This document shows positions 1-64,000 of a stretch of 64,000 nt of DNA, piece after piece. The translations under genes and the position numbers were made by a program. The notes under the pieces were generated by a model, which had not been told where the DNA came from, ran no database searches, and saw nothing but the letters and a program-made list of their open reading frames with translations. This DNA comes from Desulfatibacillum alkenivorans DSM 16219 (GTDB taxonomy: Bacteria; Desulfobacterota; Desulfobacteria; Desulfobacterales; Desulfatibacillaceae): the NCBI RefSeq assembly GCF_900142135.1, contig NZ_FQZU01000035.1:1-64000 (forward strand), given 5' to 3'. Positions within the stretch are counted from its first letter, which is position 1, and each line of letters opens with the position of its first letter.

Positions 1-77
1 GGATCGGACAGGTCTTGGCTTGGTGCGGAAAAACGATCTTCTCGGCTCTTCGTCGGATAAATGGCTTCTTGCGACAT
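1..77 (-). CDS. N-terminal fragment of an unidentified protein, cut by the window edge
   Basis: An ATG at 75-77 on the minus strand is preceded by a good ribosome binding site (AAAGGAG, about 6 nt upstream). The frame stays open to the window edge and encodes a hydrophilic N-terminus starting MSQEAIYPTKSREDR. Only 25 residues are visible, which is too few to identify the protein. It lies 75 bp downstream of the small membrane protein gene at 153-440 and in the same orientation, so the two may be co-transcribed. Confidence 0.5.
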   Translation of the reverse strand, partial: MSQEAIYPTKSREDRFSAPSQDLSD

Positions 78-152
78 GGAATCTCCTTTCAAAAGATGGA
101 AATTCTTATGCCACATCCCGATTAACCCGTGAAGATGCGGTTGTTTAGACGG

Positions 153-440
153 TTACGTTTGGGTTACGCCAAGCTCTTTGGACATCTGTTTTAAATGCTC
201 TCGGGAGATCTTGTAGCTTTTTATCTGGCCTTCGTCATATTGGACGATTACAACCTTTGAAATATCGATATTTTCGTTTTTAGCATGCACTATCATTTCG
301 CCCTGAAAACCAAACAAAATAATAGCAGCAGCAACAACCAGACATCCCCCCCTTGATAAAACCCATTTCCGACTGGAAACGGTCCATCTGATAAATTGAT
401 TTTTCAAAAAATGATAAAGAAGGCCCCTTGCTGATTCCAT
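153..440 (-). CDS. small membrane-anchored protein of unknown function
   Basis: A 95-residue protein with one hydrophobic segment (about residues 33-52), which could be an uncleaved signal anchor or a signal peptide. A short polar C-terminal part follows (KNENIDISKVVIVQYDEGQ and onward). The start at 438-440 is preferred over the ATG at 485 because GGAGGGG lies just upstream of it. An overlapping 71-residue frame (280-495) has no better support. I recognise no family. It points towards the truncated gene at the left edge of the window. Confidence 0.4.
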   Translation of the reverse strand: MESARGLLYHFLKNQFIRWTVSSRKWVLSRGGCLVVAAAIILFGFQGEMIVHAKNENIDISKVVIVQYDEGQIKSYKISREHLKQMSKELGVTQT

Positions 441-707
441 CCATCCCCTCCGCAAAAAATATTTTATACGGTTTAGATAATGCATTTTTAAACATTAAAC
501 AACCATGTATCCATAGGATTCAATTAAAAGAGGCTCATCTGTTGAGTATTTGTTATGAAAGTACGTGTGTAGGCCCCGTTGAGGATGCGTGGGGATGCGG
601 CTTTGTCGGGCAGCCCGAAATATCAAGGGCAAAGCCCCTGGATTTCAGATAGAGGCGGTCAAGAATGACGGATTTCCGATGGAGACATTCAGAAATGTCA
701 GCAAGCG

Positions 708-732
708 GCGCCCCTGCGTGATGCAGGGGCGC
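708..732. terminator. short perfect hairpin in the 441-953 intergenic region
   Basis: Ten-base arms GCGCCCCTGC and GCAGGGGCGC enclose a 5-nt loop. No T-tract follows, so it is either a weak terminator or simply an inverted repeat. The rest of 441-760 shows no convincing gene. Confidence 0.35.
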
Positions 733-760
733 TTGAGAATTACATACTTGTCTACTCTTT

Positions 761-823
761 TGCGCGGAGCGCATTTTAAAAAGTTTTTGCCCCTCTTTTT
801 TCAAAAAGAGGGCCGCCGGAGGC
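761..823 (+). repeat. dispersed GCCGCCGGAGGC repeat, copy 1
   Basis: This begins with a TGCGCGGAGCGC-like block, passes through AT-rich AAAGTTTTT and a CTCTTTTTTCAAAAAGAG hairpin, and ends in GGCCGCCGGAGGC. The same architecture recurs at 4416-4480, 34909-34972 (inverted), 36564-36628 and 55536-55600 (inverted). It runs straight into the 30-bp tandem array. Confidence 0.7.
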
Positions 824-918
824 AGGCAGTTCTCGCAGTTATCTGCCAGAGGCAGGCAGTTCTCGCAGTTAACCGCCGGAGGCAGGCAGTTCTTGCAGTT
901 AACCGCCGGAGGCAGGCA
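811..918. repeat. 30-bp tandem repeat, about 3.5 units
   Basis: Units start at 811, 841, 871 and 901 with exact 30-bp spacing. The shared core is CCGGAGGCAGGCAGTTCTCG followed by CAGTTAACCG, with a few substitutions; the last unit is truncated. The repeated core contains the 3' end of the adjacent dispersed repeat (CCGGAGGC), so the array probably arose by slippage on that element. It lies immediately downstream of the acyl-CoA ligase stop codon. There are no unique spacers, so it is not a CRISPR array. Confidence 0.85.
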
Positions 919-953
919 ACTTTATTTTTTGCAGTTCAGCAGTTTAGGCTTTT

Positions 954-2615
954 TTATTTTGACTTGGCCAGTTCCTCGTCCCTGAGGACTTTTCGCAGGA
1001 TTTTGCCTACGGCGGACTTGGGCAGTTCGTCCCGGAACTCGATGATTTTCGGCACCTTGTAGATGGCCAGTTTGGTTTTGCAAAAATCGATGACGTCCTG
1101 GGCGCGCAGGTCTTCGCCGGGGCGGATTACCACGTAGGCCTTGACCGTTTCGCCCCTGTAGGCGTCGGGTACGCCGATGGTTACGGCGTCGATGATTTTA
1201 GGATGCTGATACAAGACCTCGTCAATGTCCCGGGGGTAGATATTATACCCGCCGGCGATGATCATGTCCTTTTTGCGGTCCACGATGTAAAAATAGCCCT
1301 CCTCATCCATAGTGGCGATGTCGCCCGTGTAGAGCCAGCCGTCCCGGAGCGCTTCGGCGGTCTTTTCCGGGTTGTCCCAATATTCCTTCATAACCAGGGG
1401 GCCCTTGACGGTGAGTTCGCCCGGTTCTCCCTGGGGGACTTCCTTGTCGCCGGTATCGATGTCCATGAGGCGCACGTCCATGCCGGGAAAGGGCACCCCG
1501 ATGGAGCCCGGCTTTTTAAGGCCCATAACCGGATTGGCGATGCCCAGCGACGTGGTTTCGCTCATGCCCCAGCCCTCGCTGTAGGCGATGCCCAGGTCGT
1601 TCACCTGGTCGATCAACTCCACGGGGATGGGGCCGCCGCCGCTGTTGAGCATGTCCAGCTTTTTGGCGATTTCAATTTCCGCCGCCTTGGGATGATTTAC
1701 GATGGCGTTTATCATGGTTGGGACGGCAGGCAGGAACACGCTGTTTTCCACTTTGGACAGCAGGTCTATGAGGGGATCGATTTCAAACCGGGGCACCAGA
1801 ATCATGGTGGCGCAGTTCAAGACCGCCCAGTTGAGGCATACAATGTTGGCGTAGACATGGAAGAAGGGCAGTACGCACACCACAGAACGCTGTTCCGGGG
1901 TTTTATACATTTGAGAGGCGGATCCCCACAAAAAGCAGCTATAAGCGGCTGTGACCATATTGGCGTGGGTGAGCACCGCGCCTTTGGGAATGCCCGTGGT
2001 GCCGCCTGTAAACTGGATCATGGCCGGATCCGCCGGCGTGATTTCCACCTTGGGCTTTTTTTCGCTTTTGGATTCGTTGAGCAACGTGGAAAAATGACGC
2101 CATCCCGGTTCCATCTGCAGGCTTTCCGGGGTGCTGACCTCCGATCCTTCCAAAAAGTCGAAGACCGAAGTGGCGATGATGCGGGGGATGGGCGCCATTT
2201 TGACCACTTCCTTCACGTTGGGAATGACCATGTCAAAGGTGACGAAGGTGGTTATCCCGGTCTGCTTGACCAAAGCCGTCAACTCGTCCGGGGTATACAG
2301 CGGGTTGAAATTCACCACAATGGCGCCCAGGGACAAAGCCGCATAATAGGCGATAATGTATTGGGGGATGTTGGGAAGATGAAGCCCCACCCGGTCTCCC
2401 TTTTTGACGCCGATATCAGCCAGGGCGTTGGCCAGCTTCAGAGACATGATCCTCAGATCCCAAAAACTGATTTTGGATCCGTAATAATCGATTGCCGGCT
2501 TGTCCGGCAAAGCGTTGGCGGGAATGTCCAGCAGGCCGTTGACCGGAACCTTGGGGAAGCGATAGCTGGTCTGGACGCTATAATCGTAATGCTGATGCCA
2601 AATTCTTTCTTCCAT
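954..2615 (-). CDS. fadD: long-chain fatty-acid-CoA ligase (AMP-forming)
   Basis: The 553-residue protein belongs to the AMP-forming acyl-CoA synthetase family, which activates a carboxylic acid through an acyl-adenylate to its CoA thioester. The adenylate-forming motif GGTTGIPKG is at residues 204-212, and YSEGWGMSETTS, GWLYTGD and DRKKDMIIAGGYNIYP follow in the expected order. A lysine near the C-terminus (KSAVGKILRK) matches the catalytic lysine of the mobile domain. Length is normal for FadD-type ligases. The ATG at 2613-2615 has a strong AGGAGGT upstream. It is monocistronic as far as can be seen. Substrate length cannot be read from the sequence; the long-chain call is by resemblance. 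Confidence 0.9.
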   Translation of the reverse strand: MEERIWHQHYDYSVQTSYRFPKVPVNGLLDIPANALPDKPAIDYYGSKISFWDLRIMSLKLANALADIGVKKGDRVGLHLPNIPQYIIAYYAALSLGAIVVNFNPLYTPDELTALVKQTGITTFVTFDMVIPNVKEVVKMAPIPRIIATSVFDFLEGSEVSTPESLQMEPGWRHFSTLLNESKSEKKPKVEITPADPAMIQFTGGTTGIPKGAVLTHANMVTAAYSCFLWGSASQMYKTPEQRSVVCVLPFFHVYANIVCLNWAVLNCATMILVPRFEIDPLIDLLSKVENSVFLPAVPTMINAIVNHPKAAEIEIAKKLDMLNSGGGPIPVELIDQVNDLGIAYSEGWGMSETTSLGIANPVMGLKKPGSIGVPFPGMDVRLMDIDTGDKEVPQGEPGELTVKGPLVMKEYWDNPEKTAEALRDGWLYTGDIATMDEEGYFYIVDRKKDMIIAGGYNIYPRDIDEVLYQHPKIIDAVTIGVPDAYRGETVKAYVVIRPGEDLRAQDVIDFCKTKLAIYKVPKIIEFRDELPKSAVGKILRKVLRDEELAKSK

Positions 2616-3040
2616 TTCCTACCTCCTGGCTTTGCGGTGAGTCCCTGGAAGCAAGTCCCGGGATATTGCTGTGAATATTATTGGAAAAGACTTTAATTCA
2701 GGTAGTTGGGTGCATAAATGGAAATGCGTGGTTGAAATTCAGCCCCATGGAAATGATGGGACGAATTATACGCGAAATCCCTAAAAAAGGTCAAGTTCTA
2801 ATACATATTGTATAGCGACGCTACATGTTTAATATTCCGAATTGTATTCGTTTTCAGTTCCAGTTTCACAGGATTGAAAATAGATCGCTCTAATGGTTCC
2901 CAGGAATTGGCGGGGATGGGCGATTTCTCGGCTAAGCCTCTAATGCCTTGAATCGCGGCTGGGAGCATGCTAATTAGTCCTAAAACACCAAAGCGCAACG
3001 TTTTCACTGGCGCCCACGCAAAAGAAAGCGGAAAATCACA
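2616..3040. other. intergenic region between divergent fadD and pldA
   Basis: This 425-bp stretch must hold the promoters of fadD (leftward) and pldA (rightward). A minus-strand frame of 69 codons (2798-3007) begins with GTG and lacks a ribosome binding site, so I do not call it a gene. I see no clear operator or structured RNA. Confidence 0.4.
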
Positions 3041-4339
3041 ATGAAAATCAACGGTTTTAAGGCTATCCTCATCGCCTTTTTAGCCCTGTGTCTTACAACT
3101 CCAGCATGGGGAACGATAAAAAAACAAACCCTGGATTTTGTCCTGGCGCCGCCCAGCAGTGAGGTGCAGGCCGGGGGGACGACGCGGTTTTATCTGTACG
3201 TGCATAATCCCGAAGACAGGGAGATGCAATTTCAGGGCAGGCCGGTTTTGAAATTCAGCCTGGGGGAATGGCCGGAAAACAAAACGCTGGAGGGGCGCCT
3301 GGCTTCTCCCCAATCCGGGGAGGCCGTCGCTATACCCGCCCAGGGCTTTAAAAAGCTGGCATACGACGTGGTTTTTCCCACGGATTTTTCGGGCCTGGCT
3401 GTTTTTAAAGTGGACGCTTATCACGCGCCGCCCCTGATGTTTGAAGTGGAGGAGGCCGTACCGGATCAGGCTCAACTGTTCACGGCAAAAGAGCCGGAAA
3501 TCAAGGTGGAAAAAGAGGGCGCTGAACAGGAAAACGGCGGAGATTTGACTCCGGCTTCTGAAGAAGGAGAGGGCGGCAAGGAAGTTTCGGTGGAAAGCCT
3601 GTTCGCTCAATATCAGCCCTATCTGACCAACCTGGCGCCCTACGAGCCCATGTATTTCCTGGTGGGCGCCGACCCCGAGGACAGCAAGTTCCAGTTCAGC
3701 TTCCGGTATCGCTTTTTCAAGCCTGAAGACGAATTCACACAAAAACACCCCTGGCTGGCCGGCCTGCATTTCGCCTACACCCAGACCTCTTTCTGGGATC
3801 TGCAGTCGGAATCCGCCCCCTTTAAAGACACCAGCTACAAACCGGAATTCTTCTATGCTTCCGGCAACTTAAAAACCCGCCCCGCCTGGATGCACGGCCT
3901 GTTTTACCAAGCCGGATTTCAGCATGAGTCAAACGGCCGGGATGAAGAAGCCTCCCGCAGCACCAACTTCCTGTACATTCGCCCCGGTTTTGCTGCAATA
4001 CACAAAAGAACCAAACTGGGCTTTAGCGCGTCCTCCAAAATTTGGGCGTATATAAACAACGAAGATGAAACCAACCCGGATCTGGCGAGCTATCGCGGCT
4101 ATTTCGACATCGACCTGAAAGTGGGCAAGGCTGACGGCCTTGTGCTGGGGACCAACTTCCGCCTGGCTCATGAAGGCGCCTCCGTCCAGGCGGACCTGAC
4201 CTATCCCCTGCATAACCTGATCTGGAAGCACCTGAACCTGTGCCTGCAAGCCCAATACGTCAACTCCCTGGCGGAAAGCCTGCTTCATTATGACGAAAGA
4301 ACCGAAGCCTTCCGCATCGGCTTCGCCATGGTGCGCTAA
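3041..4339 (+). CDS. pldA: outer-membrane phospholipase A (PldA/OMPLA family) with an extra N-terminal domain
   Basis: The enzyme hydrolyses acyl ester bonds of phospholipids in the outer membrane. A signal peptide covers residues 1-24. The C-terminal half (about 200-432) carries the OMPLA active-site signature QHESNGR and SRSTNFLYIRP, giving His295, Ser297 and Asn309 with the same spacing as the His142/Ser144/Asn156 triad of E. coli PldA. Residues 25-180 are additional: a beta-rich region followed by a Glu-rich linker. Such an N-terminal part is absent from E. coli PldA (about 290 residues). The protein ends in Arg rather than the usual terminal aromatic residue of barrels. It is monocistronic and ends at a strong hairpin. 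Confidence 0.87.
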   Translation: MKINGFKAILIAFLALCLTTPAWGTIKKQTLDFVLAPPSSEVQAGGTTRFYLYVHNPEDREMQFQGRPVLKFSLGEWPENKTLEGRLASPQSGEAVAIPAQGFKKLAYDVVFPTDFSGLAVFKVDAYHAPPLMFEVEEAVPDQAQLFTAKEPEIKVEKEGAEQENGGDLTPASEEGEGGKEVSVESLFAQYQPYLTNLAPYEPMYFLVGADPEDSKFQFSFRYRFFKPEDEFTQKHPWLAGLHFAYTQTSFWDLQSESAPFKDTSYKPEFFYASGNLKTRPAWMHGLFYQAGFQHESNGRDEEASRSTNFLYIRPGFAAIHKRTKLGFSASSKIWAYINNEDETNPDLASYRGYFDIDLKVGKADGLVLGTNFRLAHEGASVQADLTYPLHNLIWKHLNLCLQAQYVNSLAESLLHYDERTEAFRIGFAMVR

Positions 4340-4379
4340 AGAAGACCCGAGTGGCTTTAACAGATTTGTTTTATAAGCA

Positions 4380-4418
4380 AATAGCGGATCAAGTTTGGCT
4401 TGATCCGCTATTCTCTTT
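4380..4418 (+). terminator. intrinsic terminator of pldA
   Basis: Perfect 14-bp arms (AATAGCGGATCAAG and its complement at 4399-4412) enclose a 5-nt loop and are followed by CTCTTTT. It lies 40 bp after the pldA stop. Confidence 0.8.
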
Positions 4419-4480
4419 TGCGCAAAGCGCCATTTACAGGTTTTGATCAAATGTTTTCAAAAGTTTGCCGCCGGAGGCGT
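4416..4480 (+). repeat. dispersed GCCGCCGGAGGC repeat, copy 2
   Basis: This contains TGCGCAAAGCGCCATTTA, TTTTGATCAAA, TTTTCAAAAGTTTGCCGCCG and GAGGCG in the family order. It sits between the pldA terminator and the stop codon of the convergent short-chain dehydrogenase gene. Confidence 0.75.
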
Positions 4481-4490
4481 TTTTTAGTCT

Positions 4491-5312
4491 TCATCCTTTT
4501 TGGGCGTGTTGTCGGACCATCAGATCAGTAACCCAATTGCTGATCCGGCCGGGGAAAAATTTAACCAAGTAATAGGACATCTTGGCCATCAGGCCGGTGA
4601 TGACCACAAACCGGTTTTTCTCGATTCCCCGGACAATGTCCCGGGCCACTTTTTCCAACGGCTCGATGCCGGCCATGAGCTTGACGGCCCGGTATTCCTT
4701 GGGCAGGGTTTTCAGTTCCTCCTCCACCATGGCCGTGTAAACTTCCGGCGGGCAGACCAGGGTCAGGCCCACGCCTTTGGTTTTAAGCTCCGGCCGCAGG
4801 CATTTTGCAAAGCCCACGGCGGCGAATTTGGAGGTTCCGTAGGCGGTGTAGCCCGGCAGGGCCGCCATGCCTGCCAAGGAGGCTACAATAACCAAATGCC
4901 CCTGATTTTGTTGCAGATAGGGCAGGGCGGCGGCGGTCATATTACGGACGCCGTAGACGTTGGTCCGCATAACCTGGTCAAACACCTCAAAGGGAGTGTT
5001 TTCAAAATAATTTCCAAACCCCTTGCCCGCGTTGGAGATGACCACGTCCGGCGCTCCTGCGGTTTCCACGGCTTTCTTTACGGCCTGTTCCACGTTTTTC
5101 GGATCGGTCACGTCCATTGTGTGGATTTCCACCTTTTGGGACAGGGCCTTGCGGTAGTTCAGGAGTAGGCTGCGGGCCTTTTCCAATTTTTCGGGATTTC
5201 TGGCAAACAGGACGATGTGGCAGCCTTTAGAGGCCAGCAAGCGGGCGGTTTCCAGGCCGATTCCTGAGGAGCCGCCTGTGATAAAGGCTGTCTTGCCGTG
5301 GAGATCTTTCAT
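4491..5312 (-). CDS. short-chain dehydrogenase/reductase, resembling 3-ketodihydrosphingosine reductases
   Basis: A 273-residue classical SDR. The NAD(P)-binding TGGSSGIG is at residues 12-19, NAG at 94-96, Ser145, and the catalytic YGTSK with Tyr158 and Lys162. An Arg after the second strand (FARNPEKL) suggests NADPH preference. The N-terminal half reads like the ketosphinganine-reductase branch of SDRs, which act on long-chain keto lipids; this subfamily call is tentative. The C-terminus has a hydrophobic stretch (YYLVKFFPG) that could contact membrane. Of two close ATGs, 5312 has the better-spaced AGGAAGGA. It starts 12 bp after the glycyl radical enzyme stop and is the last gene of that operon, suggesting that it reduces or oxidises a substrate or product of the radical enzyme. 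Confidence 0.8.
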   Translation of the reverse strand: MKDLHGKTAFITGGSSGIGLETARLLASKGCHIVLFARNPEKLEKARSLLLNYRKALSQKVEIHTMDVTDPKNVEQAVKKAVETAGAPDVVISNAGKGFGNYFENTPFEVFDQVMRTNVYGVRNMTAAALPYLQQNQGHLVIVASLAGMAALPGYTAYGTSKFAAVGFAKCLRPELKTKGVGLTLVCPPEVYTAMVEEELKTLPKEYRAVKLMAGIEPLEKVARDIVRGIEKNRFVVITGLMAKMSYYLVKFFPGRISNWVTDLMVRQHAQKG

Positions 5313-5324
5313 CAGCATTCCTTC

Positions 5325-8300
5325 CTACAGCCCGTATTGGGCCCTTTCGATCAATTCCAGTTGCATGTCCCGGTTCAGGGTGATGAAATAGGCGTTATAT
5401 CCGGAAATCCGCACAAGAAGATTGCGGTAATTCTCAGGATTGGCCATGGCGTCCTTAAGCGTTTCCGAGGTGACGGCGTTTAATTGCATTTGCATGCCGC
5501 CCAGATCGAAATAGGTTTTAACATACGAGAACATGTTGTCCACCGTCTGTTCGTGGGTATCGTTAGGTCCGGGCACTATTTTGACGTTAAACGCAATGTT
5601 GTTTGTAATGTATTTGGGCGAAAGCCTCGCCACGTCCCGGATGTTGTCCAGCAGGTTGGGCGAGGCGATGGGCTGAGGCGTAAGCCCCGGGGTGAAGGGC
5701 TTGCCTTCCAGTTTGCCCGAGGGCAGGGCGCCGCTTAATGTGCCGTATATCACGTGGTTGGACATGGACCAGAACCCCACGGTGTATTTGCCGCCCCGGT
5801 AGTTGGTATGGGTTCCGTAATGATCATGGGCGAACTTGGCGACCCGGTTGGCCATTTCCACGGCTTCCTCGCTGCCCGAACCGAACAAAGGAACCTTGTG
5901 GGTGATCAGGGCGTGAAGCGCCGGCTCCGACTGAAAATTATCGGCCACGGCCTTTTTCAGGTCGGCGAAGCTGACGGATTTGTCATCATACACCAGCTTT
6001 TTGATGGCCATGAGAGAGTCTGTCACGTCGGCCAGGCCGATGCAGGCGGCGCCGGAGCTATTGTACCGCGCCCCTCCGTGGGTGACGTCCGTGGCTGTGC
6101 TGATGCAGTCGTCAATGAGCGAGGACAGGAACGGGGTGGGGCGGATGGCTTGGTGGGCCAGCCCCATAAGGTTGTTGTATTCCACGGATTGATCGATCAG
6201 GAAGGCGAACTGCTCGGTGAAAGCCTCGAAAAAATCGTCAAAGGTTTTGAAGGCGCCTTGCGCGGGTTCGCCGGTCTCCGGCCCCAGCCGCCAGTTCATA
6301 AGCGGATGAAGTCCGTTGTTAAGCGCCATTTCCAACGCGGCCACCATGTTCATCATCTGGAAATTGGTGTGGCCGATATGCCTGCCCGATAGGGTGGGCT
6401 CCACGCAGCCGGTGGCGGACCAGTTGTTCAGGTCCTCCTGGGCGTAATTGAATTCCTTTAGGGACTCAATCACGGCCTGGTCGCTGTGGAGTGAGGGCGT
6501 GGCCGCCGTGATGAGGTTGACCTCGCACAAGCGCTTGAGATAGGCGTCGCTGTTCTTCTCCCTGTTATACCGGGCGTTTACGTTGGGATCCCGAATGCCC
6601 AGCATTTCCGTGACTTTCAGGAAAATGTAGGTCATGTCGTTCACCGCGTCCTCTCCTTCGGGAGTGACGCCGCCCAGGGTGATGGCCTGATCCGAGGAGC
6701 TTCCGCCGAAATACCAGTTGGCCAGGTCCGGGGTCAGGGGCAGATGGTCGGTGCAGCGCATAAACAAGCACCCCACAAGCTCGATGGCGTGTTTGATGTA
6801 GGCTTTCCGCTCCTTTTCATCGGAGATTTTTTCCAGATCCGCTTCGTAATAAGGCTGCAGCCATTGATCCAGGCGGCCCATGGACAGCCCGGCGTTGGTG
6901 TTTTCCATGTGCATGCCGACCCATGTAATCCACACGGCGTTGACGGCTTCGTCCAGGTTTCGGGCCGGATTTTCGATCACTTGGGCGCAGGCCTGGGCGA
7001 TTGTTTCCAACTCGGCCTTGCGTTTGGGATCGGTTTCCCGTCGAGCCTCTTCGGCCGCCTGGGCCGACAGTTTTTTGGAGTAGACGATCATGCCCTCCAT
7101 GGAGTGGATCATGCCTTCCAGCAGACCCTTTTCGCGCTCCGACAAGCCTTCCCGGCTCAGCTTCCCTTTGATTTCGGCTATGACGCCGGACGCGCCCATG
7201 GACAGGATTTTGGGGAAGTCCGGAATGGTATGGGAGAGAGCGGCCTGTTTGAAGATGAAGTAGACGGCGTAGCGTTCGTCAATGGCTTGGCACAAGGGTG
7301 ATTGGTAATTATACCTCACCCATTCCTTGAAGTTTCTATGGATAAAATATGGAAATACTTCGTGATGAAGCAGCCTGACCGTATCTTCCGAAACATCGTA
7401 GGGATTCAAGGAACGATGGGGAACCGTGTATAATTCCCCCCAGAGCATGGCGCCATGGGCGTCGGGATACACGATCACCCCGACCTCCTTGGTGGTGGAG
7501 GTTCCGGCCAGAAGATCGTCCTTGCGGATGATGGGCTTGCGGTTTTCCATGAGGTGCTTGAATGCCAGGCCCTGGCGCAATTCGGGTATCCAATCATTAC
7601 CCGAAGCGTCTTTTTCAAACCCGTGCTCCTTGAACCAGTCAGTCAGGATTTTCGGCCGCTCCGGGCAAATCTCCCCTTTTTGGGTAAAGTGGATGTCCAG
7701 AAATTTTGCCAGCCTGGGAAAATCGCTCAGGGAATATTGGGAGAGATACGGATCATCCAAAAATCGCACCCCAGGGTCCACCTTTTTTCCCTTTATTCGA
7801 TGGTTTTTTCTATCCAACAAGGCTTGGCTCAACTCCGGCTTGGAGTCAGGAACAAGCTCTTTGGCTTGTTTGGCCGAAGCCTGTTTTTCCTTTTCAAGGA
7901 GCTTGTATGCTTTCTTTTTTAATAGTAAATTAAGATAGAAAAACAACAAGTTAAGATATGTCTGGTTGCCCTGGGTCCGGAGTTCGCTTTTCAACAGCAT
8001 GAAAATCTGCTCCGTGGGCGTGCTTCCCAGGAGTTTGCGCACGGTCTTGTCATCCCGAAAGATCAGGGAGATGTCGCAGGGATCGGGCGCGATGGACGGG
8101 ACAAAGGCCTTGCCGTCCTTAAAGACGATGGAGGCGTTCAGGCTGTTGTTTTCCGTACGCAGGTTGGCGCTGAAATTCATCCACCCGTCCACGCTTTTAA
8201 GATACTTGTTCAAACCCGGCCGGAGGTTGAAATTCAAGGCCATGAGCCTGAGCAGGTTTTTAATGAGCAGGTTGGTGAAGGAAAACCCTGGTTTTGATGA

Positions 8301-8330
8301 CGAACCATTGGATTGGAATTGAAACAGCAT
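5325..8330 (-). CDS. glycyl radical enzyme of the dehydratase/lyase type with an N-terminal SCP2-like lipid-binding domain
   Basis: The 1001-residue protein is about 150-200 residues longer than usual glycyl radical enzymes. The catalytic core from about residue 185 has the thiyl-radical loop ATGCVEPTLSGR (Cys642, Glu644), GGARYNSSG at 752-760 and the glycyl radical motif VRISGYNAYF with Gly977. The GCVEP loop is that of glycerol/propanediol dehydratase and choline lyase enzymes, not the Cys-Cys of pyruvate formate-lyase. Residues about 35-140 look like an SCP2 sterol-carrier fold: a Trp-containing strand, FKDGKAF, a PDPCDISLIF strand and a hydrophobic helix. A basic linker (140-180) follows. 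GGAGGA precedes the ATG. It lies between its activase (41-bp gap) and an SDR. The substrate is unknown; I infer a hydrophobic one. Confidence 0.85.
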   Translation of the reverse strand: MLFQFQSNGSSSKPGFSFTNLLIKNLLRLMALNFNLRPGLNKYLKSVDGWMNFSANLRTENNSLNASIVFKDGKAFVPSIAPDPCDISLIFRDDKTVRKLLGSTPTEQIFMLLKSELRTQGNQTYLNLLFFYLNLLLKKKAYKLLEKEKQASAKQAKELVPDSKPELSQALLDRKNHRIKGKKVDPGVRFLDDPYLSQYSLSDFPRLAKFLDIHFTQKGEICPERPKILTDWFKEHGFEKDASGNDWIPELRQGLAFKHLMENRKPIIRKDDLLAGTSTTKEVGVIVYPDAHGAMLWGELYTVPHRSLNPYDVSEDTVRLLHHEVFPYFIHRNFKEWVRYNYQSPLCQAIDERYAVYFIFKQAALSHTIPDFPKILSMGASGVIAEIKGKLSREGLSEREKGLLEGMIHSMEGMIVYSKKLSAQAAEEARRETDPKRKAELETIAQACAQVIENPARNLDEAVNAVWITWVGMHMENTNAGLSMGRLDQWLQPYYEADLEKISDEKERKAYIKHAIELVGCLFMRCTDHLPLTPDLANWYFGGSSSDQAITLGGVTPEGEDAVNDMTYIFLKVTEMLGIRDPNVNARYNREKNSDAYLKRLCEVNLITAATPSLHSDQAVIESLKEFNYAQEDLNNWSATGCVEPTLSGRHIGHTNFQMMNMVAALEMALNNGLHPLMNWRLGPETGEPAQGAFKTFDDFFEAFTEQFAFLIDQSVEYNNLMGLAHQAIRPTPFLSSLIDDCISTATDVTHGGARYNSSGAACIGLADVTDSLMAIKKLVYDDKSVSFADLKKAVADNFQSEPALHALITHKVPLFGSGSEEAVEMANRVAKFAHDHYGTHTNYRGGKYTVGFWSMSNHVIYGTLSGALPSGKLEGKPFTPGLTPQPIASPNLLDNIRDVARLSPKYITNNIAFNVKIVPGPNDTHEQTVDNMFSYVKTYFDLGGMQMQLNAVTSETLKDAMANPENYRNLLVRISGYNAYFITLNRDMQLELIERAQYGL

Positions 8331-8371
8331 GGCTATCTTCCTCCATGGGCCGGAGAGGCCCGGATAGGGCG

Positions 8372-9289
8372 TTACCCCAGTTGAATGCCGGCTGCCAGGA
8401 AGGCCTCCCGGCAGGCCTGAAGCCTGTTTTTATCCAGAAAAGACTGCATGGCCGGGGCGTCGCCCCGGGAGTCTTTGACGCCGATCTTGAAATTTTTTTC
8501 TTGCCAAAGCGGGTGATAGGGCAGCACATCGGCCTTTTTCACGCCGCACTCCTGCAAAAAAGCAACGACGGCCCGCATGTTTTCATCCGAATCCGTAATG
8601 CCGGGAATCAAAGGCGTGCGCGGCAATATTTCCACGCCGCCTTCCTGATACAATTTGTTCAAAGCCTTAAAATTTTTAAGGATCACTTCGTTGGAGGTCC
8701 CGCAATACTCCTGGTGGTCAGCTTTGTCCATGATCTTGATGTCCATATAAATTGCATCGATATGGCGATAGATTTTTTCCAGAAAATCCTCCATGCGGAA
8801 CATGCCGCAGGTCTCCACCAGAACGTGAATTTCCTGCTCTCTAAAGGCCTGAACAAGGCGGCTCAGATAGTCCATGGACAAAGTGGGTTCTCCGCCTGAT
8901 AGGGTGACGCCTCCGCCCGAGGTCTTAAAAAAGGGCTTGTCCCGGGCCACTTCCCGGACAATGGCGTCAATCTCCATGACCTTACCCACCCGGGAGAGGG
9001 CGCCGGAAGGGCAGGCCTCTATGCATTGCATACACAGGGCGCATTTTTCCCGATCAATAAAAAATGGGTTGTCCGGCGAAAGAGCTTTTTCCGGACAGAT
9101 TTCCATGCATGTATCGCAATGCACGCAGTCTTTGGGATCGTAGGAGAGTTCTAGCTCCCGCCTTTTGCTTTCCGGGTTGTGGCACCACATGCAGGATAGG
9201 GGACACCCCTTGAAAAACACCACGGACCGTATGCCCGGGCCGTCGTCCAGGGAGTTTCCCTTGATGTCCAGGATCAAAGGTTCCTTCAT
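8372..9289 (-). CDS. glycyl radical enzyme activating enzyme (radical SAM)
   Basis: A 305-residue activase that would use S-adenosylmethionine and a [4Fe-4S] cluster to place the radical on Gly977 of the neighbouring enzyme. The radical-SAM motif CPLSCMWC gives Cys29, Cys33 and Cys36; GGE is at 132-134. A ferredoxin-like insert carries two further four-cysteine sets (55/58/61/65 and 83/86/89/93), as in the activases of glycerol dehydratase, benzylsuccinate synthase and choline lyase but not of pyruvate formate-lyase. It starts 11 bp after the tetR stop and precedes the glycyl radical enzyme, so the three are almost certainly one transcript. A direct partner assignment is well supported. Confidence 0.93.
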   Translation of the reverse strand: MKEPLILDIKGNSLDDGPGIRSVVFFKGCPLSCMWCHNPESKRRELELSYDPKDCVHCDTCMEICPEKALSPDNPFFIDREKCALCMQCIEACPSGALSRVGKVMEIDAIVREVARDKPFFKTSGGGVTLSGGEPTLSMDYLSRLVQAFREQEIHVLVETCGMFRMEDFLEKIYRHIDAIYMDIKIMDKADHQEYCGTSNEVILKNFKALNKLYQEGGVEILPRTPLIPGITDSDENMRAVVAFLQECGVKKADVLPYHPLWQEKNFKIGVKDSRGDAPAMQSFLDKNRLQACREAFLAAGIQLG

Positions 9290-9300
9290 AAAAAAAGCTC

Positions 9301-9981
9301 CTACGCAGTGGAAAGGCTGCGTTCCGGCAATTGAATCCGCTCCAGACGCCGTAAAAAATCCTCCCGGATTTCCTCCCGCATGCCGGGAACCAAATCCATG
9401 GGGCCGGAATGCATGTATTGAAGCAAGGTATTGTTATAGCTGGCTATAAAGCCATGCAGCCGCGTAAATATGGAAATCAGGACCTTTCGAGCGTCCTCTT
9501 CCCGGATAAAGAATCCGGGGGATGCGCAAGCCCCAATGGCGTCAACAAAAAGATCCACCATTTTTAGAGCAGCTTGCAATTCCAGCAGGGCGGCCGGCTC
9601 CATATCGCTGCCCACGTAATCGTTGTACTTGGGCACGTGCCATGTAAACATGAGGTTGTACGCATGGGACTCGTTCAACCCAAAATCCAGAAAGGCCGAA
9701 ACCATGGCCTCGATGCGGTCCAACGGCTCGTCTTGGGAATCCCGGGCCTTTTCGCATTGGCGATGGAGCCGGTTAAACCCCTTGGTGAGAATAGCCAAGT
9801 AAAGTTCATCTTTGTTTGTGTAATAATTATAGATGGTTTTGGCGGCGATTCCCAACCTGGCCGACAACTTGCGCATGCTGAAGCCCTCAAAGCCCTTCGC
9901 GGAGATCAGTTCCACGGCGTGAGCCAGAATATTCTCCCGAAATGCTTCCACTTCCTGCGGCGTGCGCGGGGGCTTGGGCAT
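9301..9981 (-). CDS. TetR/AcrR-family transcriptional regulator, first gene of the glycyl radical operon
   Basis: A 226-residue regulator with an N-terminal helix-turn-helix (about residues 12-60; MRKLSARLGIAAKTIYNYYTNKDELY is the recognition region) and an all-helical ligand-binding C-terminal part. An upstream in-frame start at 10035 exists, but the ATG at 9979-9981 has AGGAA at proper distance and begins MPKPPRTPQEV, typical for the family. It is the promoter-proximal gene of the operon, so it probably represses its own transcript through the dyad at 10058-10072. The inducer is likely an acyl-CoA or lipid-like molecule, judged from context only. Confidence 0.88.
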   Translation of the reverse strand: MPKPPRTPQEVEAFRENILAHAVELISAKGFEGFSMRKLSARLGIAAKTIYNYYTNKDELYLAILTKGFNRLHRQCEKARDSQDEPLDRIEAMVSAFLDFGLNESHAYNLMFTWHVPKYNDYVGSDMEPAALLELQAALKMVDLFVDAIGACASPGFFIREEDARKVLISIFTRLHGFIASYNNTLLQYMHSGPMDLVPGMREEIREDFLRRLERIQLPERSLSTA

Positions 9982-10057
9982 GGCGTATTTCCTATTTTGC
10001 AAAGGCCAAGAAATGAGATTTGGTTCGTCAATCAAGGCCGATTTGACGATAGATTAA

Positions 10058-10072
10058 AGTAACAGCGTTACT
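10058..10072. promoter_or_regulatory. probable TetR operator
   Basis: The dyad AGTAACAGCGTTACT has perfect 6-bp arms around a 3-bp centre, the usual form of a TetR-family operator. It lies 77 bp upstream of the tetR start codon and 135 bp upstream of the divergent lipoprotein gene, so it could control both. Confidence 0.6.
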
Positions 10073-10206
10073 CTTTCGTGTCAACAGGAAAAATACCATT
10101 GTTTTCACGCTGGGTTGCTCCAAATCCTTGACCGGAGTAGCGCGTGTGGTATTGTTAGACCAAAGGTTTCTAAAACATGGTAAACAAGCATATCAGGAGA
10201 TTGTAG

Positions 10207-10764
10207 ATGAGAAATATCGCTCTTTTTATAGCCGCCGGCCTGTGCATCCTTGCCTTATTCTCTTGCGCCACCTTTGGGGTGGGATACAAAGCTCCTGAAG
10301 TCACCCTGGCCAGTATCGCCGTGCAGGACGCCACGTTATTTGAGACCTCGTTCAAGGTGAAACTGCGCGTGGTCAATAAGAACGCCGACCCATTGCAGGT
10401 AGCGGGTTCGGAAGGGGACATCTATCTATCAGGAAGCAAGCTGATCTCCATTGTGTCGGGCCAGCAGGCCGAGGTGCCTGGGTTTGGGTCCCAGATTATC
10501 GAGGCGGAAGCCCACGCCTCCAATTTGAATCTTGTTCCCTTATTGGCGAAACTTCTTGTTCAACTGCAATCAGGCCAAGCCGTGGAAGACGTGGATTACA
10601 AGGCCAGCGGGGTGGTTCATCTGGTTGGCGGAGGTTTTTTTTCCGGCCGGGTTCCATTCAAGACCACAGGCGTGCTGCCCTTGAGCGCCGTCCAGAACCT
10701 GCACCAGGGACTGGTTGATCCGGGCAAGTACGTAGCTCCCCTGACGCCTTTGACGGCGCAATAA
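10207..10764 (+). CDS. LEA14-type (WHy domain) lipoprotein
   Basis: A 185-residue protein with a lipoprotein signal peptide: the lipobox LFSC places the acylated cysteine at residue 20. The rest is a beta-rich domain typical of late-embryogenesis-abundant type 2/WHy proteins (APEVTLASIAVQDATLFETS, then alternating strands). These are found in envelope-anchored stress proteins of Gram-negative bacteria; the molecular role is unclear. The ATG has AGGAGA upstream. It is divergent from the tetR gene, with the putative operator in the shared intergenic region. Confidence 0.75.
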   Translation: MRNIALFIAAGLCILALFSCATFGVGYKAPEVTLASIAVQDATLFETSFKVKLRVVNKNADPLQVAGSEGDIYLSGSKLISIVSGQQAEVPGFGSQIIEAEAHASNLNLVPLLAKLLVQLQSGQAVEDVDYKASGVVHLVGGGFFSGRVPFKTTGVLPLSAVQNLHQGLVDPGKYVAPLTPLTAQ

Positions 10765-10868
10765 ATGGGGTCAAGTCTACGTTTGACGTTTGAGGAGTTT
10801 ATGTTGGTTGGATGGATGAACAAAACCGCCCGGGAATGAGGCGTCCGATTTGGAAGGGTGAACCTTTT

Positions 10869-11103
10869 GTCGGGTCGCTTCGCATGAGGACTCAGGACTC
10901 CATACCATTTCGGGAAGATTTTGCGCTTCCGTATTCTACATTCATCCCGGAAAGCTCCGCGTAACCCGACCCACATAACAACTTGAAATATTGGTGATTT
11001 TTGTCGGGTCACGCGGAGCGGTGAAAACGCATTTGAATCCTGACGGCGCTATTTCGCCGAATGCGAGCCCAAAACCTAAAAATCTCGCGCGCAGCGACCC
11101 GAC
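10869..11103. repeat. nested inverted repeats built on GTCGGGTC
   Basis: Four copies of the octamer alternate in orientation. The outer pair lies at 10869-10883 and 11089-11103 (GTCGGGTCGCTTCGC against an imperfect complement). The inner pair lies at 10954-10970 and 11003-11019, 17-bp arms with one mismatch (GCTCCGCGTAACCCGAC). The block fills most of the 363 bp between two plus-strand genes. Another copy of TTTGTCGGGTCG occurs at 42434-42445. It may be a repetitive extragenic element or a structured RNA. Confidence 0.65.
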
Positions 11104-11127
11104 AACAAATTGGAAAGTTAAAATATA

Positions 11128-11475
11128 ATGAATTCCGTCAATAAAGACCTGCTTTGTCCTGTTTGCCGTCAGCCCATGGAAGAGGGCTATCTAATTGCCA
11201 AAGCCGAATCCGGGCCTGTCAACTTTTTCATGGGCTTTTCCGCTGGAGTCAAAACCAAGCTGCTCTGGTCTGGTAAAAAGTGGACGTTAAAGCAGGAATC
11301 TCTGGAATCAAAAAACCGGTATGAAGGCGCCAGATGCCCAAAGTGCGGCTTGGTTCTCTTCTTCTCCTCCTCCCCCAAACACTCGAATGCCGATTCCGGT
11401 TTGCTCGTTAAATTTTGCCTTCTTATGTTGGTCATAGCCGCTTTTTTCCATGTCTTATCATTATTTCGCGTTTGA
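11128..11475 (+). CDS. small zinc-ribbon membrane protein
   Basis: A 115-residue protein. Two CxxC knuckles (Cys10/Cys13 in CPVCRQPMEEGYL and Cys70/Cys73 in CPKCG) would bind one zinc. The region between them (FFMGFSAGVKTKLLWSGKKW) has the Trp-rich character of bacterial zinc-ribbon proteins of unknown role. A C-terminal transmembrane helix spans about 92-113. It follows the GTCGGGTC repeat block. The start is the first ATG, with a weak GGAAAG upstream. I infer no function. Confidence 0.65.
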   Translation: MNSVNKDLLCPVCRQPMEEGYLIAKAESGPVNFFMGFSAGVKTKLLWSGKKWTLKQESLESKNRYEGARCPKCGLVLFFSSSPKHSNADSGLLVKFCLLMLVIAAFFHVLSLFRV

Positions 11476-11768
11476 TCCGATTGCCGACTCCGCAAATCAT
11501 GCTTATATTTTACCAATGCAAGAGGAAGAGGAAAAATACCCCCGTCTGAACCAATTCTTCTTGTATGCAGTTGTTAAATTTGGATTTTCAAGCCAAACAA
11601 GGGCTTGTGCAGGAGCAATGGTTTTGCTATACCCCCAATACGCACTCGCACGCTGGCGGCGCCATGCCAATCTTCCAAAGGAAAAGGCGTCCACGGCTTT
11701 CAGCCCATCCGGTTTTACGAGCATAACCTGTTAAGTCAATACGTGTATTCTGAAAGGCGAAATTTTAA

Positions 11769-14294
11769 ATGATAGGCGAAACCCTAGCAAAAATTTTCGG
11801 CACCAAAAATTCCCGGGTTATTAAATCTTTCCGTCCAACGGTTAATCACATCAATGAGTTGGAGCCCAAGTACCAGGCCATGAGCGACGATGAGTTGCGG
11901 GCTCAAACCGAGGTGTTCAAAAAGCTGCTGGCTGACGGCAAGACTCTTGACGACATCCTGTGCGACGCTTTTGCCGCGGTTCGCGAAGCCTCCATCCGCA
12001 CCCTGGAAATGCGGCATTTTGACGTGCAGCTTATCGGCGGCATCGTCCTGCATCAGGGAAACATCGCGGAGATGAAAACCGGCGAGGGCAAGACCCTGGT
12101 GGCCACGCTGCCCGCTTATCTGAACGCACTGACCGGCCGGGGCGTGCATGTGGTTACGGTGAACGATTATTTGGCCGCGCGCGACACCGAATGGATGGGC
12201 CAGATCTACCGGTTTTTGGGCATGACCGTGGGAACCATCGTGCACGGCCTGGACGACGACGAGCGCCAGGAAGCCTATAACGCTGACATCACCTACGGCA
12301 CCAACAACGAATTCGGCTTTGACTATCTGCGGGACAACATGAAGTATTCCCGGGGCCAATTCGTGCAGCGGGACCATCATTTCGCCATCGTGGATGAAGT
12401 GGACAGCATCCTGATCGACGAAGCCAGAACGCCTTTGATCATTTCGGGCCCTGCGGAAAAATCCACCCAGTTGTACTATCAGGTGGACGTGGTCATCCCC
12501 AGGCTCAGGGAGGAGGATCATTACACCATCGACGAAAAAGCCCGCACCGTTGTGCTGACGGAAGAGGGCGTCAGGGTGGTGGAGAGCGGACTCGGGGTGG
12601 ACAACCTGTACGACCACAAAAACATGGAAATTTTGCACCATGTCAACCAGGCCCTGAAGGCCCACACCCTTTTCAAAAGAGACGTGGACTACATCGTCAA
12701 ACAGGGCGAGGTCATCATCGTGGACGAATTCACGGGCCGCCTCATGCCCGGCAGGCGCTACAGCGACGGCCTGCATCAGGCATTGGAAGCCAAGGAAAAG
12801 GTGAAGATCGAAAACGAAAACCAGACCCTGGCCTCCATCACTTTTCAGAACTACTTCCGCATGTACGAAAAACTTTCGGGCATGACCGGCACGGCGGACA
12901 CGGAAGCGCCTGAATTCAAAAAGATTTACGACCTGGACGTAGTGGTCATCCCCACCAACATGCCCATGATTCGTAAGGATTTCCCGGACGTCATTTATCG
13001 TTCCAAGCGGGAGAAGTACGAAGCGGTCATCAATGAAATCCAGGAATTGCACCGCAAAGGCCAGCCGGTTCTGGTGGGCACCATATCCATTGACGACTCT
13101 GAAACCCTGGCGAAAATGCTTAAAAAGCGGGGCGTGCCCCACAACGTACTGAACGCCAAGAACCACGAAGGCGAAGCCCAGATTGTGGCCAACGCAGGGC
13201 AGGCGGGCTCCGTCACCATCTCCACCAACATGGCCGGCCGCGGTACGGACATCAAGCTGGGCGAGGGCGTCAAGGAACTGGGCGGCCTCCACATTCTCGG
13301 TACGGAAAGGCACGAAAGCCGCCGGATCGACAATCAGCTCCGGGGCCGCTCCGGCCGTCAGGGCGACCCGGGCTCCTCCCGTTTTTATTTGTCCATGGAC
13401 GACGATCTGCTGCGCATTTTCGGCGGGGAGCGCATGTCCAAAATTATGAACACCCTGGGTATGCAGGAAGGCGAGCCCATTGAGGCTAAAATCCTTTCCC
13501 GGGGCATTGAAAACGCCCAGGCCAAGGTGGAAGCTCACAACTTTGAGGGCCGTAAACATATTCTGGAATACGACGACGTCATGAACCAGCAGCGCGAGGT
13601 GATCTACCGCCAGCGCCGGGAAATCCTCAGCGGCGAGAGCCTGCGGCCCAATATCGAGGCTATGATCGAAGATTTGACCGAGGGCATTGCAGCCGTCCAC
13701 GCAGACGACCGGACCCACGCCAAAGACTGGGACTGGGATGCCATCAACGACGATATGTACGCCCAGTTCGGCATTCGCGTTCAAGTCGACGACGAAATCA
13801 AAGATAAAATCAAGTCCCAGGAACTCGGAGATATCCTGTACCAGACCGCCATTGAGGTCTACGACGCCAAGGAGAAGTCCATTGGCTCCGACCAGTGGCG
13901 AAACCTGGAGGAGTACGTCATGCTCCGGACCGTGGATTCCCTGTGGAAGGACCATTTGCTTTCCATGGACCACCTGCGGGAGGGTATCGGCCTCCGGAGT
14001 TACGCTCAGCAACAGCCCTTGATCGTTTACAAGAAAGAGGGCTTTGAAATGTTCCAGGAGATGATCGATAAGATTCAGGAGGAAGTGGTCAAGCTGCTTT
14101 TCTTCGTACGCTTTGAGGAAGAGCCGGAAAAAATCGAAGAGATCAAGCCCAAGGAACAGGAAATGACTTTCTCCCACGGCGGCGATCAGGCCGTGAAGAA
14201 AAAGCCGGTCCAGCGCAAGGACGACAAAGTCGGCCGGAATTCGCCTTGCCCCTGCGGCAGCGGGAAAAAATACAAGAAATGCTGCGGCGCGTAG
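11769..14294 (+). CDS. secA: preprotein translocase ATPase SecA
   Basis: The ATPase motor that pushes unfolded preproteins through SecYEG. The 841-residue length is normal. Walker A MKTGEGKT is at 102-109; [14 protein letters not shown], the second nucleotide-binding fold ([27 protein letters not shown]) and the C-terminal zinc-binding tail [13 protein letters not shown] (827-839), which contacts SecB and lipids, are all present. The 290 bp upstream hold no recognisable gene. It is monocistronic and ends at a strong bidirectional terminator. Confidence 0.98.
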
Positions 14295-14312
14295 ATTCAC
14301 ATCTATAAATGC

Positions 14313-14350
14313 AAAAAGGGGAAGCCTCCGAGCGAAGGCTTCCCCTTTTT
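14313..14350. terminator. bidirectional terminator between secA and the EF-G paralogue
   Basis: Perfect 15-bp arms AAAAAGGGGAAGCCT and AGGCTTCCCCTTTTT enclose an 8-nt loop. The flanking A- and T-tracts make it work for both convergent genes. Confidence 0.9.
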
Positions 14351-14373
14351 TAATGCCTATGGAATGAAAGGAA

Positions 14374-16440
14374 TTATTCTTCCTTTTCTGCGGCCGCCGC
14401 CTCGATGATCTTCTGGGCGAGCTGAGCCGGCACTTCGTCGTAATGGGAGAATTCCATGGTGTACATGCCGCGGCCGCCGGTCATGGAGTTAAGGTCCGGG
14501 GCGTAGGTCAGGATTTCGGAAAGCGGCACATGGGCTTCCACCACCTGGTTTTTGCCCTTGGAGTCCATGCCGAGCACGCGGCCCCTGCGGGAGTTCAAAT
14601 CGCCCATGATGTCGCCGGTGAAGTCGTCCGGTGCGATAACGGCGATTTTGTATATAGGCTCCAACAGCACGGCGCCAGCATCCGGGATGGCTTTTTTGAA
14701 AGCCAGAGCGCCGGCGATTTTAAAGGCCATTTCCGAAGAGTCCACCTGGTGGAAGGAGCCGAAATCCAGGGTGGCTTTAAAGTCCACTGTGGGGAAGCCG
14801 GCGAGAACGCCCTTGACTGCGGTTTCCACGATGCCCTTCTCAACGGCCGGGATGTAAGTCTTGGGAATTACGCCGCCTACAATGGCGTCCACAAACTCAA
14901 AGCCCGCGCCTCTTTCCATGGGCTCGAAGGCCACCCAGCAGTCGCCGAACTGACCGTGGCCGCCGGTCTGTTTTTTATGTTTGCCCTGGACGCGGACCTT
15001 TTTCTTGATGGTTTCGCGATAAGGCACCTGAGGCAGGTTCAGGTTAACGCTGACGCCGAACTTGCGGTTCATTTTTTCGACGGCGTTTTCAATATGCACC
15101 TGGCCCATGCCGCGGACCAGGATTTCCTTGGTTTCTGCGTTGCGGTCCAGCACCAGGGCCGGATCTTCTTCCGCGATTTTGGTCAGGGAGGAGAAGATTT
15201 TTTCTTCGTCGCCCTTGGCCTTGGGAACCACGGCGTAGGAAATCAAGGGGTTAGGAATCTCAGCAGGCTTGATGATCAGCTTGCGGGAATCGTCGCACAA
15301 GGTGTCGCCGGTTTTGGTGTCCTTGAGCTTGGCAACGGCCACGATGCTTCCGGGGCCTGCCTGGGTGACGGGCTTGGTGTCTTTGCCGAACACGGTCAGC
15401 AACTGGCTGAAGCGTTCTTTGGAGGAGCGGTTGACGTTGTAAAAGCCGCCGTCGCCGCCCAGAGAGCCGGAGAAAACGCGCATGACGCTCAGGTTGCCTG
15501 CAAAACCGGCCATGGTTTTGATGACCAGAGCAGCAAAGGGCGCGTCCGGGTCCGGGGGCAGTTCCACTTCCTCTGCGTCGGCGTTATCCAGGTATCCCTT
15601 GATGGCGGGCCTGTCGTAGGGGCAGGGCATGGCGTCGATGAGGAAATCCATGAGCAGGTCCACGGCCACGTTTTTGGTGGCGGAGCCGCAAAGCACGGGG
15701 GCGAAAATGCCTTCGAGGGTTCCTTTTTTCAGGGCGGCCTTCAACTGGTCGTTGGAGGGCTCTTCGCCTTCCAGGTATTTTTCCAGAAGTTCGTCGTCCG
15801 CTTCAGCAACATTTTCTATAAAGGCTTCGCGTTGTTCTTCCACCATGTCGGCCATATCGGCGGGAATCTCGATTTCGGAGGCCTTGCCTTTGTCGTCGTA
15901 AACGTAGGCTTTCATTTTCAAAAGGTCCACCACCCCGTTGAACTCATGCTCTTTGCCGATGGGAACCTGGGTGATGATGGGCCTGAGAGTGAAGGATTCT
16001 TCCGCGTCCTGGACGGTTTTCAGGAATTCGGAGCGTTCCCTGTCCAGCCTGTTGACGAAGATGCAGCGGGGCAGGCCGTATTCGTCGGCCAGTTCCCAGG
16101 CCTGTTCGGTCTGCACCTTGACGCCGTCCACGGCATCGATCACCACGATGGCCGCATCCGCGCCCTGGAGGCACAAACGGGTGTCGGAGAAAAAGTTCTG
16201 GTCGCCGGGGGTGTCCATTATGCTAAACTCGTGTTTCTTCCAGCCGCAAGTGGCGAAACCCGTGCTGATACTGGAGGTCCGTTTCAGTTCCTCCGGCTCA
16301 AAGTCCATGGTGCTGTTTCCGTCTTCCACCCGGCCCAACCGGTTGGTTGTTCCGGCGTTGAAAAGGATTGCTTCGGCCAACGATGTCTTGCCAGCGCCGC
16401 CATGGGCTATTAATGCCACGTTTCTTAGTTTTTCATTCAT
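14374..16440 (-). CDS. elongation factor G-like GTPase (EF-G paralogue) with altered G3 and G4 motifs
   Basis: A 688-residue translational GTPase with the domain order of EF-G. The P-loop is AHGGAGKT (12-19) rather than AHIDAGKT. The G3 motif is DTPGD (76-80) in place of DTPGH, so the histidine that activates water in canonical translational GTPases is Asp. G4 is NRLD (130-133) rather than NKxD. These changes place it with FusA2-type paralogues rather than the main EF-G, which usually sits with rpsL, rpsG and tuf; none of these are here. Its role (translocation, ribosome recycling or stress) cannot be read from the sequence. The ATG at 16438-16440 has AAGGAG upstream. Confidence 0.85.
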   Translation of the reverse strand: MNEKLRNVALIAHGGAGKTSLAEAILFNAGTTNRLGRVEDGNSTMDFEPEELKRTSSISTGFATCGWKKHEFSIMDTPGDQNFFSDTRLCLQGADAAIVVIDAVDGVKVQTEQAWELADEYGLPRCIFVNRLDRERSEFLKTVQDAEESFTLRPIITQVPIGKEHEFNGVVDLLKMKAYVYDDKGKASEIEIPADMADMVEEQREAFIENVAEADDELLEKYLEGEEPSNDQLKAALKKGTLEGIFAPVLCGSATKNVAVDLLMDFLIDAMPCPYDRPAIKGYLDNADAEEVELPPDPDAPFAALVIKTMAGFAGNLSVMRVFSGSLGGDGGFYNVNRSSKERFSQLLTVFGKDTKPVTQAGPGSIVAVAKLKDTKTGDTLCDDSRKLIIKPAEIPNPLISYAVVPKAKGDEEKIFSSLTKIAEEDPALVLDRNAETKEILVRGMGQVHIENAVEKMNRKFGVSVNLNLPQVPYRETIKKKVRVQGKHKKQTGGHGQFGDCWVAFEPMERGAGFEFVDAIVGGVIPKTYIPAVEKGIVETAVKGVLAGFPTVDFKATLDFGSFHQVDSSEMAFKIAGALAFKKAIPDAGAVLLEPIYKIAVIAPDDFTGDIMGDLNSRRGRVLGMDSKGKNQVVEAHVPLSEILTYAPDLNSMTGGRGMYTMEFSHYDEVPAQLAQKIIEAAAAEKEE

Positions 16441-16778
16441 GAATACCCGGTCTCCTTTTTCGTGATATTTTAAAACCTTAGCTTTGTAGGTTTATAAGTG
16501 CTATCTGCAGTCCCTCCTCAATCAGGCCTAATACGCCCCTTGACCCTAAAGAAAACGGAAACGTAGCCTCAAACAACAAAAAAATCAACCCTTTTTGGGA
16601 GAGTATTTGCTTTATATTAGGCTTTGGTGTTTGTTTTGATTAAACTTATCGGATTCGATCCGCCCATTGTCTTCCCCATGGATAGAGGAGAACAAGATTC
16701 TCCAAAGGATGCCAAGTCTCATTTGAGCCAATTCCTGTGGTTCAACAACGAACCTCATCGAAGTGCTAAGCCCCGCCC
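16441..16778. other. intergenic region upstream of the EF-G paralogue
   Basis: This 338-bp AT-rich stretch contains the promoter region of the EF-G paralogue. A minus-strand frame across 16612-16815 overlaps the end of the next gene and has no coding character. I see nothing else in it. Confidence 0.4.
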
Positions 16779-17342
16779 TTAAAAGGGCAATTCGTCCGGC
16801 GCTTTGGGCGGCCACCAGCGATATTTATCCTGCTCGATCACGTATTGGGTGATGCCTGGAACCTCGGAGGCGTCCAGCATTCTTTTGAAGTCTTCCACGG
16901 ACTGGCTTTCCGCCGCCTTGACACTCATTTCCGGGGATAGGGAGTACCATACCGCATCGGGGATGTCGCGCGGAAGCCTTCTGGATTTATCACAGCGCTT
17001 TTTCATGGAGTTCCGGAACCATTTTTCCCAGACGCCCCATTGTTTCCCATCAACAAGCCGATGCCCCCAGGGGAGAGAGACGGTTTTGTCGGCGCCGTCT
17101 TTATAATCCACCAGTTTGTATAGGCGGAAGTCTCCGCAGCCGGAGATATTCATGGAAGCCATGGCGTCGCTGGCGCCGGGAGCGTGTCGTTCGTAAAATG
17201 CGACCATCACTTTTTCCGAGGGAAAATCCAAAACCTGCAGGCCCACCTCTTTCTGGCCGCCGGCCGAGGCGGCAACGGGAAAAATCAGGCAGACTAAACC
17301 ACACATCAGGCAGCAAGCCCATGCTGCAAAGCGCATACGCAT
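16779..17342 (-). CDS. secreted protein of unknown function
   Basis: A 187-residue protein. A clear Sec signal peptide (about 1-27, cleavage near AASAGG) precedes a mature domain rich in aromatic residues, with SGCGDFRLYKLVDYKDG, LPWGHRLVDGKQWG and a C-terminal KYRWWPPKAPDELPF. Two cysteines in the mature part could form a disulfide. I recognise no family; the periplasm is the likely location. The ATG has AGGAG upstream. It is separated from tlyA by 154 bp and is probably monocistronic. Confidence 0.65.
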   Translation of the reverse strand: MRMRFAAWACCLMCGLVCLIFPVAASAGGQKEVGLQVLDFPSEKVMVAFYERHAPGASDAMASMNISGCGDFRLYKLVDYKDGADKTVSLPWGHRLVDGKQWGVWEKWFRNSMKKRCDKSRRLPRDIPDAVWYSLSPEMSVKAAESQSVEDFKRMLDASEVPGITQYVIEQDKYRWWPPKAPDELPF

Positions 17343-17496
17343 CGTTCACTCCTCATCAATATTCCGGGATCATTTTGTATTTGCGGCCGACCATGTCACA
17401 GCGATTGGGGCGGCCGCACTTTGCTATAGAAATTTTTAGAATAATATACGGCGCAAGTTGTGTCAAAAAAACAATGAAACGCCCCGCATTAAAAAG

Positions 17497-18234
17497 CTAT
17501 GCGCGAGTGAGGAGGAAAAAGAATTCTTTGTTGCCTTTGGGGCCGAGAATAGGGGAGGGCGCCGGGCCAATGCATTCCAGGCCAAGCCCTTTGAAAAAGG
17601 CCTCCATGTCCTCCAAAACCTTGGCGTGTTTGACGGGATCCTTAACCACGCCGTTTTTGCCCACTTCGCCCTTGCCCACCTCAAACTGAGGCTTGACCAT
17701 GGGGATGATGCGGCAATGCTGCGCCATGAGCTCCAGGAGCACAGGGATTACGATTTTAAGGGATATAAAGGATACATCGATGACCGCCAGTTCCGGCTTC
17801 CAGGGGAGGTCCTCGGGGACCGTATGGCGGATGTTGGTCCGCTCCAGGACCACAACCCGGTCGTCCTGGCGGAGCTTCCAGGCGAACTGGCCGTATCCCA
17901 CGTCCACGGCGATGACCCGGGAGGCGCCGCGTTGAAGCAGGCAGTCGGTGAACCCGCCCGTGGAGGCGCCTACGTCAATGCAGTCCAGGCCTTCCACGGA
18001 AAGGCCAAGTTGTTCCAGGGCGCCTTCCAGCTTTAACCCGCCCCGGCTGACATAGGGCATGTCCTGGCCCCGCACCGTGATGTTTGCTTCGGGCGAGATC
18101 ATGGCGCCGGCCTTATCCTGGGGAACGTCGTCCACCAAAACCTGACCGGACAAAATCAAGGCCTGGGCGCGCGTCCGGGAGGGCGCCAGGCCTAATTCGG
18201 TTATCATCGTGTCGAGGCGTTGCTTTTTAGCCAT
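17497..18234 (-). CDS. tlyA: TlyA-family rRNA 2'-O-methyltransferase
   Basis: A 245-residue protein with an N-terminal S4 RNA-binding domain (residues 1-60; RLDTMITELGLAPSRTRAQ) and an FtsJ/RrmJ-type methyltransferase domain with the SAM loop DVGASTGGFTDCLLQRGA. TlyA enzymes 2'-O-methylate cytidines of 16S/23S rRNA. The start overlaps the dxs stop by 8 bp (ATGGCTAA), so the two are translationally coupled. It is the last gene of the xseA-xseB-ispA-dxs-tlyA operon, a common arrangement in this phylum. Confidence 0.92.
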   Translation of the reverse strand: MAKKQRLDTMITELGLAPSRTRAQALILSGQVLVDDVPQDKAGAMISPEANITVRGQDMPYVSRGGLKLEGALEQLGLSVEGLDCIDVGASTGGFTDCLLQRGASRVIAVDVGYGQFAWKLRQDDRVVVLERTNIRHTVPEDLPWKPELAVIDVSFISLKIVIPVLLELMAQHCRIIPMVKPQFEVGKGEVGKNGVVKDPVKHAKVLEDMEAFFKGLGLECIGPAPSPILGPKGNKEFFFLLTRA

Positions 18235-20122
18235 TGGATTTCAAAGGGAAATCGTTCAGTAGTTTTCCTGCAGCATCAACAATGCCCTGGGAATCCACGC
18301 CGTATTTGGCGCGCAGAATTCCGGGGGCGCCGTGCTCCACAAACTGATCGGGCAGGCCCACCCGAAAGACGCGTACGCCCGTGACGCCGGCTTCCTGGAT
18401 CGCCTCAAGCACTGCGCTGCCGAATCCGCCCATGAGGGCGTTGTCCTCCGCCGTGATCACCCGGGGAGTTTTTTTGACGGCCTCGGCGATGGTTTCCATG
18501 TCCAGGGGTTTGATAAAACGGCAGTTAATGACTCCGGCGGAAACGCCCTTTTCGGCCAGTTTCTCCCGGGCGTCCAGGGCTTCGCAGACCATCCGGCCCA
18601 CGGCCAGGATAACCACGTCTTCGCCTTCGTGCAGCACTTCGGCCTTGCCGACGGGCAGCAGGCTGGGCTTTTCGGACAAAGGCGCCCCCACCGCCTGCCC
18701 CCGGGGGTAGCGGATGGCCGTAGGCCCGTTGTGGTTGACCGCCGTATACAGCATGTTGCGGAGTTCGTCTTCATCTTTGGGCGCCATGATGGTCAGATTG
18801 GGGATGCAGCGCAAAAAGGACAGGTCAAAGGCGCCGTGATGGGTGGGGCCGTCCTCGCCCACCAGGCCGCCCCGGTCCATGGCGAAGCACACGGGCAGGT
18901 TTTCCAGGCACACGTCGTGCAAAACCTGATCAAAGGCCCGCTGCAAAAAGGTGGAATAAATAGCCACCACCGGGTGAAAGCCCTCGGCGGCAAGGCCAGC
19001 GGCAAAGGTCACGCCGTGCTGTTCGGCAATGCCCACGTCAAAAAATCGGGTGGGAAACTCGTCGTGAAAACTGGTCAGGCCGGTGCCTTCAGGCATGGCG
19101 GCGGTGACGGCCACAATCCTGTCGTTCTCCCGGGCGAATTCCACGATGGCGTCCCCGAAAACATTGGTGTAAGAGGGCGCTTTGGCGCCGGAAATCTTGC
19201 AGCAGTTTCCGGTAGCCACTTCAAAGGAGCCCACGCCATGAAAATAGGTCGGGTTTTTTTCCGCAGGCTCGTAGCCCTTGCCTTTGACCGTCGTGGTATG
19301 GAAAAGGATCGGCGTGCCGGCATTTTTCACGTTTTCCAGGGTTTTTATCAGATGATCCAGCCTGTGGCCGTTAATGGGGCCTATGTACTGGAACTCAAAG
19401 GCTTCAAACAGCATGCCCGGCGTGACAAACGCCTTGAAGGACTCCTCCATCTTCTTGAAAAACTTGTAAATATTCGGCGTGGAACTGAGGATGCCCTTAA
19501 ACTCGGTGCGCCAGTCCATAAAGGTTTTGGCGGTGAGTTTTCGAGACAAAAAATTGGACAAGGCGCCTACATTGGGGGAAATGGACATTTCGTTGTCGTT
19601 CAGAACCACGATGAGGTCTTTTTTTAAGTCCCCCGTGTGGTTCAGGCCTTCGTAGGCCAGTCCGGCGGTCATGGAGCCGTCGCCGATGACGGAAATGACC
19701 TTGGAGCAATCCCCGTTTAGGCACTTGCCTGTTGCTATGCCGGCGCCAGCGGATATGGACGTGCTGGAGTGGCCCACGGTAAAGGCGTCGTAAGGGCTTT
19801 CACTCATACGGGCGAAGCCGGAGAGGCCTCCGTGAGTGCGCAGGGTGTGAAATCGGTCGGCGCGGCCGGTAAGGATTTTATGGGTGTAAGACTGATGCCC
19901 CACGTCCCAGATGATTTTATCTTTGGGAAGATCGAACACATAATGCAGGGCGATGGTCAGTTCCACCGTCCCAAGGCTGGGGGCCAGATGTCCGCCTGTC
20001 CTGGAAACCGTTTCTATGATTAACTCCCTGACTTCCTTTGCCAATTCAGGCAGCTCCTCCATGGGGAGCTTCTTAAGGTCGCCGGGGGATTTTATATCTT
20101 TAAGGTATTTTGTTTCGCCCAT
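18227..20122 (-). CDS. dxs: 1-deoxy-D-xylulose-5-phosphate synthase
   Basis: This catalyses the first step of the MEP isoprenoid pathway: pyruvate plus glyceraldehyde 3-phosphate to DXP, with thiamine diphosphate. The 631 residues carry the TPP-binding GDGSMTAGLAYEGLNH...NDNEMSIS motif, VGHQSYTHKILTGR, and the transketolase pyrimidine-domain EQHGVTFAAGLAAEG with its catalytic Glu. Length and order are standard. It starts 56 bp after the ispA stop and overlaps tlyA. Confidence 0.97.
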   Translation of the reverse strand: MGETKYLKDIKSPGDLKKLPMEELPELAKEVRELIIETVSRTGGHLAPSLGTVELTIALHYVFDLPKDKIIWDVGHQSYTHKILTGRADRFHTLRTHGGLSGFARMSESPYDAFTVGHSSTSISAGAGIATGKCLNGDCSKVISVIGDGSMTAGLAYEGLNHTGDLKKDLIVVLNDNEMSISPNVGALSNFLSRKLTAKTFMDWRTEFKGILSSTPNIYKFFKKMEESFKAFVTPGMLFEAFEFQYIGPINGHRLDHLIKTLENVKNAGTPILFHTTTVKGKGYEPAEKNPTYFHGVGSFEVATGNCCKISGAKAPSYTNVFGDAIVEFARENDRIVAVTAAMPEGTGLTSFHDEFPTRFFDVGIAEQHGVTFAAGLAAEGFHPVVAIYSTFLQRAFDQVLHDVCLENLPVCFAMDRGGLVGEDGPTHHGAFDLSFLRCIPNLTIMAPKDEDELRNMLYTAVNHNGPTAIRYPRGQAVGAPLSEKPSLLPVGKAEVLHEGEDVVILAVGRMVCEALDAREKLAEKGVSAGVINCRFIKPLDMETIAEAVKKTPRVITAEDNALMGGFGSAVLEAIQEAGVTGVRVFRVGLPDQFVEHGAPGILRAKYGVDSQGIVDAAGKLLNDFPLKSNG

Positions 20123-20178
20123 TCACAAAAAGTCCCTGAAACCGCTCTGCGCCGATAAAAACTCAAAGGGCAGGGGAG

Positions 20179-21102
20179 TTAGCGGCTTCGCGTAAGTATA
20201 TAAGTTGCTATGGAACGCAACGGATCACATTTGTTATCAAAGGAAACAATGGCTTGCAAGGCTTTGTTGATCAGGCGTTCGGCAAAATCCCGGGCGCCGT
20301 CCAAGCCCATGAGCGCCGGATAGGTGCTTTTACCAAGCTCCGCGTCCGTTCCCACGGCCTTGCCCATGACTTTGGGGTCTCCAACCACATTAAGGATATC
20401 GTCTATCACCTGGAAAGCCAGGCCCACATTTTTGGCGTAGACGTCCAGGGACGCGATTTGCTCCGGGGTTCCACCGCCCAGATAAGCGCCTGAAAATACC
20501 GAAACCTCTATCATGGCCCCGGTTTTATTATTGTGGACGCTTTCCAATTCCTCACGGGTCAAAGACTTGCTTTCTCCTTCGATATCAAGCATTTGACCAA
20601 GGATCATGCCGTTGCAGCCGGCGGCGTGACTGATGCGGGCGATGATGGTCAGGACTTTTTCCGCAGGCAATAGGCCGTCGTCTGCTGCGTGGGAAAGGAT
20701 TTCAAAGGCGCTGGTCAAAAGTCCGTCGCCGGCGAGAATGGCGGTGGCCTCGTCAAAAGCCTTGTGACAGGTAGGGGTTCCCCGGCGATAATCATCGTCG
20801 TCCAAGGCTGGGAGATCGTCGTGGATCAGGGAATAGGTGTGGATAAACTCCAAGGCTGCGGCCACGTCCATAACGAGATCTTTGTCACCGCCTACAGCTT
20901 CGGCGGCGGTCATGCAGAGAATAGGGCGCAGACGCTTTCCTCCGGCGAACAGGGAGTGGCGCATGGCTTGGGTGACCCGGCTTTCTGCAGGATACCGGGC
21001 GATGCGTTTTTCCATGGCGGCCGCAACCAATTGGCCGTATTCGGTAAGAAAGGCTTTTAAGTCAAAGGAATTCAAATCAGATTGCAAGCTTGGTTCCGTC
21101 AT
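20179..21102 (-). CDS. ispA: (2E,6E)-farnesyl/geranylgeranyl diphosphate synthase
   Basis: A 307-residue trans-prenyltransferase condensing dimethylallyl/geranyl diphosphate with isopentenyl diphosphate. The first Asp-rich motif (IHDDLPALDDDDYRRG) and the second (FQVIDDILNVVGD) are present with normal spacing. The residues before the first motif (FIHTYSLIHDD) decide chain length; a C15 or C20 product is possible. It follows xseB by 36 bp and precedes dxs in the same operon. Confidence 0.93.
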   Translation of the reverse strand: MTEPSLQSDLNSFDLKAFLTEYGQLVAAAMEKRIARYPAESRVTQAMRHSLFAGGKRLRPILCMTAAEAVGGDKDLVMDVAAALEFIHTYSLIHDDLPALDDDDYRRGTPTCHKAFDEATAILAGDGLLTSAFEILSHAADDGLLPAEKVLTIIARISHAAGCNGMILGQMLDIEGESKSLTREELESVHNNKTGAMIEVSVFSGAYLGGGTPEQIASLDVYAKNVGLAFQVIDDILNVVGDPKVMGKAVGTDAELGKSTYPALMGLDGARDFAERLINKALQAIVSFDNKCDPLRSIATYILTRSR

Positions 21103-21138
21103 TTTATCTTCTTGCCCGGATTCGGCCGGGATAGGGCG

Positions 21139-21366
21139 TTATTCTGTTCCAAACGGGGCTTCCCTCAGGTTTCCTTCGGAATCCTGCAGTATAAGGGTAA
21201 CCTTTTTTTCCACTTCGTCCAGCTTTTTGGAGCAAAATTCGTATAATTTCATACCTTCTTCAAATTTGGCCAGGGCGGTTTCCAGAGGAAGGTCCCCTTT
21301 TTCCATTTGAGACACGATTTGCTCCAACTCTTGGGCGGCTGATTCAAACGTTGCGTTTTTTTTCAT
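21139..21366 (-). CDS. xseB: exodeoxyribonuclease VII small subunit
   Basis: A 75-residue helical protein with the XseB pattern FESAAQELEQIVSQMEKGDL and LPLETALAKFEEGMKL. It binds XseA to form the single-strand exonuclease VII. The start overlaps the xseA stop (ATGA), showing translational coupling. Confidence 0.95.
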   Translation of the reverse strand: MKKNATFESAAQELEQIVSQMEKGDLPLETALAKFEEGMKLYEFCSKKLDEVEKKVTLILQDSEGNLREAPFGTE

Positions 21367-22724
21367 GATTTGGTTCCTTTTTCAATGCTTTTTATTTGGG
21401 CGGCGGCCTTGCCGGAAGCCAGAGTGATTTCCACCTCGTCTCCAGGGCTTAAATCGTCGGCGTTTCGAACGATTTCCAGGCCGGGAGTCTTTCGGGTAAT
21501 GCTGTATCCCCGTTCCAGGATGGCGGAGGGGTTGAGGGCTTCCAGGCTGGCCCGGGCCTGTTTTAGGGCTGCCTTATCGGCTCGTATTTGTTGCTGCATT
21601 GCGCCTGTCATTTGCCGGAACTGAAATTCAAGCAATACTTTAAAATTTGGGGTTTTATGCAATGGCGACAACTTGTTAAGCTTGTATAACGCCGTCGAAA
21701 GATTGTTCCGGTTCTCCACAAAACCCCGTTTGGTCAGGGTGATTATGCGTTGCTGATAATCGTCCAGACGCAAACGCCAGTCATCCACCTGTCTCCGGGG
21801 AGGGGGCAGCCTCTTCTTGAAATTCACAAGGTTGTCGCGTTCTTTTCGCAGCATTAAAACGAACGCGCCCTTTAACCGGGCCGCATATTCCTTTAATAAA
21901 AGCTCAAGACCCTGATACTCCGGCAAGACGATTTCAGCAGCGGCGCTGGGTGTGGGAGCCCGTCTGTCGGCTGTATAATCCGCGATGGTGTAATCGGTTT
22001 CATGACCGACCGCAGAAATTACAGGAATGGCGCTGGCGAATATAGCGCGGGCGACTTCCTCGGAGTTGAATGGGGCTAAGTCCTCCAAGGAGCCGCCTCC
22101 CCGAGCAAGAATAATGACATCAACCTGATATTGCTGATTAATCAGGTCTATAGATCGTACAATTTGTGCAGCAGAGTCGGCGCCTTGAACTTTGACCGGC
22201 CATACCTGGACATGGACTTTGGGAAATCGGTAGCTTAAAACACGCAGAATATCGTGAATCACAGCGCCGGTTGGGCTTGTAACGACTGCTATGATCTGGG
22301 GGAGGTAAGGCAACGATTTCTTATGGTCTTCTGCAAACAGGCCTTCGTCAGACAATTTGGCCTTTAGCTGTTCAAAAGCAAGGGCCAGAGCGCCCATGCC
22401 GGCAGGTTCCATATGCTCTACAAGAACCTGGTACGCACCCTGGGGTTCATACACCGCAACCCGTCCCAGGCAAACTACGCTCATGCCGTCTTCCAGTTCA
22501 AACTTAAGGTTTTTGGCATGCCCCTTGAACATAACGCTCCGAATTTGCGCGCGATCGTCCTTTAAGGTGAAATAACAGTGCCCGGAGGATGGAATGCGGA
22601 GGTTGGAAATTTCGCCGGTCACCCAGACAAAGGGCAAGGCTTCTTCCAGCACGCTTTTAATAATGGCGGTTAATTGAGAGACGGTATGGATGCGTCTTTT
22701 TTGTGTGTGTTGGGCTGGGTTCAT
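21363..22724 (-). CDS. xseA: exodeoxyribonuclease VII large subunit
   Basis: The catalytic subunit of exonuclease VII. It has an N-terminal OB-fold (VWVTGEISNLRIPSSGHCYF and TLKDD) and a catalytic core with DVIILARGGGSLEDLAPFN and GHETDYTIADYTADRRAPTP, then the long coiled-coil and tail. The ATG at 22722-22724 (MNPAQHTQ) gives 453 residues and aligns with E. coli XseA. A longer TTG-initiated frame reaches 22778; AAGGAGCG lies about 20 nt upstream of the chosen ATG, so the start is not certain. It heads the xseA-xseB-ispA-dxs-tlyA operon. Confidence 0.93.
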   Translation of the reverse strand: MNPAQHTQKRRIHTVSQLTAIIKSVLEEALPFVWVTGEISNLRIPSSGHCYFTLKDDRAQIRSVMFKGHAKNLKFELEDGMSVVCLGRVAVYEPQGAYQVLVEHMEPAGMGALALAFEQLKAKLSDEGLFAEDHKKSLPYLPQIIAVVTSPTGAVIHDILRVLSYRFPKVHVQVWPVKVQGADSAAQIVRSIDLINQQYQVDVIILARGGGSLEDLAPFNSEEVARAIFASAIPVISAVGHETDYTIADYTADRRAPTPSAAAEIVLPEYQGLELLLKEYAARLKGAFVLMLRKERDNLVNFKKRLPPPRRQVDDWRLRLDDYQQRIITLTKRGFVENRNNLSTALYKLNKLSPLHKTPNFKVLLEFQFRQMTGAMQQQIRADKAALKQARASLEALNPSAILERGYSITRKTPGLEIVRNADDLSPGDEVEITLASGKAAAQIKSIEKGTKS

Positions 22725-22855
22725 TGGGTCTGTGTAGAACACGCTCCTTATATGTCGTATTGACCAAACGGAAACCAAAATCCGCTATGTCCGATAATAT
22801 ATATTATGTAAACTTTGAAATCCGTGCAAAAAATCGCCGCCTAAAGGCGCCCATT

Positions 22856-23341
22856 TCACGCCTGCCCCCCTGACTCTAAATTAGGGTCTGAATCATCCGG
22901 AGTTTCGACTTCAGAAGCCAATTCGGAAGTCTCTTCCTGGCTCGCCTGGTTCTCTTCGGCTTCGCCGGAATCCGAATTATCCAGGTCCAGGGCCTCAATC
23001 AAAGCCTCGATGCGGTGGTCTTCTTCAACGGCGTGGACGGTTTCGGCATCTTCCTGCTTTTGACTGTGTTCCGCCCTTTTACGGTGTTTGGCAAGGAGAT
23101 CACGGATTTGCGGAACCAGAAAAACGCCGTTGGTGTCCATGAGGCACAGGCAGTCGGCAAGCACCTCAATCTTGTCGCCCTGGTTCAGTTTTTTATCAAG
23201 GATGAATCGCTCTTCTCCGCGCACGGTGCACAGCCCGCTGCGCACATGGATGCCCGGAGATTTCAGCACCTGTTCAGTGACTTTGATCCCGATTTTTTCG
23301 GCAAGTTCCTTTAAACCCGCCAGGATTTTATCGGATTGCAT
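22856..23341 (-). CDS. conserved protein of unknown function with an acidic tail
   Basis: A 161-residue protein. The first 90 residues (LAEKIGIKVTEQVLK, LCTVRGEERFILDKKLNQGDKIEVLADCL, GVFLVPQIRDLL) look like a small conserved domain seen in anaerobic deltaproteobacteria, usually with no known role. The rest is low-complexity and strongly acidic, ending in an Asp/Glu/Ser-rich tail. It is cytoplasmic, with no signal or membrane segment. The ATG at 23341 is preferred over a TTG two codons upstream. It stands 132 bp upstream of xseA and after the GT9 gene. Confidence 0.6.
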   Translation of the reverse strand: MQSDKILAGLKELAEKIGIKVTEQVLKSPGIHVRSGLCTVRGEERFILDKKLNQGDKIEVLADCLCLMDTNGVFLVPQIRDLLAKHRKRAEHSQKQEDAETVHAVEEDHRIEALIEALDLDNSDSGEAEENQASQEETSELASEVETPDDSDPNLESGGQA

Positions 23342-23431
23342 AGGCAAACCAGTAATTTAAAGGTTAATGGTTTTGAGACCTCTGATTATTGCCAGCTAAG
23401 CCGGTTTTTGTCAATCAGGAGCGCCCTGCCC

Positions 23432-24658
23432 TTATTCCTCGTTAACGGCCAGGGTTTCTTGCAGAAGCCCGAATACCATTTCCGGTGTAATTACTTGCAA
23501 ACACACATTATCCGTACAAGGAGTCTTGCGATGGTTTGCGGCGCTGACGCATGGCGAACAGGCAAGCCCTGCAAAGATGGGAATGCAATTTCCCAATGAT
23601 CCGTACAACGCCGGCGTTTCCGGCCCGAAAATCACGTGCGTGGGCATGGGCGTTACGGCGGCGAAATGCGCCGGGCCGGAGTCGTTGGTGAGCATGAGCG
23701 TCGCTAGGCAGTATAGGACGGGCAGCTCGGTCAACTGGCATTGACCGGCGAAATTGATGCAGCGGTCATGCCCTACCCTGGCCTTGAGTTCGTCCGCCTC
23801 CTCTTTTTCCGAGGGATCTCCGGTGATGAGAACCAAAACGTCTTCGTGGGCCTTCAGGATCATTTTCATGACCGACACGAAGTTTTCGGGCATCCACCGC
23901 CTTTGAGGAAGCAATTCCCCTGCGTTGGGGTTGATGAGCACAATCCTGTGCGCCTCGGGGTCGTAGTCCGGATGCAAAGCCTTAATGGCTTTTCGCATGG
24001 AGTCTAATGCCTGGGGCTTGGGCGTCACTGCTTCCAGGCGGATTTCCTCGTCCTTTATCAGGGTTTTGGAAAACGGAACCTCTTCCTGGTTCGCCGTTAT
24101 TAAAGAGTTTACCAGCGCGATGAAATTTTTGGATATGTGAATGTGGGGATTGTAAGCGGTTTTATGGGTGATCATGTCGCCGCGGTAAAGCCCTTCCGTA
24201 TGAAAGCTATGGTATCCCACAATCCTGTCTGCGCCGCACATGCCGGAAAGCAAGGCCGTAATGCGGGAGAATAACTCCAGGTCAATGACCGTGTCGATAT
24301 TGTTTTTCCTGGTCCAGAGGAGAAAGCGCAGGCAATCCTTGGTAAGCTCCCAAAATGGGCCGCTTTTGATGCCGAACACGTTTTCTTTGGGGACGGTGTT
24401 GAGAATTTCCAGGCTTTTTTGATTGCGCTCGAAAATAGCAAAAAAGACGTTGGCGCCCAGACCGTCCCTGGCTTTTTTCATGGCCGGATCCGCCAGGATG
24501 ACGCTGCCCATTTCGGACAATTCAATAAACAGGACGTTTTTCACCTGCTTGCGGCGCACAGGCATGACGAACCTAAGGCATTTGATGATCAGAGTCATGA
24601 CAAAACAAAGAGGGACGCCGGCATAGCGGTCGATTTTTCGCATTCTATCAACGTTCAT
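23432..24658 (-). CDS. glycosyltransferase family 9 (heptosyltransferase-like)
   Basis: A 408-residue GT-B enzyme related to ADP-heptose:LPS heptosyltransferases (WaaF/WaaC). NVLFIELSEMGSVILADPAM is the N-terminal nucleotide-sugar fold start, and LINPNAGELLPQRRWMPENF plus LTNDSGPAHFAA (the family signature) are in the C-terminal half. Two short hydrophobic stretches near the N-terminus (CFVMTLIIKCLRFVMPV) may anchor it to the inner membrane. It begins 3 bp after the stop of the upstream TPR/GT-C-like gene, so both form one operon for surface glycan or LPS-core assembly. Donor and acceptor are unknown. Confidence 0.85.
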   Translation of the reverse strand: MNVDRMRKIDRYAGVPLCFVMTLIIKCLRFVMPVRRKQVKNVLFIELSEMGSVILADPAMKKARDGLGANVFFAIFERNQKSLEILNTVPKENVFGIKSGPFWELTKDCLRFLLWTRKNNIDTVIDLELFSRITALLSGMCGADRIVGYHSFHTEGLYRGDMITHKTAYNPHIHISKNFIALVNSLITANQEEVPFSKTLIKDEEIRLEAVTPKPQALDSMRKAIKALHPDYDPEAHRIVLINPNAGELLPQRRWMPENFVSVMKMILKAHEDVLVLITGDPSEKEEADELKARVGHDRCINFAGQCQLTELPVLYCLATLMLTNDSGPAHFAAVTPMPTHVIFGPETPALYGSLGNCIPIFAGLACSPCVSAANHRKTPCTDNVCLQVITPEMVFGLLQETLAVNEE

Positions 24659-24661
24659 GGT

Positions 24662-26416
24662 TCATCCTGTTTTGATTGCATTGAAAAAAATAAGGTTTTC
24701 CGCCTTTGTATCACTGGATTCCGGCCTCGGTAAAGTCAGGAGAATATTTTCCGCTATATCGGGGCTCTCCGGATATAGCTCTCCCGCCAGTTCAAAAAGG
24801 GTGCGAGCGGTTTTGTAGTCTTTGATTTTCCAGCATAAGACGGCATAATTATTTAATATTTTTGGATTGAACAAATCAAGGGCAAGGGCTTTTCCCATCC
24901 ATAAAAGACTTTGGGAATAATCCTCGGTGCGAGCCAGGTTTACGGCGTAATTATAATAACTTACGGCCTTGAATTGATCCTCCGGCCTGACCAAAAAGCG
25001 CAGGTTTTGGGCAGGATGCTCATTCCGCATGCTCAAAATGCTGCTGCACAGGTTTCTTACCGCAACAGCGTGATCGGGCTTCAATGTAAAAGCCCGATGG
25101 TAGAACATGAGTCCCTGGGTCGTCCCGTGCATATACTGGGAGGCGAGGTTGTTGTATGACATCGCGCTGTTGGGATTGGCTTTAATAGCCTGAATATAAA
25201 GATTTTCATTGCCGTCCCACGTCCGCACTTGCAGGTTGACGAGCAGGCCCAGGGCCAGCAAGACGGCCCCAGCCACTCCTTTGACTATGGCATGCGGTTG
25301 CCGGGCTATTATTAGGGCTGCGATCAGGGAAACTCCCGCCATGGAAAAATACATGTACCGGTCCGCCACCGTGGAGATGGTCTGAAATACAAAGGGGGAA
25401 AGCCCGGAAACCGGACCGAATCCTGCGATGAAAATCAGCGCTCCCGCAAGATAAGGCCTTGCTTTTTTTCCTAATATAAGCAGGCCTCCGGCGATGACAG
25501 CCGGGATGATCCAGGCAAAATAGCCCCACCCCGTATTTAGGACGTTTTGGGGCGTCCTTCCGTAATCGATCCCCAAAGGCGCCGGATAGGCCGTCTTGGC
25601 CATATAATGGGCGATGGCGTCTCCGTAGATTAAAATGCGCTCTCCCATGCTTGATACAAATTGATGGGAGTACGGAGGCTGAACGCTTTTGGTGATTATC
25701 AAAAACGGAATAATGACCAAAAACCAAGGCGCGGCTTCCTTGATGCTTTTTTTGCACCCCCAATCAAGGACTAACAGATTGATAATAAAAATGAATACCG
25801 GAGCAACCACCGCCGTTGGCTTGGACAAGAGGGCCAGGACAAAAAGCAGGAAAGCGCCTGCAGCTGCGCCAATGGGCAAAGCCCCGTTTTTTTTCGGGTT
25901 AAGTTTGTACGCATAGTATATGTTCATGGCCCCCACGGAAAAAGCGAAGGCCATCAAGGTTTTAAGCTCCGTGATATAGGAGGCCGCTTCCGCCTGGACG
26001 GGATGAAGGGCGAAAAGCAAAGCGCCTATTGCGGCGGCCGGTTTGTTTTTCACCAGTTTTTCAAGCAGCAAATATAGCAGCAGCCCGTTAATCAGGTGGA
26101 AAAACAGATTGACGACATGGAACAGCCACGGGCTTAACGGCCCTCCTCCGTCATGAAGCCCCAAAGCCTGGCCGGCCATAGCTATAAGGCTCCAGGCCGA
26201 ATAAACCACCGGGATGTACATGTTCAAGTAAGGTTCGGTCCAGTAGCGAATGATTCCGTTCAAGTCCGGAGAGGTCGCCCGGGGATTTTGCAGCAGATTC
26301 AACTCATCGTCCCAGAGAAAGGAATGGTTGGCCAACAACGGGGAGAATGCGGCCAGGATAATGCCGCTAATAATGAGAAGCGCTAAAATTCCTTCCGCCC
26401 GGTTGTTATTATTCAA
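24662..26416 (-). CDS. polytopic GT-C-like membrane protein with C-terminal TPR repeats
   Basis: A 584-residue protein with about 10-12 transmembrane segments followed by tetratricopeptide repeats (about 405-560: AIKANPNSAMSYNNLASQY, AFTLKPDHAVAVRNLCSS, ALALDLFNPKILNNYAVL). The first loop has FLWDDELNLLQNP, the acidic pair typical of GT-C glycosyltransferases using polyprenyl-phosphate sugars. The layout resembles TMTC-like O-mannosyltransferases. The frame starts with TTG, with AAAGGG 7 nt upstream, and no later Met is plausible. It is the first gene of an operon with the GT9 transferase. Confidence 0.75.
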   Translation of the reverse strand: MNNNNRAEGILALLIISGIILAAFSPLLANHSFLWDDELNLLQNPRATSPDLNGIIRYWTEPYLNMYIPVVYSAWSLIAMAGQALGLHDGGGPLSPWLFHVVNLFFHLINGLLLYLLLEKLVKNKPAAAIGALLFALHPVQAEAASYITELKTLMAFAFSVGAMNIYYAYKLNPKKNGALPIGAAAGAFLLFVLALLSKPTAVVAPVFIFIINLLVLDWGCKKSIKEAAPWFLVIIPFLIITKSVQPPYSHQFVSSMGERILIYGDAIAHYMAKTAYPAPLGIDYGRTPQNVLNTGWGYFAWIIPAVIAGGLLILGKKARPYLAGALIFIAGFGPVSGLSPFVFQTISTVADRYMYFSMAGVSLIAALIIARQPHAIVKGVAGAVLLALGLLVNLQVRTWDGNENLYIQAIKANPNSAMSYNNLASQYMHGTTQGLMFYHRAFTLKPDHAVAVRNLCSSILSMRNEHPAQNLRFLVRPEDQFKAVSYYNYAVNLARTEDYSQSLLWMGKALALDLFNPKILNNYAVLCWKIKDYKTARTLFELAGELYPESPDIAENILLTLPRPESSDTKAENLIFFNAIKTG

Positions 26417-26510
26417 TGATCAACCCTTTTTCAAAAGAGGTAAGTCGTGATATAGAACCGACTATATTTCTCTGAATCAACCCTAACCTTTTATTGCAAA
26501 CGCCGCAACC

Positions 26511-28067
26511 ATGGAAAATCAATTGAACTCTGTATCCCCCAATTCCCCTCAGTGGTCAAGGCTGTTAACAGGCGCCGCCTGGTTTCTGGCGATTGCAAAC
26601 GCTTTGTGGGCGTTTTCCCTTATTATGGCTGATCCGGACCTTTGGGGGCATTTGAGATTCGGCCAGGCCCTTGTGGAGAACGGCAGCCTGCACGCGACGG
26701 ATCCTTTTTCCCTGACGGCTTTCGGACATATTTGGATTAATCACGAATGGCTGACCGAATTGGTTTTTTGGGTCGCCTACGCCAATTTCGGCGATGCAGG
26801 CCTGTTACTGGGCAAGTTGCTTATCGGCCTTTGCATTGTTTTTATGCTCATCAAAACTTGCCGTGACCAGCCGATTATTGCGGCGGCTCTGGTGGTTTCC
26901 CTGGCCGCCTTCGCAGCCGCTCCCGGGTTTAACGTGCGGCCCCAAGTGTTTTCATTTTTCTTTTACACCGTTTTTATCGTTGTTTTGAGGGAATTTTTTT
27001 CAGGCGGTAAAAACCTCCTGTTTTTACTGCCGATTTCCACAGTGATTTGGGTGCAGTTGCACGGGGGCTTTTTGATGGGCGTGGTGGTCCTGGGACTGGC
27101 CGCGGGCTGGGCGACCCTGATGCAATGGGTTTCAGGCAAAAAAGAGTTTTCGTTAAAAAGTCTTTGGTTTTGGACCCTCCTCACCTTTGCCGCGCCCCTT
27201 GTAAATCCCTACGGATACAAACTGCTTTTGTTTTTTTCCCAGACGCTTTCCGTCCCCCGGGCCATCAGTGAATGGGAGCCCCTGCCGTTGATGGATTTTT
27301 CCCATTGGCAGGCCAAGCTGCTTATGGCCATGTTTTTTGCCGCCGTATGCCTGAAGCCGGAAAAAATCCGCAAATGGGAGGCGGTGGTCGTTTTTTTCAC
27401 TATATACGCCTCCCTGAAGCATGTACGGCACTTGCCCTTTTTCGCCATTACTGTCGCCCCGTGGCTTGTGGACTGGATCGGCGAAGCGGTCGCTGGATTT
27501 AAAAAGAAGCATCCTGAAACCGTCATGACCCTTCCGACCATCGGCGTCATCGCCGCAGCCTTTTTCGCCGCGGGCGCCGTTCAATGCTACAAGACCGTGG
27601 ACCTGTACAAAACCACAAACCTGCGGATCGTAGTAGATCAGGACTTCTACCCGGTTCACGCGGTCAGATACATGAAGGCCAATAATTTAACAGGCGGGCT
27701 GATTTTACCCTTTGACTGGGGCGAATTCGCCATGTGGCACTTGTATCCGAATATGCTGGTTTCCATAGACGGCAGGTTCCGGACCTGCTACCCGGAGCAG
27801 GTTATTCAGGATCATATGCTGGCTTTTGCCCTTCCCTGGCAAGAATGGCGCCGGCTGGACAAGTACAAAGGCGACGTCCTTTTAACGCCGAACACCAAAT
27901 TTTTTCAAAAACTTGCGGCGCTCAACAAAGGCTGGAAAATCATCCATGCGGATTCAACTGCGATTTTATTCCTGCGGGATAACGAGCACAATCAACCTGT
28001 TTTAGCCAGATTTCGCGGGCCGGGATTCGTAAAGCCGGACTTGACCGATATCCAGTTTTTTCCCTGA
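26511..28067 (+). CDS. polytopic inner-membrane protein, possible GT-C glycosyltransferase
   Basis: A 518-residue protein with about 10 hydrophobic helices. The first periplasmic loop contains MADPDLWGHLRFGQ and WINHEWLTELVFW, reminiscent of the acidic-motif loop of GT-C enzymes. The C-terminal soluble region (LPFDWGEFAMWHLYPNMLVS and IDGRFRTCYP) is like other uncharacterised membrane proteins of glycan loci. It is the only plus-strand gene of the cluster and ends 6 bp before the convergent GT-C gene stop. No clear ribosome binding site is visible. Function is inferred from context. Confidence 0.6.
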   Translation: MENQLNSVSPNSPQWSRLLTGAAWFLAIANALWAFSLIMADPDLWGHLRFGQALVENGSLHATDPFSLTAFGHIWINHEWLTELVFWVAYANFGDAGLLLGKLLIGLCIVFMLIKTCRDQPIIAAALVVSLAAFAAAPGFNVRPQVFSFFFYTVFIVVLREFFSGGKNLLFLLPISTVIWVQLHGGFLMGVVVLGLAAGWATLMQWVSGKKEFSLKSLWFWTLLTFAAPLVNPYGYKLLLFFSQTLSVPRAISEWEPLPLMDFSHWQAKLLMAMFFAAVCLKPEKIRKWEAVVVFFTIYASLKHVRHLPFFAITVAPWLVDWIGEAVAGFKKKHPETVMTLPTIGVIAAAFFAAGAVQCYKTVDLYKTTNLRIVVDQDFYPVHAVRYMKANNLTGGLILPFDWGEFAMWHLYPNMLVSIDGRFRTCYPEQVIQDHMLAFALPWQEWRRLDKYKGDVLLTPNTKFFQKLAALNKGWKIIHADSTAILFLRDNEHNQPVLARFRGPGFVKPDLTDIQFFP

Positions 28068-28073
28068 TCGCAT

Positions 28074-29708
28074 TCAGGAAGCAGCCCCCACTTGCAACAC
28101 GGCGTCTTCCTTATTTTGAAAAAGGACGGGATTCTGCGCCAGAAACTGGCCGAGGATTTCTTTGCCCCGGGCTTCTCCAAACTCATTAACTATATGATTA
28201 ATGAAAAGATTGGTTTGGACGAGCAGATGGGTCGCCCCGTAGGAGTGCAGCCTGCCCGAGGAGGATTTTCCCTCCATCATGTCCTGGATGGCCAGGTCAA
28301 TCTCCCGAACCCCGCCCATGTTTTTATGAAAATATCGCCTGTCCAAGTAGTATCCGCGCCGGCCCATAAATACAAGCATCACAACGGCGTCTTGAGGCAG
28401 GGAATCATTGATGAATTCCACCGCCTTGTACTCCCTGACGCGCTTTTCCAAAAAATCAGCCCTGGACTCCCGGCCCGTCACGTAGGGCATTGGGTCGGCC
28501 TTGGCGAAATAGGCGGTCAGATACCGGGCGTTGACGCCCAAACCTAAAACTGCAACCAGCACGGGCAGCCAGACAAGCGCTTGGGCGGATTTTCCGTTAA
28601 AGTGTTCGGATAAGGCGTTTTGGAGATAGGCCAGGCCCATGGCGGTCATGACGGCCAAAAAAGGGATGGTGCAGATTATATAGCGAATTCTCGGCGCGGT
28701 TTTTAAAAAGGCCATAATAATGTACAAAAGGCAAAAAAGCCCCATGAACGCGACTTGCTTCCTATGTTTTTTCCATCCAAAAGCAAAAGGCGCTGCTAAC
28801 AGGAGCAAGGGATTCAGCACTCCGTCAAAAAATTGGGGCGTGTCATCCTGGCCGCTGAAAAACATACGAATGGGTATCAATAGGTATTCCAGCAACCCTT
28901 CCCCGAAAAGCTGTTTCCTGAGCAGGAAAATGCTGATGTCCTCCCCGGCCTTGTCGTTTGCAAACAGGGGATACGCCGATCCTCCGGGAGAAAACAGCGG
29001 ATACAAAGGATTGCCGACCTGGATGTAATTCTTAATATACCAAGGGCTTACCACAATAAGAGCACACAGGAAAAAAAGCCCGCCCCACCAGACGGCCTTC
29101 CACTGGGCCTGCTCGGCGTCCCTTGCTGCAAAATACACCACCAGCAGGCACATCAGGCCCCAGGCCAGTATGCCGTTGGGTTTGGTTCCCACGGCAAGGC
29201 CCATGCACACGCCCGCCAGGATAAGCCAACCATTCACGCCGTACCCTTGCTCCATCCATTTGAATAGGGCGAGCACGCAAGCGCAGACGAAAAAGGCCAG
29301 CCCAAGGTCCACATAGGCTATGGTCTGGAGCTTCAGGACGGCCGGGACGGTAAGATAAAACAACGCGCCGAAGGCGGCCCACGGCTTGGAGATTTTCGTC
29401 CGTAAATACAGAAAGATAATCAGGCCCGTAGCCAGGGCGAAGGAAAGATGGACGAATTTAGGCGCAATATCCGACTTGAAGACTAAGGAAAGGTAGTACA
29501 GGATCTGCAAATTCATGGGATGGTAGGAAAAGTCGGCCCAAGGGATTTCACAGATTCCGCCGGAATTAAGCCAGATTTTGGGGACGGCCATGTGGTGCAC
29601 CAGGGCGTCCCTGGTGTAGGGGGGAGTTGCGCAAAGCAACAAGACAGGCGCCAGGTAAAGAATAAAGCCCAGTCCAAGAAATATGAAGGCCGCCCTGTTT
29701 TTGGTCAT
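28074..29708 (-). CDS. ArnT/PMT-like GT-C glycosyltransferase
   Basis: A 544-residue protein with about 11-12 transmembrane helices. The first loop TPPYTRDALVHHMAVPKIWL includes the single Asp and the His pattern of GT39-like enzymes. The membrane core (YVDLGLAFFVCACVLALFKW, GLAVGTKPNGILAW) is typical of dolichyl/polyprenyl-phosphate-sugar-dependent transferases. A periplasmic C-terminal domain follows residue 400. It is encoded 7 bp after the GT2 gene, which would supply the lipid-linked sugar. Acceptor (lipid A, protein or polysaccharide) is unknown. Confidence 0.75.
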   Translation of the reverse strand: MTKNRAAFIFLGLGFILYLAPVLLLCATPPYTRDALVHHMAVPKIWLNSGGICEIPWADFSYHPMNLQILYYLSLVFKSDIAPKFVHLSFALATGLIIFLYLRTKISKPWAAFGALFYLTVPAVLKLQTIAYVDLGLAFFVCACVLALFKWMEQGYGVNGWLILAGVCMGLAVGTKPNGILAWGLMCLLVVYFAARDAEQAQWKAVWWGGLFFLCALIVVSPWYIKNYIQVGNPLYPLFSPGGSAYPLFANDKAGEDISIFLLRKQLFGEGLLEYLLIPIRMFFSGQDDTPQFFDGVLNPLLLLAAPFAFGWKKHRKQVAFMGLFCLLYIIMAFLKTAPRIRYIICTIPFLAVMTAMGLAYLQNALSEHFNGKSAQALVWLPVLVAVLGLGVNARYLTAYFAKADPMPYVTGRESRADFLEKRVREYKAVEFINDSLPQDAVVMLVFMGRRGYYLDRRYFHKNMGGVREIDLAIQDMMEGKSSSGRLHSYGATHLLVQTNLFINHIVNEFGEARGKEILGQFLAQNPVLFQNKEDAVLQVGAAS

Positions 29709-29715
29709 GGCTCGG

Positions 29716-30414
29716 TTATTTTTCTATCAGGTTGTACTTAAGAATGCACCAGATGGCGCGAAAGCCGTCTCTCCAGCCGATTTTCTTGCCTTCCGAATAG
29801 GTGCGGCCCGCGTAGGAAATGCCCACCTCATAAATCCGGCATCCCATCCTGGACACCTTGGCCGTGATTTCCGGCTCAAATCCAAAGCGATTTTCGCAAA
29901 CGGTCAGTTGGGAGATCACGTCCTTGGTAAAGACCTTGTAGCAGACTTCCATGTCTGTAAGGTTAAGATTGGTGAACATGTTGGAAAGAAGGGTCAGAAA
30001 CTTGTTGCCCACGGAATGCCAGAAATACAAGACCCTATGGGACTCCCCTCCGGCGAACCGGGAGCCGTACACCACGTCGGCCTTGCCCCTGATGATGGGC
30101 TTTAAAAGTTTGGGATACTCGTTGGGGTCGTATTCCAGATCCGCGTCCTGGATGATGATGATGTCGCCCGTGGCCGCTTTGAATCCCGTACGCAAAGCGG
30201 CGCCCTTGCCTTGATTGACCTCGTGGAACTGGACCTTGATTCCCAGTTCATCGCTCAGCTTTTTCAGGAGATCGGTCGTCCCGTCCGTGGAGCAATCGTC
30301 CACGGCCACAATTTCCTTTTCTATGTCTTCCAATTCCACGGCGAGAACTGCGTCCAGGATTTCCCTGAGGGTTTCCAATTCATTGTACACGGGGATGACA
30401 ACCGAGAGTTTCAT
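29716..30414 (-). CDS. family 2 glycosyltransferase, polyprenyl-phosphate sugar synthase-like
   Basis: A 232-residue GT-A enzyme resembling dolichyl/undecaprenyl-phosphate mannose or glucose synthases. [14 protein letters not shown] starts the fold, DDCSTDGT is the nucleotide site, DADLEYDP holds the metal-binding DxD-like residues, and [13 protein letters not shown] is a typical acceptor-side motif. No C-terminal membrane anchor is present, as in bacterial DPM1-type enzymes. It is first in the operon with the GT-C transferase and very likely makes its donor substrate. Confidence 0.87.
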
Positions 30415-30562
30415 ATCTTTCCTGCTCCAACTAACGAAGGCGTTTCATGTTCTGTTTTTGTTTTTATTGAGTTGGATTTTTGGGCGACCCGTGCGGGGAT
30501 TGATTCCAACCGAGTAATGAATAGCATCTTTATTCGGTTTTATGCAAACATTCCCTGAAAAA

Positions 30563-31573
30563 TCACCATGTGAGGCTCATCATAGAGCAATTCAAACCGC
30601 TCCCGATGCCCAACAAAGCCACATGATCTCCCGTCTTAACCCTTCCCACTTCCTCGGCCATGGCCAGGGTGATGGGGATGGCCGCCGGGCCTATGTTTCC
30701 CAGCAAGGGGTAGTTTAAATACATTTTATCCTGATTTAGCCCCAGGCTTCGGCACAAAACCCTTGTGTTTCGGGCGCTGACCTGATGGGGGATGTATGCG
30801 TCTATGGTTTCGTCGGTCCAGTTTTCCAGGCTTTGGGCCGCCTTCTCCCAGGTGCGGCCGGCCAGTTCCACGCCGTATTTCATCACGCTGGGGGCGTCGG
30901 CAACCATGGAGTCCTTCTGGCCCAGGCACAACCGGCAATGCTGGGTGGCCGCCATACTGACTCCGCCGTTAATCACATGGCTTGTGGTCGCCAGATCCTC
31001 CCTGCATAAGATCATGGCCGCCGCTCCGGACCCCAAGGTCAGTGTGGCGAAGTTCTCCCGAAAGGCTTCGGCGCCGGTTTCGGGGTTTTTCAGGCGTGCT
31101 ATGGTGGCTTCGATGGGCTCGCGCGAGCTTTCGCCGTTGATGATCATGCCGTAATCAATAGCGCCTGAACGGATCATGAGAGACACGGTTTCCATGCCGT
31201 TGATGAAGCCAAGGCAGGCGTTGCAAACATCGAAGTTCAGGCATTCGGGCGGCAACCCCAGGGCGCCGTGCACCATGCTGGCCACGGAAGGCTCCACGTA
31301 ATCTTTGCAAACGGAGGTGCTGATAAGGCAGCCGATGTCTCGAGGGCTTATCCCGGCGTTGTCCAGGGCTTTTTGGGCGGCGCGGGCTGCTGCGTCGCTT
31401 ACCAGGGTTTCGGGTTCCCACAATCGTCTTTCCCGAATGCCGGTGAGCCCTTCAATGATTTTCCGGGGCATGTTCAGGCGCTCCATGGTGGAGTGCAGTT
31501 GATCCTCGATGGCCCTGGAAGAAAGGCGGATGGGCGGCAGTTCGTAGGCCAGGGCCTGGATGGCGGTTTTCAT
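30563..31573 (-). CDS. OleA-like acyl-CoA condensing thiolase (KAS III family)
   Basis: A 336-residue ketoacyl-synthase III fold enzyme. Glu94 (DYVEPS), Cys120 (CNACLGFING), His263 (PHQV) and Asn293 (GNIGPA) sit at the same relative spacing as Glu117, Cys143, His285 and Asn315 of Xanthomonas OleA, and the C-terminus LLGIGSGLNCSM is the OleA form. OleA joins two fatty acyl-CoAs by Claisen condensation to a long beta-keto acid, the first step of olefin or ketone formation. No oleB, oleC or oleD is adjacent. It could also be a FabH or an unrelated beta-ketoacyl synthase; the OleA match is by residue pattern. It is probably monocistronic. Confidence 0.8.
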   Translation of the reverse strand: MKTAIQALAYELPPIRLSSRAIEDQLHSTMERLNMPRKIIEGLTGIRERRLWEPETLVSDAAARAAQKALDNAGISPRDIGCLISTSVCKDYVEPSVASMVHGALGLPPECLNFDVCNACLGFINGMETVSLMIRSGAIDYGMIINGESSREPIEATIARLKNPETGAEAFRENFATLTLGSGAAAMILCREDLATTSHVINGGVSMAATQHCRLCLGQKDSMVADAPSVMKYGVELAGRTWEKAAQSLENWTDETIDAYIPHQVSARNTRVLCRSLGLNQDKMYLNYPLLGNIGPAAIPITLAMAEEVGRVKTGDHVALLGIGSGLNCSMMSLTW

Positions 31574-31637
31574 GGATAGTTTGGGTTCCTGGGTATCTTA
31601 AGCGTTGGTTTATATAAATACAATCAATTATTTGGTA

Positions 31638-32231
31638 TTATTTATTAAAAGCTGACTTAATAAGCTGCTTGACCTCCGCCAGCCAACCCCGCCTTTCGTC
31701 CTCGGTGGACGTGCATACAACCCGAAACATCCGGCGATGAAAAAACTCCACCCCGCACAAGCCGAAAATGCACTCCCGCCATAATATGTCCAGGGGATCG
31801 CCAAAGAGCTCATCCTCACGCTGGCCCGGTGTATTGGACGTATTAAGCACCACCGCGGTCTGCGCTTTTAAAAGGCCTACGGGCACGCCTTCGCCGCCGT
31901 CCCCTTCCAGAAAACGGTAGGCCACCTCGGGCCGAACCACCCTGTCCACCCAACCCTTTAAAATGGCCGGCGGCTGGCCCCACCAGTTGGGATGCACGAT
32001 GACGATGCCCTCGGCCAAAGCCAGCTCCCAACAATGGGAGTCGATTTCGGGGGGCAGCTTGGCGTCGGACGGGATTTCCTCAGCAGGCAAAAGCGGGTTA
32101 AACCCCTCTTCGTACAAATCATGAAAAAACACCTTATGGCCGCTGAGCTCCAATTGGTCCACCACGGTCTGGGCAATGGCGTGATTGAAGCTGTTTTTAT
32201 CCGGATGAGCTAATAAGACGAGAATTTTCAT
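31638..32231 (-). CDS. flavodoxin-fold NAD(P)H (quinone) oxidoreductase
   Basis: A 197-residue protein of the flavodoxin-2 family. MKILVLLAHPDKNSFNHAIA is the FMN phosphate loop, HPNWWGQPPAILKGWVDRV the central signature, and NTSNTPGQRE a substrate-side loop. The family (KefF/YwrO/MdaB type) reduces quinones or other electrophiles with NAD(P)H and FMN. The start codon abuts the fumC stop and its ribosome binding site (GGAAGG) lies inside fumC, so the two genes are co-transcribed. Confidence 0.82.
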   Translation of the reverse strand: MKILVLLAHPDKNSFNHAIAQTVVDQLELSGHKVFFHDLYEEGFNPLLPAEEIPSDAKLPPEIDSHCWELALAEGIVIVHPNWWGQPPAILKGWVDRVVRPEVAYRFLEGDGGEGVPVGLLKAQTAVVLNTSNTPGQREDELFGDPLDILWRECIFGLCGVEFFHRRMFRVVCTSTEDERRGWLAEVKQLIKSAFNK

Positions 32232-33602
32232 TTATAATCCTTCCAAAAGATCTTTCCATTCTCTGGCGGAAAGCAGGCCTTTTTCCATGGCCAACTCCCG
32301 GACGGTTTTTCCTGATTCATGGGCCTCGCGGGCCAACTCGGCGGCTTGATCGTACCCCATGTCCGGAACTAGCAAAGTGGCGAGCCCCGTGCTCTGGTCA
32401 AGCATGTCCCGGCATCGGATTTCGTCCGCCTCCAGCCCGTCTATGCATTTTTCCGCAAAAGCCCGCGAGGAGGAAGCCAGCAACTTGATGCTTTCCAACA
32501 CGCACTGGGCCAGAACGGGGATCATGGTGTTCAACTCCAAACTGCCCATGTGGCCGCACACAGCGGCCGTTGCGTCGTTGCCGATCACCCTGGCCCCTAC
32601 CTGGAGGACGGATTCGGGAAGGACCGGGTTGACCTTGCCCGGCATAAAGGACGAGCCGGGCTGAAGCGCGGGCAAACGGATCTCCCCTATTCCGCAACGC
32701 GGTCCGCTGGCCATCAGACGGATGTCCGAGGCGATTTTCATGAGCCCGACGGCCAGGGTTTTCAAGACCCCGGAAAGCTCCACAAGGCCGTCCCTTGCGC
32801 CCATGGCCTCAAAACGGCTTTTGGCCAGGGAGAATGGCAGCCCGGTTTCCTTGACCAGTTTACGCACCACCCTTCGAGCCACATCCGGATGGGCGTTCAG
32901 GCCCGTGCCTACGCCGGTTCCGCCCAAGGCGAGCTCGCCGAGCCTGGAATATACGCCCTGGATTCTCTCCATGCCCAGTTCCACTTGTCTGGCGTAACCT
33001 CCAAACTCCTGGCCCATACGAACCGGCAGGGCGTCCATAAAATGGGTTCTGCCCGTCTTGAGGACCGGCTGCAAGGCTTTCGCCTGTTTTTCCAGGCTGG
33101 CGTGCAGAATTTTCAACGCCGGCAGCAGATCGTCATCCAGGCTCATAAGGCAGGCGATGTGCACCGCCGACGGAACCACGTCATTGGAGGATTGCCCCAG
33201 ATTAACGTGATCGTTGGGATGCACCGGATGCTTTCCGCCCCTCTTGCCGGTAAGGATCTCATTGGCGCGGCCCGCCAGCACCTCGTTCACGTTCATGTTG
33301 GATGAGGTGCCCGACCCGGTCTGGTACACATCCACCGGGAACTGATCGTTCATGGCGCCGGATTCCAGCTCTTGGGCCGCCTGGACGATGGCCTCAGCGA
33401 TTTCCGCGGGCAGCAGGTCCAGGTATTGGTGGACGCCGGCGGCCAGACGCTTGATCCTGACCATGGCCAAAATCACAGCATGAGGAAAAAGCGTGGAACT
33501 GATGGGAAAGTTTTCCACGGCTCTTTGGGTTTGAGAGCCGTAATAGGCGTCCTCGGCCACCCAAACAGGCCCCAGGCTGTCTTCTTCCCTTCGCTTGTTC
33601 AT
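32232..33602 (-). CDS. fumC: class II fumarate hydratase
   Basis: A 456-residue member of the fumarase/aspartase superfamily converting fumarate and malate. The signature GSSFMPGKVNPVLPES is complete with the catalytic serine loop. TGSGTSSNMNVNEVLAGRAN and GRTHFMDALPVRMGQEF form the substrate site; the THFMDA form fits fumarase better than aspartase. Its role in the oxidative or reductive C4 branch of the citric acid cycle fits with mdh at 41 kb. It is upstream of a flavodoxin-fold reductase in one operon. Confidence 0.88.
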   Translation of the reverse strand: MNKRREEDSLGPVWVAEDAYYGSQTQRAVENFPISSTLFPHAVILAMVRIKRLAAGVHQYLDLLPAEIAEAIVQAAQELESGAMNDQFPVDVYQTGSGTSSNMNVNEVLAGRANEILTGKRGGKHPVHPNDHVNLGQSSNDVVPSAVHIACLMSLDDDLLPALKILHASLEKQAKALQPVLKTGRTHFMDALPVRMGQEFGGYARQVELGMERIQGVYSRLGELALGGTGVGTGLNAHPDVARRVVRKLVKETGLPFSLAKSRFEAMGARDGLVELSGVLKTLAVGLMKIASDIRLMASGPRCGIGEIRLPALQPGSSFMPGKVNPVLPESVLQVGARVIGNDATAAVCGHMGSLELNTMIPVLAQCVLESIKLLASSSRAFAEKCIDGLEADEIRCRDMLDQSTGLATLLVPDMGYDQAAELAREAHESGKTVRELAMEKGLLSAREWKDLLEGL

Positions 33603-33765
33603 GGCGGTTTCCGTCTCCGGATTGATAGGCTTCTGATAGATCCTTATACATTATTTGACAAAAATGGTCCATAAGGTCAATGGAATATGCAACTTAACCG
33701 TTTTGAAAATGTTCTGGACAAAAAATCAGCGCCGGGTGTATTGCTCACATAAAAGGAGATTCGTT

Positions 33766-34893
33766 ATGAAAAAGGAAACCCAGTGCGTGCAGGCAGGAAC
33801 TCTACAGGATAATCAATACCAGGGATTGAACAGCCCTTTATACGCCTCCACGGCCTATGGATATATGGATAAAGAAGAGGTTTGCTACCCCAGGTATTTC
33901 ACCACGCCCAATCAAGGGGCTGTCGTAAAAAAAGTCTGCGCCCTGGAAGGCGCGGAAGACGGTTTGCTCTTCAGCTCGGGCATGGCCGCCATCAGCACAA
34001 CGATCCTGGCCCATACCAGGCTGGGGGATCACATAATCCTGCTGGACGACCTGTACGGCGGCACCCACTCCATGGCCACCGCCGACTTTGAGCGCCTGGG
34101 CCTGGAATACGATTTCGTCGCCACAAGCCCGGAAGCGATCATGGCCGCCAAAAAGCCCAACACAACCATGGTGATCATCGAGACCCCCACCAATCCCCTG
34201 ATGAACATCCTGGACATCCAGGCCACGGCGGATTGGGCCAGGGAAAATGGCGTAACTTCTCTCATGGACAACACATTCGGAACCAGTATCAACCAGGCTC
34301 CCCTGGCCCTGGGGATCGACATCGTAGTGCACAGCGGCACCAAATACATGGGAGGCCATAGCGACGTGTGCTGCGGATTCGCCCTGGCTTCCAAGGAAAA
34401 AATGCAGCCGATCCTGGACCTGGCCCGGCATCTGGGCGGCAGCCTGGACAGCTTTGCCGCCTATTTGCTGGAACGCAGCCTGAAAACCTTGGCCATCCGG
34501 GTGGAGCGGCAGTGCGAAAACGCCCAGGCCCTGGCCGAATTCCTGGAGGCGCATCCCAAGATCGTCAAGGTCAATTATCCGGGATTGCCCGGCTTTCCCG
34601 GCCATGACATCGCAAAGAAACAAATGAAGAGCTTCGGCGCCATGATGTCCTTTGAAGTGGACGAACCCATCGGGGACGTGGACGTCTTTTTAAGAAAACT
34701 CAAGGTGATCCAGCCGGCCGTGAGCCTGGGAGGCGTGGAGTCTTCCATCTGCTCCCCCAAGGAAACGTCCCACAAGCCCATGAGCGCGGAAGAACGCGCC
34801 CGGGTGGGCATTTCCGACTTCCTCCTGCGCCTGTCCATCGGCATCGAACACATCGACGATTTAAAGGAAGATATCGAACAGGCTTTGACTTAA
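33766..34893 (+). CDS. Cys/Met-metabolism PLP enzyme (cystathionine gamma-synthase/lyase family)
   Basis: A 375-residue fold-type I PLP enzyme. Lys193 in HSGTKYMGGHSD binds PLP; SSGMAAISTT and LDDLYGGTHSM are the cofactor phosphate and stacking regions; SLGGVESSICSP is the C-terminal signature. The family covers cystathionine gamma-synthase, beta- and gamma-lyase and methionine gamma-lyase, which cannot be separated with certainty here. The frame is open further upstream (33655), but the ATG at 33766 with AAAAGGAGA is the clear start. The gene ends just before an inverted-repeat element. No SAM riboswitch was seen upstream. Confidence 0.86.
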   Translation: MKKETQCVQAGTLQDNQYQGLNSPLYASTAYGYMDKEEVCYPRYFTTPNQGAVVKKVCALEGAEDGLLFSSGMAAISTTILAHTRLGDHIILLDDLYGGTHSMATADFERLGLEYDFVATSPEAIMAAKKPNTTMVIIETPTNPLMNILDIQATADWARENGVTSLMDNTFGTSINQAPLALGIDIVVHSGTKYMGGHSDVCCGFALASKEKMQPILDLARHLGGSLDSFAAYLLERSLKTLAIRVERQCENAQALAEFLEAHPKIVKVNYPGLPGFPGHDIAKKQMKSFGAMMSFEVDEPIGDVDVFLRKLKVIQPAVSLGGVESSICSPKETSHKPMSAEERARVGISDFLLRLSIGIEHIDDLKEDIEQALT

Positions 34894-34908
34894 AGAGAAA
34901 GGAAAAAA

Positions 34909-35127
34909 TGCCTCCGGCGGGTCGCTTTTTGTAAAAAGCTCCGCAAAATCTTTTAAATGGCGCTTTGCGCACGGACTCAACAGGCCCACGAAAAACGTGA
35001 CGTGCGGGTTATTATTTTTCAGGGAGGGTGGCCCAGGCAAGGCTTTTTTTGCCTGGGTTCGCAAGAACAAAAGGCGCGGCCAAAAATGCCTCCGGAAATC
35101 AACAAATTTCGGCGGGCGATAAGTATC
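34909..35127. repeat. left inverted-repeat element next to the marR operon
   Basis: Positions 34909-35055 are an inverted copy of 36497-36628. The order is GCCTCCGGCGG, CTTTTTGTAAAAAG, a GCGCTTTGCGCACGGACTCA block, ACAGGCCCACGAAAAACG, and GGGTGGCCCAGGCAAGGC; most bases match by eye. CCCAGGCA and TGCCTGGG at 35032-35058 form a hairpin. The continuation to 35127 (GCGGCC ... AAATTTCGGCGGGCGAT) matches a degenerate copy at 42146-42245. The remainder of the 34894-35270 gap shows no gene. Confidence 0.75.
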
Positions 35128-35270
35128 AATCAAGGCCAATTGTTGTAGATTGCGGTATTCTGCCGACTCAATCAATCAGGCTTTAAAAAAATAGAGTTGA
35201 ACATTTCAATGGCGCTTCGCTCGTGGGCATGGGTGGAAGCGCCATAACTTGTAGGACTCAAGAATGGCGT

Positions 35271-35846
35271 CTATTCGACGGATTGTTCATCCCTGCCGCC
35301 GCGTCCGCGAGGCCTTCGCCCCCTGCCCTTGCGGCTTCCTTCGTTAAAGCCTCTCCTCCCTCTGCCGTCTCTGCAGCGGCCGAATCCGGTGCGCCGACCC
35401 GGAGCCTCATCGCCCAGGGAGGCGATCATTTTTTCCAGGATATTCCTTAGCTGGCTGCGTTCTTCATCCTCCAGGCAGGTGAATACGCTTTCTGAATTCC
35501 TTCCCCCTCTGCTGCGGCCGGAAAAATCGGTTTTGGCTTTTTCCGTGGCTGAGACGATAAAGCTCCTTTTATCCTCCTCGTTGCGTTGGCGTACGATGAG
35601 TTCCTTCCGCTCCAACTTGGCCAGCATCTCGCTTAACGAAGAAGACCGGACGTCCAAAATTTCCAGCAATTCCCGCTGGTTGATAGGCCCTTTTTCCATG
35701 ATGACGGAGAGGGCCCGGTTTTGGCCATGGCGGCGAAATCCGGAACGGTGATGATGGGACCTGCCCATCATGCGCGAAACCCGATGAAACAATTCCGCCA
35801 GATCTCCGCCGTTGACATGCGCTGCCTGTTCGTTTGTTTCGTTCAT
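35271..35846 (-). CDS. MarR-family regulator with an Arg/Gly-rich C-terminal tail
   Basis: A 191-residue protein. The winged-helix MarR domain occupies about residues 12-140: INQRELLEILDVRSSSLSEM is the recognition helix region and RQRNEEDKRSFIVSATEKA the wing. The C-terminal 45 residues are an unusual low-complexity tail rich in Arg and Gly (GRGRRPRGRGGRDEQ), likely to bind nucleic acid non-specifically. The start overlaps the stop of the upstream Cys-rich protein gene (TAATG). The twin palindromes at 36201-36214 and 36262-36271 are the probable operators, giving autoregulation. Confidence 0.8.
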   Translation of the reverse strand: MNETNEQAAHVNGGDLAELFHRVSRMMGRSHHHRSGFRRHGQNRALSVIMEKGPINQRELLEILDVRSSSLSEMLAKLERKELIVRQRNEEDKRSFIVSATEKAKTDFSGRSRGGRNSESVFTCLEDEERSQLRNILEKMIASLGDEAPGRRTGFGRCRDGRGRRGFNEGSRKGRGRRPRGRGGRDEQSVE

Positions 35847-36166
35847 TATTGCACCCTTTCATCGGGGTTCATGGCCTTGAAATAGGCTTCCCCTTTTTTG
35901 CATCCGGGATCGTCAATAGGGCAATGATTCTTGCACAAAGGGCAAGTCGCCGTGTTGATCGCCATGTCCGGCGGGTCCATAACCTCAGCCTGTCTGATGA
36001 AGTCCGCCGGGGCCATGGCGTCCATGCAGGATAGACCGCGGCAGCCCAAATCTCTTATAAGGCGGGGCCTTCCGCCATGCCGATTCGACCCGAATCCATG
36101 ATGGTGAATGTGCTTTCTGCGGCCTCTGCCTTCGCCGAAGCCATGTTCTCTTTTATGGTTAAACAT
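35846..36166 (-). CDS. small His/Arg-rich protein with a C-terminal cysteine motif, probably metal-binding
   Basis: A 106-residue protein. The first 40 residues are rich in His, Arg and Gly (HHHGFGSNRHGGRPR). Six cysteines follow: Cys42, Cys47, and a compact set at 75, 78, 82 and 89 in CPLCKNHCPIDDPGCKKG. This last set resembles small iron-sulfur or zinc motifs found beside MarR regulators in anaerobes. I infer a sensor or cofactor-binding partner of the MarR protein; no enzymatic role is visible. The ATG has GGAGAG upstream. It is the first gene of the two-gene operon. Confidence 0.65.
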   Translation of the reverse strand: MFNHKREHGFGEGRGRRKHIHHHGFGSNRHGGRPRLIRDLGCRGLSCMDAMAPADFIRQAEVMDPPDMAINTATCPLCKNHCPIDDPGCKKGEAYFKAMNPDERVQ

Positions 36167-36193
36167 TAAACATCTCTCCTTTCGTTGTCAGAG

Positions 36194-36215
36194 TTAATTA
36201 GGAAGGCGCCTTCCT
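36194..36215. promoter_or_regulatory. palindromic operator 1 of the marR operon
   Basis: The perfect palindrome GGAAGGCGCCTTCC (36201-36214) is preceded by TTAATTA. It is about 30 bp upstream of the first start codon, where bound protein would block transcription. The same core recurs at 36262-36271. Confidence 0.6.
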
Positions 36216-36258
36216 TTTTCTGAAAACAATATAGGCATCCATGGGGAGACGTCAAGAT

Positions 36259-36278
36259 AAAAAGGCGCCTTCCTAATT
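36259..36278. promoter_or_regulatory. palindromic operator 2 of the marR operon
   Basis: AAGGCGCCTTCCTAATTTTT repeats operator 1 in the opposite orientation, sharing GGCGCCTTCCTAATT. The two centres are 59 bp apart, consistent with a pair of MarR dimer sites. Confidence 0.55.
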
Positions 36279-36402
36279 TTTTATATTAATAACGGATTTT
36301 TGGTGCTTGAATAAGGATATTATTTTTAAAAATTCGGCAAGGTTGGAAAGAATTTGCTTTGATTTTTGGGTTTGAATATTGTCACAGATTTGTGCTGCCC
36401 TG

Positions 36403-36431
36403 GTATGCACTCCCACGCACAGCATGGGAGC
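36403..36431. repeat. short dispersed hairpin repeat, copy 1
   Basis: GTATGCACTCCCACGCACAG followed by CATGGGAGC; the arms TCCCACGC and GCATGGGA pair imperfectly. A second copy is at 38966-38995. Confidence 0.6.
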
Positions 36432-36496
36432 GCGCGTCAAATAACATTCTGAAATATTAAGAGTTATCGTTTAAAAGTTACTTATGGGCAGAAAAA

Positions 36497-36628
36497 GCCT
36501 TGCCTGGGCCACCCCAAACAAGAAATTAACCCGTCGCGTTTTTCTTGGGCCTGTTGAGTCCGTGCGCGAAGCGCAATTCAAAAGTTTTTGATCCAACTTT
36601 TTACAAAAAGTTGGCCGCCGGAGGCGCA
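36497..36628. repeat. right inverted-repeat element next to the marR operon
   Basis: This is an inverted copy of 34909-35055. It contains GCCTTGCCTGGGCCACCCC, CTGTTGAGTCCGTGCGCGAA, AAGTTTTTGATCCAACTTTT and GGCCGCCGGAGGC. The last 65 bases are copy 4 of the dispersed GCCGCCGGAGGC family. It lies 40 bp from the hisD stop. The gap 36279-36496 contains only this, the short repeat and AT-rich sequence. Confidence 0.75.
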
Positions 36629-36668
36629 GTTTTGCAGTTTTTCTTTTCGCTCTTTCGTTTTTTCGCCC

Positions 36669-37970
36669 CTATTTTTTCAGTCTCGCCTTGACGGATTCGG
36701 CGTGGGCGGTGAGGCCTTCCACCTCGGCCAGGCGGATGATGTCCTCGGCTTCCGCGTCGAAGGTCTCCTTGGAATAGTGCAGGAGGCTGATTTTCTTGAG
36801 GAAGTTATCCACATTTAAAGCAGAGGAGAAACGTCCCGTGCCTTGGGTGGGCAGCACGTGATTGGGCCCTGCCACGTAGTCTCCCACGGGTTCGGGAGTG
36901 TACTGTCCCAGGAACATGGCGCCTGCGTGCTTGATTTTCGGAAAGTATGCGAAAGGATCTTCCACCAGGAGTTCCAAATGCTCCGGGGCGATGGCGTTGG
37001 ACAGGTCCGCGGCGACGTCCAGGTCTTCCACCACAAAGGCCACGCAGTTTTTCTGCACCGATGCTTCCGCGATTTCCCGGCGGGAGAGCTTGGCCACCCG
37101 TTCGGCCAGGGCTTTTTTGGCGTTGAGGGCGATCTTCCTTTTTGTGGTCACCAGGATGGAGCTTGCCATGGGGTCGTGTTCGGCCTGTGAAAGAAGGTCG
37201 GCTGCTATGCAATCGGGGTCGGCGGTGTGGTCCGCAATGACCAGGACCTCGCTGGGGCCTGCGATCATGTCGATGCCCACGGTTCCAGCCACCAGGCTTT
37301 TGGCGATGGTCACGTAAATATTGCCGGGGCCTACAATGACGTCCACAGCCTTGATGGTTTCGGTTCCGAAAGCCATGGCTGCAACGGCCCAGGCGCTGCC
37401 GATTTTATAGATCTCGTCGATCCCCGTAAGACGGGCCGCGGCCAAAAGATAGGGATGCACGGTTCCGTCGGCCCTGGGAGGCGTAACCATGATTACCCGC
37501 TCCACGCCGGCGATCTTTGCGGGAACCCCGCCCATGATGACGGAGGAGACCAAAGGCGTGCTTCCGCCCTGCCCTCCCGGCACATAGACGCCCGCCGCGT
37601 CCACAGGCCGAATCATCTGGCCTAAAACCGTGCCCGGCCTGTCCGTGGTGATCCAGGACTTGGGAAGCTGCCTCCGATGAAAATCCGCCACATTGCGATG
37701 AGACCGTTCCATGGCTTTTTGAAACTCGGGGTCCACCTGAGCCAGGGCGTCCTGCATTTCCTGGTCGGTCACCCGCATGGATTCCACGGTCATGCCGCCG
37801 GCGTCAAAGCGGTTGGAGTAGTCCACCACCGCCTGGTCGCCGTTTTTCCGCACGTCTTCCAAAATTTTGGATACGGCTTTTACGTCCTTGACCCGGAACG
37901 AGACGCCCCGGTCCACCATGGACTTAAACCGTTTTTCCGCAGCCTGGGAAGGATACTGGTAGATTTTCAT
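36669..37970 (-). CDS. hisD: histidinol dehydrogenase
   Basis: A 433-residue zinc enzyme oxidising L-histidinol to L-histidine in two NAD-dependent steps. VYVPGGQGGSTPLVSSVIM, VGPGNIYVTIAKSLVAGTVG and IDMIAGPSEVLVIAD are the family signatures, QAEHDP carries the zinc-binding Gln/His, and VGDYVAGPNHVLPT the later metal and substrate residues. Length is normal. It lies 36 bp after xerD in the same direction. No other his genes are in the window. Confidence 0.96.
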   Translation of the reverse strand: MKIYQYPSQAAEKRFKSMVDRGVSFRVKDVKAVSKILEDVRKNGDQAVVDYSNRFDAGGMTVESMRVTDQEMQDALAQVDPEFQKAMERSHRNVADFHRRQLPKSWITTDRPGTVLGQMIRPVDAAGVYVPGGQGGSTPLVSSVIMGGVPAKIAGVERVIMVTPPRADGTVHPYLLAAARLTGIDEIYKIGSAWAVAAMAFGTETIKAVDVIVGPGNIYVTIAKSLVAGTVGIDMIAGPSEVLVIADHTADPDCIAADLLSQAEHDPMASSILVTTKRKIALNAKKALAERVAKLSRREIAEASVQKNCVAFVVEDLDVAADLSNAIAPEHLELLVEDPFAYFPKIKHAGAMFLGQYTPEPVGDYVAGPNHVLPTQGTGRFSSALNVDNFLKKISLLHYSKETFDAEAEDIIRLAEVEGLTAHAESVKARLKK

Positions 37971-38006
37971 ATTCGTCCTCGCAAATAAAATTTGACCCGG
38001 CGCTTA

Positions 38007-38903
38007 TCAATGCCGGGGATGATAGCGTTCGTGAATTTCAATCAATCGCTCTCTTGCCACGTGTGTGTATATCTGGGTGGTGGAAATGTCAACGTGCCCA
38101 AGCATTTCCTGGACCACCCGCAGGTCGGCGCCGCCTTCCAGCAAATGACTGGCGAAGGAATGCCGCAAGGTGTGCGGGGTGATATTCTTGGCGATTCCGG
38201 CCTTTAAGGCGTATTTTTTCAACAATTTCCAAAAGGCCTGACGGGTCATGGGGCGCCCTCCTCTGACCACGAACAAAAACTCGCCCGGCTTGCCTTTCAA
38301 CAGGATGGGCCGGTCGTTATCCATGTAGGTTTTTATCTTTTCCCTGGCCTGCCTGCCCATGGGGACGATGCGCTCCTTGGCCCCCTTTCCCATAACCCGG
38401 ACGAATCCCGCGTCCAGATGAATGTCCTGCACCTTTACATGGATCAACTCCGACACCCGCAGGCCCGAAGCGTAGGCAAGCTCCATCATGGCCCTGTCCC
38501 GCGCGCCCAGAATGTCCATCTCGTTGGGCGCCTCCAGCAATTGCTCGATCTCCTCCACGGAAATCACGTCCGGCAGATGCATGCCGGTTTTGGGCAGATC
38601 CACCAGCTTGGCGGGATTATGTTTGATGATCTTTTCCTGTTCCAAAAAGGAAAACAAGCCCCGGATAGCCACCAGATGCCGCGCCCTTGTACGAGCGCCC
38701 AGGCCCTGGGCGCGAAGTTCGATCAAATGCTGGAGAATGTCTGGAGTGTCCGCTTTGGTCAAATCGTCAATCTTTCTCTCCTGGAGAAAGTCGGTGAAAA
38801 CGCCCAGGTCCTTTCCGTAGGCCTCCAGGGTGTTTTGAGCCAGGCCTTTTTCCACCAATAGATAATTCATGTATTGGTCGACCAGGATGTGGGATGCGGA
38901 CAT
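38007..38903 (-). CDS. xerD: site-specific tyrosine recombinase XerD
   Basis: A 298-residue tyrosine recombinase for chromosome-dimer resolution at dif. The N-terminal SAM-like domain (VDQYMNYLLVEKGLAQNTLE) is followed by the catalytic domain: the first Arg in ASGLRVSEL, His244 and Arg247 (HTLRH), His270 (LGHVD) and the nucleophile Tyr279 (IYTHV). Length and order match XerD rather than a phage integrase, and no attachment site or phage gene is nearby. Upstream of hisD, probably co-transcribed. Confidence 0.9.
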   Translation of the reverse strand: MSASHILVDQYMNYLLVEKGLAQNTLEAYGKDLGVFTDFLQERKIDDLTKADTPDILQHLIELRAQGLGARTRARHLVAIRGLFSFLEQEKIIKHNPAKLVDLPKTGMHLPDVISVEEIEQLLEAPNEMDILGARDRAMMELAYASGLRVSELIHVKVQDIHLDAGFVRVMGKGAKERIVPMGRQAREKIKTYMDNDRPILLKGKPGEFLFVVRGGRPMTRQAFWKLLKKYALKAGIAKNITPHTLRHSFASHLLEGGADLRVVQEMLGHVDISTTQIYTHVARERLIEIHERYHPRH

Positions 38904-38965
38904 GGCGGCGCCTTTGCTGGGATATCTTCGGGCGGATGGACGAGGCCATCTATATTGCGGCGCCC

Positions 38966-38995
38966 GTATGCATTCCCACGCAAAGCATGGGAACG
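38966..38995. repeat. short dispersed hairpin repeat, copy 2
   Basis: GTATGCATTCCCACGCAAAG followed by CATGGGAACG, the same element as at 36403-36431. Confidence 0.6.
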
Positions 38996-39070
38996 AGAAA
39001 TTCGGATTGGGAGGATTGTATCTTAATCTTTAAAATGTGGCAATTACAGGTTGGATTATCTGGATGTTTT

Positions 39071-39117
39071 AAATGTAGCAGAGGGGCTGCCGGCACGGCA
39101 GCCCCTCTGCTACATTT
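39071..39117 (-). terminator. 22-bp perfect hairpin directly after the acyl-CoA dehydrogenase gene
   Basis: Arms 39071-39092 and 39096-39117 are exact complements (core GCAGAGGGGCTGCCG) around a 3-nt loop. The last base of the right arm is the last base of the TGA stop of the minus-strand gene at 39117. Only a weak T-tract follows on the minus strand, so it may stabilise the transcript 3' end as well as terminate. Confidence 0.7.
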
Positions 39118-40388
39118 CATTCCAAACCCGGGCCGAAAACCTTGATCATGTCGTCGTCGGTCAGGCAGCGTTCGGAATCGTCCGGCTGCATGGCGTCATC
39201 CTCCATCTTGCGGCGGTTGTAGTCGGGAGAAAGCACCTCATTGTAGTATTCGTGCTGAATCATGAGGTTCATAATTTCCGTGGTTCCGGTCCAGATCATA
39301 CCCAAGCGGGTGTCCCGGACCGCTCGTTCTATGGGGTAGACGTCCGTATAGCCGATTCCGCCCATGATTTGCATGGCGTCGTTGACCACGTCCCAGGCGG
39401 ACTCGGTGGCGAAGCGCTTGGCTTCGGAAACGATTCGGCGCATGTTGGGATAGTTCTCGTCCACGGCTTTGGCCGCCATGTATGTCAAGCCGCGTGCTGC
39501 GTCCAGCTTTGTAATGGACTCGGCCACCCGAAAGCTGATTCCCTGGTACTTGCGGATTTCCTTGCCGAAGGTGCGGCGTTTGTCCGAATACCGCACGGCC
39601 AAATCCAGGGCGCCCCAAACGCCCAGGCATCCGGCGGCGGAGGTGAGCCGTTCGGGGATCATCATTTGATGAAAACACAAGGCGCCGCCATGCAACTGGC
39701 CCACCAGGTTATCCTTGGGAACTTTCACGTCCCGAAAAACCAGCCTGCCCGTGCCGCCGCCACGGCATCCCATGAGGCCGAAGAGGTATTCGGTTTCCAC
39801 GCCCGGCCCTTTCTCCACGATAAACAGGCTCAGGCGGCTGTATTTGTGGGCCTCGGGATCGAAATTCGTCCTGGCGTAAACCAGAAAAAAGTCCGCGCCG
39901 TCCGCCCCCACCACAAAGCGCTTCATGCCGTTTAACAGGAAATAATCCCCCTTGTCGTCAGCGCGGGTCATGGCGCCGAAAAAATCCGATCCTCCACGAG
40001 GCTCCGTAAGGGCTTCGGCCGCCACCAAACTCCCCTCGATATAGGGCTTCAGAAATTTTTGCTTTTGCTCCTCCGTGCCGAACTTGTTCAAAGCCTCCCC
40101 CACAATGGACGGCATAACGAACGCGCAGCCCAAGGCCATGCCCAGGCAGCCGATTTCCTCGGTGGCCGCCACGTCCGCAACCCAGGACATGCCCCGCCCG
40201 CCGTATTTCTTGGGAAAACGAATGCCCCTGAGCCCTCTTTCAGCCAGCTTTTCCACAAACTCCCGGGGATAGACGATTTCGTCCTTATCCAGCCTTCTCA
40301 GGAAGTCGCCGGAGACCTCCTCGCGCACGAATTCCCTGGTTTCCTTTTTTAGTTCCTGTTCTTCGGGGGTGAGTAAGAAGTCATACAT
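39117..40388 (-). CDS. acyl-CoA dehydrogenase with the glutamate at the isovaleryl/long-chain position
   Basis: A 423-residue FAD enzyme that would oxidise acyl-CoA to 2-enoyl-CoA. The flavin-side segments AAEALTEPRGGSD and RFVVGADGADFFLVYA are present, and RRTFGKEIRKYQGI and QIMGGIGYTDVYP match the C-terminal domain. The usual catalytic motif IYEGT is IWTGT (Thr367), but MIPERLTSAAG provides Glu246 at the position used by isovaleryl- and long-chain-acyl-CoA dehydrogenases. So the catalytic base is probably Glu246. An upstream in-frame start at 40577 is rejected, because the ATG at 40386-40388 has AAGGAGG. A palindrome lies 24 bp upstream. Confidence 0.85.
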   Translation of the reverse strand: MYDFLLTPEEQELKKETREFVREEVSGDFLRRLDKDEIVYPREFVEKLAERGLRGIRFPKKYGGRGMSWVADVAATEEIGCLGMALGCAFVMPSIVGEALNKFGTEEQKQKFLKPYIEGSLVAAEALTEPRGGSDFFGAMTRADDKGDYFLLNGMKRFVVGADGADFFLVYARTNFDPEAHKYSRLSLFIVEKGPGVETEYLFGLMGCRGGGTGRLVFRDVKVPKDNLVGQLHGGALCFHQMMIPERLTSAAGCLGVWGALDLAVRYSDKRRTFGKEIRKYQGISFRVAESITKLDAARGLTYMAAKAVDENYPNMRRIVSEAKRFATESAWDVVNDAMQIMGGIGYTDVYPIERAVRDTRLGMIWTGTTEIMNLMIQHEYYNEVLSPDYNRRKMEDDAMQPDDSERCLTDDDMIKVFGPGLE

Positions 40389-40412
40389 AAGCGCCTCCTT
40401 CAGTATATTAAT

Positions 40413-40430
40413 CTTAAAGTTAACTTTAAG
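40413..40430. promoter_or_regulatory. 18-bp perfect palindrome, probable operator of the acyl-CoA dehydrogenase gene
   Basis: CTTAAAGTTAACTTTAAG lies 24 bp upstream of the start codon at 40388. A perfect 18-bp dyad here is typical for a TetR- or MarR-type fatty-acid regulator. The regulator is not identified. Confidence 0.55.
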
Positions 40431-41931
<1,501 letters not shown>

Positions 41932-41952
41932 TCTTTTCGAAAATAGTCCGTA

Positions 41953-41994
41953 AAAACAAAACGGGGAGGACGAATGTCCTCCCCGTTTTGTTTT
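41953..41994 (+). terminator. intrinsic terminator of mdh
   Basis: Perfect 18-bp arms (AAAACAAAACGGGGAGGA and complement) enclose a 6-nt loop, and the right arm itself ends in TTTTGTTTT. It lies 21 bp after the stop. Confidence 0.92.
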
Positions 41995-42145
41995 CGCTCC
42001 GTAGGTCTGTTTTCTTCTTTTTTGAGTTCGAGCGAGTGATTGTCTTCCAAGGCTAGTCCAAAAAGACGCAGGATCCCGGCTTGCGGACGATCCTGAAAAA
42101 CGGATAGCCCTTGCCGGGATGACGCTTTGTGCCGCAGCCTATGAT

Positions 42146-42245
42146 GGGTGGCCCAGGCAGAGCAGTATCCTGCCTGGGCGCGCCAGCGCAGCAGGAGCGG
42201 CCGGATTGTTGTTGGAAACCATGAAATTCCGGCGGACGAACGGCC
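42146..42245. repeat. degenerate copy of the CCCAGGCA/TGCCTGGG element
   Basis: GGGTGGCCCAGGCA, then TGCCTGGGCGCGCC, AGCGGCC and AAATTCCGGCGGACGA follow in the same order as at 35025-35120. A loose GTCGGGTC copy lies nearby at 42436-42443. The rest of the 41995-42454 gap contains no gene I can support. Confidence 0.55.
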
Positions 42246-42454
42246 CATCCAAAAACAAGCAAAATTACGAATTCAACCCACTCCATCCGCCCGCCGACCC
42301 TACCCAATCTCGAAAATCTTCACAGGCCGCGCCTTTTGGCCTTGGGGCCCCAGTGCCGCTGTGGAATAGCGGCTGGAGATGGGTTGCAATTTTAAAACAT
42401 CAATGAACAAATGACTCGAATGACGGCGCTTTGGTATAGTTTGTCGGGTCGACG

Positions 42455-43534
42455 TTATCCTTTTATCGAATCCACCAAAAGCTGAGGATTGGACCCGCCC
42501 AGGACCTGCAATACCTTCACGTCCCGCATGAGCTTTTCCAAGCCTTGTTCGTGCATGTATCCGTAACCGCCGTGAATTTGAATAGCGTCCACCACAATGT
42601 TGAACGCCGCATCCGTGCAAAAGGCTTTGACATGCGCGGCATGGACGCCGGATTTTTCGTCGAAATAGGCGTATAAAAAAGCTCTGGCCGCGTCCAGGTT
42701 CATGCGCATGGCGCCCAGCATGCGCCGGATTTCCTGGTGCTGGATGATGATCTTGCCGTATTGATACCGCTCCTTGGCATAGGCCAGGGCTTTCTCGAAC
42801 GCCGTACGGGCCGCGCCCAATGCGGCTGCCGCGATGAATGCATGCAGAAGATCCCGCGTCTGGCTTTTTATGGATTGAGATGTTTCGGAAATTTTGATCA
42901 CAGCGTCCGGCGGCAGTTTTACATCTTTAAAAACCAGGGAACGGAAGGGGTTGATTTTCAGGCCGGGAAGCTCCGAGTCCGGCCCTAAAGATACGCCCGG
43001 CGCATCCAGAGGGACGATTAGACAGAGGTTCTCCTGATTATTGGCTTTCGTAAAAACGCACATCCAGCCGGCGTAGGAGACGTTGGCGGTCAGGGAGGAT
43101 CGGCCGTTGATAACCCAATCGTTATTTTTCATGGTCAGGGTTAATGCATGTTCACCGTCCAAGACTACCCCTGCTATGCCCCCGCCCTGTCCGTTGGTCA
43201 CCCCCCTCCATAACTCGCTCTGCCGCCCTTCTTCCGCAAATTGCACGGGAAATAATCCTGCAAAATGATGGACAAACACGGAGGCCGCCCCAGGGCATTG
43301 TCGGGCCAGGGCTTCCACGGCCATGGCCTGGCATAAAGGGCCGTATCCCACGCCCTGAAACCTTTCGGGGACGGGGATGAAAGGCAGGTCCAAGGATCGG
43401 CTTTTTTCCCAGAACGCCAATAAATGCTTTGGATCGGGATTGAGATCCCATTCCAGAGCGGGTTCGCGCAACTCCCGTACGGCGAATTTTTCTATCTCTT
43501 TAACAACCTGTAAATATTCCTTGGGAAAATCCAT
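42455..43534 (-). CDS. acyl-CoA dehydrogenase-like subunit lacking a catalytic glutamate
   Basis: A 359-residue protein with the acyl-CoA dehydrogenase fold. Flavin- and dimer-side segments are present (NNDWVINGRSSLTANVS, RYQYGKIIIQHQEIRRMLG, QIHGGYGYMHEQ). The IYEGT motif that bears the catalytic Glu is replaced by VLGGS (Gly346), and the alternative isovaleryl-type position (about residue 230, LLHAFIAAAALG) also has no Glu. It follows the gene at 43550-45007 by 15 bp and is short. I infer a non-catalytic partner of that enzyme, as in the alpha2-beta2 steroid acyl-CoA dehydrogenases of actinobacteria. AGGAG precedes the ATG. Confidence 0.8.
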   Translation of the reverse strand: MDFPKEYLQVVKEIEKFAVRELREPALEWDLNPDPKHLLAFWEKSRSLDLPFIPVPERFQGVGYGPLCQAMAVEALARQCPGAASVFVHHFAGLFPVQFAEEGRQSELWRGVTNGQGGGIAGVVLDGEHALTLTMKNNDWVINGRSSLTANVSYAGWMCVFTKANNQENLCLIVPLDAPGVSLGPDSELPGLKINPFRSLVFKDVKLPPDAVIKISETSQSIKSQTRDLLHAFIAAAALGAARTAFEKALAYAKERYQYGKIIIQHQEIRRMLGAMRMNLDAARAFLYAYFDEKSGVHAAHVKAFCTDAAFNIVVDAIQIHGGYGYMHEQGLEKLMRDVKVLQVLGGSNPQLLVDSIKG

Positions 43535-43549
43535 TCCACATCTCCTAAT

Positions 43550-45007
43550 TCAGAAAACCCGCTGCAGCAGCACGCCGATTTCCTCATGAAACAAATCAAG
43601 CAGATTGGCCTGGTTGGAGCCTTCGTAAATCTGGGTGACTTTGGCGTCCCGAAAGCATTTTTCCATGCCGAATTCCCGGGACATGCCCTCCAGGCCCACA
43701 ATGTCCAGAACCCGGGAGCTTGTCTTCATGGCGAGATCGGTTCCGGCAACCTTGAGGGCTGATCCGTGCTTGACGAATTCGTCCAGGACTTTGCCGGTGA
43801 CGATTTTTTTCTTGAAGATGGACCCGGCCTCCGAAGCCGGAGTGTTTTTGGCCAGGGCCAGCAGGGAATCGGACAGCAGAAGCCTGTCCGGCAGGCGAGC
43901 CGCCCCTTTGACGGCCAGGGAGTCGAACAGCTTCCATACGTGGAAGGCGTCCAGGGCCATGGCGAAGTTGTAGGCTGCAGCCCGCACCATGTGCAGATCC
44001 TTAATCATGTCCGCCAGGGCGAACCGCGCCCAATCCTGGTCGATCAGGCGGCCTTGAGGCGTCTGCTTGGTTGCGGCGTAGCGGATGCACCGCTCCAGGG
44101 CGCCGCGGGCTATGCCCATACCGCACAAGCCCACAAAGCCTCTGGTTATGGATAATATCTCCCGGGTGTGGTCAAAACCTTTGCCTGGCCGGGCCCAGAC
44201 GTCGGCGTCGGGAACGAAAACCCGGTCGAAAAAAAGCTCGGCGGTCTGGCTGGCTTTTTGGCCGCATTTCCGTTCCACCCGGCCTACGGAAAAGCCGGGC
44301 GCGTCCGTAGGTACGTGAAAGGTCGCCATGGATTCCAGGGGATGTTCCGGATCCGCGGGCATGTTTATAATGACGTAATGGGCCAGGCTGCCGTTGGTGA
44401 TGAAGCATTTTACGCCGCTCAGGCTGTATCCGCCCCGAACCTTTTGGGCGTGACATGAGGGGCGCATGGCCTCCATGGCCCTGGCGTCTTCCATGTCCGT
44501 ACCGGCGCCCGGTTCGGTAATGGCCCAGGAGTAAAACAAGGGAGCGCCTTGCCGCTGGGCTTGGAGCATTTTTTTGATCATGGAAAGTACAATGCCGGTT
44601 TTGCACTCCACCATGGCGCCCAACACCCCGAAAGTATTGAACAGGATATTGGCTGTGCTGCCCATGCAGGCGCTGGAGAACTCTTCCACGGCGGCTGCAT
44701 TGGCAAGGGCGCTCCATCCCAGGCCGCCCATTTTTTCCGGCAGGCAGGCTATGGTGAATTTTTGCCGATTGGCTGCATGCCATAAATCCCAGTCAAAATA
44801 GGCGGGATCCTGGCTGCATTTCTTGTCAGTTTCCAAAGAACGGGGTAAAATATGATTTACAGCGAATTTTCGGGCGGCCGCTTGGGCATTTTCCGCGCGG
44901 GCGATGTATGCGGGATGCTTTTCACGCAGCTTGCCCAGGCCCGGAAGATTGACCATCAGGTCAATATCCGGTGAAAACAAACCGTAGGGAGGGGGCGAAA
45001 AATCCAT
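43550..45007 (-). CDS. acyl-CoA dehydrogenase, catalytic subunit of a gene pair
   Basis: A 485-residue flavoprotein. AITEPGAGTDMEDARAM and VKCFITNGSLAHYVIINMPA form the FAD and substrate region, and the catalytic motif IYEGSNQAN gives Glu462. It is longer than typical 380-residue enzymes, mostly in the N-terminal part before residue 120 and in the C-terminal loop. GGAGGAATT precedes the ATG at 45005-45007. It is the first gene of a two-gene operon; the second encodes a homologue without the catalytic Glu. Substrate is unknown. The pair likely forms a hetero-oligomer feeding electrons to electron-transfer flavoprotein. Confidence 0.85.
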   Translation of the reverse strand: MDFSPPPYGLFSPDIDLMVNLPGLGKLREKHPAYIARAENAQAAARKFAVNHILPRSLETDKKCSQDPAYFDWDLWHAANRQKFTIACLPEKMGGLGWSALANAAAVEEFSSACMGSTANILFNTFGVLGAMVECKTGIVLSMIKKMLQAQRQGAPLFYSWAITEPGAGTDMEDARAMEAMRPSCHAQKVRGGYSLSGVKCFITNGSLAHYVIINMPADPEHPLESMATFHVPTDAPGFSVGRVERKCGQKASQTAELFFDRVFVPDADVWARPGKGFDHTREILSITRGFVGLCGMGIARGALERCIRYAATKQTPQGRLIDQDWARFALADMIKDLHMVRAAAYNFAMALDAFHVWKLFDSLAVKGAARLPDRLLLSDSLLALAKNTPASEAGSIFKKKIVTGKVLDEFVKHGSALKVAGTDLAMKTSSRVLDIVGLEGMSREFGMEKCFRDAKVTQIYEGSNQANLLDLFHEEIGVLLQRVF

Positions 45008-45126
45008 AATTCCTCCGTATAATATGAGGGAAAACTTAAGGCTTTGAAGTTTTACTCGGATGATATATAGCCCTATTATATAAGATCAGTCAACAGCTAT
45101 ACCCTAAAATAACAGGAGGCGAAGCC

Positions 45127-45855
45127 ATGGGATCTAAAGTGCTGATTGCACTGGCGCTGGCCGGAGGCCTGTTTTGGGCGTCCGCCGTTTTGGCGGGCGG
45201 GAACGCCCCTGGCCCTGATTATCAAAAATTGCGTGAACAGATGGTGTATAGTCAGATTGAAAAACGGGGAGTAAAAGATGCCGGGACCCTCGCCGCCATG
45301 CGCAAAGTGGAAAGACATCTGTTCATCCCCGAGTCCTATCGCAGTCAGGCCTACAACGACTACCCCCTGCCCATAGGAGAAGGCCAGACCATATCTCAGC
45401 CTTACATCGTGGCGCTCATGACTCAGGTTTTGAAATTGGACGGATCGGAAAAGGTGCTGGAAATCGGGACGGGTTCAGGGTATCAGGCCGCGGTTTTGGG
45501 GGAATTGGCCAGGGAGGTGTACACCATGGAAATCGTGGCGCCCCTGGGAGAACGAGCCGCGGAAATTCTGGCCCGGCTGCATTACGGCAACGTGCAGGTA
45601 AAGGTTGGCGACGGATACAAAGGCTGGCCCGAACATGCTCCGTTTGACGCCATTATCGTCACCTGTGCGCCTACGGACATCCCGGCGCCTTTGGTGGAGC
45701 AACTGGCTGAAGGAGGCCGCATGGTCATCCCGGTGGGCGAGAGGGGAGATCAAAACCTGATATTGCTGACGAAAACCAACGGCGAAGTGAAGCAAAAGAA
45801 AATCATCCCCGTGCGCTTTGTTCCCATGACCCGGGAAAACGGGGGCGTGTATTAA
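45127..45855 (+). CDS. pcm: protein-L-isoaspartate O-methyltransferase with a signal peptide
   Basis: A 242-residue enzyme that methylates L-isoaspartyl residues to start their repair. The Pcm core is complete: MVYSQIEKRGVKDAGTLAAM, PLPIGEGQTISQPYIVALMT, the SAM motif VLEIGTGSGYQAAVLG and IVTCAPTDIPAPLVEQL. Ahead of it stands a 23-residue hydrophobic leader (KVLIALALAGGLFWASAVLAGG), a typical signal peptide with cleavage after VLA. AGGAGG precedes the ATG and the leader begins right there, so the leader is not a start-site artefact. SAM is normally cytoplasmic, so a periplasmic enzyme is puzzling. It is divergent from the acyl-CoA dehydrogenase pair. Confidence 0.9.
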   Translation: MGSKVLIALALAGGLFWASAVLAGGNAPGPDYQKLREQMVYSQIEKRGVKDAGTLAAMRKVERHLFIPESYRSQAYNDYPLPIGEGQTISQPYIVALMTQVLKLDGSEKVLEIGTGSGYQAAVLGELAREVYTMEIVAPLGERAAEILARLHYGNVQVKVGDGYKGWPEHAPFDAIIVTCAPTDIPAPLVEQLAEGGRMVIPVGERGDQNLILLTKTNGEVKQKKIIPVRFVPMTRENGGVY

Positions 45856-45978
45856 CCGGCGCCTTTTTTGTTAGTAAATGGTTTTGCAGCGTTTCCGTAT
45901 TGCTTATGCGTCGCATATTGGGGTATGTTCCTACTTAATTTTTTTAAAAGACCAACACTTAGAATAAGGAATTGGGGA

Positions 45979-46815
45979 ATGAGACTGGTAAGATTTGGAG
46001 AAAAAGGCAAGGAACGCCCAGGTCTGCTCAAATACGGCCGCATTGTGGATTTGAAAAAACAGTTCCATGATGTACCGGATATTGGACGGGAGTTTTTCGA
46101 GCAAGGATGGATGGAAAAGTTAAAAAATTGGAGCGACGCAGGCGTGACCATGGACGTCCGGCTGGGGCCTCCTCTGGCAAATCCGTCCAAGATCATCTGT
46201 CTTGGCAAGAACTATGAGGACCACGCCAAGGAAGGCGGCATGTCCGTACCGCCAGCCCCCCTGCTCTTTTGCAAGACCGCCAATACCGTCAACGGCCCCA
46301 CGGACCCGGTGCTTATACCTGCTTGTTCCGGCCAAATCGATTGGGAAGTGGAACTGGCCGTGGTGATCGGCAAACAGGGCAAGCGGATATCCAAGGAAAA
46401 CGCTTTGGATCACGTCGCCGGCCTCATGATTTTAAACGACGTGTCCGGCCGGGAGGCCCAGTTTGGGGACAAGCAGTGGTTTCGCGGCAAGTCCTTTGAC
46501 ACATTCGCCCCCATGGGCCCCGCCATTGTAACGTTGGACGAGATCCAAGACATCAACAACCTGGAACTGGAAGCTGTCGTGAACGGGGAAGTCATGCAGC
46601 AGGGAAACACCAAGGACCTGATTTACGACATTCCTTCCGTCATAGAATACATCAGCCAGGATATCACCCTGGTTCCCGGGGACGTCATCTCCACGGGCAC
46701 GCCATCCGGAGTGGGCATATTCCGCGATCCTCCCATTACTCTTAAGGCGGGAGACAAGGTTGTGTGCCGGATTAAAGGCCTGGGTGAGTTGGAAAACACC
46801 TTTGCGTCCGAATAA
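45979..46815 (+). CDS. fumarylacetoacetate hydrolase family protein
   Basis: A 278-residue member of the FAH family of hydrolases, decarboxylases and isomerases. KIICLGKNYEDHAKEGG starts the domain, IDWEVELAVVIGKQGKRIS holds metal-binding acidic residues, and LNDVSGREAQFGDKQWFRGK and GDVISTGTPSGVG complete the fold. Members cleave acylpyruvates or tautomerise ring-opened aromatics; the substrate is not clear. An earlier in-frame Met at 45868 is rejected, because the ATG at 45979 has an AAGGAATTGGGG purine run and matches the usual MRLVRFG start. Confidence 0.87.
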   Translation: MRLVRFGEKGKERPGLLKYGRIVDLKKQFHDVPDIGREFFEQGWMEKLKNWSDAGVTMDVRLGPPLANPSKIICLGKNYEDHAKEGGMSVPPAPLLFCKTANTVNGPTDPVLIPACSGQIDWEVELAVVIGKQGKRISKENALDHVAGLMILNDVSGREAQFGDKQWFRGKSFDTFAPMGPAIVTLDEIQDINNLELEAVVNGEVMQQGNTKDLIYDIPSVIEYISQDITLVPGDVISTGTPSGVGIFRDPPITLKAGDKVVCRIKGLGELENTFASE

Positions 46816-46843
46816 GTAATTCTATTTGCAAAGATTCCAATTA

Positions 46844-46880
46844 AGCCGGGGGCCGGCCGCAAAAAGCGGCGGCCCCCGGT
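46844..46880 (+). terminator. G/C-rich hairpin after the FAH-family gene
   Basis: CCGGGGGCCGGCCGC and GCGGCGGCCCCCGG pair with one bulge around an A5 loop, 28 bp after the stop. There is no strong T-tract. The following 46881-47332 contains only the promoter region of the acyl-CoA ligase and no gene I can support. Confidence 0.65.
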
Positions 46881-47332
46881 TGATTGAGACGGAGGAATTT
46901 TTTCGCATTGTGTTGCAATACGCCCCGTTAACGGGATTTATTTTATGTTGCTTGAAAAAGATACCCTCCCTTGTTTTTATTAATCTGCTTCCAATTTCAA
47001 AAACGTATAAATTGTTATTTTAAAAACTTACCCTTGACCGGCCTTTAACGGCCGACGTATAACTCGCCTGCGGGATTATGATTTCCCGTTATGGCACGCT
47101 CTCTGCTATTTTAACCATTGGTTGACTGGTTGGATATTTCTGATAATGTCCGCCCATCGAGTAAAGCGCATAGCGCCAATTGGTTATCATGAGCAAGGAT
47201 TACCGCGGACGTAAAGTTGGTTTTTAAAACCGGTCCTTTTGTCCCCGGAGAAGTAATTGTTGCCCCCCGGGTATGTGGTTCAAAAAGTCAACTTACGGGG
47301 TTCCCGGGAAAGTATGTTGAGGGAGTAAGATT

Positions 47333-48916
47333 ATGAGCGGCATGTCACAAGCGAATTTAATGGGTCAGATTTTGAAGGAAATGGCCGAGGCGGCTCCGGA
47401 CGCTCCGGCTTATTATTTTTACGGCAGGGAAATCAGTTTTAAGGAAATGGACGACTTGTCGGACAAGTTGGCCTACGGGTTTTTAAAAGAGGGGATTTTA
47501 AGGGGCGACAGGATAGGAATCATCGCCCTGAACCAGCCGGAATGGCTGGCGGTGTATTTTGCAGCAGCGAAAATCGGCGCCGCTGTGGTGGGTTTAAGCC
47601 CCCGGCATCCTGCGCCGGAATTGCTCAAGCTGGTGCAAAGGAGCCGGCCCCGCGCTGTTGTCAGCCTGAAAAACGTGGGCGACACGGACTATGTGGAACT
47701 GCTCGAGCAGAACAAAAGCAAGGTGAAGGGCCTGGAGTTCTGCTATTTTATCGGCGGCGAAGGCGCCAACGGCTGCAAAAGTCTGGAATCTCTCATGGAG
47801 GAGGAGCCGGACCAGGAGCTTTTGGCGGCTGCTTACGCCCAAGTGGAGCCGGAAGACGAGATCATGTTCGCCTTCACCTCCGGAACCACGGGCCAGCCCA
47901 AAGCGGCGGCCATCACCCATAAAAGCCAGATAGCATCGGCCAGGGCTCAAACCAAGCATGTCAGGGTGACTTCCAAGGACGTCCTCATGCTGACCTCGCC
48001 CCTCTCCCATGTGGGCGGCATCACCATAGGCATGGCTTCCATGCTTCTGGCCGGCGGCCCCACCATTCTCCTTCCGGTGTTTTTGCCGGAGGAAGTCTTG
48101 AACCAGGCCGCGGAATACCATCCCACCATCATCGGCGGATTTCCCACCACCCACCATATGCTCATGGCCCATGAAGGCTTCGACAAAATGGACGTCTCCA
48201 ATATCCGGGTGATTATCACCGGCGGCTCCAACGCCGAGCCCGACCTGGTGGAGCGCTTGCATCGGGCCTACCCCGAATCCACCATCATGAATCTCTACGG
48301 ACTCAGCGAGTCTTCCGGCGGGGCTCTCATGACTCCCTGGAACTGCCATTACACCATGGTGGGGCGCACAGTCGGCAAGCCTTTCCCGGGATTTGACGTT
48401 AAGATCGTAGGCTTGGACGGCCGGGAGCTTCCGGTCAACGAAACCGGCGAAGTGTGGCTTAAAGGAGACTGCGTGGTCACCGGCTATTTTGACATGCCGG
48501 AGGAAACCGCCAAGACATTTGACCAGACCGGATGGCTGCGTACGGGCGACATGGCCTATAAGGACGAGGAAGGCTTTATCATCCTCATGGGGCGGCGCAC
48601 GGAAATGTATATCCAGGAAGGCTTGAACGTGTTCCCCGTAGAGGTGGAGGACATTCTTTCCACTCATCCGGCGGTGGACATGGTGGCCGGGATCGGCATT
48701 CCCGATCCCGTCTACGGAGAGGTTGGAAGGTATTACGTGGTTCCCAATCCGGGCTCCGAAACAAACGAGGATGAACTCAGGTCATTCTGCATCCAGAGCC
48801 TTGCGGACTATAAGGTGCCCAAGCAGATTGTTTTCCGGCAGGATCTTCCCATGACAGCCTTGGGCAAAATTAAAAAGTCGGATTTGCGCAGAGAGTTTGA
48901 AAACACGGGCAAATAG
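47333..48916 (+). CDS. AMP-dependent acyl-CoA synthetase/ligase
   Basis: A 527-residue acyl-adenylate-forming enzyme. FTSGTTGQPKAAAITH is the ATP-binding motif (Ala in place of the usual Gly after the Lys), NLYGLSESSGG the adenine loop, GWLRTGDMAYKDEEGF the hinge approach, and a C-terminal Lys in LGKIKKSDLRR the catalytic one. It resembles medium- or long-chain and cyclohexanecarboxylate-type ligases; substrate cannot be fixed. The ATG at 47333 is preceded by TTGAGGGAGTAAGATT. It is monocistronic and ends at a terminator. Confidence 0.88.
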   Translation: MSGMSQANLMGQILKEMAEAAPDAPAYYFYGREISFKEMDDLSDKLAYGFLKEGILRGDRIGIIALNQPEWLAVYFAAAKIGAAVVGLSPRHPAPELLKLVQRSRPRAVVSLKNVGDTDYVELLEQNKSKVKGLEFCYFIGGEGANGCKSLESLMEEEPDQELLAAAYAQVEPEDEIMFAFTSGTTGQPKAAAITHKSQIASARAQTKHVRVTSKDVLMLTSPLSHVGGITIGMASMLLAGGPTILLPVFLPEEVLNQAAEYHPTIIGGFPTTHHMLMAHEGFDKMDVSNIRVIITGGSNAEPDLVERLHRAYPESTIMNLYGLSESSGGALMTPWNCHYTMVGRTVGKPFPGFDVKIVGLDGRELPVNETGEVWLKGDCVVTGYFDMPEETAKTFDQTGWLRTGDMAYKDEEGFIILMGRRTEMYIQEGLNVFPVEVEDILSTHPAVDMVAGIGIPDPVYGEVGRYYVVPNPGSETNEDELRSFCIQSLADYKVPKQIVFRQDLPMTALGKIKKSDLRREFENTGK

Positions 48917-48940
48917 CCCGCTTGCTGAACTTATACAAAC

Positions 48941-48990
48941 AAAACCGTTCTCCGGCGCCGTTTTTGACGGCCCAGGGAACGGTTTTTATT
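48941..48990 (+). terminator. intrinsic terminator of the acyl-CoA ligase gene
   Basis: Arms AAAACCGTTC (48941-48950) and GAACGGTTTT (48977-48986), with a second inner stem, are followed by TATTTTTG. Confidence 0.8.
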
Positions 48991-49003
48991 TTTGGGATTT
49001 GAA

Positions 49004-49870
49004 TTATTTTTTGTTGATGATGGAAAGAATGTCTTCAATCTTGTGCGCATAATAAGCGGCAATGCCGCTACGCTGAAGCTCCAGAATGTCCTCCATCTTT
49101 TCTTCGGTCACGGCGTAATCGTATTCCTCGGAAACGATCTGATCCGTGGCGATGAGGCTCTCCCGGGTGTGGGCCGGCAAAATCCACCAGGCCAGACGGT
49201 TGCGGAACCGGGCGGTAAGCCGCGTCCGGGTGTACTTGATGTCCAGAAAATAGGCGTTGTTCTCTCGCGGGTCCACCTCAACCGATACTTTCGGCGAAGC
49301 CACTCCGGCCAACTCCACGTAGGCCTCGGCCATTCCAATCCACGACAGGATCATGAAATAGGTGATGATCGCCTCGGGCTTGTGGGTTTTTCGAATACGC
49401 AGCCACCCCGGCTTGTTGATCAGAATCTCCACCTTTTTAATGCGGGTGTACTTCTCATGGATTTCCGGCGCCCGGCCCAATACAGGCCCCACGCCCAAAA
49501 AAGGCACAAGCAGGGAATTTTTAACAAAAGCGCCGCAGTTGGGGGACCATCTGCCCACTTTGTAACCAAGCATGGGGTCGTCAATCAGAGCTTCCAGACT
49601 GGATGTGACGTCCGCAACCAGCCGGTTGGAAATCCAAAGCCTGGGATTGGTGAGGTGGCGTAAGCAAACCTGCTCGGGAATCTTTCCAGGCGCCGGCCGA
49701 ATAAAGTACTCATTGTGTTCGGAGATGCGCGATACAAGCAAGTCCAGATCAATCTCCGGATGCACGTTAGCAACGTAATTCAGAATGATGCTGGTGTACG
49801 ACGTGGACACTTCTCGTGGTTCCGGCCGGGTCATAATAGACCGGGAACCGGGCTGGAACTGGTAAAACAT
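49004..49870 (-). CDS. protein of unknown function, possible stand-alone sensory domain
   Basis: A 288-residue soluble protein with no signal or membrane helix. The N-terminal region (STSYTSIILNYVANVHPEID) and the segment WISNRLVADVTSSLEALIDD then MLGYKVGRWSPNCG read like the helical N-terminal part of some one-component sensor proteins, but no output domain (GGDEF, kinase, cyclase, HTH) follows. Two cysteines (PEQVCLRH and SPNCGAF) might bind a ligand. This resemblance is weak. It is convergent with the acyl-CoA ligase and monocistronic; GAGGGAG precedes the start. Confidence 0.45.
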   Translation of the reverse strand: MFYQFQPGSRSIMTRPEPREVSTSYTSIILNYVANVHPEIDLDLLVSRISEHNEYFIRPAPGKIPEQVCLRHLTNPRLWISNRLVADVTSSLEALIDDPMLGYKVGRWSPNCGAFVKNSLLVPFLGVGPVLGRAPEIHEKYTRIKKVEILINKPGWLRIRKTHKPEAIITYFMILSWIGMAEAYVELAGVASPKVSVEVDPRENNAYFLDIKYTRTRLTARFRNRLAWWILPAHTRESLIATDQIVSEEYDYAVTEEKMEDILELQRSGIAAYYAHKIEDILSIINKK

Positions 49871-50519
49871 AACTCCCTCGTTGTCCAGAAACAGGAAGGG
49901 CCCTGCAATTGGCGGTTAATGCTTCCCCTTGCCTCCGCGACAATTGCAAAACCTAGCACATCAATGCCGCCGCTTCATAAAAATGGGGGCGTGTCAGGCG
50001 CTTTCCGTCAGAAGGCGCCTGTGCAGCTTGATCCTCTCAACCAAACTCTGGCTGAAGCAGGTTGAGGTTGAAGGCGAGTTAATAATATTCACCGGCTTTA
50101 GGCCTCACAATCGGAAAAATAAAAGTTTTAACTAATAATGAAATTTTGTGCATTTTTGATGATATAAAAAAATTCAACGATACTGGACTCTAATCTGCAC
50201 AAAAGCCATTCCTCTGACTTAGTTAGTGTTGGTCGCTTTTGGTGCGGGTTTTAACGTCCGATGTACGTGATTACCTACAGTTTCAATGAAATATCTCCAA
50301 AACGTTTAATCCCCTTTCAAAAACTTTGCCTTTACGGACGCCTGCCATTGGTATATACATGGGGCGGTTAAGCGGCGAAGAGCAGCTGCTTACCGCCTTT
50401 TAAAACACCCGGCAATCATTACGGAGGGAAAAATTCGGTTTTTCGATTTTTTTTATCGTCAGCTTTAGCATCCGTAGAAATATTTCACCGCTTCCAAACA
50501 CCAAAGGGGGGATCAGGCC
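49871..50519. other. 650-bp intergenic region with two orphan hairpins
   Basis: This contains hairpins at 49994-50020 (CAGGCGC against GCGCCTG) and 50363-50399 (GGCGGTTAAGC against GCTTACCGCC, followed by TTTTAAAAC). The second looks like a terminator with no gene upstream in that direction, so a small RNA ending there is possible. I see no open frame of coding quality. Confidence 0.35.
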
Positions 50520-51518
50520 ATGCAGGCAACCAGGGAAGACGCGAATAAAACCCGCTACGCACCAGGGCAAAAGCAAGGACATTACGAAAGCTATTTTTTA
50601 AGGGCCAACCATCCTGCAAAGCCGCAGGCGTTTTGGATCCGGTACACCATCTTCTCGCCCAATAACGAGCCGGACAAGGCCATCGGCGAAGTGTGGGCCA
50701 TGGTCTTTGACAAGGAAACCGGCAAACACACCGCCGCTAAAATTGAGGTCCCCATATCCCAAACGTCTTTTTCCAAAAGCGGACTGCAAGCCAATATCGG
50801 GGATTGCACCCTGGATAGCGGGGCGCTAAAGGGCAGCGCCGAGACAGGCGGCAATGAAATCTCCTGGGACCTGGCCTATACGGGATACGCTCCTCCCCTG
50901 CTTCTGCTGGCGGAAAAATTATACGAGGCCGGGCTTCCCAAGGCCAAGGCGTGCGTGCCCCTGCCTTTTGCCTCTTTTTCAGGAACAGTCACGGTGAACG
51001 GTCAGGAATGGAAGTTGGAGGAATGGATCGGAAGCCAAAACCATAACTGGGGGACCAAACACACCGATCTTTACGCCTGGGGACAGGTGGCGGGGTTCGA
51101 CAACAGCCCGGACAGCTTTTTGGAGCTCGCGACGGCAAGGCTAAAGTTCGGGCCTGTCTGGACTCCGTACATGACGGTGGTTGTGCTTCGCCACAAAGGC
51201 AAGGAATATGCTTTGAACACCATCCCCCAAAGTCTGATGGCGCAAGGCAGGTTCGACTATTTCACCTGGAATTTTCATTCCAAGAGCAAGGAGTTTTCCA
51301 TCCGTGGGCGGGTGGAGGCCGAGGTTGAGGATTTTGTGGGGCTGACGTATTACAATCCTCCCGGCGGTGTGAAGCATTGCCTCAACTCCAAAATCGCCCG
51401 ATGCGAAATCGATCTCATAGACAAACAAGGCGAGACGGCGCATTTGTACACCAACAATCGAGCGGCCTTTGAAATCCTGACCGATAAAAGAGACCATGGG
51501 GTGAAAATTATGGTATAA
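50520..51518 (+). CDS. CrtC/AttH-like lipocalin-fold protein
   Basis: A 332-residue soluble protein, rich in beta strands and Trp. The motif SQNHNWGTKH (residues 172-181, NHNWG at 174-178) followed by LYAWGQVAGFD matches the hydroxyneurosporene synthase (CrtC) and AttH type barrels, which bind hydrophobic ligands. Two copies of the fold are expected, the second around AQGRFDYFTWNFHSKSKEF and YYNPPGGVKHC. Whether it is an enzyme (carotenoid hydration, as CrtC) or a lipid-binding protein is open. It lies 38 bp before a membrane-anchored methyltransferase gene and probably shares its transcript. Confidence 0.55.
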   Translation: MQATREDANKTRYAPGQKQGHYESYFLRANHPAKPQAFWIRYTIFSPNNEPDKAIGEVWAMVFDKETGKHTAAKIEVPISQTSFSKSGLQANIGDCTLDSGALKGSAETGGNEISWDLAYTGYAPPLLLLAEKLYEAGLPKAKACVPLPFASFSGTVTVNGQEWKLEEWIGSQNHNWGTKHTDLYAWGQVAGFDNSPDSFLELATARLKFGPVWTPYMTVVVLRHKGKEYALNTIPQSLMAQGRFDYFTWNFHSKSKEFSIRGRVEAEVEDFVGLTYYNPPGGVKHCLNSKIARCEIDLIDKQGETAHLYTNNRAAFEILTDKRDHGVKIMV

Positions 51519-51556
51519 AGGCGGCGAACAAAACCGGCAGCCAAAGGAGCAGCCCC

Positions 51557-52111
51557 GTGCCCATGTGGATTCTCGCCCCCCTGGCCTTGCTTGGGGGGCT
51601 TTTTTTGATCAAATTCGTCTATGTGGTTTGCACCGCCATGGTCCTGCCCAAGACCCGGGGCGCCTTGTTTGTGGCCACGCCTCAGGCCAGGGTCAAGGCC
51701 TTCCTGGAATCCATGCCCATGGAGGAAAACGCCTTGTTTATAGACCTGGGATGCGGGGACGGCCGGGTGATATCCGGCGCGGTGAAAAAATACGGAGTCC
51801 GGGCCGTAGGCTATGACCTCAATCCCCTGGCGCTCCTCACTGCTAAGACCCGCAACCTGTTTTCCTCCAGGGCGAAAATCAAAGCCTGCGATTTCTTCCG
51901 GGCCGACCTTTCCCAGGCGGACTACGTTTTTTGCTACCTGTTTCCCGACGTCATGCACGATCTCTCCCAAAAACTCAAGGACGAACTCAAGCCCGGCGCC
52001 AAGGCGGCCTCGGCCAATTTCCCCCTGCCCGGCTGGAGCCCTTATACCGTGATCAAGCCCAAGGGCGCCTTGAATCATGACCCGATATATTTGTATGAAG
52101 TGGAAGAATAG
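51557..52111 (+). CDS. membrane-anchored class I SAM methyltransferase, resembling the FAM173 lysine methyltransferase family
   Basis: A 184-residue protein. An N-terminal hydrophobic helix (ILAPLALLGGLFLIKFVYVV) anchors it. The SAM motif IDLGCGDGRV is followed by VGYDLNPLALLTAKTR, and the last motif ANFPLPGWSPYTVI matches the FPLPxW element of FAM173/ATPSCKMT, which methylates ATP synthase c subunits in eukaryotes. The substrate here is unknown. Translation probably starts at GTG 51557, with AAAGGAG 8 nt upstream; the ATG two codons later is too far from the binding site. It follows the CrtC-like gene. Confidence 0.7.
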   Translation: MPMWILAPLALLGGLFLIKFVYVVCTAMVLPKTRGALFVATPQARVKAFLESMPMEENALFIDLGCGDGRVISGAVKKYGVRAVGYDLNPLALLTAKTRNLFSSRAKIKACDFFRADLSQADYVFCYLFPDVMHDLSQKLKDELKPGAKAASANFPLPGWSPYTVIKPKGALNHDPIYLYEVEE

Positions 52112-52231
52112 ATTTTTCCCGCCCGTGTAAAAATCCCCTGGACAAAAACGGCCAAAGCCATGATGATATAAGGCGTTAAATCAACCTTTCATCAAACGGC
52201 TTTTGGCCCAAAAACAACGGAGAGAAACCCC

Positions 52232-53035
52232 ATGAAGTTTAAGGACATCCTTTTCGAAACCCAGGGACGGGTTGCAACCCTGACCCTGAACATGCCGGAA
52301 ACCAGAAACGTCATCACCAACGCAAACACCATCCAGGAGATCGAAGAGGTCTGCCGGATGATCAATAACGACATTGACGTGCGGGTGCTTATCATCACCG
52401 GCGCGGACCCGGCTTTTTCGGCTGGCGGCAACGTGAAGGAAATGGCCAAGAAAGAAGGAATGTTCGCCGGAAGTCCTTCCAAGCTCATGGACGGATACAG
52501 GAAAAACGTCCAGCGCATCCCCATGGCTATACACGGATTGGAAGTCCCGACCATTGCGGCTGTGAACGGCCCGGCCATCGGCGCAGGCTGCGACCTAGCG
52601 CTCATGTGCGACATGCGGGTGGCTTCCACCAAGGCCAAGTTCGGCGAGACCTTCCTGAACGTGGGCATTATTCCGGGCGACGGCGGGGCTTATTTTCTGC
52701 CTCGCGTCGTGGGCATGGCAAAGGCCTGCGAAATCACCTTTACGGGGGATATCATCGACGGCCAAAGCGCTATGGATATGGGCATGGTCAACTATGTGGT
52801 GGAGCACGATCAGCTTATGGAAAAAGCCAGGGAACTGGCCGATAAAATTGCATGCAAGCCGCCTGAAGCCCTGCGTATGGCCAAGCGGCTTCTTTACATG
52901 GGCCAATACCTCACCCTGCCTCATCTTCTGGAGCAGTCGGCGGCCTTCCAGGCCTTATGCCACAACACCAACGACCACATGGAAGCCCTGAACGCCATGT
53001 TTGAAAAAAGGAAGCCCGATTTTAAAGGGGAGTAG
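52232..53035 (+). CDS. crotonase-family protein without the classical catalytic glutamates
   Basis: A 267-residue enoyl-CoA hydratase/isomerase superfamily protein. The oxyanion-hole elements PAFSAGGNVKEM and NGPAIGAGCDLALMCDMRVA are intact. The first catalytic Glu of classical hydratases (Glu144 in rat crotonase) is Asp in GAGCDL, and the second (Glu164) aligns with Phe in KFGETFLNVG; an extra Asp sits in IIPGDGGAYFLPR. So standard hydration is doubtful; isomerase, hydrolase or other crotonase chemistry is possible. GGAGAGAAACCCC precedes the ATG. It is monocistronic and ends at a bidirectional terminator. Confidence 0.82.
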   Translation: MKFKDILFETQGRVATLTLNMPETRNVITNANTIQEIEEVCRMINNDIDVRVLIITGADPAFSAGGNVKEMAKKEGMFAGSPSKLMDGYRKNVQRIPMAIHGLEVPTIAAVNGPAIGAGCDLALMCDMRVASTKAKFGETFLNVGIIPGDGGAYFLPRVVGMAKACEITFTGDIIDGQSAMDMGMVNYVVEHDQLMEKARELADKIACKPPEALRMAKRLLYMGQYLTLPHLLEQSAAFQALCHNTNDHMEALNAMFEKRKPDFKGE

Positions 53036-53052
53036 CGCAAAGATAAAATTAA

Positions 53053-53094
53053 AAAGGCGGGACGGGGCGTTGATAAATGAGCCGTCCCGCCTTT
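53053..53094. terminator. bidirectional terminator between the crotonase and apeA-like genes
   Basis: AAAGGCGGGACGG (53053-53065) and CCGTCCCGCCTTT (53082-53094) are exact complements around a 16-nt loop. It lies between convergent stops. Confidence 0.85.
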
Positions 53095-53115
53095 GTTGTG
53101 TATTCTCTTGAAAAT

Positions 53116-54540
53116 TTAGCCCGCTTCGAAAAAGGCTGCATAGGCTTTGAACGCCATGTACATGTCCGCCTTGGAGCCGATTTCAAAAGGCGAGTGCATA
53201 CCCAGGATGGGTGGGCCGCAGTCCACCACATCCATGCCATGGGCGGCCAGGAACTTGGCGATGGTTCCGCCTCCGCCCTCGTCCACCTTGCCCAACTGGC
53301 CGATCTGCCAGACAATTTTATTGTCCTCAAAAACTTTTCGGACGTATCCCAAATGCTCGGCGTGAGCGTCGGAAGCGCCGGACTTACCGCCCGAACCCGT
53401 ATATTTGGTCATGCAGATGCCGTAGCCCAGCTTGGCCGCGTTATTTTTCTCGTGCACGGACTGGTAATCCGGATCCAGGGCCGGGGCCACGTCGCCGGAC
53501 AGGGCTTTCGAATTCATGAGGGCCGAGCCTATATTTCGGGCCGAGGCGCCCTCCCCTGTCAGTTCCAACAGATCCGCAATAAAGGTTTCCAGGAATTTGG
53601 ATTTGGCGCCCGTATTGCCTTCGCTGCCGATTTCCTCTTTATCCACCAAAAAGGCCAGGCCCGTGAATTCCGGCTTTTTCCGCAGCTTCATCAAGGCCTG
53701 AACGGCGCAGTAGGAGCAGGAGCGATCGTCCTGGCCGTAAGCGCCGATAAGACTTCTATCCAGGCCTACGTCCTTCGCCTTGCCGGCTGGCACGGCTTCG
53801 ATTTCCGCGGTGAGAAAATCCTCCTCCACCAGGCCGTATTTTTCGTGCAGCAGGTTCATGGCCATGAGCTTGAACCGGTCTGAGGTTTTTTCCGGCCCCA
53901 AAGGGAGGCTGCCCAGGAGGATATTCATCCTTTCCGCCTCAAAGGCCGTGGCCAGGCTTTTGCCGGCCTGGAGCTTGCGCGCCAGGTGAGGCAGCAGGTC
54001 CAGGACCGTAAACACCGGATCGTTGGGATCTTCGCCAAGACGGATGTCGATGCTTTCCCCTTTGCCGTTGACGGCCACGCCATGGAGAGCCAAAGGCCGG
54101 GCGAACCACTGGTGCTTGCGGATTCCACCGTAATAATGGGTCTTGAAAAAGGCCATATCAACATCTTCGTACAAGGGGTTGGCCTTCATGTCCAGGCGCG
54201 GGGAATCTATATGGGACGCCACAATATGCAATCCGTCGGCAACCGGCCTGTTTCCCAGGCGGGCCAGGATGATGCATTTGTTCTTCCAGACCTTGTAGAC
54301 AAGATCGTTGGCTCCGGCCTCCTCCACGGGGGTGAATCCGGCGGCCAGAGCCAGTTTTTCCGCCTCGGCCACGGCCCTGCGTTCCGTTTTTGCGTTATCC
54401 AGGAAGGTTTTGTACCCTTCCGCGAACTTCATGGCTTTGCCTTGTTCGGTTTTACTCAGCGCATCCCAAACCAGTTTGGGCTTGCGCATGAGTTTTTTTG
54501 ACAAATCCTGGGCTTGTTTTTTCGTTAAACTTTCGGCCAT
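53116..54540 (-). CDS. M18-family zinc aminopeptidase
   Basis: A 474-residue cytosolic dinuclear-zinc aminopeptidase related to aspartyl aminopeptidase and bacterial ApeA. The first metal motif is VASHIDSPRLDMKANPLYED, VDKEEIGSEGNTGAKS carries the catalytic Glu pair, DQDRSC-like RSLIGAYGQDDRSCSY the central metal, and a late His in SDAHAEHLGY. Length is normal. The ATG at 54538-54540 with AGGAGACTTG is chosen over a TTG one codon upstream. It is 44 bp downstream of the sodN stop and may belong to that operon. Confidence 0.87.
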   Translation of the reverse strand: MAESLTKKQAQDLSKKLMRKPKLVWDALSKTEQGKAMKFAEGYKTFLDNAKTERRAVAEAEKLALAAGFTPVEEAGANDLVYKVWKNKCIILARLGNRPVADGLHIVASHIDSPRLDMKANPLYEDVDMAFFKTHYYGGIRKHQWFARPLALHGVAVNGKGESIDIRLGEDPNDPVFTVLDLLPHLARKLQAGKSLATAFEAERMNILLGSLPLGPEKTSDRFKLMAMNLLHEKYGLVEEDFLTAEIEAVPAGKAKDVGLDRSLIGAYGQDDRSCSYCAVQALMKLRKKPEFTGLAFLVDKEEIGSEGNTGAKSKFLETFIADLLELTGEGASARNIGSALMNSKALSGDVAPALDPDYQSVHEKNNAAKLGYGICMTKYTGSGGKSGASDAHAEHLGYVRKVFEDNKIVWQIGQLGKVDEGGGGTIAKFLAAHGMDVVDCGPPILGMHSPFEIGSKADMYMAFKAYAAFFEAG

Positions 54541-54584
54541 CAAGTCTCCTGCAACACTTTAGGAATTAATGGTTAATTATTCGT

Positions 54585-55028
54585 TTATTTAGCAAAATAG
54601 AGCGTTTCAAATTCCTTGACCAAATTCCGCAGAATCACGACGTTTTGCAAGTCCGTGGTCTGCTTGCATTTCATGGCGTATACCAGCATACGGTGCAGCA
54701 CGCCAATTTTCTTATCGTAATCCGAAGCGTCCGGCTTGATCCGCTGCGTCATGAAATACTGGGTTACGATCTCCTGGAATTGGTTGGCGTGGTCCTCCTT
54801 GTTGGTAATCCACCTCACCAACTGGTTGTAGTGGGGATGATCCGCCCTTTCCAATTCTATGATCGACTTCATGGACTTTTCAATGGTGGCGATATGCTCG
54901 TTCAGCATGGCGATCCGCATGGGATCGTCGTAAATGCCGCAGGGGATTTCGCAATGGGCCAAGGCATTGGCCGTAAAAAGCCCCAAAACCAGCAATACCG
55001 CCAACAAACCGGTGCGCGCTTTTTTCAT
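54585..55028 (-). CDS. sodN: nickel superoxide dismutase with a signal peptide
   Basis: A 147-residue precursor of Ni-SOD, which disproportionates superoxide. A signal peptide (KKARTGLLAVLLVLGLFTANALA, residues 2-24) ends exactly before HCEIPCGIYDDP, so cleavage after Ala24 exposes the His that coordinates nickel along with Cys26 and Cys30. The mature 123 residues match the four-helix Ni-SOD (about 117 residues). The ATG at 55028 with AGGAGGTTCCC is used rather than the earlier in-frame Met at 55055. It lies 10 bp after dtd, in one operon. Signal peptidase would perform the maturation done elsewhere by SodX. Confidence 0.93.
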   Translation of the reverse strand: MKKARTGLLAVLLVLGLFTANALAHCEIPCGIYDDPMRIAMLNEHIATIEKSMKSIIELERADHPHYNQLVRWITNKEDHANQFQEIVTQYFMTQRIKPDASDYDKKIGVLHRMLVYAMKCKQTTDLQNVVILRNLVKEFETLYFAK

Positions 55029-55038
55029 GGGAACCTCC

Positions 55039-55479
55039 TTATTTGCTTTCCACAATCAGGGTTACAGGGCCCTGGTTAACCAGGGACACGTCCATCATGG
55101 CTCCAAACTTTCCGGTCTCCGTTTTGATTCCCAGCAAATCCACCACGTTTACAAACTCCTCATAGAGCTTTTCCGCCAACTCAGGAGGAGCCGCGCCTAC
55201 AAAAGAAGGCCTGCGCCCCTTGCGGCAGTCGCCGTACAAGGTGAACTGGGAAACCACCAGCATCTCCCCCCCGACCTCATCCAGGGAGAGATTCATCTTT
55301 CCGTTGCCGTCTTCAAATATTCTAAGACCGACTATTTTTTTTGCAAGGTATTCCACCTCTTTGGATGTATCTTCCGGGGCTACGCCCAAAAGCACCAAAA
55401 GGCCCTTGTTAATGGCGCCCACCGACTTGCCGTTCACCTTCACCCTGGCTGATTTGACTCGCTGCACCACTGCCCGCAT
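55039..55479 (-). CDS. dtd: D-aminoacyl-tRNA deacylase
   Basis: A 146-residue homodimeric enzyme that removes D-amino acids (D-Tyr and others) from t[21 protein letters not shown] and the active-site loops [17 protein letters not shown] and [11 protein letters not shown] are complete. It is the first gene of a likely dtd-sodN-aminopeptidase transcript. Confidence 0.95.
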
Positions 55480-55535
55480 GGGATTCGCTCCTTAAACGAT
55501 TATTTAAAAAGGACATAAAGACTATAAAAAAAGAA

Positions 55536-55600
55536 TGCCTCCGGCGGCAAACTTTTTACAAAAAGTTCGATCAAAAATGTTTAAACGGCGCTTCGCGCAA
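55536..55600 (-). repeat. dispersed GCCGCCGGAGGC repeat, copy 5 (inverted)
   Basis: GCCTCCGGCGGCAAACTTTT, TACAAAAAGTTCGATCAAAA and ACGGCGCTTCGCGCAAG follow the family order in inverted orientation. The rest of the 55480-55836 gap shows no gene; a minus-strand frame at 55653-55958 runs into tex and is not convincing. Confidence 0.75.
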
Positions 55601-55836
55601 GAAAAAGAGCGGCTTCAAAACCAGTGTTTTACGGCAATTTGTTTATCAGCAATTAAAACAATACGAAACCCAACGAATCAAATTTCGGCCTTCTTTGCGC
55701 GCTGATGATGTCAAAGCGGCGGGGATGAAATTGCCTGTTGGGTTTCGCAAACTCAACCCAACCTGTGATTTCATATATAATCAGCAGGTCGGATTGAGGT
55801 TTATGCATTTTTCCGCGGGGATTGAAGGGCGCTGAT

Positions 55837-58092
55837 TTACTTGCCCAGTTTGCCCAGTTTGGCGAAGGGGTTGTTAAAGGGTGCGTCTTCCTTTTTCTGC
55901 TTGGGAGGACGTCCTCCTCCGCCGCCTTTAGGTCCGCGTTGGAGATCCCGTTCGTCAATCTTCTTTTTCATGGAAAGGGAAATCCGCTTGCGAGGCAGGT
56001 CCACTTCCAACACCCGCACCTTAACCCGCTGCTGCACCTTTACCACGTCAGCCGGGTTCTTGACAAAGCCGTCCGAAAGCTGGCTGATGTGAACCAGGCC
56101 GTCCTGATGCACGCCCACGTCCACGAAGGCGCCGAAATTGGTCACGTTGGTGACGATTCCGGGAAGCTCCATGCCCGGCTCCAGGTCTTTCATCTCAGTG
56201 ACGTCTTTGGAGAAGGAGAAGGCTTCCAAGGCCTTGCGGGGGTCCCTGCCCGGCTTGGCCAATTCGGCCATGATGTCCGTGAGGGTGGGCAGGCCCAGCT
56301 TGTCGGTGACGTATTTGTTCAGGTCGATTTGTTTGCGAAGGCTTTCCTCGCTCATGAGATGGGGAATTTCGCAGCCTGCGTCCTTGGCCATGGCCTCCAC
56401 CACGTGATAGCTTTCCGGGTGCACGGCGCTGCCGTCCAGGGGATTGTCCGCGTCGGGAATTCTTAAAAATCCGGCGGCTTGTTCGTATGCCTTCGGCCCC
56501 AGGCGGGGGATTTTCTTCAAGGCGGCGCGGGAGCGGAACGGGCCGTTTTCGGTCCTGAAATCCACAATCCGCTGAGCCAGGCGGGCGCCCAGGCCGGACA
56601 CGTAGCTCAAAAGCTGGGGGCTGGCCGTGTTCAGATCCACGCCCACGTTGTTCACGCAACTGATAACCACGTCGTCCAGAGCGCCCTTGAGCATGGTCTG
56701 GTCCACGTCGTGCTGATACTGGCCCACGCCGATGGATTTGGGATCGATCTTCACCAGTTCGGCCAGAGGGTCCATGAGCCTGCGGCCGATGGACACGGCG
56801 CCGCGCACGGTCACGTCATGGTCCGGGAATTCCTTGCGGGCCACGTCGGACGCGGAATAAATGGAGGCGCCGCTTTCATCCACGGACAGCACCATGACTT
56901 CCGGGGGCAGGTTCAAGCGCCGGACAAAGGCCTCAGTTTCTCGGCCTGCGGTTCCGTTTCCGATGGCCACGGCTTCGATCTGATGCTGCCGCACCAGATT
57001 CTTGAGGGTTTCCTCGGCTTCCAAAACCTGGCGGTCCGATGAATGGGGAAACACGGCGGTGTAGTGCAGCAGGGTTCCCTGGCGGTCCAGGACCACCACC
57101 TTGCAGCCGGTGCGGTATCCGGGGTCGATGGCAAGCACCCGTTTGCGGCCCAGGGGGGACGCCAAAAGCAGATGCCGGAGGTTGTCGGCGAAAACCTTGA
57201 CCGCCTCTTCGTCGGCTTTTTCCTTGGAGGCCAGGCGCACTTCGGTTTCCATAGCCCGAAATAAAAGGCGCTTGTAACCGTCCGAAATAGCCAGCTTCAC
57301 TTCCTGGGAAGCCGGGCTGTCGCCCTTGAGATAATGCTGGTATATAATTTCCAGGGCCTGGTCGTCGTCCACAACCATTTCCAGGTTTAAAACGTCTTCG
57401 TTTTCGCCGCGGCGCATGGCCAGGATTCTATGGGACGGCGCTTTGGAGATGGGCTCTTCCCACTCAAAATAATCCTTGAACTTGGCGCCTTCCTCTTCCT
57501 TGCCGTCCACGACCGTGCTGCGGTACATGGCGGTCTTGAAAAAGAAATCACGCATGTCAGCCCTTACCTGGGCGTCCTCGCTGATGATCTCCGCAATGAT
57601 GTCCCGGGCGCCGGCCACGGCGTCTTCCGCATTTTCCACGCCTTTTTCCGGGTCCACGTGATTGGCGGCCAAAGCCAAAGGATCGATGGATTCATCCTGC
57701 TCCAACAGCACCATGGCCAAAGGCTCCAGGCCTTTTTCCCGGGCGATGGTGGCTTTTGTCCTGCGTTTGGGCTTGTAAGGCAGATAGATGTCCTCCAGTT
57801 CGGACATGGACTGGGCGGCCATGACCTGCTCCTGGAGTACGTCAGTGAGGTGGCCGTTTTTCTCCAAGGAACGAAGGATGGTTTCCCGGCGGTCGTCAAT
57901 GGCCGCCAGTTGACCCAACCTGTCCCTGATGGAGGTAATCTGCACCTCGTCCAGGCTGCCTGTGGCCTCCTTGCGGTAACGGGAGATAAAGGGAACGGTG
58001 GCGCCTTCCGTGAGCAGCAGGGCCGTGGCTTCCACCGCTTTGGCGGGAATGGAAAGTTCTGTAGAAACGATGACTACATGCTCTGGGTTCAT
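55837..58092 (-). CDS. tex: Tex-family S1 RNA-binding protein
   Basis: A 751-residue nucleic-acid-binding protein related to Spt6. The N-terminal Tex domain (FISRYRKEATGSLDEVQI, LEDIYLPYKPKRRTKA), the YqgF/RuvC-like domain (LAIDPGYRTGCKVVVLDRQG), helix-hairpin-helix motifs (VGVDLNTASPQLLSYVSGLG) and a C-terminal S1 domain (GIVTNVTNFGAFVDVGVHQDG) occur in the standard order. It ends in a Gly/Lys/Pro-rich tail. It influences transcription and RNA turnover. GGAAAGG precedes the ATG. It is divergent from pyrG. Confidence 0.95.
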   Translation of the reverse strand: MNPEHVVIVSTELSIPAKAVEATALLLTEGATVPFISRYRKEATGSLDEVQITSIRDRLGQLAAIDDRRETILRSLEKNGHLTDVLQEQVMAAQSMSELEDIYLPYKPKRRTKATIAREKGLEPLAMVLLEQDESIDPLALAANHVDPEKGVENAEDAVAGARDIIAEIISEDAQVRADMRDFFFKTAMYRSTVVDGKEEEGAKFKDYFEWEEPISKAPSHRILAMRRGENEDVLNLEMVVDDDQALEIIYQHYLKGDSPASQEVKLAISDGYKRLLFRAMETEVRLASKEKADEEAVKVFADNLRHLLLASPLGRKRVLAIDPGYRTGCKVVVLDRQGTLLHYTAVFPHSSDRQVLEAEETLKNLVRQHQIEAVAIGNGTAGRETEAFVRRLNLPPEVMVLSVDESGASIYSASDVARKEFPDHDVTVRGAVSIGRRLMDPLAELVKIDPKSIGVGQYQHDVDQTMLKGALDDVVISCVNNVGVDLNTASPQLLSYVSGLGARLAQRIVDFRTENGPFRSRAALKKIPRLGPKAYEQAAGFLRIPDADNPLDGSAVHPESYHVVEAMAKDAGCEIPHLMSEESLRKQIDLNKYVTDKLGLPTLTDIMAELAKPGRDPRKALEAFSFSKDVTEMKDLEPGMELPGIVTNVTNFGAFVDVGVHQDGLVHISQLSDGFVKNPADVVKVQQRVKVRVLEVDLPRKRISLSMKKKIDERDLQRGPKGGGGGRPPKQKKEDAPFNNPFAKLGKLGK

Positions 58093-58213
58093 TCAAAATC
58101 CTTTCCAAAAAAACTTGGTTGGGTTGCTATTTCGGGAGGCCCTTCATAGCACTATGGGAAGGGGTGGTCAATGACTATAATACCACATGAAGTGGTTCAC
58201 ATCGAGTGTGTGA

Positions 58214-60052
<1,839 letters not shown>

Positions 60053-60063
60053 TCCGAATGCAA

Positions 60064-60096
60064 AGGGCCGGACGCTTTTTAGCTCCGGCCCTCTTT
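60064..60096 (+). terminator. intrinsic terminator of pyrG
   Basis: AGGGCCGGA and TCCGGCCCT pair around an 11-nt loop and are followed by CTTTTCG. Confidence 0.8.
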
Positions 60097-60220
60097 TCGC
60101 AGCATCAGCAGTATTAAGCCCTGTCTTTGGGGCGCTCCCATCCCGCACCGCCCGCCTCAACGCATCCTCATATGCGCTTTTTTTACGGAAAAATTGTTTG
60201 GCATCGAACTATTTTTGAAT

Positions 60221-60880
60221 ATGGCGTGTAAAATGACTCTTTTCGGACGTCTGACCATCAGGTACTGGAGCGTGTACAGCGCTGGATTCACCGCTATGGG
60301 CGTCGCCTCCGGGTTTGTATTCTCTTGGGTAACGGAGGGGGCCTCTCTGCTTCCAACCACCCTTGTGGCCGGACTTGCCGGTTTTTTGCTGTTCCAGGGG
60401 CAGGCGATTCATATGTTTTTCAGCGCTCGGCGAGGCTATTATGAGTATATGCTGCTCCTCAAGGGCATCGAATCCGGAACGGGGCGTTTGATCAGGCAAA
60501 GCCTGGGCTTGGGGTTTTACATCCGGTCTCGATTTACGGGGCTGAAAGAAGAGCACCTCTCGACTATTATCAAGGAAGGGAAGAACCGCCTGGAATGGAC
60601 CGATCTGATGTGCTTGCTGATAAAGGCTTCGTCCCTCGCCAGGAGAGATCATAATATAAAAAAGGAAATCAGCACCTTAAAAGCAGCGCTTAGCTTGTAT
60701 CCCTACAGCATTGTGGTGAATAATATGCTGGCGGAATGTTACGAAAGCCAAGGCATGATCCACGAGGCCTTGGATTGCTGCCGCACAGGCTTACAGGATC
60801 GCCTGGTCGTGACCCCGGCTTTAAGAGTGTTTGTAAATCGTAAGATGGACCGGCTTCGCAGCAAGGCTAATTTCACCTAA
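60221..60880 (+). CDS. inner-membrane protein with a TPR-like C-terminal region, unknown function
   Basis: A protein of about 219 residues. Two transmembrane segments (about 15-40 and 45-70: YSAGFTAMGVASGFVFSWVT and LVAGLAGFLLFQGQAIHMFF) precede a soluble helical part. Residues 140-215 have TPR character (STLKAALSLYPYSIVVNNML, AECYESQGMIHEALDCCRTG). No close family is recognised. The start is uncertain: TTG 60194, ATG 60221 and ATG 60233 are all possible and none has a strong ribosome binding site. It is convergent with the GNAT gene and the two stops overlap by a few bases. Confidence 0.55.
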   Translation: MACKMTLFGRLTIRYWSVYSAGFTAMGVASGFVFSWVTEGASLLPTTLVAGLAGFLLFQGQAIHMFFSARRGYYEYMLLLKGIESGTGRLIRQSLGLGFYIRSRFTGLKEEHLSTIIKEGKNRLEWTDLMCLLIKASSLARRDHNIKKEISTLKAALSLYPYSIVVNNMLAECYESQGMIHEALDCCRTGLQDRLVVTPALRVFVNRKMDRLRSKANFT

Positions 60881-61365
60881 AGGGGCAACACAAATTTTTG
60901 TTCTTTCACCCGGACTCCCCATTGATCGCCGGGGTGCTCCTCCACCAGTTTAAAGCCGAATTTCTCGTAAAGATGGCGGGCCAGGGCCAGGCCTTCAAAG
61001 GTCCAGAGATAAATGCTCGGGTATCCCTGGCGCCTGCAAAAGTCGATGGAGTCCTGCAGCAGGCGGTTGCCGGCTCCCGTGCCCCGCAAGGCGGACGAGG
61101 TGATGAACCATCTCAGGTGGGCGCCCTCTTCTTCGGCCTTGATTGCGTCTATAGCCAAAGATCCGTGGACTCTTCCGTGGGTGAGGGCCACCTTAAAATA
61201 ATCCCGGCCCGGGACGAACCGGTTCATAAACTCCGAGAGTTCGCTGGCCACCTTGGCTTCAAAGTATAGGCCGAAGCCCCAGTTTTCACTGTAATACCGA
61301 GCATGCATTTCCGCCACGCGGCCTATGGCGCCGGCCACATATGTCGCAATTACCACATGTTCCAT
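60877..61365 (-). CDS. GNAT-family N-acetyltransferase
   Basis: A 162-residue acetyltransferase using acetyl-CoA. LRGTGAGNRLLQDSIDFCRR is the acetyl-CoA phosphate-binding motif A, followed by YLWTFEGLALARHLYEKFGF (motif B). The acceptor is unknown; small GNATs of this kind acetylate amino acids, drugs or ribosomal proteins. It lies 4 bp after the nitroreductase gene and probably shares its transcript. Confidence 0.82.
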   Translation of the reverse strand: MEHVVIATYVAGAIGRVAEMHARYYSENWGFGLYFEAKVASELSEFMNRFVPGRDYFKVALTHGRVHGSLAIDAIKAEEEGAHLRWFITSSALRGTGAGNRLLQDSIDFCRRQGYPSIYLWTFEGLALARHLYEKFGFKLVEEHPGDQWGVRVKEQKFVLPL

Positions 61366-61369
61366 ACAA

Positions 61370-61978
61370 TCACTCCAAAATCAATTCATTGAGGGACAGC
61401 CGCGGCCTGGGCTGGGGATCTTCATCCGGATAGCCGATGGGCAGCATGGCCACGGGAAAGATATTGTCGTCCCAGTGGAAGATTTCCTTGATCATGGGGA
61501 CGTCAAACAGCCTGATCCAGCAGGTTCCCAGGCCAAAATCCAGGGCCCTCAGCACCATGTGTTCCACGGCGATGGCCACGTTCAGGGCTACCAGCATGCC
61601 GATCTGCTCCACAGGGAGCGATTCCATGTCCCCGGTTCTCTTAACCAGGATTTTGACGATCCGGTCTTCCAGGGCCATGATTTTTCCCAGGTCCTGCACT
61701 CCGGAGACGGAGCCGTCCAAATACCCCCTCACGTCCGCGCAGCACATGATGATAACGGGCGCATTGGCGACAAACATTTGGTTAAACGCGGCTTTAGCCA
61801 AACGCAGCTTGGTTTCGCCGTCCCTGACGATTTTGAATCTCCACGGTTGGGCGTTGCATCCTGAAGGGGCCAGGCGCGCTGCGTCCAGAATTTCCATAAG
61901 GTCGTCTTCTGGAAAGGAATCGCGCTTGAACCGCCGAATGCTGCGTCTTTGATGGATGGCTTCCTTGGTGGTGAGCAT
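61370..61978 (-). CDS. nitroreductase-family flavoprotein
   Basis: A 202-residue FMN enzyme of the nitroreductase family. IHQRRSIRRFKRDSFPEDDL and ARLAPSGCNAQPWRFKIV are the FMN-binding signatures, with GLGTCWIRLFDV in the C-terminal part. Members reduce nitro compounds, quinones or flavins with NAD(P)H. Met 61978 (MLTTKEAI) with GGAGG upstream is preferred over an earlier in-frame start at 61996. It is in an operon with the GNAT gene, 42 bp downstream of pyrD. Confidence 0.87.
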   Translation of the reverse strand: MLTTKEAIHQRRSIRRFKRDSFPEDDLMEILDAARLAPSGCNAQPWRFKIVRDGETKLRLAKAAFNQMFVANAPVIIMCCADVRGYLDGSVSGVQDLGKIMALEDRIVKILVKRTGDMESLPVEQIGMLVALNVAIAVEHMVLRALDFGLGTCWIRLFDVPMIKEIFHWDDNIFPVAMLPIGYPDEDPQPRPRLSLNELILE

Positions 61979-62020
61979 AGGCGCCTCCTCAAACACTTAA
62001 AACGGGTTGTAGCTTACAGG

Positions 62021-62941
62021 TTATACTTCCAGGCAACCGATAAAATCGGAAATGTCCTTGATCTGATTTTCCATGAAATAGGCTTCAATGCCTTCGAGAA
62101 TTTTAACGGGCGACGCGGGATCCACAAAGTTGGCGGTCCCGACCTGGATGGCCGAGGCTCCGGCCATAAGAAATTCCAGGGCGTCCCTGGCGTTCATGAT
62201 CCCCCCTATTCCGATAACCGGGACCTTGACCACCTTGGCGACCTGCCAGACCATACGCAACGCCACGGGCTTGATGGCCGGGCCGGAAAGCCCGCCCGTG
62301 ATATTGGCCAGAACCGGCCTGCGGGCGTCCAAGTCGATGGCCATGCCGGTCAGGGTGTTGATCAGGGATATGGCGTCGGCGCCGGCGTCCTCCACAGCGC
62401 GGGCGATGGCGGTGACGTCCGTGACATTGGGGGATAGCTTGACAATGACCGGCTTCCGGGTTCGGGCCCTGACCTTCCCCACCAGCCGGGCGGCCATCAT
62501 GGGATCCACGCCGAATGCAATGCCGCCGGCGGAAACATTGGGGCACGAGATGTTCACCTCGATGCCGGCCACGTCCTCCACATTGTCGATCCGGGCGGCC
62601 AGTCTTTCGTATTCTTCACTGGTTTTGCCGTAAATATTCAAGACCAGCGGCGGCGCCAGCTTGGTGAGTTCGGGGAGCTTGTCCTGGAAAAAGGCCTCGA
62701 TGCCCATGTTTTCCAGGCCGATGGCGTTAAGCATGCCGCAAGGAGTCTCCACCACGCGGGGAGGCGGATTTCCGGGGGAAGGCTCCAAAGACAACCCTTT
62801 GACAATTATGCCGCCCAGACGATTTAAATCCATGAGGGAGGCGAACTCCGTGGCATACCCGAAGGTGCCGGAGGCTGTCATAACAGGGTTATCCAGAAAT
62901 ACTCCGCCCAGTTCCACTCCTAATGCGGGCTTGTTGCTCAT
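62021..62941 (-). CDS. pyrD: dihydroorotate dehydrogenase, class 1B catalytic subunit
   Basis: A 306-residue FMN enzyme of pyrimidine synthesis. Cys133 in EVNISCPN is the catalytic base of class 1 enzymes (class 2 has Ser). ASGTFGYATEFASLMDLNRL, GLENMGIEAF and IGIGGIMNARDALEFLMAGA are class 1B features, so it should pair with the PyrK iron-sulfur/FAD subunit and use NAD. No pyrK is next to it: the upstream neighbour 4 bp away is an MBL hydrolase. Confidence 0.95.
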   Translation of the reverse strand: MSNKPALGVELGGVFLDNPVMTASGTFGYATEFASLMDLNRLGGIIVKGLSLEPSPGNPPPRVVETPCGMLNAIGLENMGIEAFFQDKLPELTKLAPPLVLNIYGKTSEEYERLAARIDNVEDVAGIEVNISCPNVSAGGIAFGVDPMMAARLVGKVRARTRKPVIVKLSPNVTDVTAIARAVEDAGADAISLINTLTGMAIDLDARRPVLANITGGLSGPAIKPVALRMVWQVAKVVKVPVIGIGGIMNARDALEFLMAGASAIQVGTANFVDPASPVKILEGIEAYFMENQIKDISDFIGCLEV

Positions 62942-62945
62942 CCAA

Positions 62946-63851
62946 CTACTCCTTGGTCATCTTTTTTGCCACCGCCCTGATCCTGGCTTCCAGATTCAAC
63001 AAATAGGCAGGCTCGGGCTGCTTTGGAAAAGGTTCGTCATCGTACTCTTTTTTCCGGACTTCCGCCATAACTTTTTTCTCATCCATATCATGCTCTTGGA
63101 GAAGATCCCAGACCCAATTCTTGAATTCCTCGCATTGGTCCATGACTCTTTTGAGATACAGTTCGGCGTCCTCTCCCGTATAAGCGAAAATGTGGCCCAG
63201 CACCAATACATCCACGGGAAGATCCACCAGTTTTTTCAGGGAATCCATATACATGTCGTAATCCACGAGCATGTCGCAAATGATGTAGCCGTCCTTGTTG
63301 GGAATTCCGGCGGCTTCCGAGGCGATCAGCGCTTTGATTTCCGGAATGTAATAGCTGAGGGTGTCCTTGGTGTGCCCCGGGGTTTCCAGAACCTGAATGG
63401 TCAGGGAGTCGGAAACCTTGACCTCGTCCCCCTCCTTGAGAACCTTCCCCACTTCAAAAGGCATGAAAGGGGCGGCATCCAGTTCCTCGCCGGAATTCTC
63501 CGCCATCATTTTTTCCGCGACCGCGCTCAACTGCTTGATAACCTGGACGGCGCCCGGCCGGGTGAAGACGTACTCCGCATATGGCGAGCACGCTATTTCT
63601 ATTCCGGGATATACCTGGGCGAAATATCCCGTGGCGCCGCAATGATCGAAATGGGAATGGGTCAGGAACAGTTTGACCGGTTGATTTCCGTTCAAAATCC
63701 TTTTGATTTCCTGAACGTAACGAGGCCCCATGCATGCAAAACCCGCGTCGAATATTACAGGATTCTCCCCTTCCAGCAAAAAAACCGGGGCCCCCGGTTC
63801 GCCTATCATGTGCAGACCTTTTGCAAGCGGTCCGGCTTGGGTGATGATCAT
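62946..63851 (-). CDS. metallo-beta-lactamase-fold hydrolase
   Basis: A 301-residue MBL-fold protein. THSHFDH gives the metal ligands His65, His67, Asp69 and His70; ETPGHTKDTLSYY and LGHIFAYTGEDAE supply later histidines and the C-terminal lid, and a Lys/Glu-rich helical tail follows residue 230. Members include glyoxalase II-like thioesterases, lactonases and RNases; the tail and absence of RNase motifs point to a small-molecule hydrolase. Met 63851 (MIITQAG) with AAAGG is preferred over a Met at 63911. It is translated 4 bp ahead of pyrD. Confidence 0.83.
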   Translation of the reverse strand: MIITQAGPLAKGLHMIGEPGAPVFLLEGENPVIFDAGFACMGPRYVQEIKRILNGNQPVKLFLTHSHFDHCGATGYFAQVYPGIEIACSPYAEYVFTRPGAVQVIKQLSAVAEKMMAENSGEELDAAPFMPFEVGKVLKEGDEVKVSDSLTIQVLETPGHTKDTLSYYIPEIKALIASEAAGIPNKDGYIICDMLVDYDMYMDSLKKLVDLPVDVLVLGHIFAYTGEDAELYLKRVMDQCEEFKNWVWDLLQEHDMDEKKVMAEVRKKEYDDEPFPKQPEPAYLLNLEARIRAVAKKMTKE

Positions 63852-64000
63852 ATTCAATAGACCTTTCAAAATGGAAATATATGAACAAACGCATATTAAG
63901 CCTAACTCCAATGCCCCTCAATCTATAACGAATGTGCAACAGGGAGAAAAACTAGTCAAGCGATTGCTCGTTTTCTTTCCGAATAACGGGACTATGAACG

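Follow-up and report, generated by a model that had tools for sequence, protein, structure and literature searches.

Results

A glycyl radical enzyme operon in Desulfatibacillum alkenivorans

The window analysed here, 64,000 nucleotides from the sulfate reducer D. alkenivorans DSM 16219, includes an operon whose intergenic gaps are only 11, 41 and 6 nt. Its genes, the parts of its glycyl radical enzyme (GRE), a member of an oxygen-sensitive enzyme class, and one neighbouring gene are as follows.

3041..4339, (+): phospholipase A1-type protein (PF02253), on the opposite strand, a neighbour and not an operon member
4491..5318, (-): classical short-chain dehydrogenase/reductase (SDR), 6 nt downstream of the GRE
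5325..8330, (-): GRE of 1001 aa, fused to an SCP2-like domain
5382..5693, (-): Gly_radical domain, residues 880-983 (E 9.2e-22)
5400..5402, (-): Gly977 codon, putative glycyl radical site
5742..7682, (-): PFL-like radical core, residues 217-863 (E 3.8e-166)
6399..6401, (-): Glu644 codon, putative general base of GRE eliminases
6405..6407, (-): Cys642 codon, putative thiyl radical site, from the GRE family
7911..8279, (-): SCP2-like domain, residues 18-140, from PF02036 matches of relatives and predicted fold
8372..9289, (-): radical-SAM GRE activase with two Fer4 (4Fe-4S) stretches (TIGR02494, 297.6 bits, cut-off 174.35)
9301..10035, (-): TetR-family regulator (best NCBIfam row FasR, 49.3 bits, far under the cut-off of 330)

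The GRE open reading frame starts with ATG, with GGAGGAAG immediately upstream, and its product scores far above the Pfam cut-offs for PF01228 and PF02901, with an N-terminal extension of about 200 aa beyond the standard core. The preliminary description of this DNA had claimed an intact radical core, and Cys642, Glu644 and Gly977 were indeed found in place, being retained in 89/89 fused and 24/24 split relatives of the tree set (113/113). With a C-terminal radical Gly and an active-site Cys, the protein can be assigned to the GRE superfamily, and the Glu two residues past the active-site Cys, present in all 113 rows, points to the eliminase subgroup, elimination activity itself being predicted. 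The neighbouring gene, which lies above the TIGR02494 cut-off, qualifies as the cognate activase. Model confidence drops below 50 in three stretches of the predicted structure, namely residues 537-546, residues 855-891 and the loop of the glycyl radical (972-986).

A predicted SCP2-like domain at the N-terminus

The extra N-terminal residues had been described as resembling SCP2 domains. Searching the window protein with PF02036 gave no match, even at E<=1, and a profile of the N-terminal alignment recovered rabbit SCP2 from the PDB only at E 1.1, ranked below a designed protein at 0.94. Since the protein's own sequence gave no Pfam match, reading SCP2 directly from it was dropped, and the claim now rests on relatives and on fold. 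PF02036 matched 9 of 24 family members (best E 1.8e-4), and a stand-alone SCP2-like protein (L169) scored 22 bits, above the cut-off of 21.3. Residues 18-136 were predicted as a separate SCP2 fold (Z 12.6, rmsd 2.4 Å, 104 residues aligned); Foldseek gave a best E of 6.6e-6 for the domain model, and the best 46 PDB rows were SCP2 proteins, UbiJ, alkylsulfatases and YjcS, which we take to be alkylsulfatase-like. Judging by predicted fold, the N-terminus of the window GRE would thus carry an SCP2-like domain, for which lipid binding is predicted.

The nearest structural matches to residues 18-136 are the alkylsulfatases SdsA1 and Pisa1, which likewise join a catalytic domain to SCP2, but these are sulfatases, not radical enzymes, and their SCP2-like domain is C-terminal. 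The SCP2-like domain of human MFE-2 and SCP2 itself have the same fold (Z 11.7 for 1ikt) and a role in peroxisomal lipid metabolism, although their catalytic domains are unrelated to GREs. SCP2 domains may also act as non-catalytic adaptors.

Fused and split forms constitute one clade

A profile of the SCP2-like domain found matches at E<=1e-5 in 86 of the 340 genomes of the class, a count that includes domains standing alone, fragments and a handful of molybdenum enzymes, and none in the other 254. As far as such matches tell, the domain recurs in the class more than chance would allow. One genome (G292) has up to four fused paralogues and one split system.

In a sister clade the GREs are devoid of the N-terminal extension and an SCP2-like gene lies directly downstream; therefore, the pairing does not stem from a single chance fusion. 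Stand-alone SCP2 genes, a subset of those found, were directly 3' of a GRE in 27 of the 28 fetched loci, with gaps of -220 to +113 nt, and only in L233 was no GRE found adjoining. Within these systems the GRE is divided into two frames in L207 and L231, and truncated by the contig start in L197. Among the 24 split-type GREs scoring >1200 bits in 291 genomes of the class, whose coordinates were compared by hand with the SCP2 profile matches, 23 have an adjacent match and one lies at a contig edge. In the fusion SCP2 is N-terminal, whereas the split form has its gene on the 3' side of the GRE.

Phylogenetic analysis recovered the fused GREs as a single clade, and fused and split GREs together as another, both with support of 100/100. 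The final tree comprised 53 of 147 rows, its split rows being drawn from loci chosen for their SCP2 gene; rows counted as fused if they were >900 aa with an N-domain match. An earlier tree excluded family ORFs <760 aa, and set A2 comprised 24 full-length rows. The joint clade lies outside the sampled characterised families, namely CutC, HypD, HpsG, PflD and YbiW, in a tree that holds no sequences of glycerol dehydratase, propanediol dehydratase, isethionate lyase or arylacetate decarboxylase, and its nearest outside rows are uncharacterised. The tree program flagged meeting long branches (L001 with L006; L007 with L010).

Family scores agree with this placement. The window GRE stays below the NCBIfam cut-offs for HypD (407.5/1100 bits), CutC (378.5/1050), HpsG (372.5/1000) and PflD-type enzymes (352.5/1109), and reaches neither the broader subfamily TIGR01774 (481.7/678.2) nor the arylacetate decarboxylases IAD and HPAD (254.5/1100 and 190.5/1150). 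The fusion thus has its own clade, a point that the preliminary description had proposed to check, and its core falls in none of the sampled families; of the two outcomes named beforehand as fatal to that description, lack of both SCP2 similarity and an independent fold, and a core inside a characterised family, neither occurred.

Comparison with known glycyl radical enzymes

The best PDB sequence match is Archaeoglobus fulgidus PFL2 (2f3o; 377 bits), a protein of 776 aa whose match covers the core alone (residues 251-997 of the window GRE). By structure search, the core fold is nearest to glycerol and propanediol dehydratases, A. fulgidus PFL2, hydroxyproline dehydratases and CutC. The eliminases (glycerol/propanediol dehydratase, the choline TMA-lyase CutC, HypD) share with the window GRE the barrel fold, the Cys-Val-Glu and Gly radical motifs and a radical-SAM activase beside the gene, at about 25-29% identity. 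Unlike them, the SCP2-linked family has its own clade (in the tree lacking glycerol/propanediol dehydratase), the SCP2 part, a Ser replacing Ala ahead of the radical Gly (113/113) and an invariant Trp854 aligned with glycerol dehydratase Tyr640 (113/113).

Where glycerol dehydratase has His281, Ser282 and Asp447, the fused and split family mostly shows different residues, with Asp547 present in 56 of 89 fused rows. Sequence comparison suggests a pocket of its own. Taking these residues as the mark of a hydrophobic substrate was abandoned: because HypD, CutC and HpsG rows are likewise devoid of the three ligands, and Asp547 is common in fused rows, the pocket says 'different' but not 'hydrophobic'.

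The fumarate-adding GREs (Bss, Ass/Mas, limonenylsuccinate synthase) belong to the same superfamily. Two rows from the same genome, L008 and L009, which we presume, from their motif and background biology, to be fumarate-adder-like, have no Glu after the Cys and lie apart from the SCP2-linked family; L008 gave no NCBIfam match at E<=1e-150. The limonene enzyme is placed among the alkyl-/arylsuccinate synthases in the accessible text of PMC12583861.

Operon context across the family

Operon genes were counted for those rows that have 1.5 kb on either side, which left 81 of the 89 fused and 22 of the 24 split ones. TetR regulators and activases are frequent in family operons, an activase being present in 49/81 fused operons and an SDR in 19/81, while 20/81 had none of the partners sought, some of which may be missed by longest-ORF gene calling. 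SDRs account for 21 of 241 operon genes versus 9 of 861 other genes in the same loci, an odds ratio of 9.0 whose p value is indicative only, the genomes being related. The phospholipase A1-type gene also adjoins the operon in a Desulfatibacillum MAG (L012).

An aldehyde ferredoxin oxidoreductase-like gene below cut-off (L146) and a FadR-type regulator (L030) each occur in a single locus. Beside split systems lie DUF6765 and an unnamed repeat protein, which indicate no single lipid pathway. Other neighbours, each in one or a few loci, were set aside as a guide to pathway: BKACE (L016), enoyl-CoA hydratase and CoA ligase (L129), AMP-ligases (L128), ABC transporters (L135), a hydantoinase (L030), amidohydrolases (L146 and L169) and a fatty acid hydroxylase (L034, an Oleiphilus MAG that may be mis-binned).

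Discussion

Proposed function and alternatives

Our preferred reading, held at slightly less than even confidence, is that the window GRE is a radical eliminase of the dehydratase or lyase type, acting on a hydrophobic, probably long-chain hydroxylated substrate presented by SCP2. The SCP2 domain would capture a lipid-like substrate and offer it to the GRE barrel; the activase would generate the Gly977 radical, and Cys642, converted to a thiyl radical, would abstract H from the hydroxyl-bearing carbon. Glu644 would accept the hydroxyl proton, and the adjacent group (OH, amine or ether) would depart to give an aldehyde or ketone, which the operon SDR may reduce or otherwise process, the operon being governed by the TetR regulator. 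Here we infer the lipid substrate, the elimination chemistry, and the roles of SDR and regulator. In favour of this reading are the predicted SCP2 fold, the recurrent pairing in split and fused form, the joint clade, the intact radical residues, the dehydratase-like core fold, the pocket of its own, the excess of SDRs in the operons and the single-locus genes of L146 and L030. Weighing against it are the SDR's presence in just 19/81 fused operons, the operons with none of the partners sought, the ambiguous pocket residues, a possible adaptor role of SCP2, the mixed neighbours of split systems, the low-confidence stretches of the model and the different placement of SCP2 in the two forms. At the level of sequence, the conserved Glu644 makes elimination more likely than fumarate addition or chemistry of the pyruvate-formate-lyase kind.

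Alternatively, the SCP2 domain could be a membrane tether or scaffold that docks the GRE, or the GRE and partners, the substrate being small and polar. In the fused rows the last SCP2 helix is strongly hydrophobic, its hydropathy averaging 1.28 over the 64 of 89 rows caught by the motif search, a level that 1.1% of 14-mers from the core attain, and UbiJ, an SCP2 protein that is a component of a metabolon, is near in fold. In the stand-alone partner, however, the helix shows just a mild hydrophobicity (averaging 0.26 over 28 proteins), and a tether would not require preservation of the SCP2 fold across both clades, so that we regard this explanation as unlikely, if worth keeping in mind. Instead of 1,2-elimination, the enzyme might break a C-C bond in a derivative of a fatty or aromatic acid, or decarboxylate it, but this seems improbable. 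Arylacetate decarboxylases keep Cys-X-Glu, and the rows nearest to the clade on the tree, being uncharacterised, may do other chemistry, but the decarboxylase scores given above are far from their cut-offs and the fold search was led by dehydratases and CutC.

By analogy with UbiJ, which is among the nearest SCP2 folds (Z 10.8), the enzyme might make or repair an isoprenoid- or quinone-like lipid; an extended SDR in one locus (L016) has as its best NCBIfam row the hopanoid-associated HpnA, at 131.7 bits and below the cut-off of 367.65. Against this, the paralogue load of G292, the varied regulators and the 254 class genomes with no match suggest peripheral rather than core metabolism, and we give this role a slim chance. 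Least credible, and rejected on Glu644 and tree position, is hydrocarbon activation by fumarate addition. Smithella and Desulfatibacillum, among the related bacteria, are hydrocarbon degraders; yet all 113 family rows have the Glu that the distant L008 and L009 lack, and, because the operon gaps are so short, there is no space between its genes for small Bss/Ass-like subunits.

Implications

Returning to the lipid eliminase reading, ether-lipid synthesis was rejected as its function. According to the accessible text of PMC11150832, Ger, a PlsA homologue, makes the ether lipids of D. alkenivorans, so no GRE is needed for this step, although ether cleavage may be its role; the accessible text of PMC5552659 names no genes bearing on the question. 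In broader terms, it is conceivable, with rather more doubt than conviction, that a large, undescribed GRE branch carries out radical reactions on lipids bound to a dedicated carrier, which is either part of the same protein or its constant partner, as an oxygen-free counterpart of the oxygenases that start lipid breakdown. In sediments devoid of oxygen, such enzymes could, for instance, cleave alkylglycerol ethers, long-chain diols or amino alcohols of the sphingoid type.

For the most part, the GREs described so far either convert small polar compounds or attach hydrocarbons to fumarate. Our search of published, largely open-access literature found no report of a GRE with SCP2, yielding only an unrelated fungal paper, and a fused or adjacent carrier together with a radical enzyme hints at an undescribed, oxygen-free handling of greasy molecules. 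If true, such a link between a GRE clade and a lipid carrier would bring lipids within the reach of radical enzymology and would name candidate genes for anoxic lipid-breakdown steps in sulfate reducers.

A glycyl radical enzyme carrying an SCP2-like domain

The glycyl radical enzyme (GRE) under study is encoded on the minus strand together with a TetR regulator, an activase and a short-chain dehydrogenase (SDR), in the order TetR, activase, GRE, SDR, with 11, 41 and 6 nt between successive genes as judged from their coordinates:

9301-10035, minus strand, TetR regulator
8372-9289, minus strand, radical-SAM activase
5325-8330, minus strand, SCP2-fused GRE, open reading frame of 1001 aa; Pfam matches PFL-like (residues 217-863) and Gly_radical (residues 880-983)
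4491-5318, minus strand, SDR

The closest named relative, with 83% identity, is encoded in a Desulfatibacillum MAG. A gene for a phospholipase A1-type protein (3041-4339, plus strand) adjoins the operon, and the same neighbour is found in L012, a Desulfatibacillum MAG locus.

The preliminary description had proposed an SCP2-like domain at the N-terminus, and this was borne out by the predicted fold and by matches to PF02036 in 9 of 24 aligned family members (best E 1.8e-4), although the window protein itself gave no Pfam SCP2 match. PF02036 was the sole family matched by more than one of these 24 sequences. When the isolated N-terminus was modelled by AlphaFold2 with the 24-member alignment, blocks of residues 21-100 reached mean pLDDT values of 84-91 (whole model, 74.7); the full-length model scored a pLDDT of 82.5 and a pTM of 0.87. 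The best 46 PDB rows retrieved by Foldseek for the N-domain were SCP2 proteins, UbiJ, alkylsulfatases and YjcS, the last of which we take to be alkylsulfatase-like. With VIA-align, the N-domain superposed on the C-terminal domain of Pisa1 (Z 12.6, rmsd 2.4 Å, 104 residues), the human MFE-2 domain (Z 11.7) and UbiJ (Z 10.8). Alkylsulfatases likewise join an SCP2 domain to a catalytic domain, there acting on aliphatic substrates, and the titles of their PDB entries among the Foldseek rows name 1-decane-sulfonate and 1-dodecanol as ligands.

Weak N-terminal matches to the same SCP2-like profile were also seen in open frames of about 1000 aa at four other loci (L153:8422-11418, L154:609-3635, L155:8418-11519 and L156:8453-11458). 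That of L153 is a molybdopterin oxidoreductase of the pyrogallol-hydroxytransferase (AhtL-like) type, and that of L154 looks similar by eye. SCP2 domains may be joined to other anaerobic enzymes in these bacteria.

Fused and split forms

Besides fused frames of about 1000 aa, the N-terminal profile search of the class returned stand-alone SCP2-like proteins (135-225 aa in the fetched loci), of which 9 of 12 matched PF02036 at E<=1 (best 2.1e-4). Profile-profile comparison related them to the fused N-domain (probability 99.0, E 8.4e-18, 118 columns). In 27 of 28 fetched stand-alone loci, the SCP2 gene is immediately preceded by a GRE gene in the same orientation, with gaps of -220 to +113 nt; this GRE gene falls into two frames in L207 and L231 and is truncated by the contig start in L197. 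In the remaining locus, L233, no GRE was found beside the SCP2 gene. Conversely, a profile from 17 split-type GREs, run against 291 class genomes, gave 24 matches above 1200 bits, with an SCP2 match adjacent in 23, as judged by comparing coordinates by hand with the N-domain matches, and the other (genome G056) at a contig edge. The next matches (708-941 bits) were open frames of at least 900 aa except for four: two in G242 truncated by contig ends, one in two frames in G071 (L207) and one in G205. Given an E cut-off of 1e-210 and at most three candidates scored per genome, distant or additional relatives may be missed by this search.

The preliminary description had asked whether the fusion forms its own clade, and phylogeny places it so. 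In a FastTree analysis of 147 cores, the fused (89 rows) and split (24 rows) enzymes formed clades with supports of 100 and 94, joined to each other at 100; the corresponding IQ-TREE values, from 53 rows, were 100/100, 96/93 and 100/100. The fused and split labels were not used in building the trees, and split rows were sampled via their SCP2 gene. The comparison enzymes CutC, HypD and HpsG (sequences above NCBIfam cut-offs), PflD and YbiW all fell outside, so that the core does not sit within any of the characterised families sampled. The nearest outside rows are L001 and L006, uncharacterised GREs of the same genome, on long branches flagged by the program. Since fused and split enzymes share one clade, the link between GRE and SCP2 is at least as old as their divergence, or it has two origins.

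Radical core, pocket and predicted activity

The radical core is intact, as first described (Cys642, Glu644, Gly977), and its Cys, Glu and Gly are invariant in all 113 fused and split rows. Full-length fold searches were led by glycerol dehydratase, A. fulgidus PFL2, propanediol dehydratase, N-methyl-hydroxyproline dehydratases, HypD and CutC, at about 25-29% identity. The enzyme scored far below the cut-offs of all NCBIfam GRE equivalogs, among them HypD (407.5/1100), CutC (378.5/1050) and HpsG (372.5/1000), and likewise missed that of the broader TIGR01774 (481.7/678.2).

Pocket positions were mapped by alignment to glycerol dehydratase, in which His164, His281, Ser282 and Asp447 are ligands of the substrate. 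His164 corresponds to His367 and is His in 84/89 fused and 24/24 split rows. Among the 89 fused rows, the next three positions are mostly replaced: His281 by Ala (49), Thr (16), Val (12) or Asp (5); Ser282 by Gly (71) or Ala (5), with Ser kept in 13; and Asp447 by Asn (51), Gly (31), Ala (4) or Ser (3). These three ligands are also missing in the HypD, CutC and HpsG rows, so their loss points to substrate holding unlike that of glycerol, not to hydrophobicity. Tyr640 corresponds to Trp854, a Trp in 113/113 rows and in none of the 26 CutC, HypD, HpsG, PflD, YbiW and Firmicutes rows; immediately before the radical Gly stands Ser in 113/113 rows and Ala in those 26.

In GRE eliminases, a Glu by the active-site Cys requires a hydroxyl on the carbon losing hydrogen and a leaving group on its neighbour. 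Glu644 and Cys642 would accordingly suit such a substrate, which would most likely be amphipathic or hydrophobic because a lipid carrier is fused to the enzyme or encoded by an adjacent gene. Elimination would yield an aldehyde or ketone, and SDRs, where present, would be natural partners. A radical eliminase for a hydrophobic substrate is thus a tentative prediction, with somewhat less than an even chance of being correct. Alternatively, SCP2 could serve as a membrane tether or scaffold for the GRE, which we consider rather unlikely; nevertheless, the pocket residues do not favour a hydrophobic substrate, and this slightly lowers our confidence in the eliminase while slightly raising it for the tether.

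Operon neighbours and distribution

Among 81 fused loci with 1.5 kb flanks, in which genes were taken as longest open frames and partners can be missed, operons contained an activase in 49, TetR in 43, a classical SDR in 15, an extended SDR in 11 and a second SCP2-GRE in 9; 19 held at least one SDR and 20 held none of these partners. SDRs account for 21/241 operon genes versus 9/861 other genes of the same loci (odds 9.0, from related genomes). In L121, L138, L139, L140, L142 and L161, the classical and the extended SDR match fall in a single protein (614-673 aa) encoded beside the SCP2-GRE; Pfam found both halves in the L013 copy of L121, and PRK07201 matched it in two stretches (178.4 bits against a cut-off of 549). 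Downstream of another SCP2-GRE lies an aldehyde ferredoxin oxidoreductase-like gene (L146:3793-5778; PRK09849, 190.4 bits, cut-off 868).

The 22 split loci with flanks contained SCP2 (21), an activase (16), DUF6765 (11; PF20551, e.g. L214:5437-6531 and L171:9729-10835) and an unnamed protein (7) with, by eye, a seemingly repeated unit (L208:2809-4950, L231:1062-2906, L169:8202-9194); a Pfam scan of the L208, L203 and L169 copies gave no match.

The N-domain was found in 86/340 genomes of the class (E<=1e-5), 44/395 from the phylum (E<=1e-6; a partly overlapping sample) and 8/9 of the family (E<=1e-8). Named matches are, among others, Desulfatibacillum, Desulfosudis, Desulfococcus, Desulfobacterium, Smithella, Syntrophaceae, one Spirochaetota and one Oleiphilus MAG. 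D. alkenivorans itself has ten GRE genes (11 matches, two within one frame), two with the SCP2 domain. The second (G000:C40:241294-243843; L148:8495-11461) is 44% identical and branches deeper, and no TetR, activase or SDR was seen in its operon.

Our literature searches gave no publication describing a GRE combined with SCP2; both parts are of known kinds, and their combination and clade seem undescribed. Regulators are diverse (TetR, GntR/FadR in L030, sigma-54 activators, PAS kinases), and one genome, G292, carries as many as four paralogues of the fused form as well as a split one. This variety of regulators and number of paralogues fit a role in peripheral catabolism.
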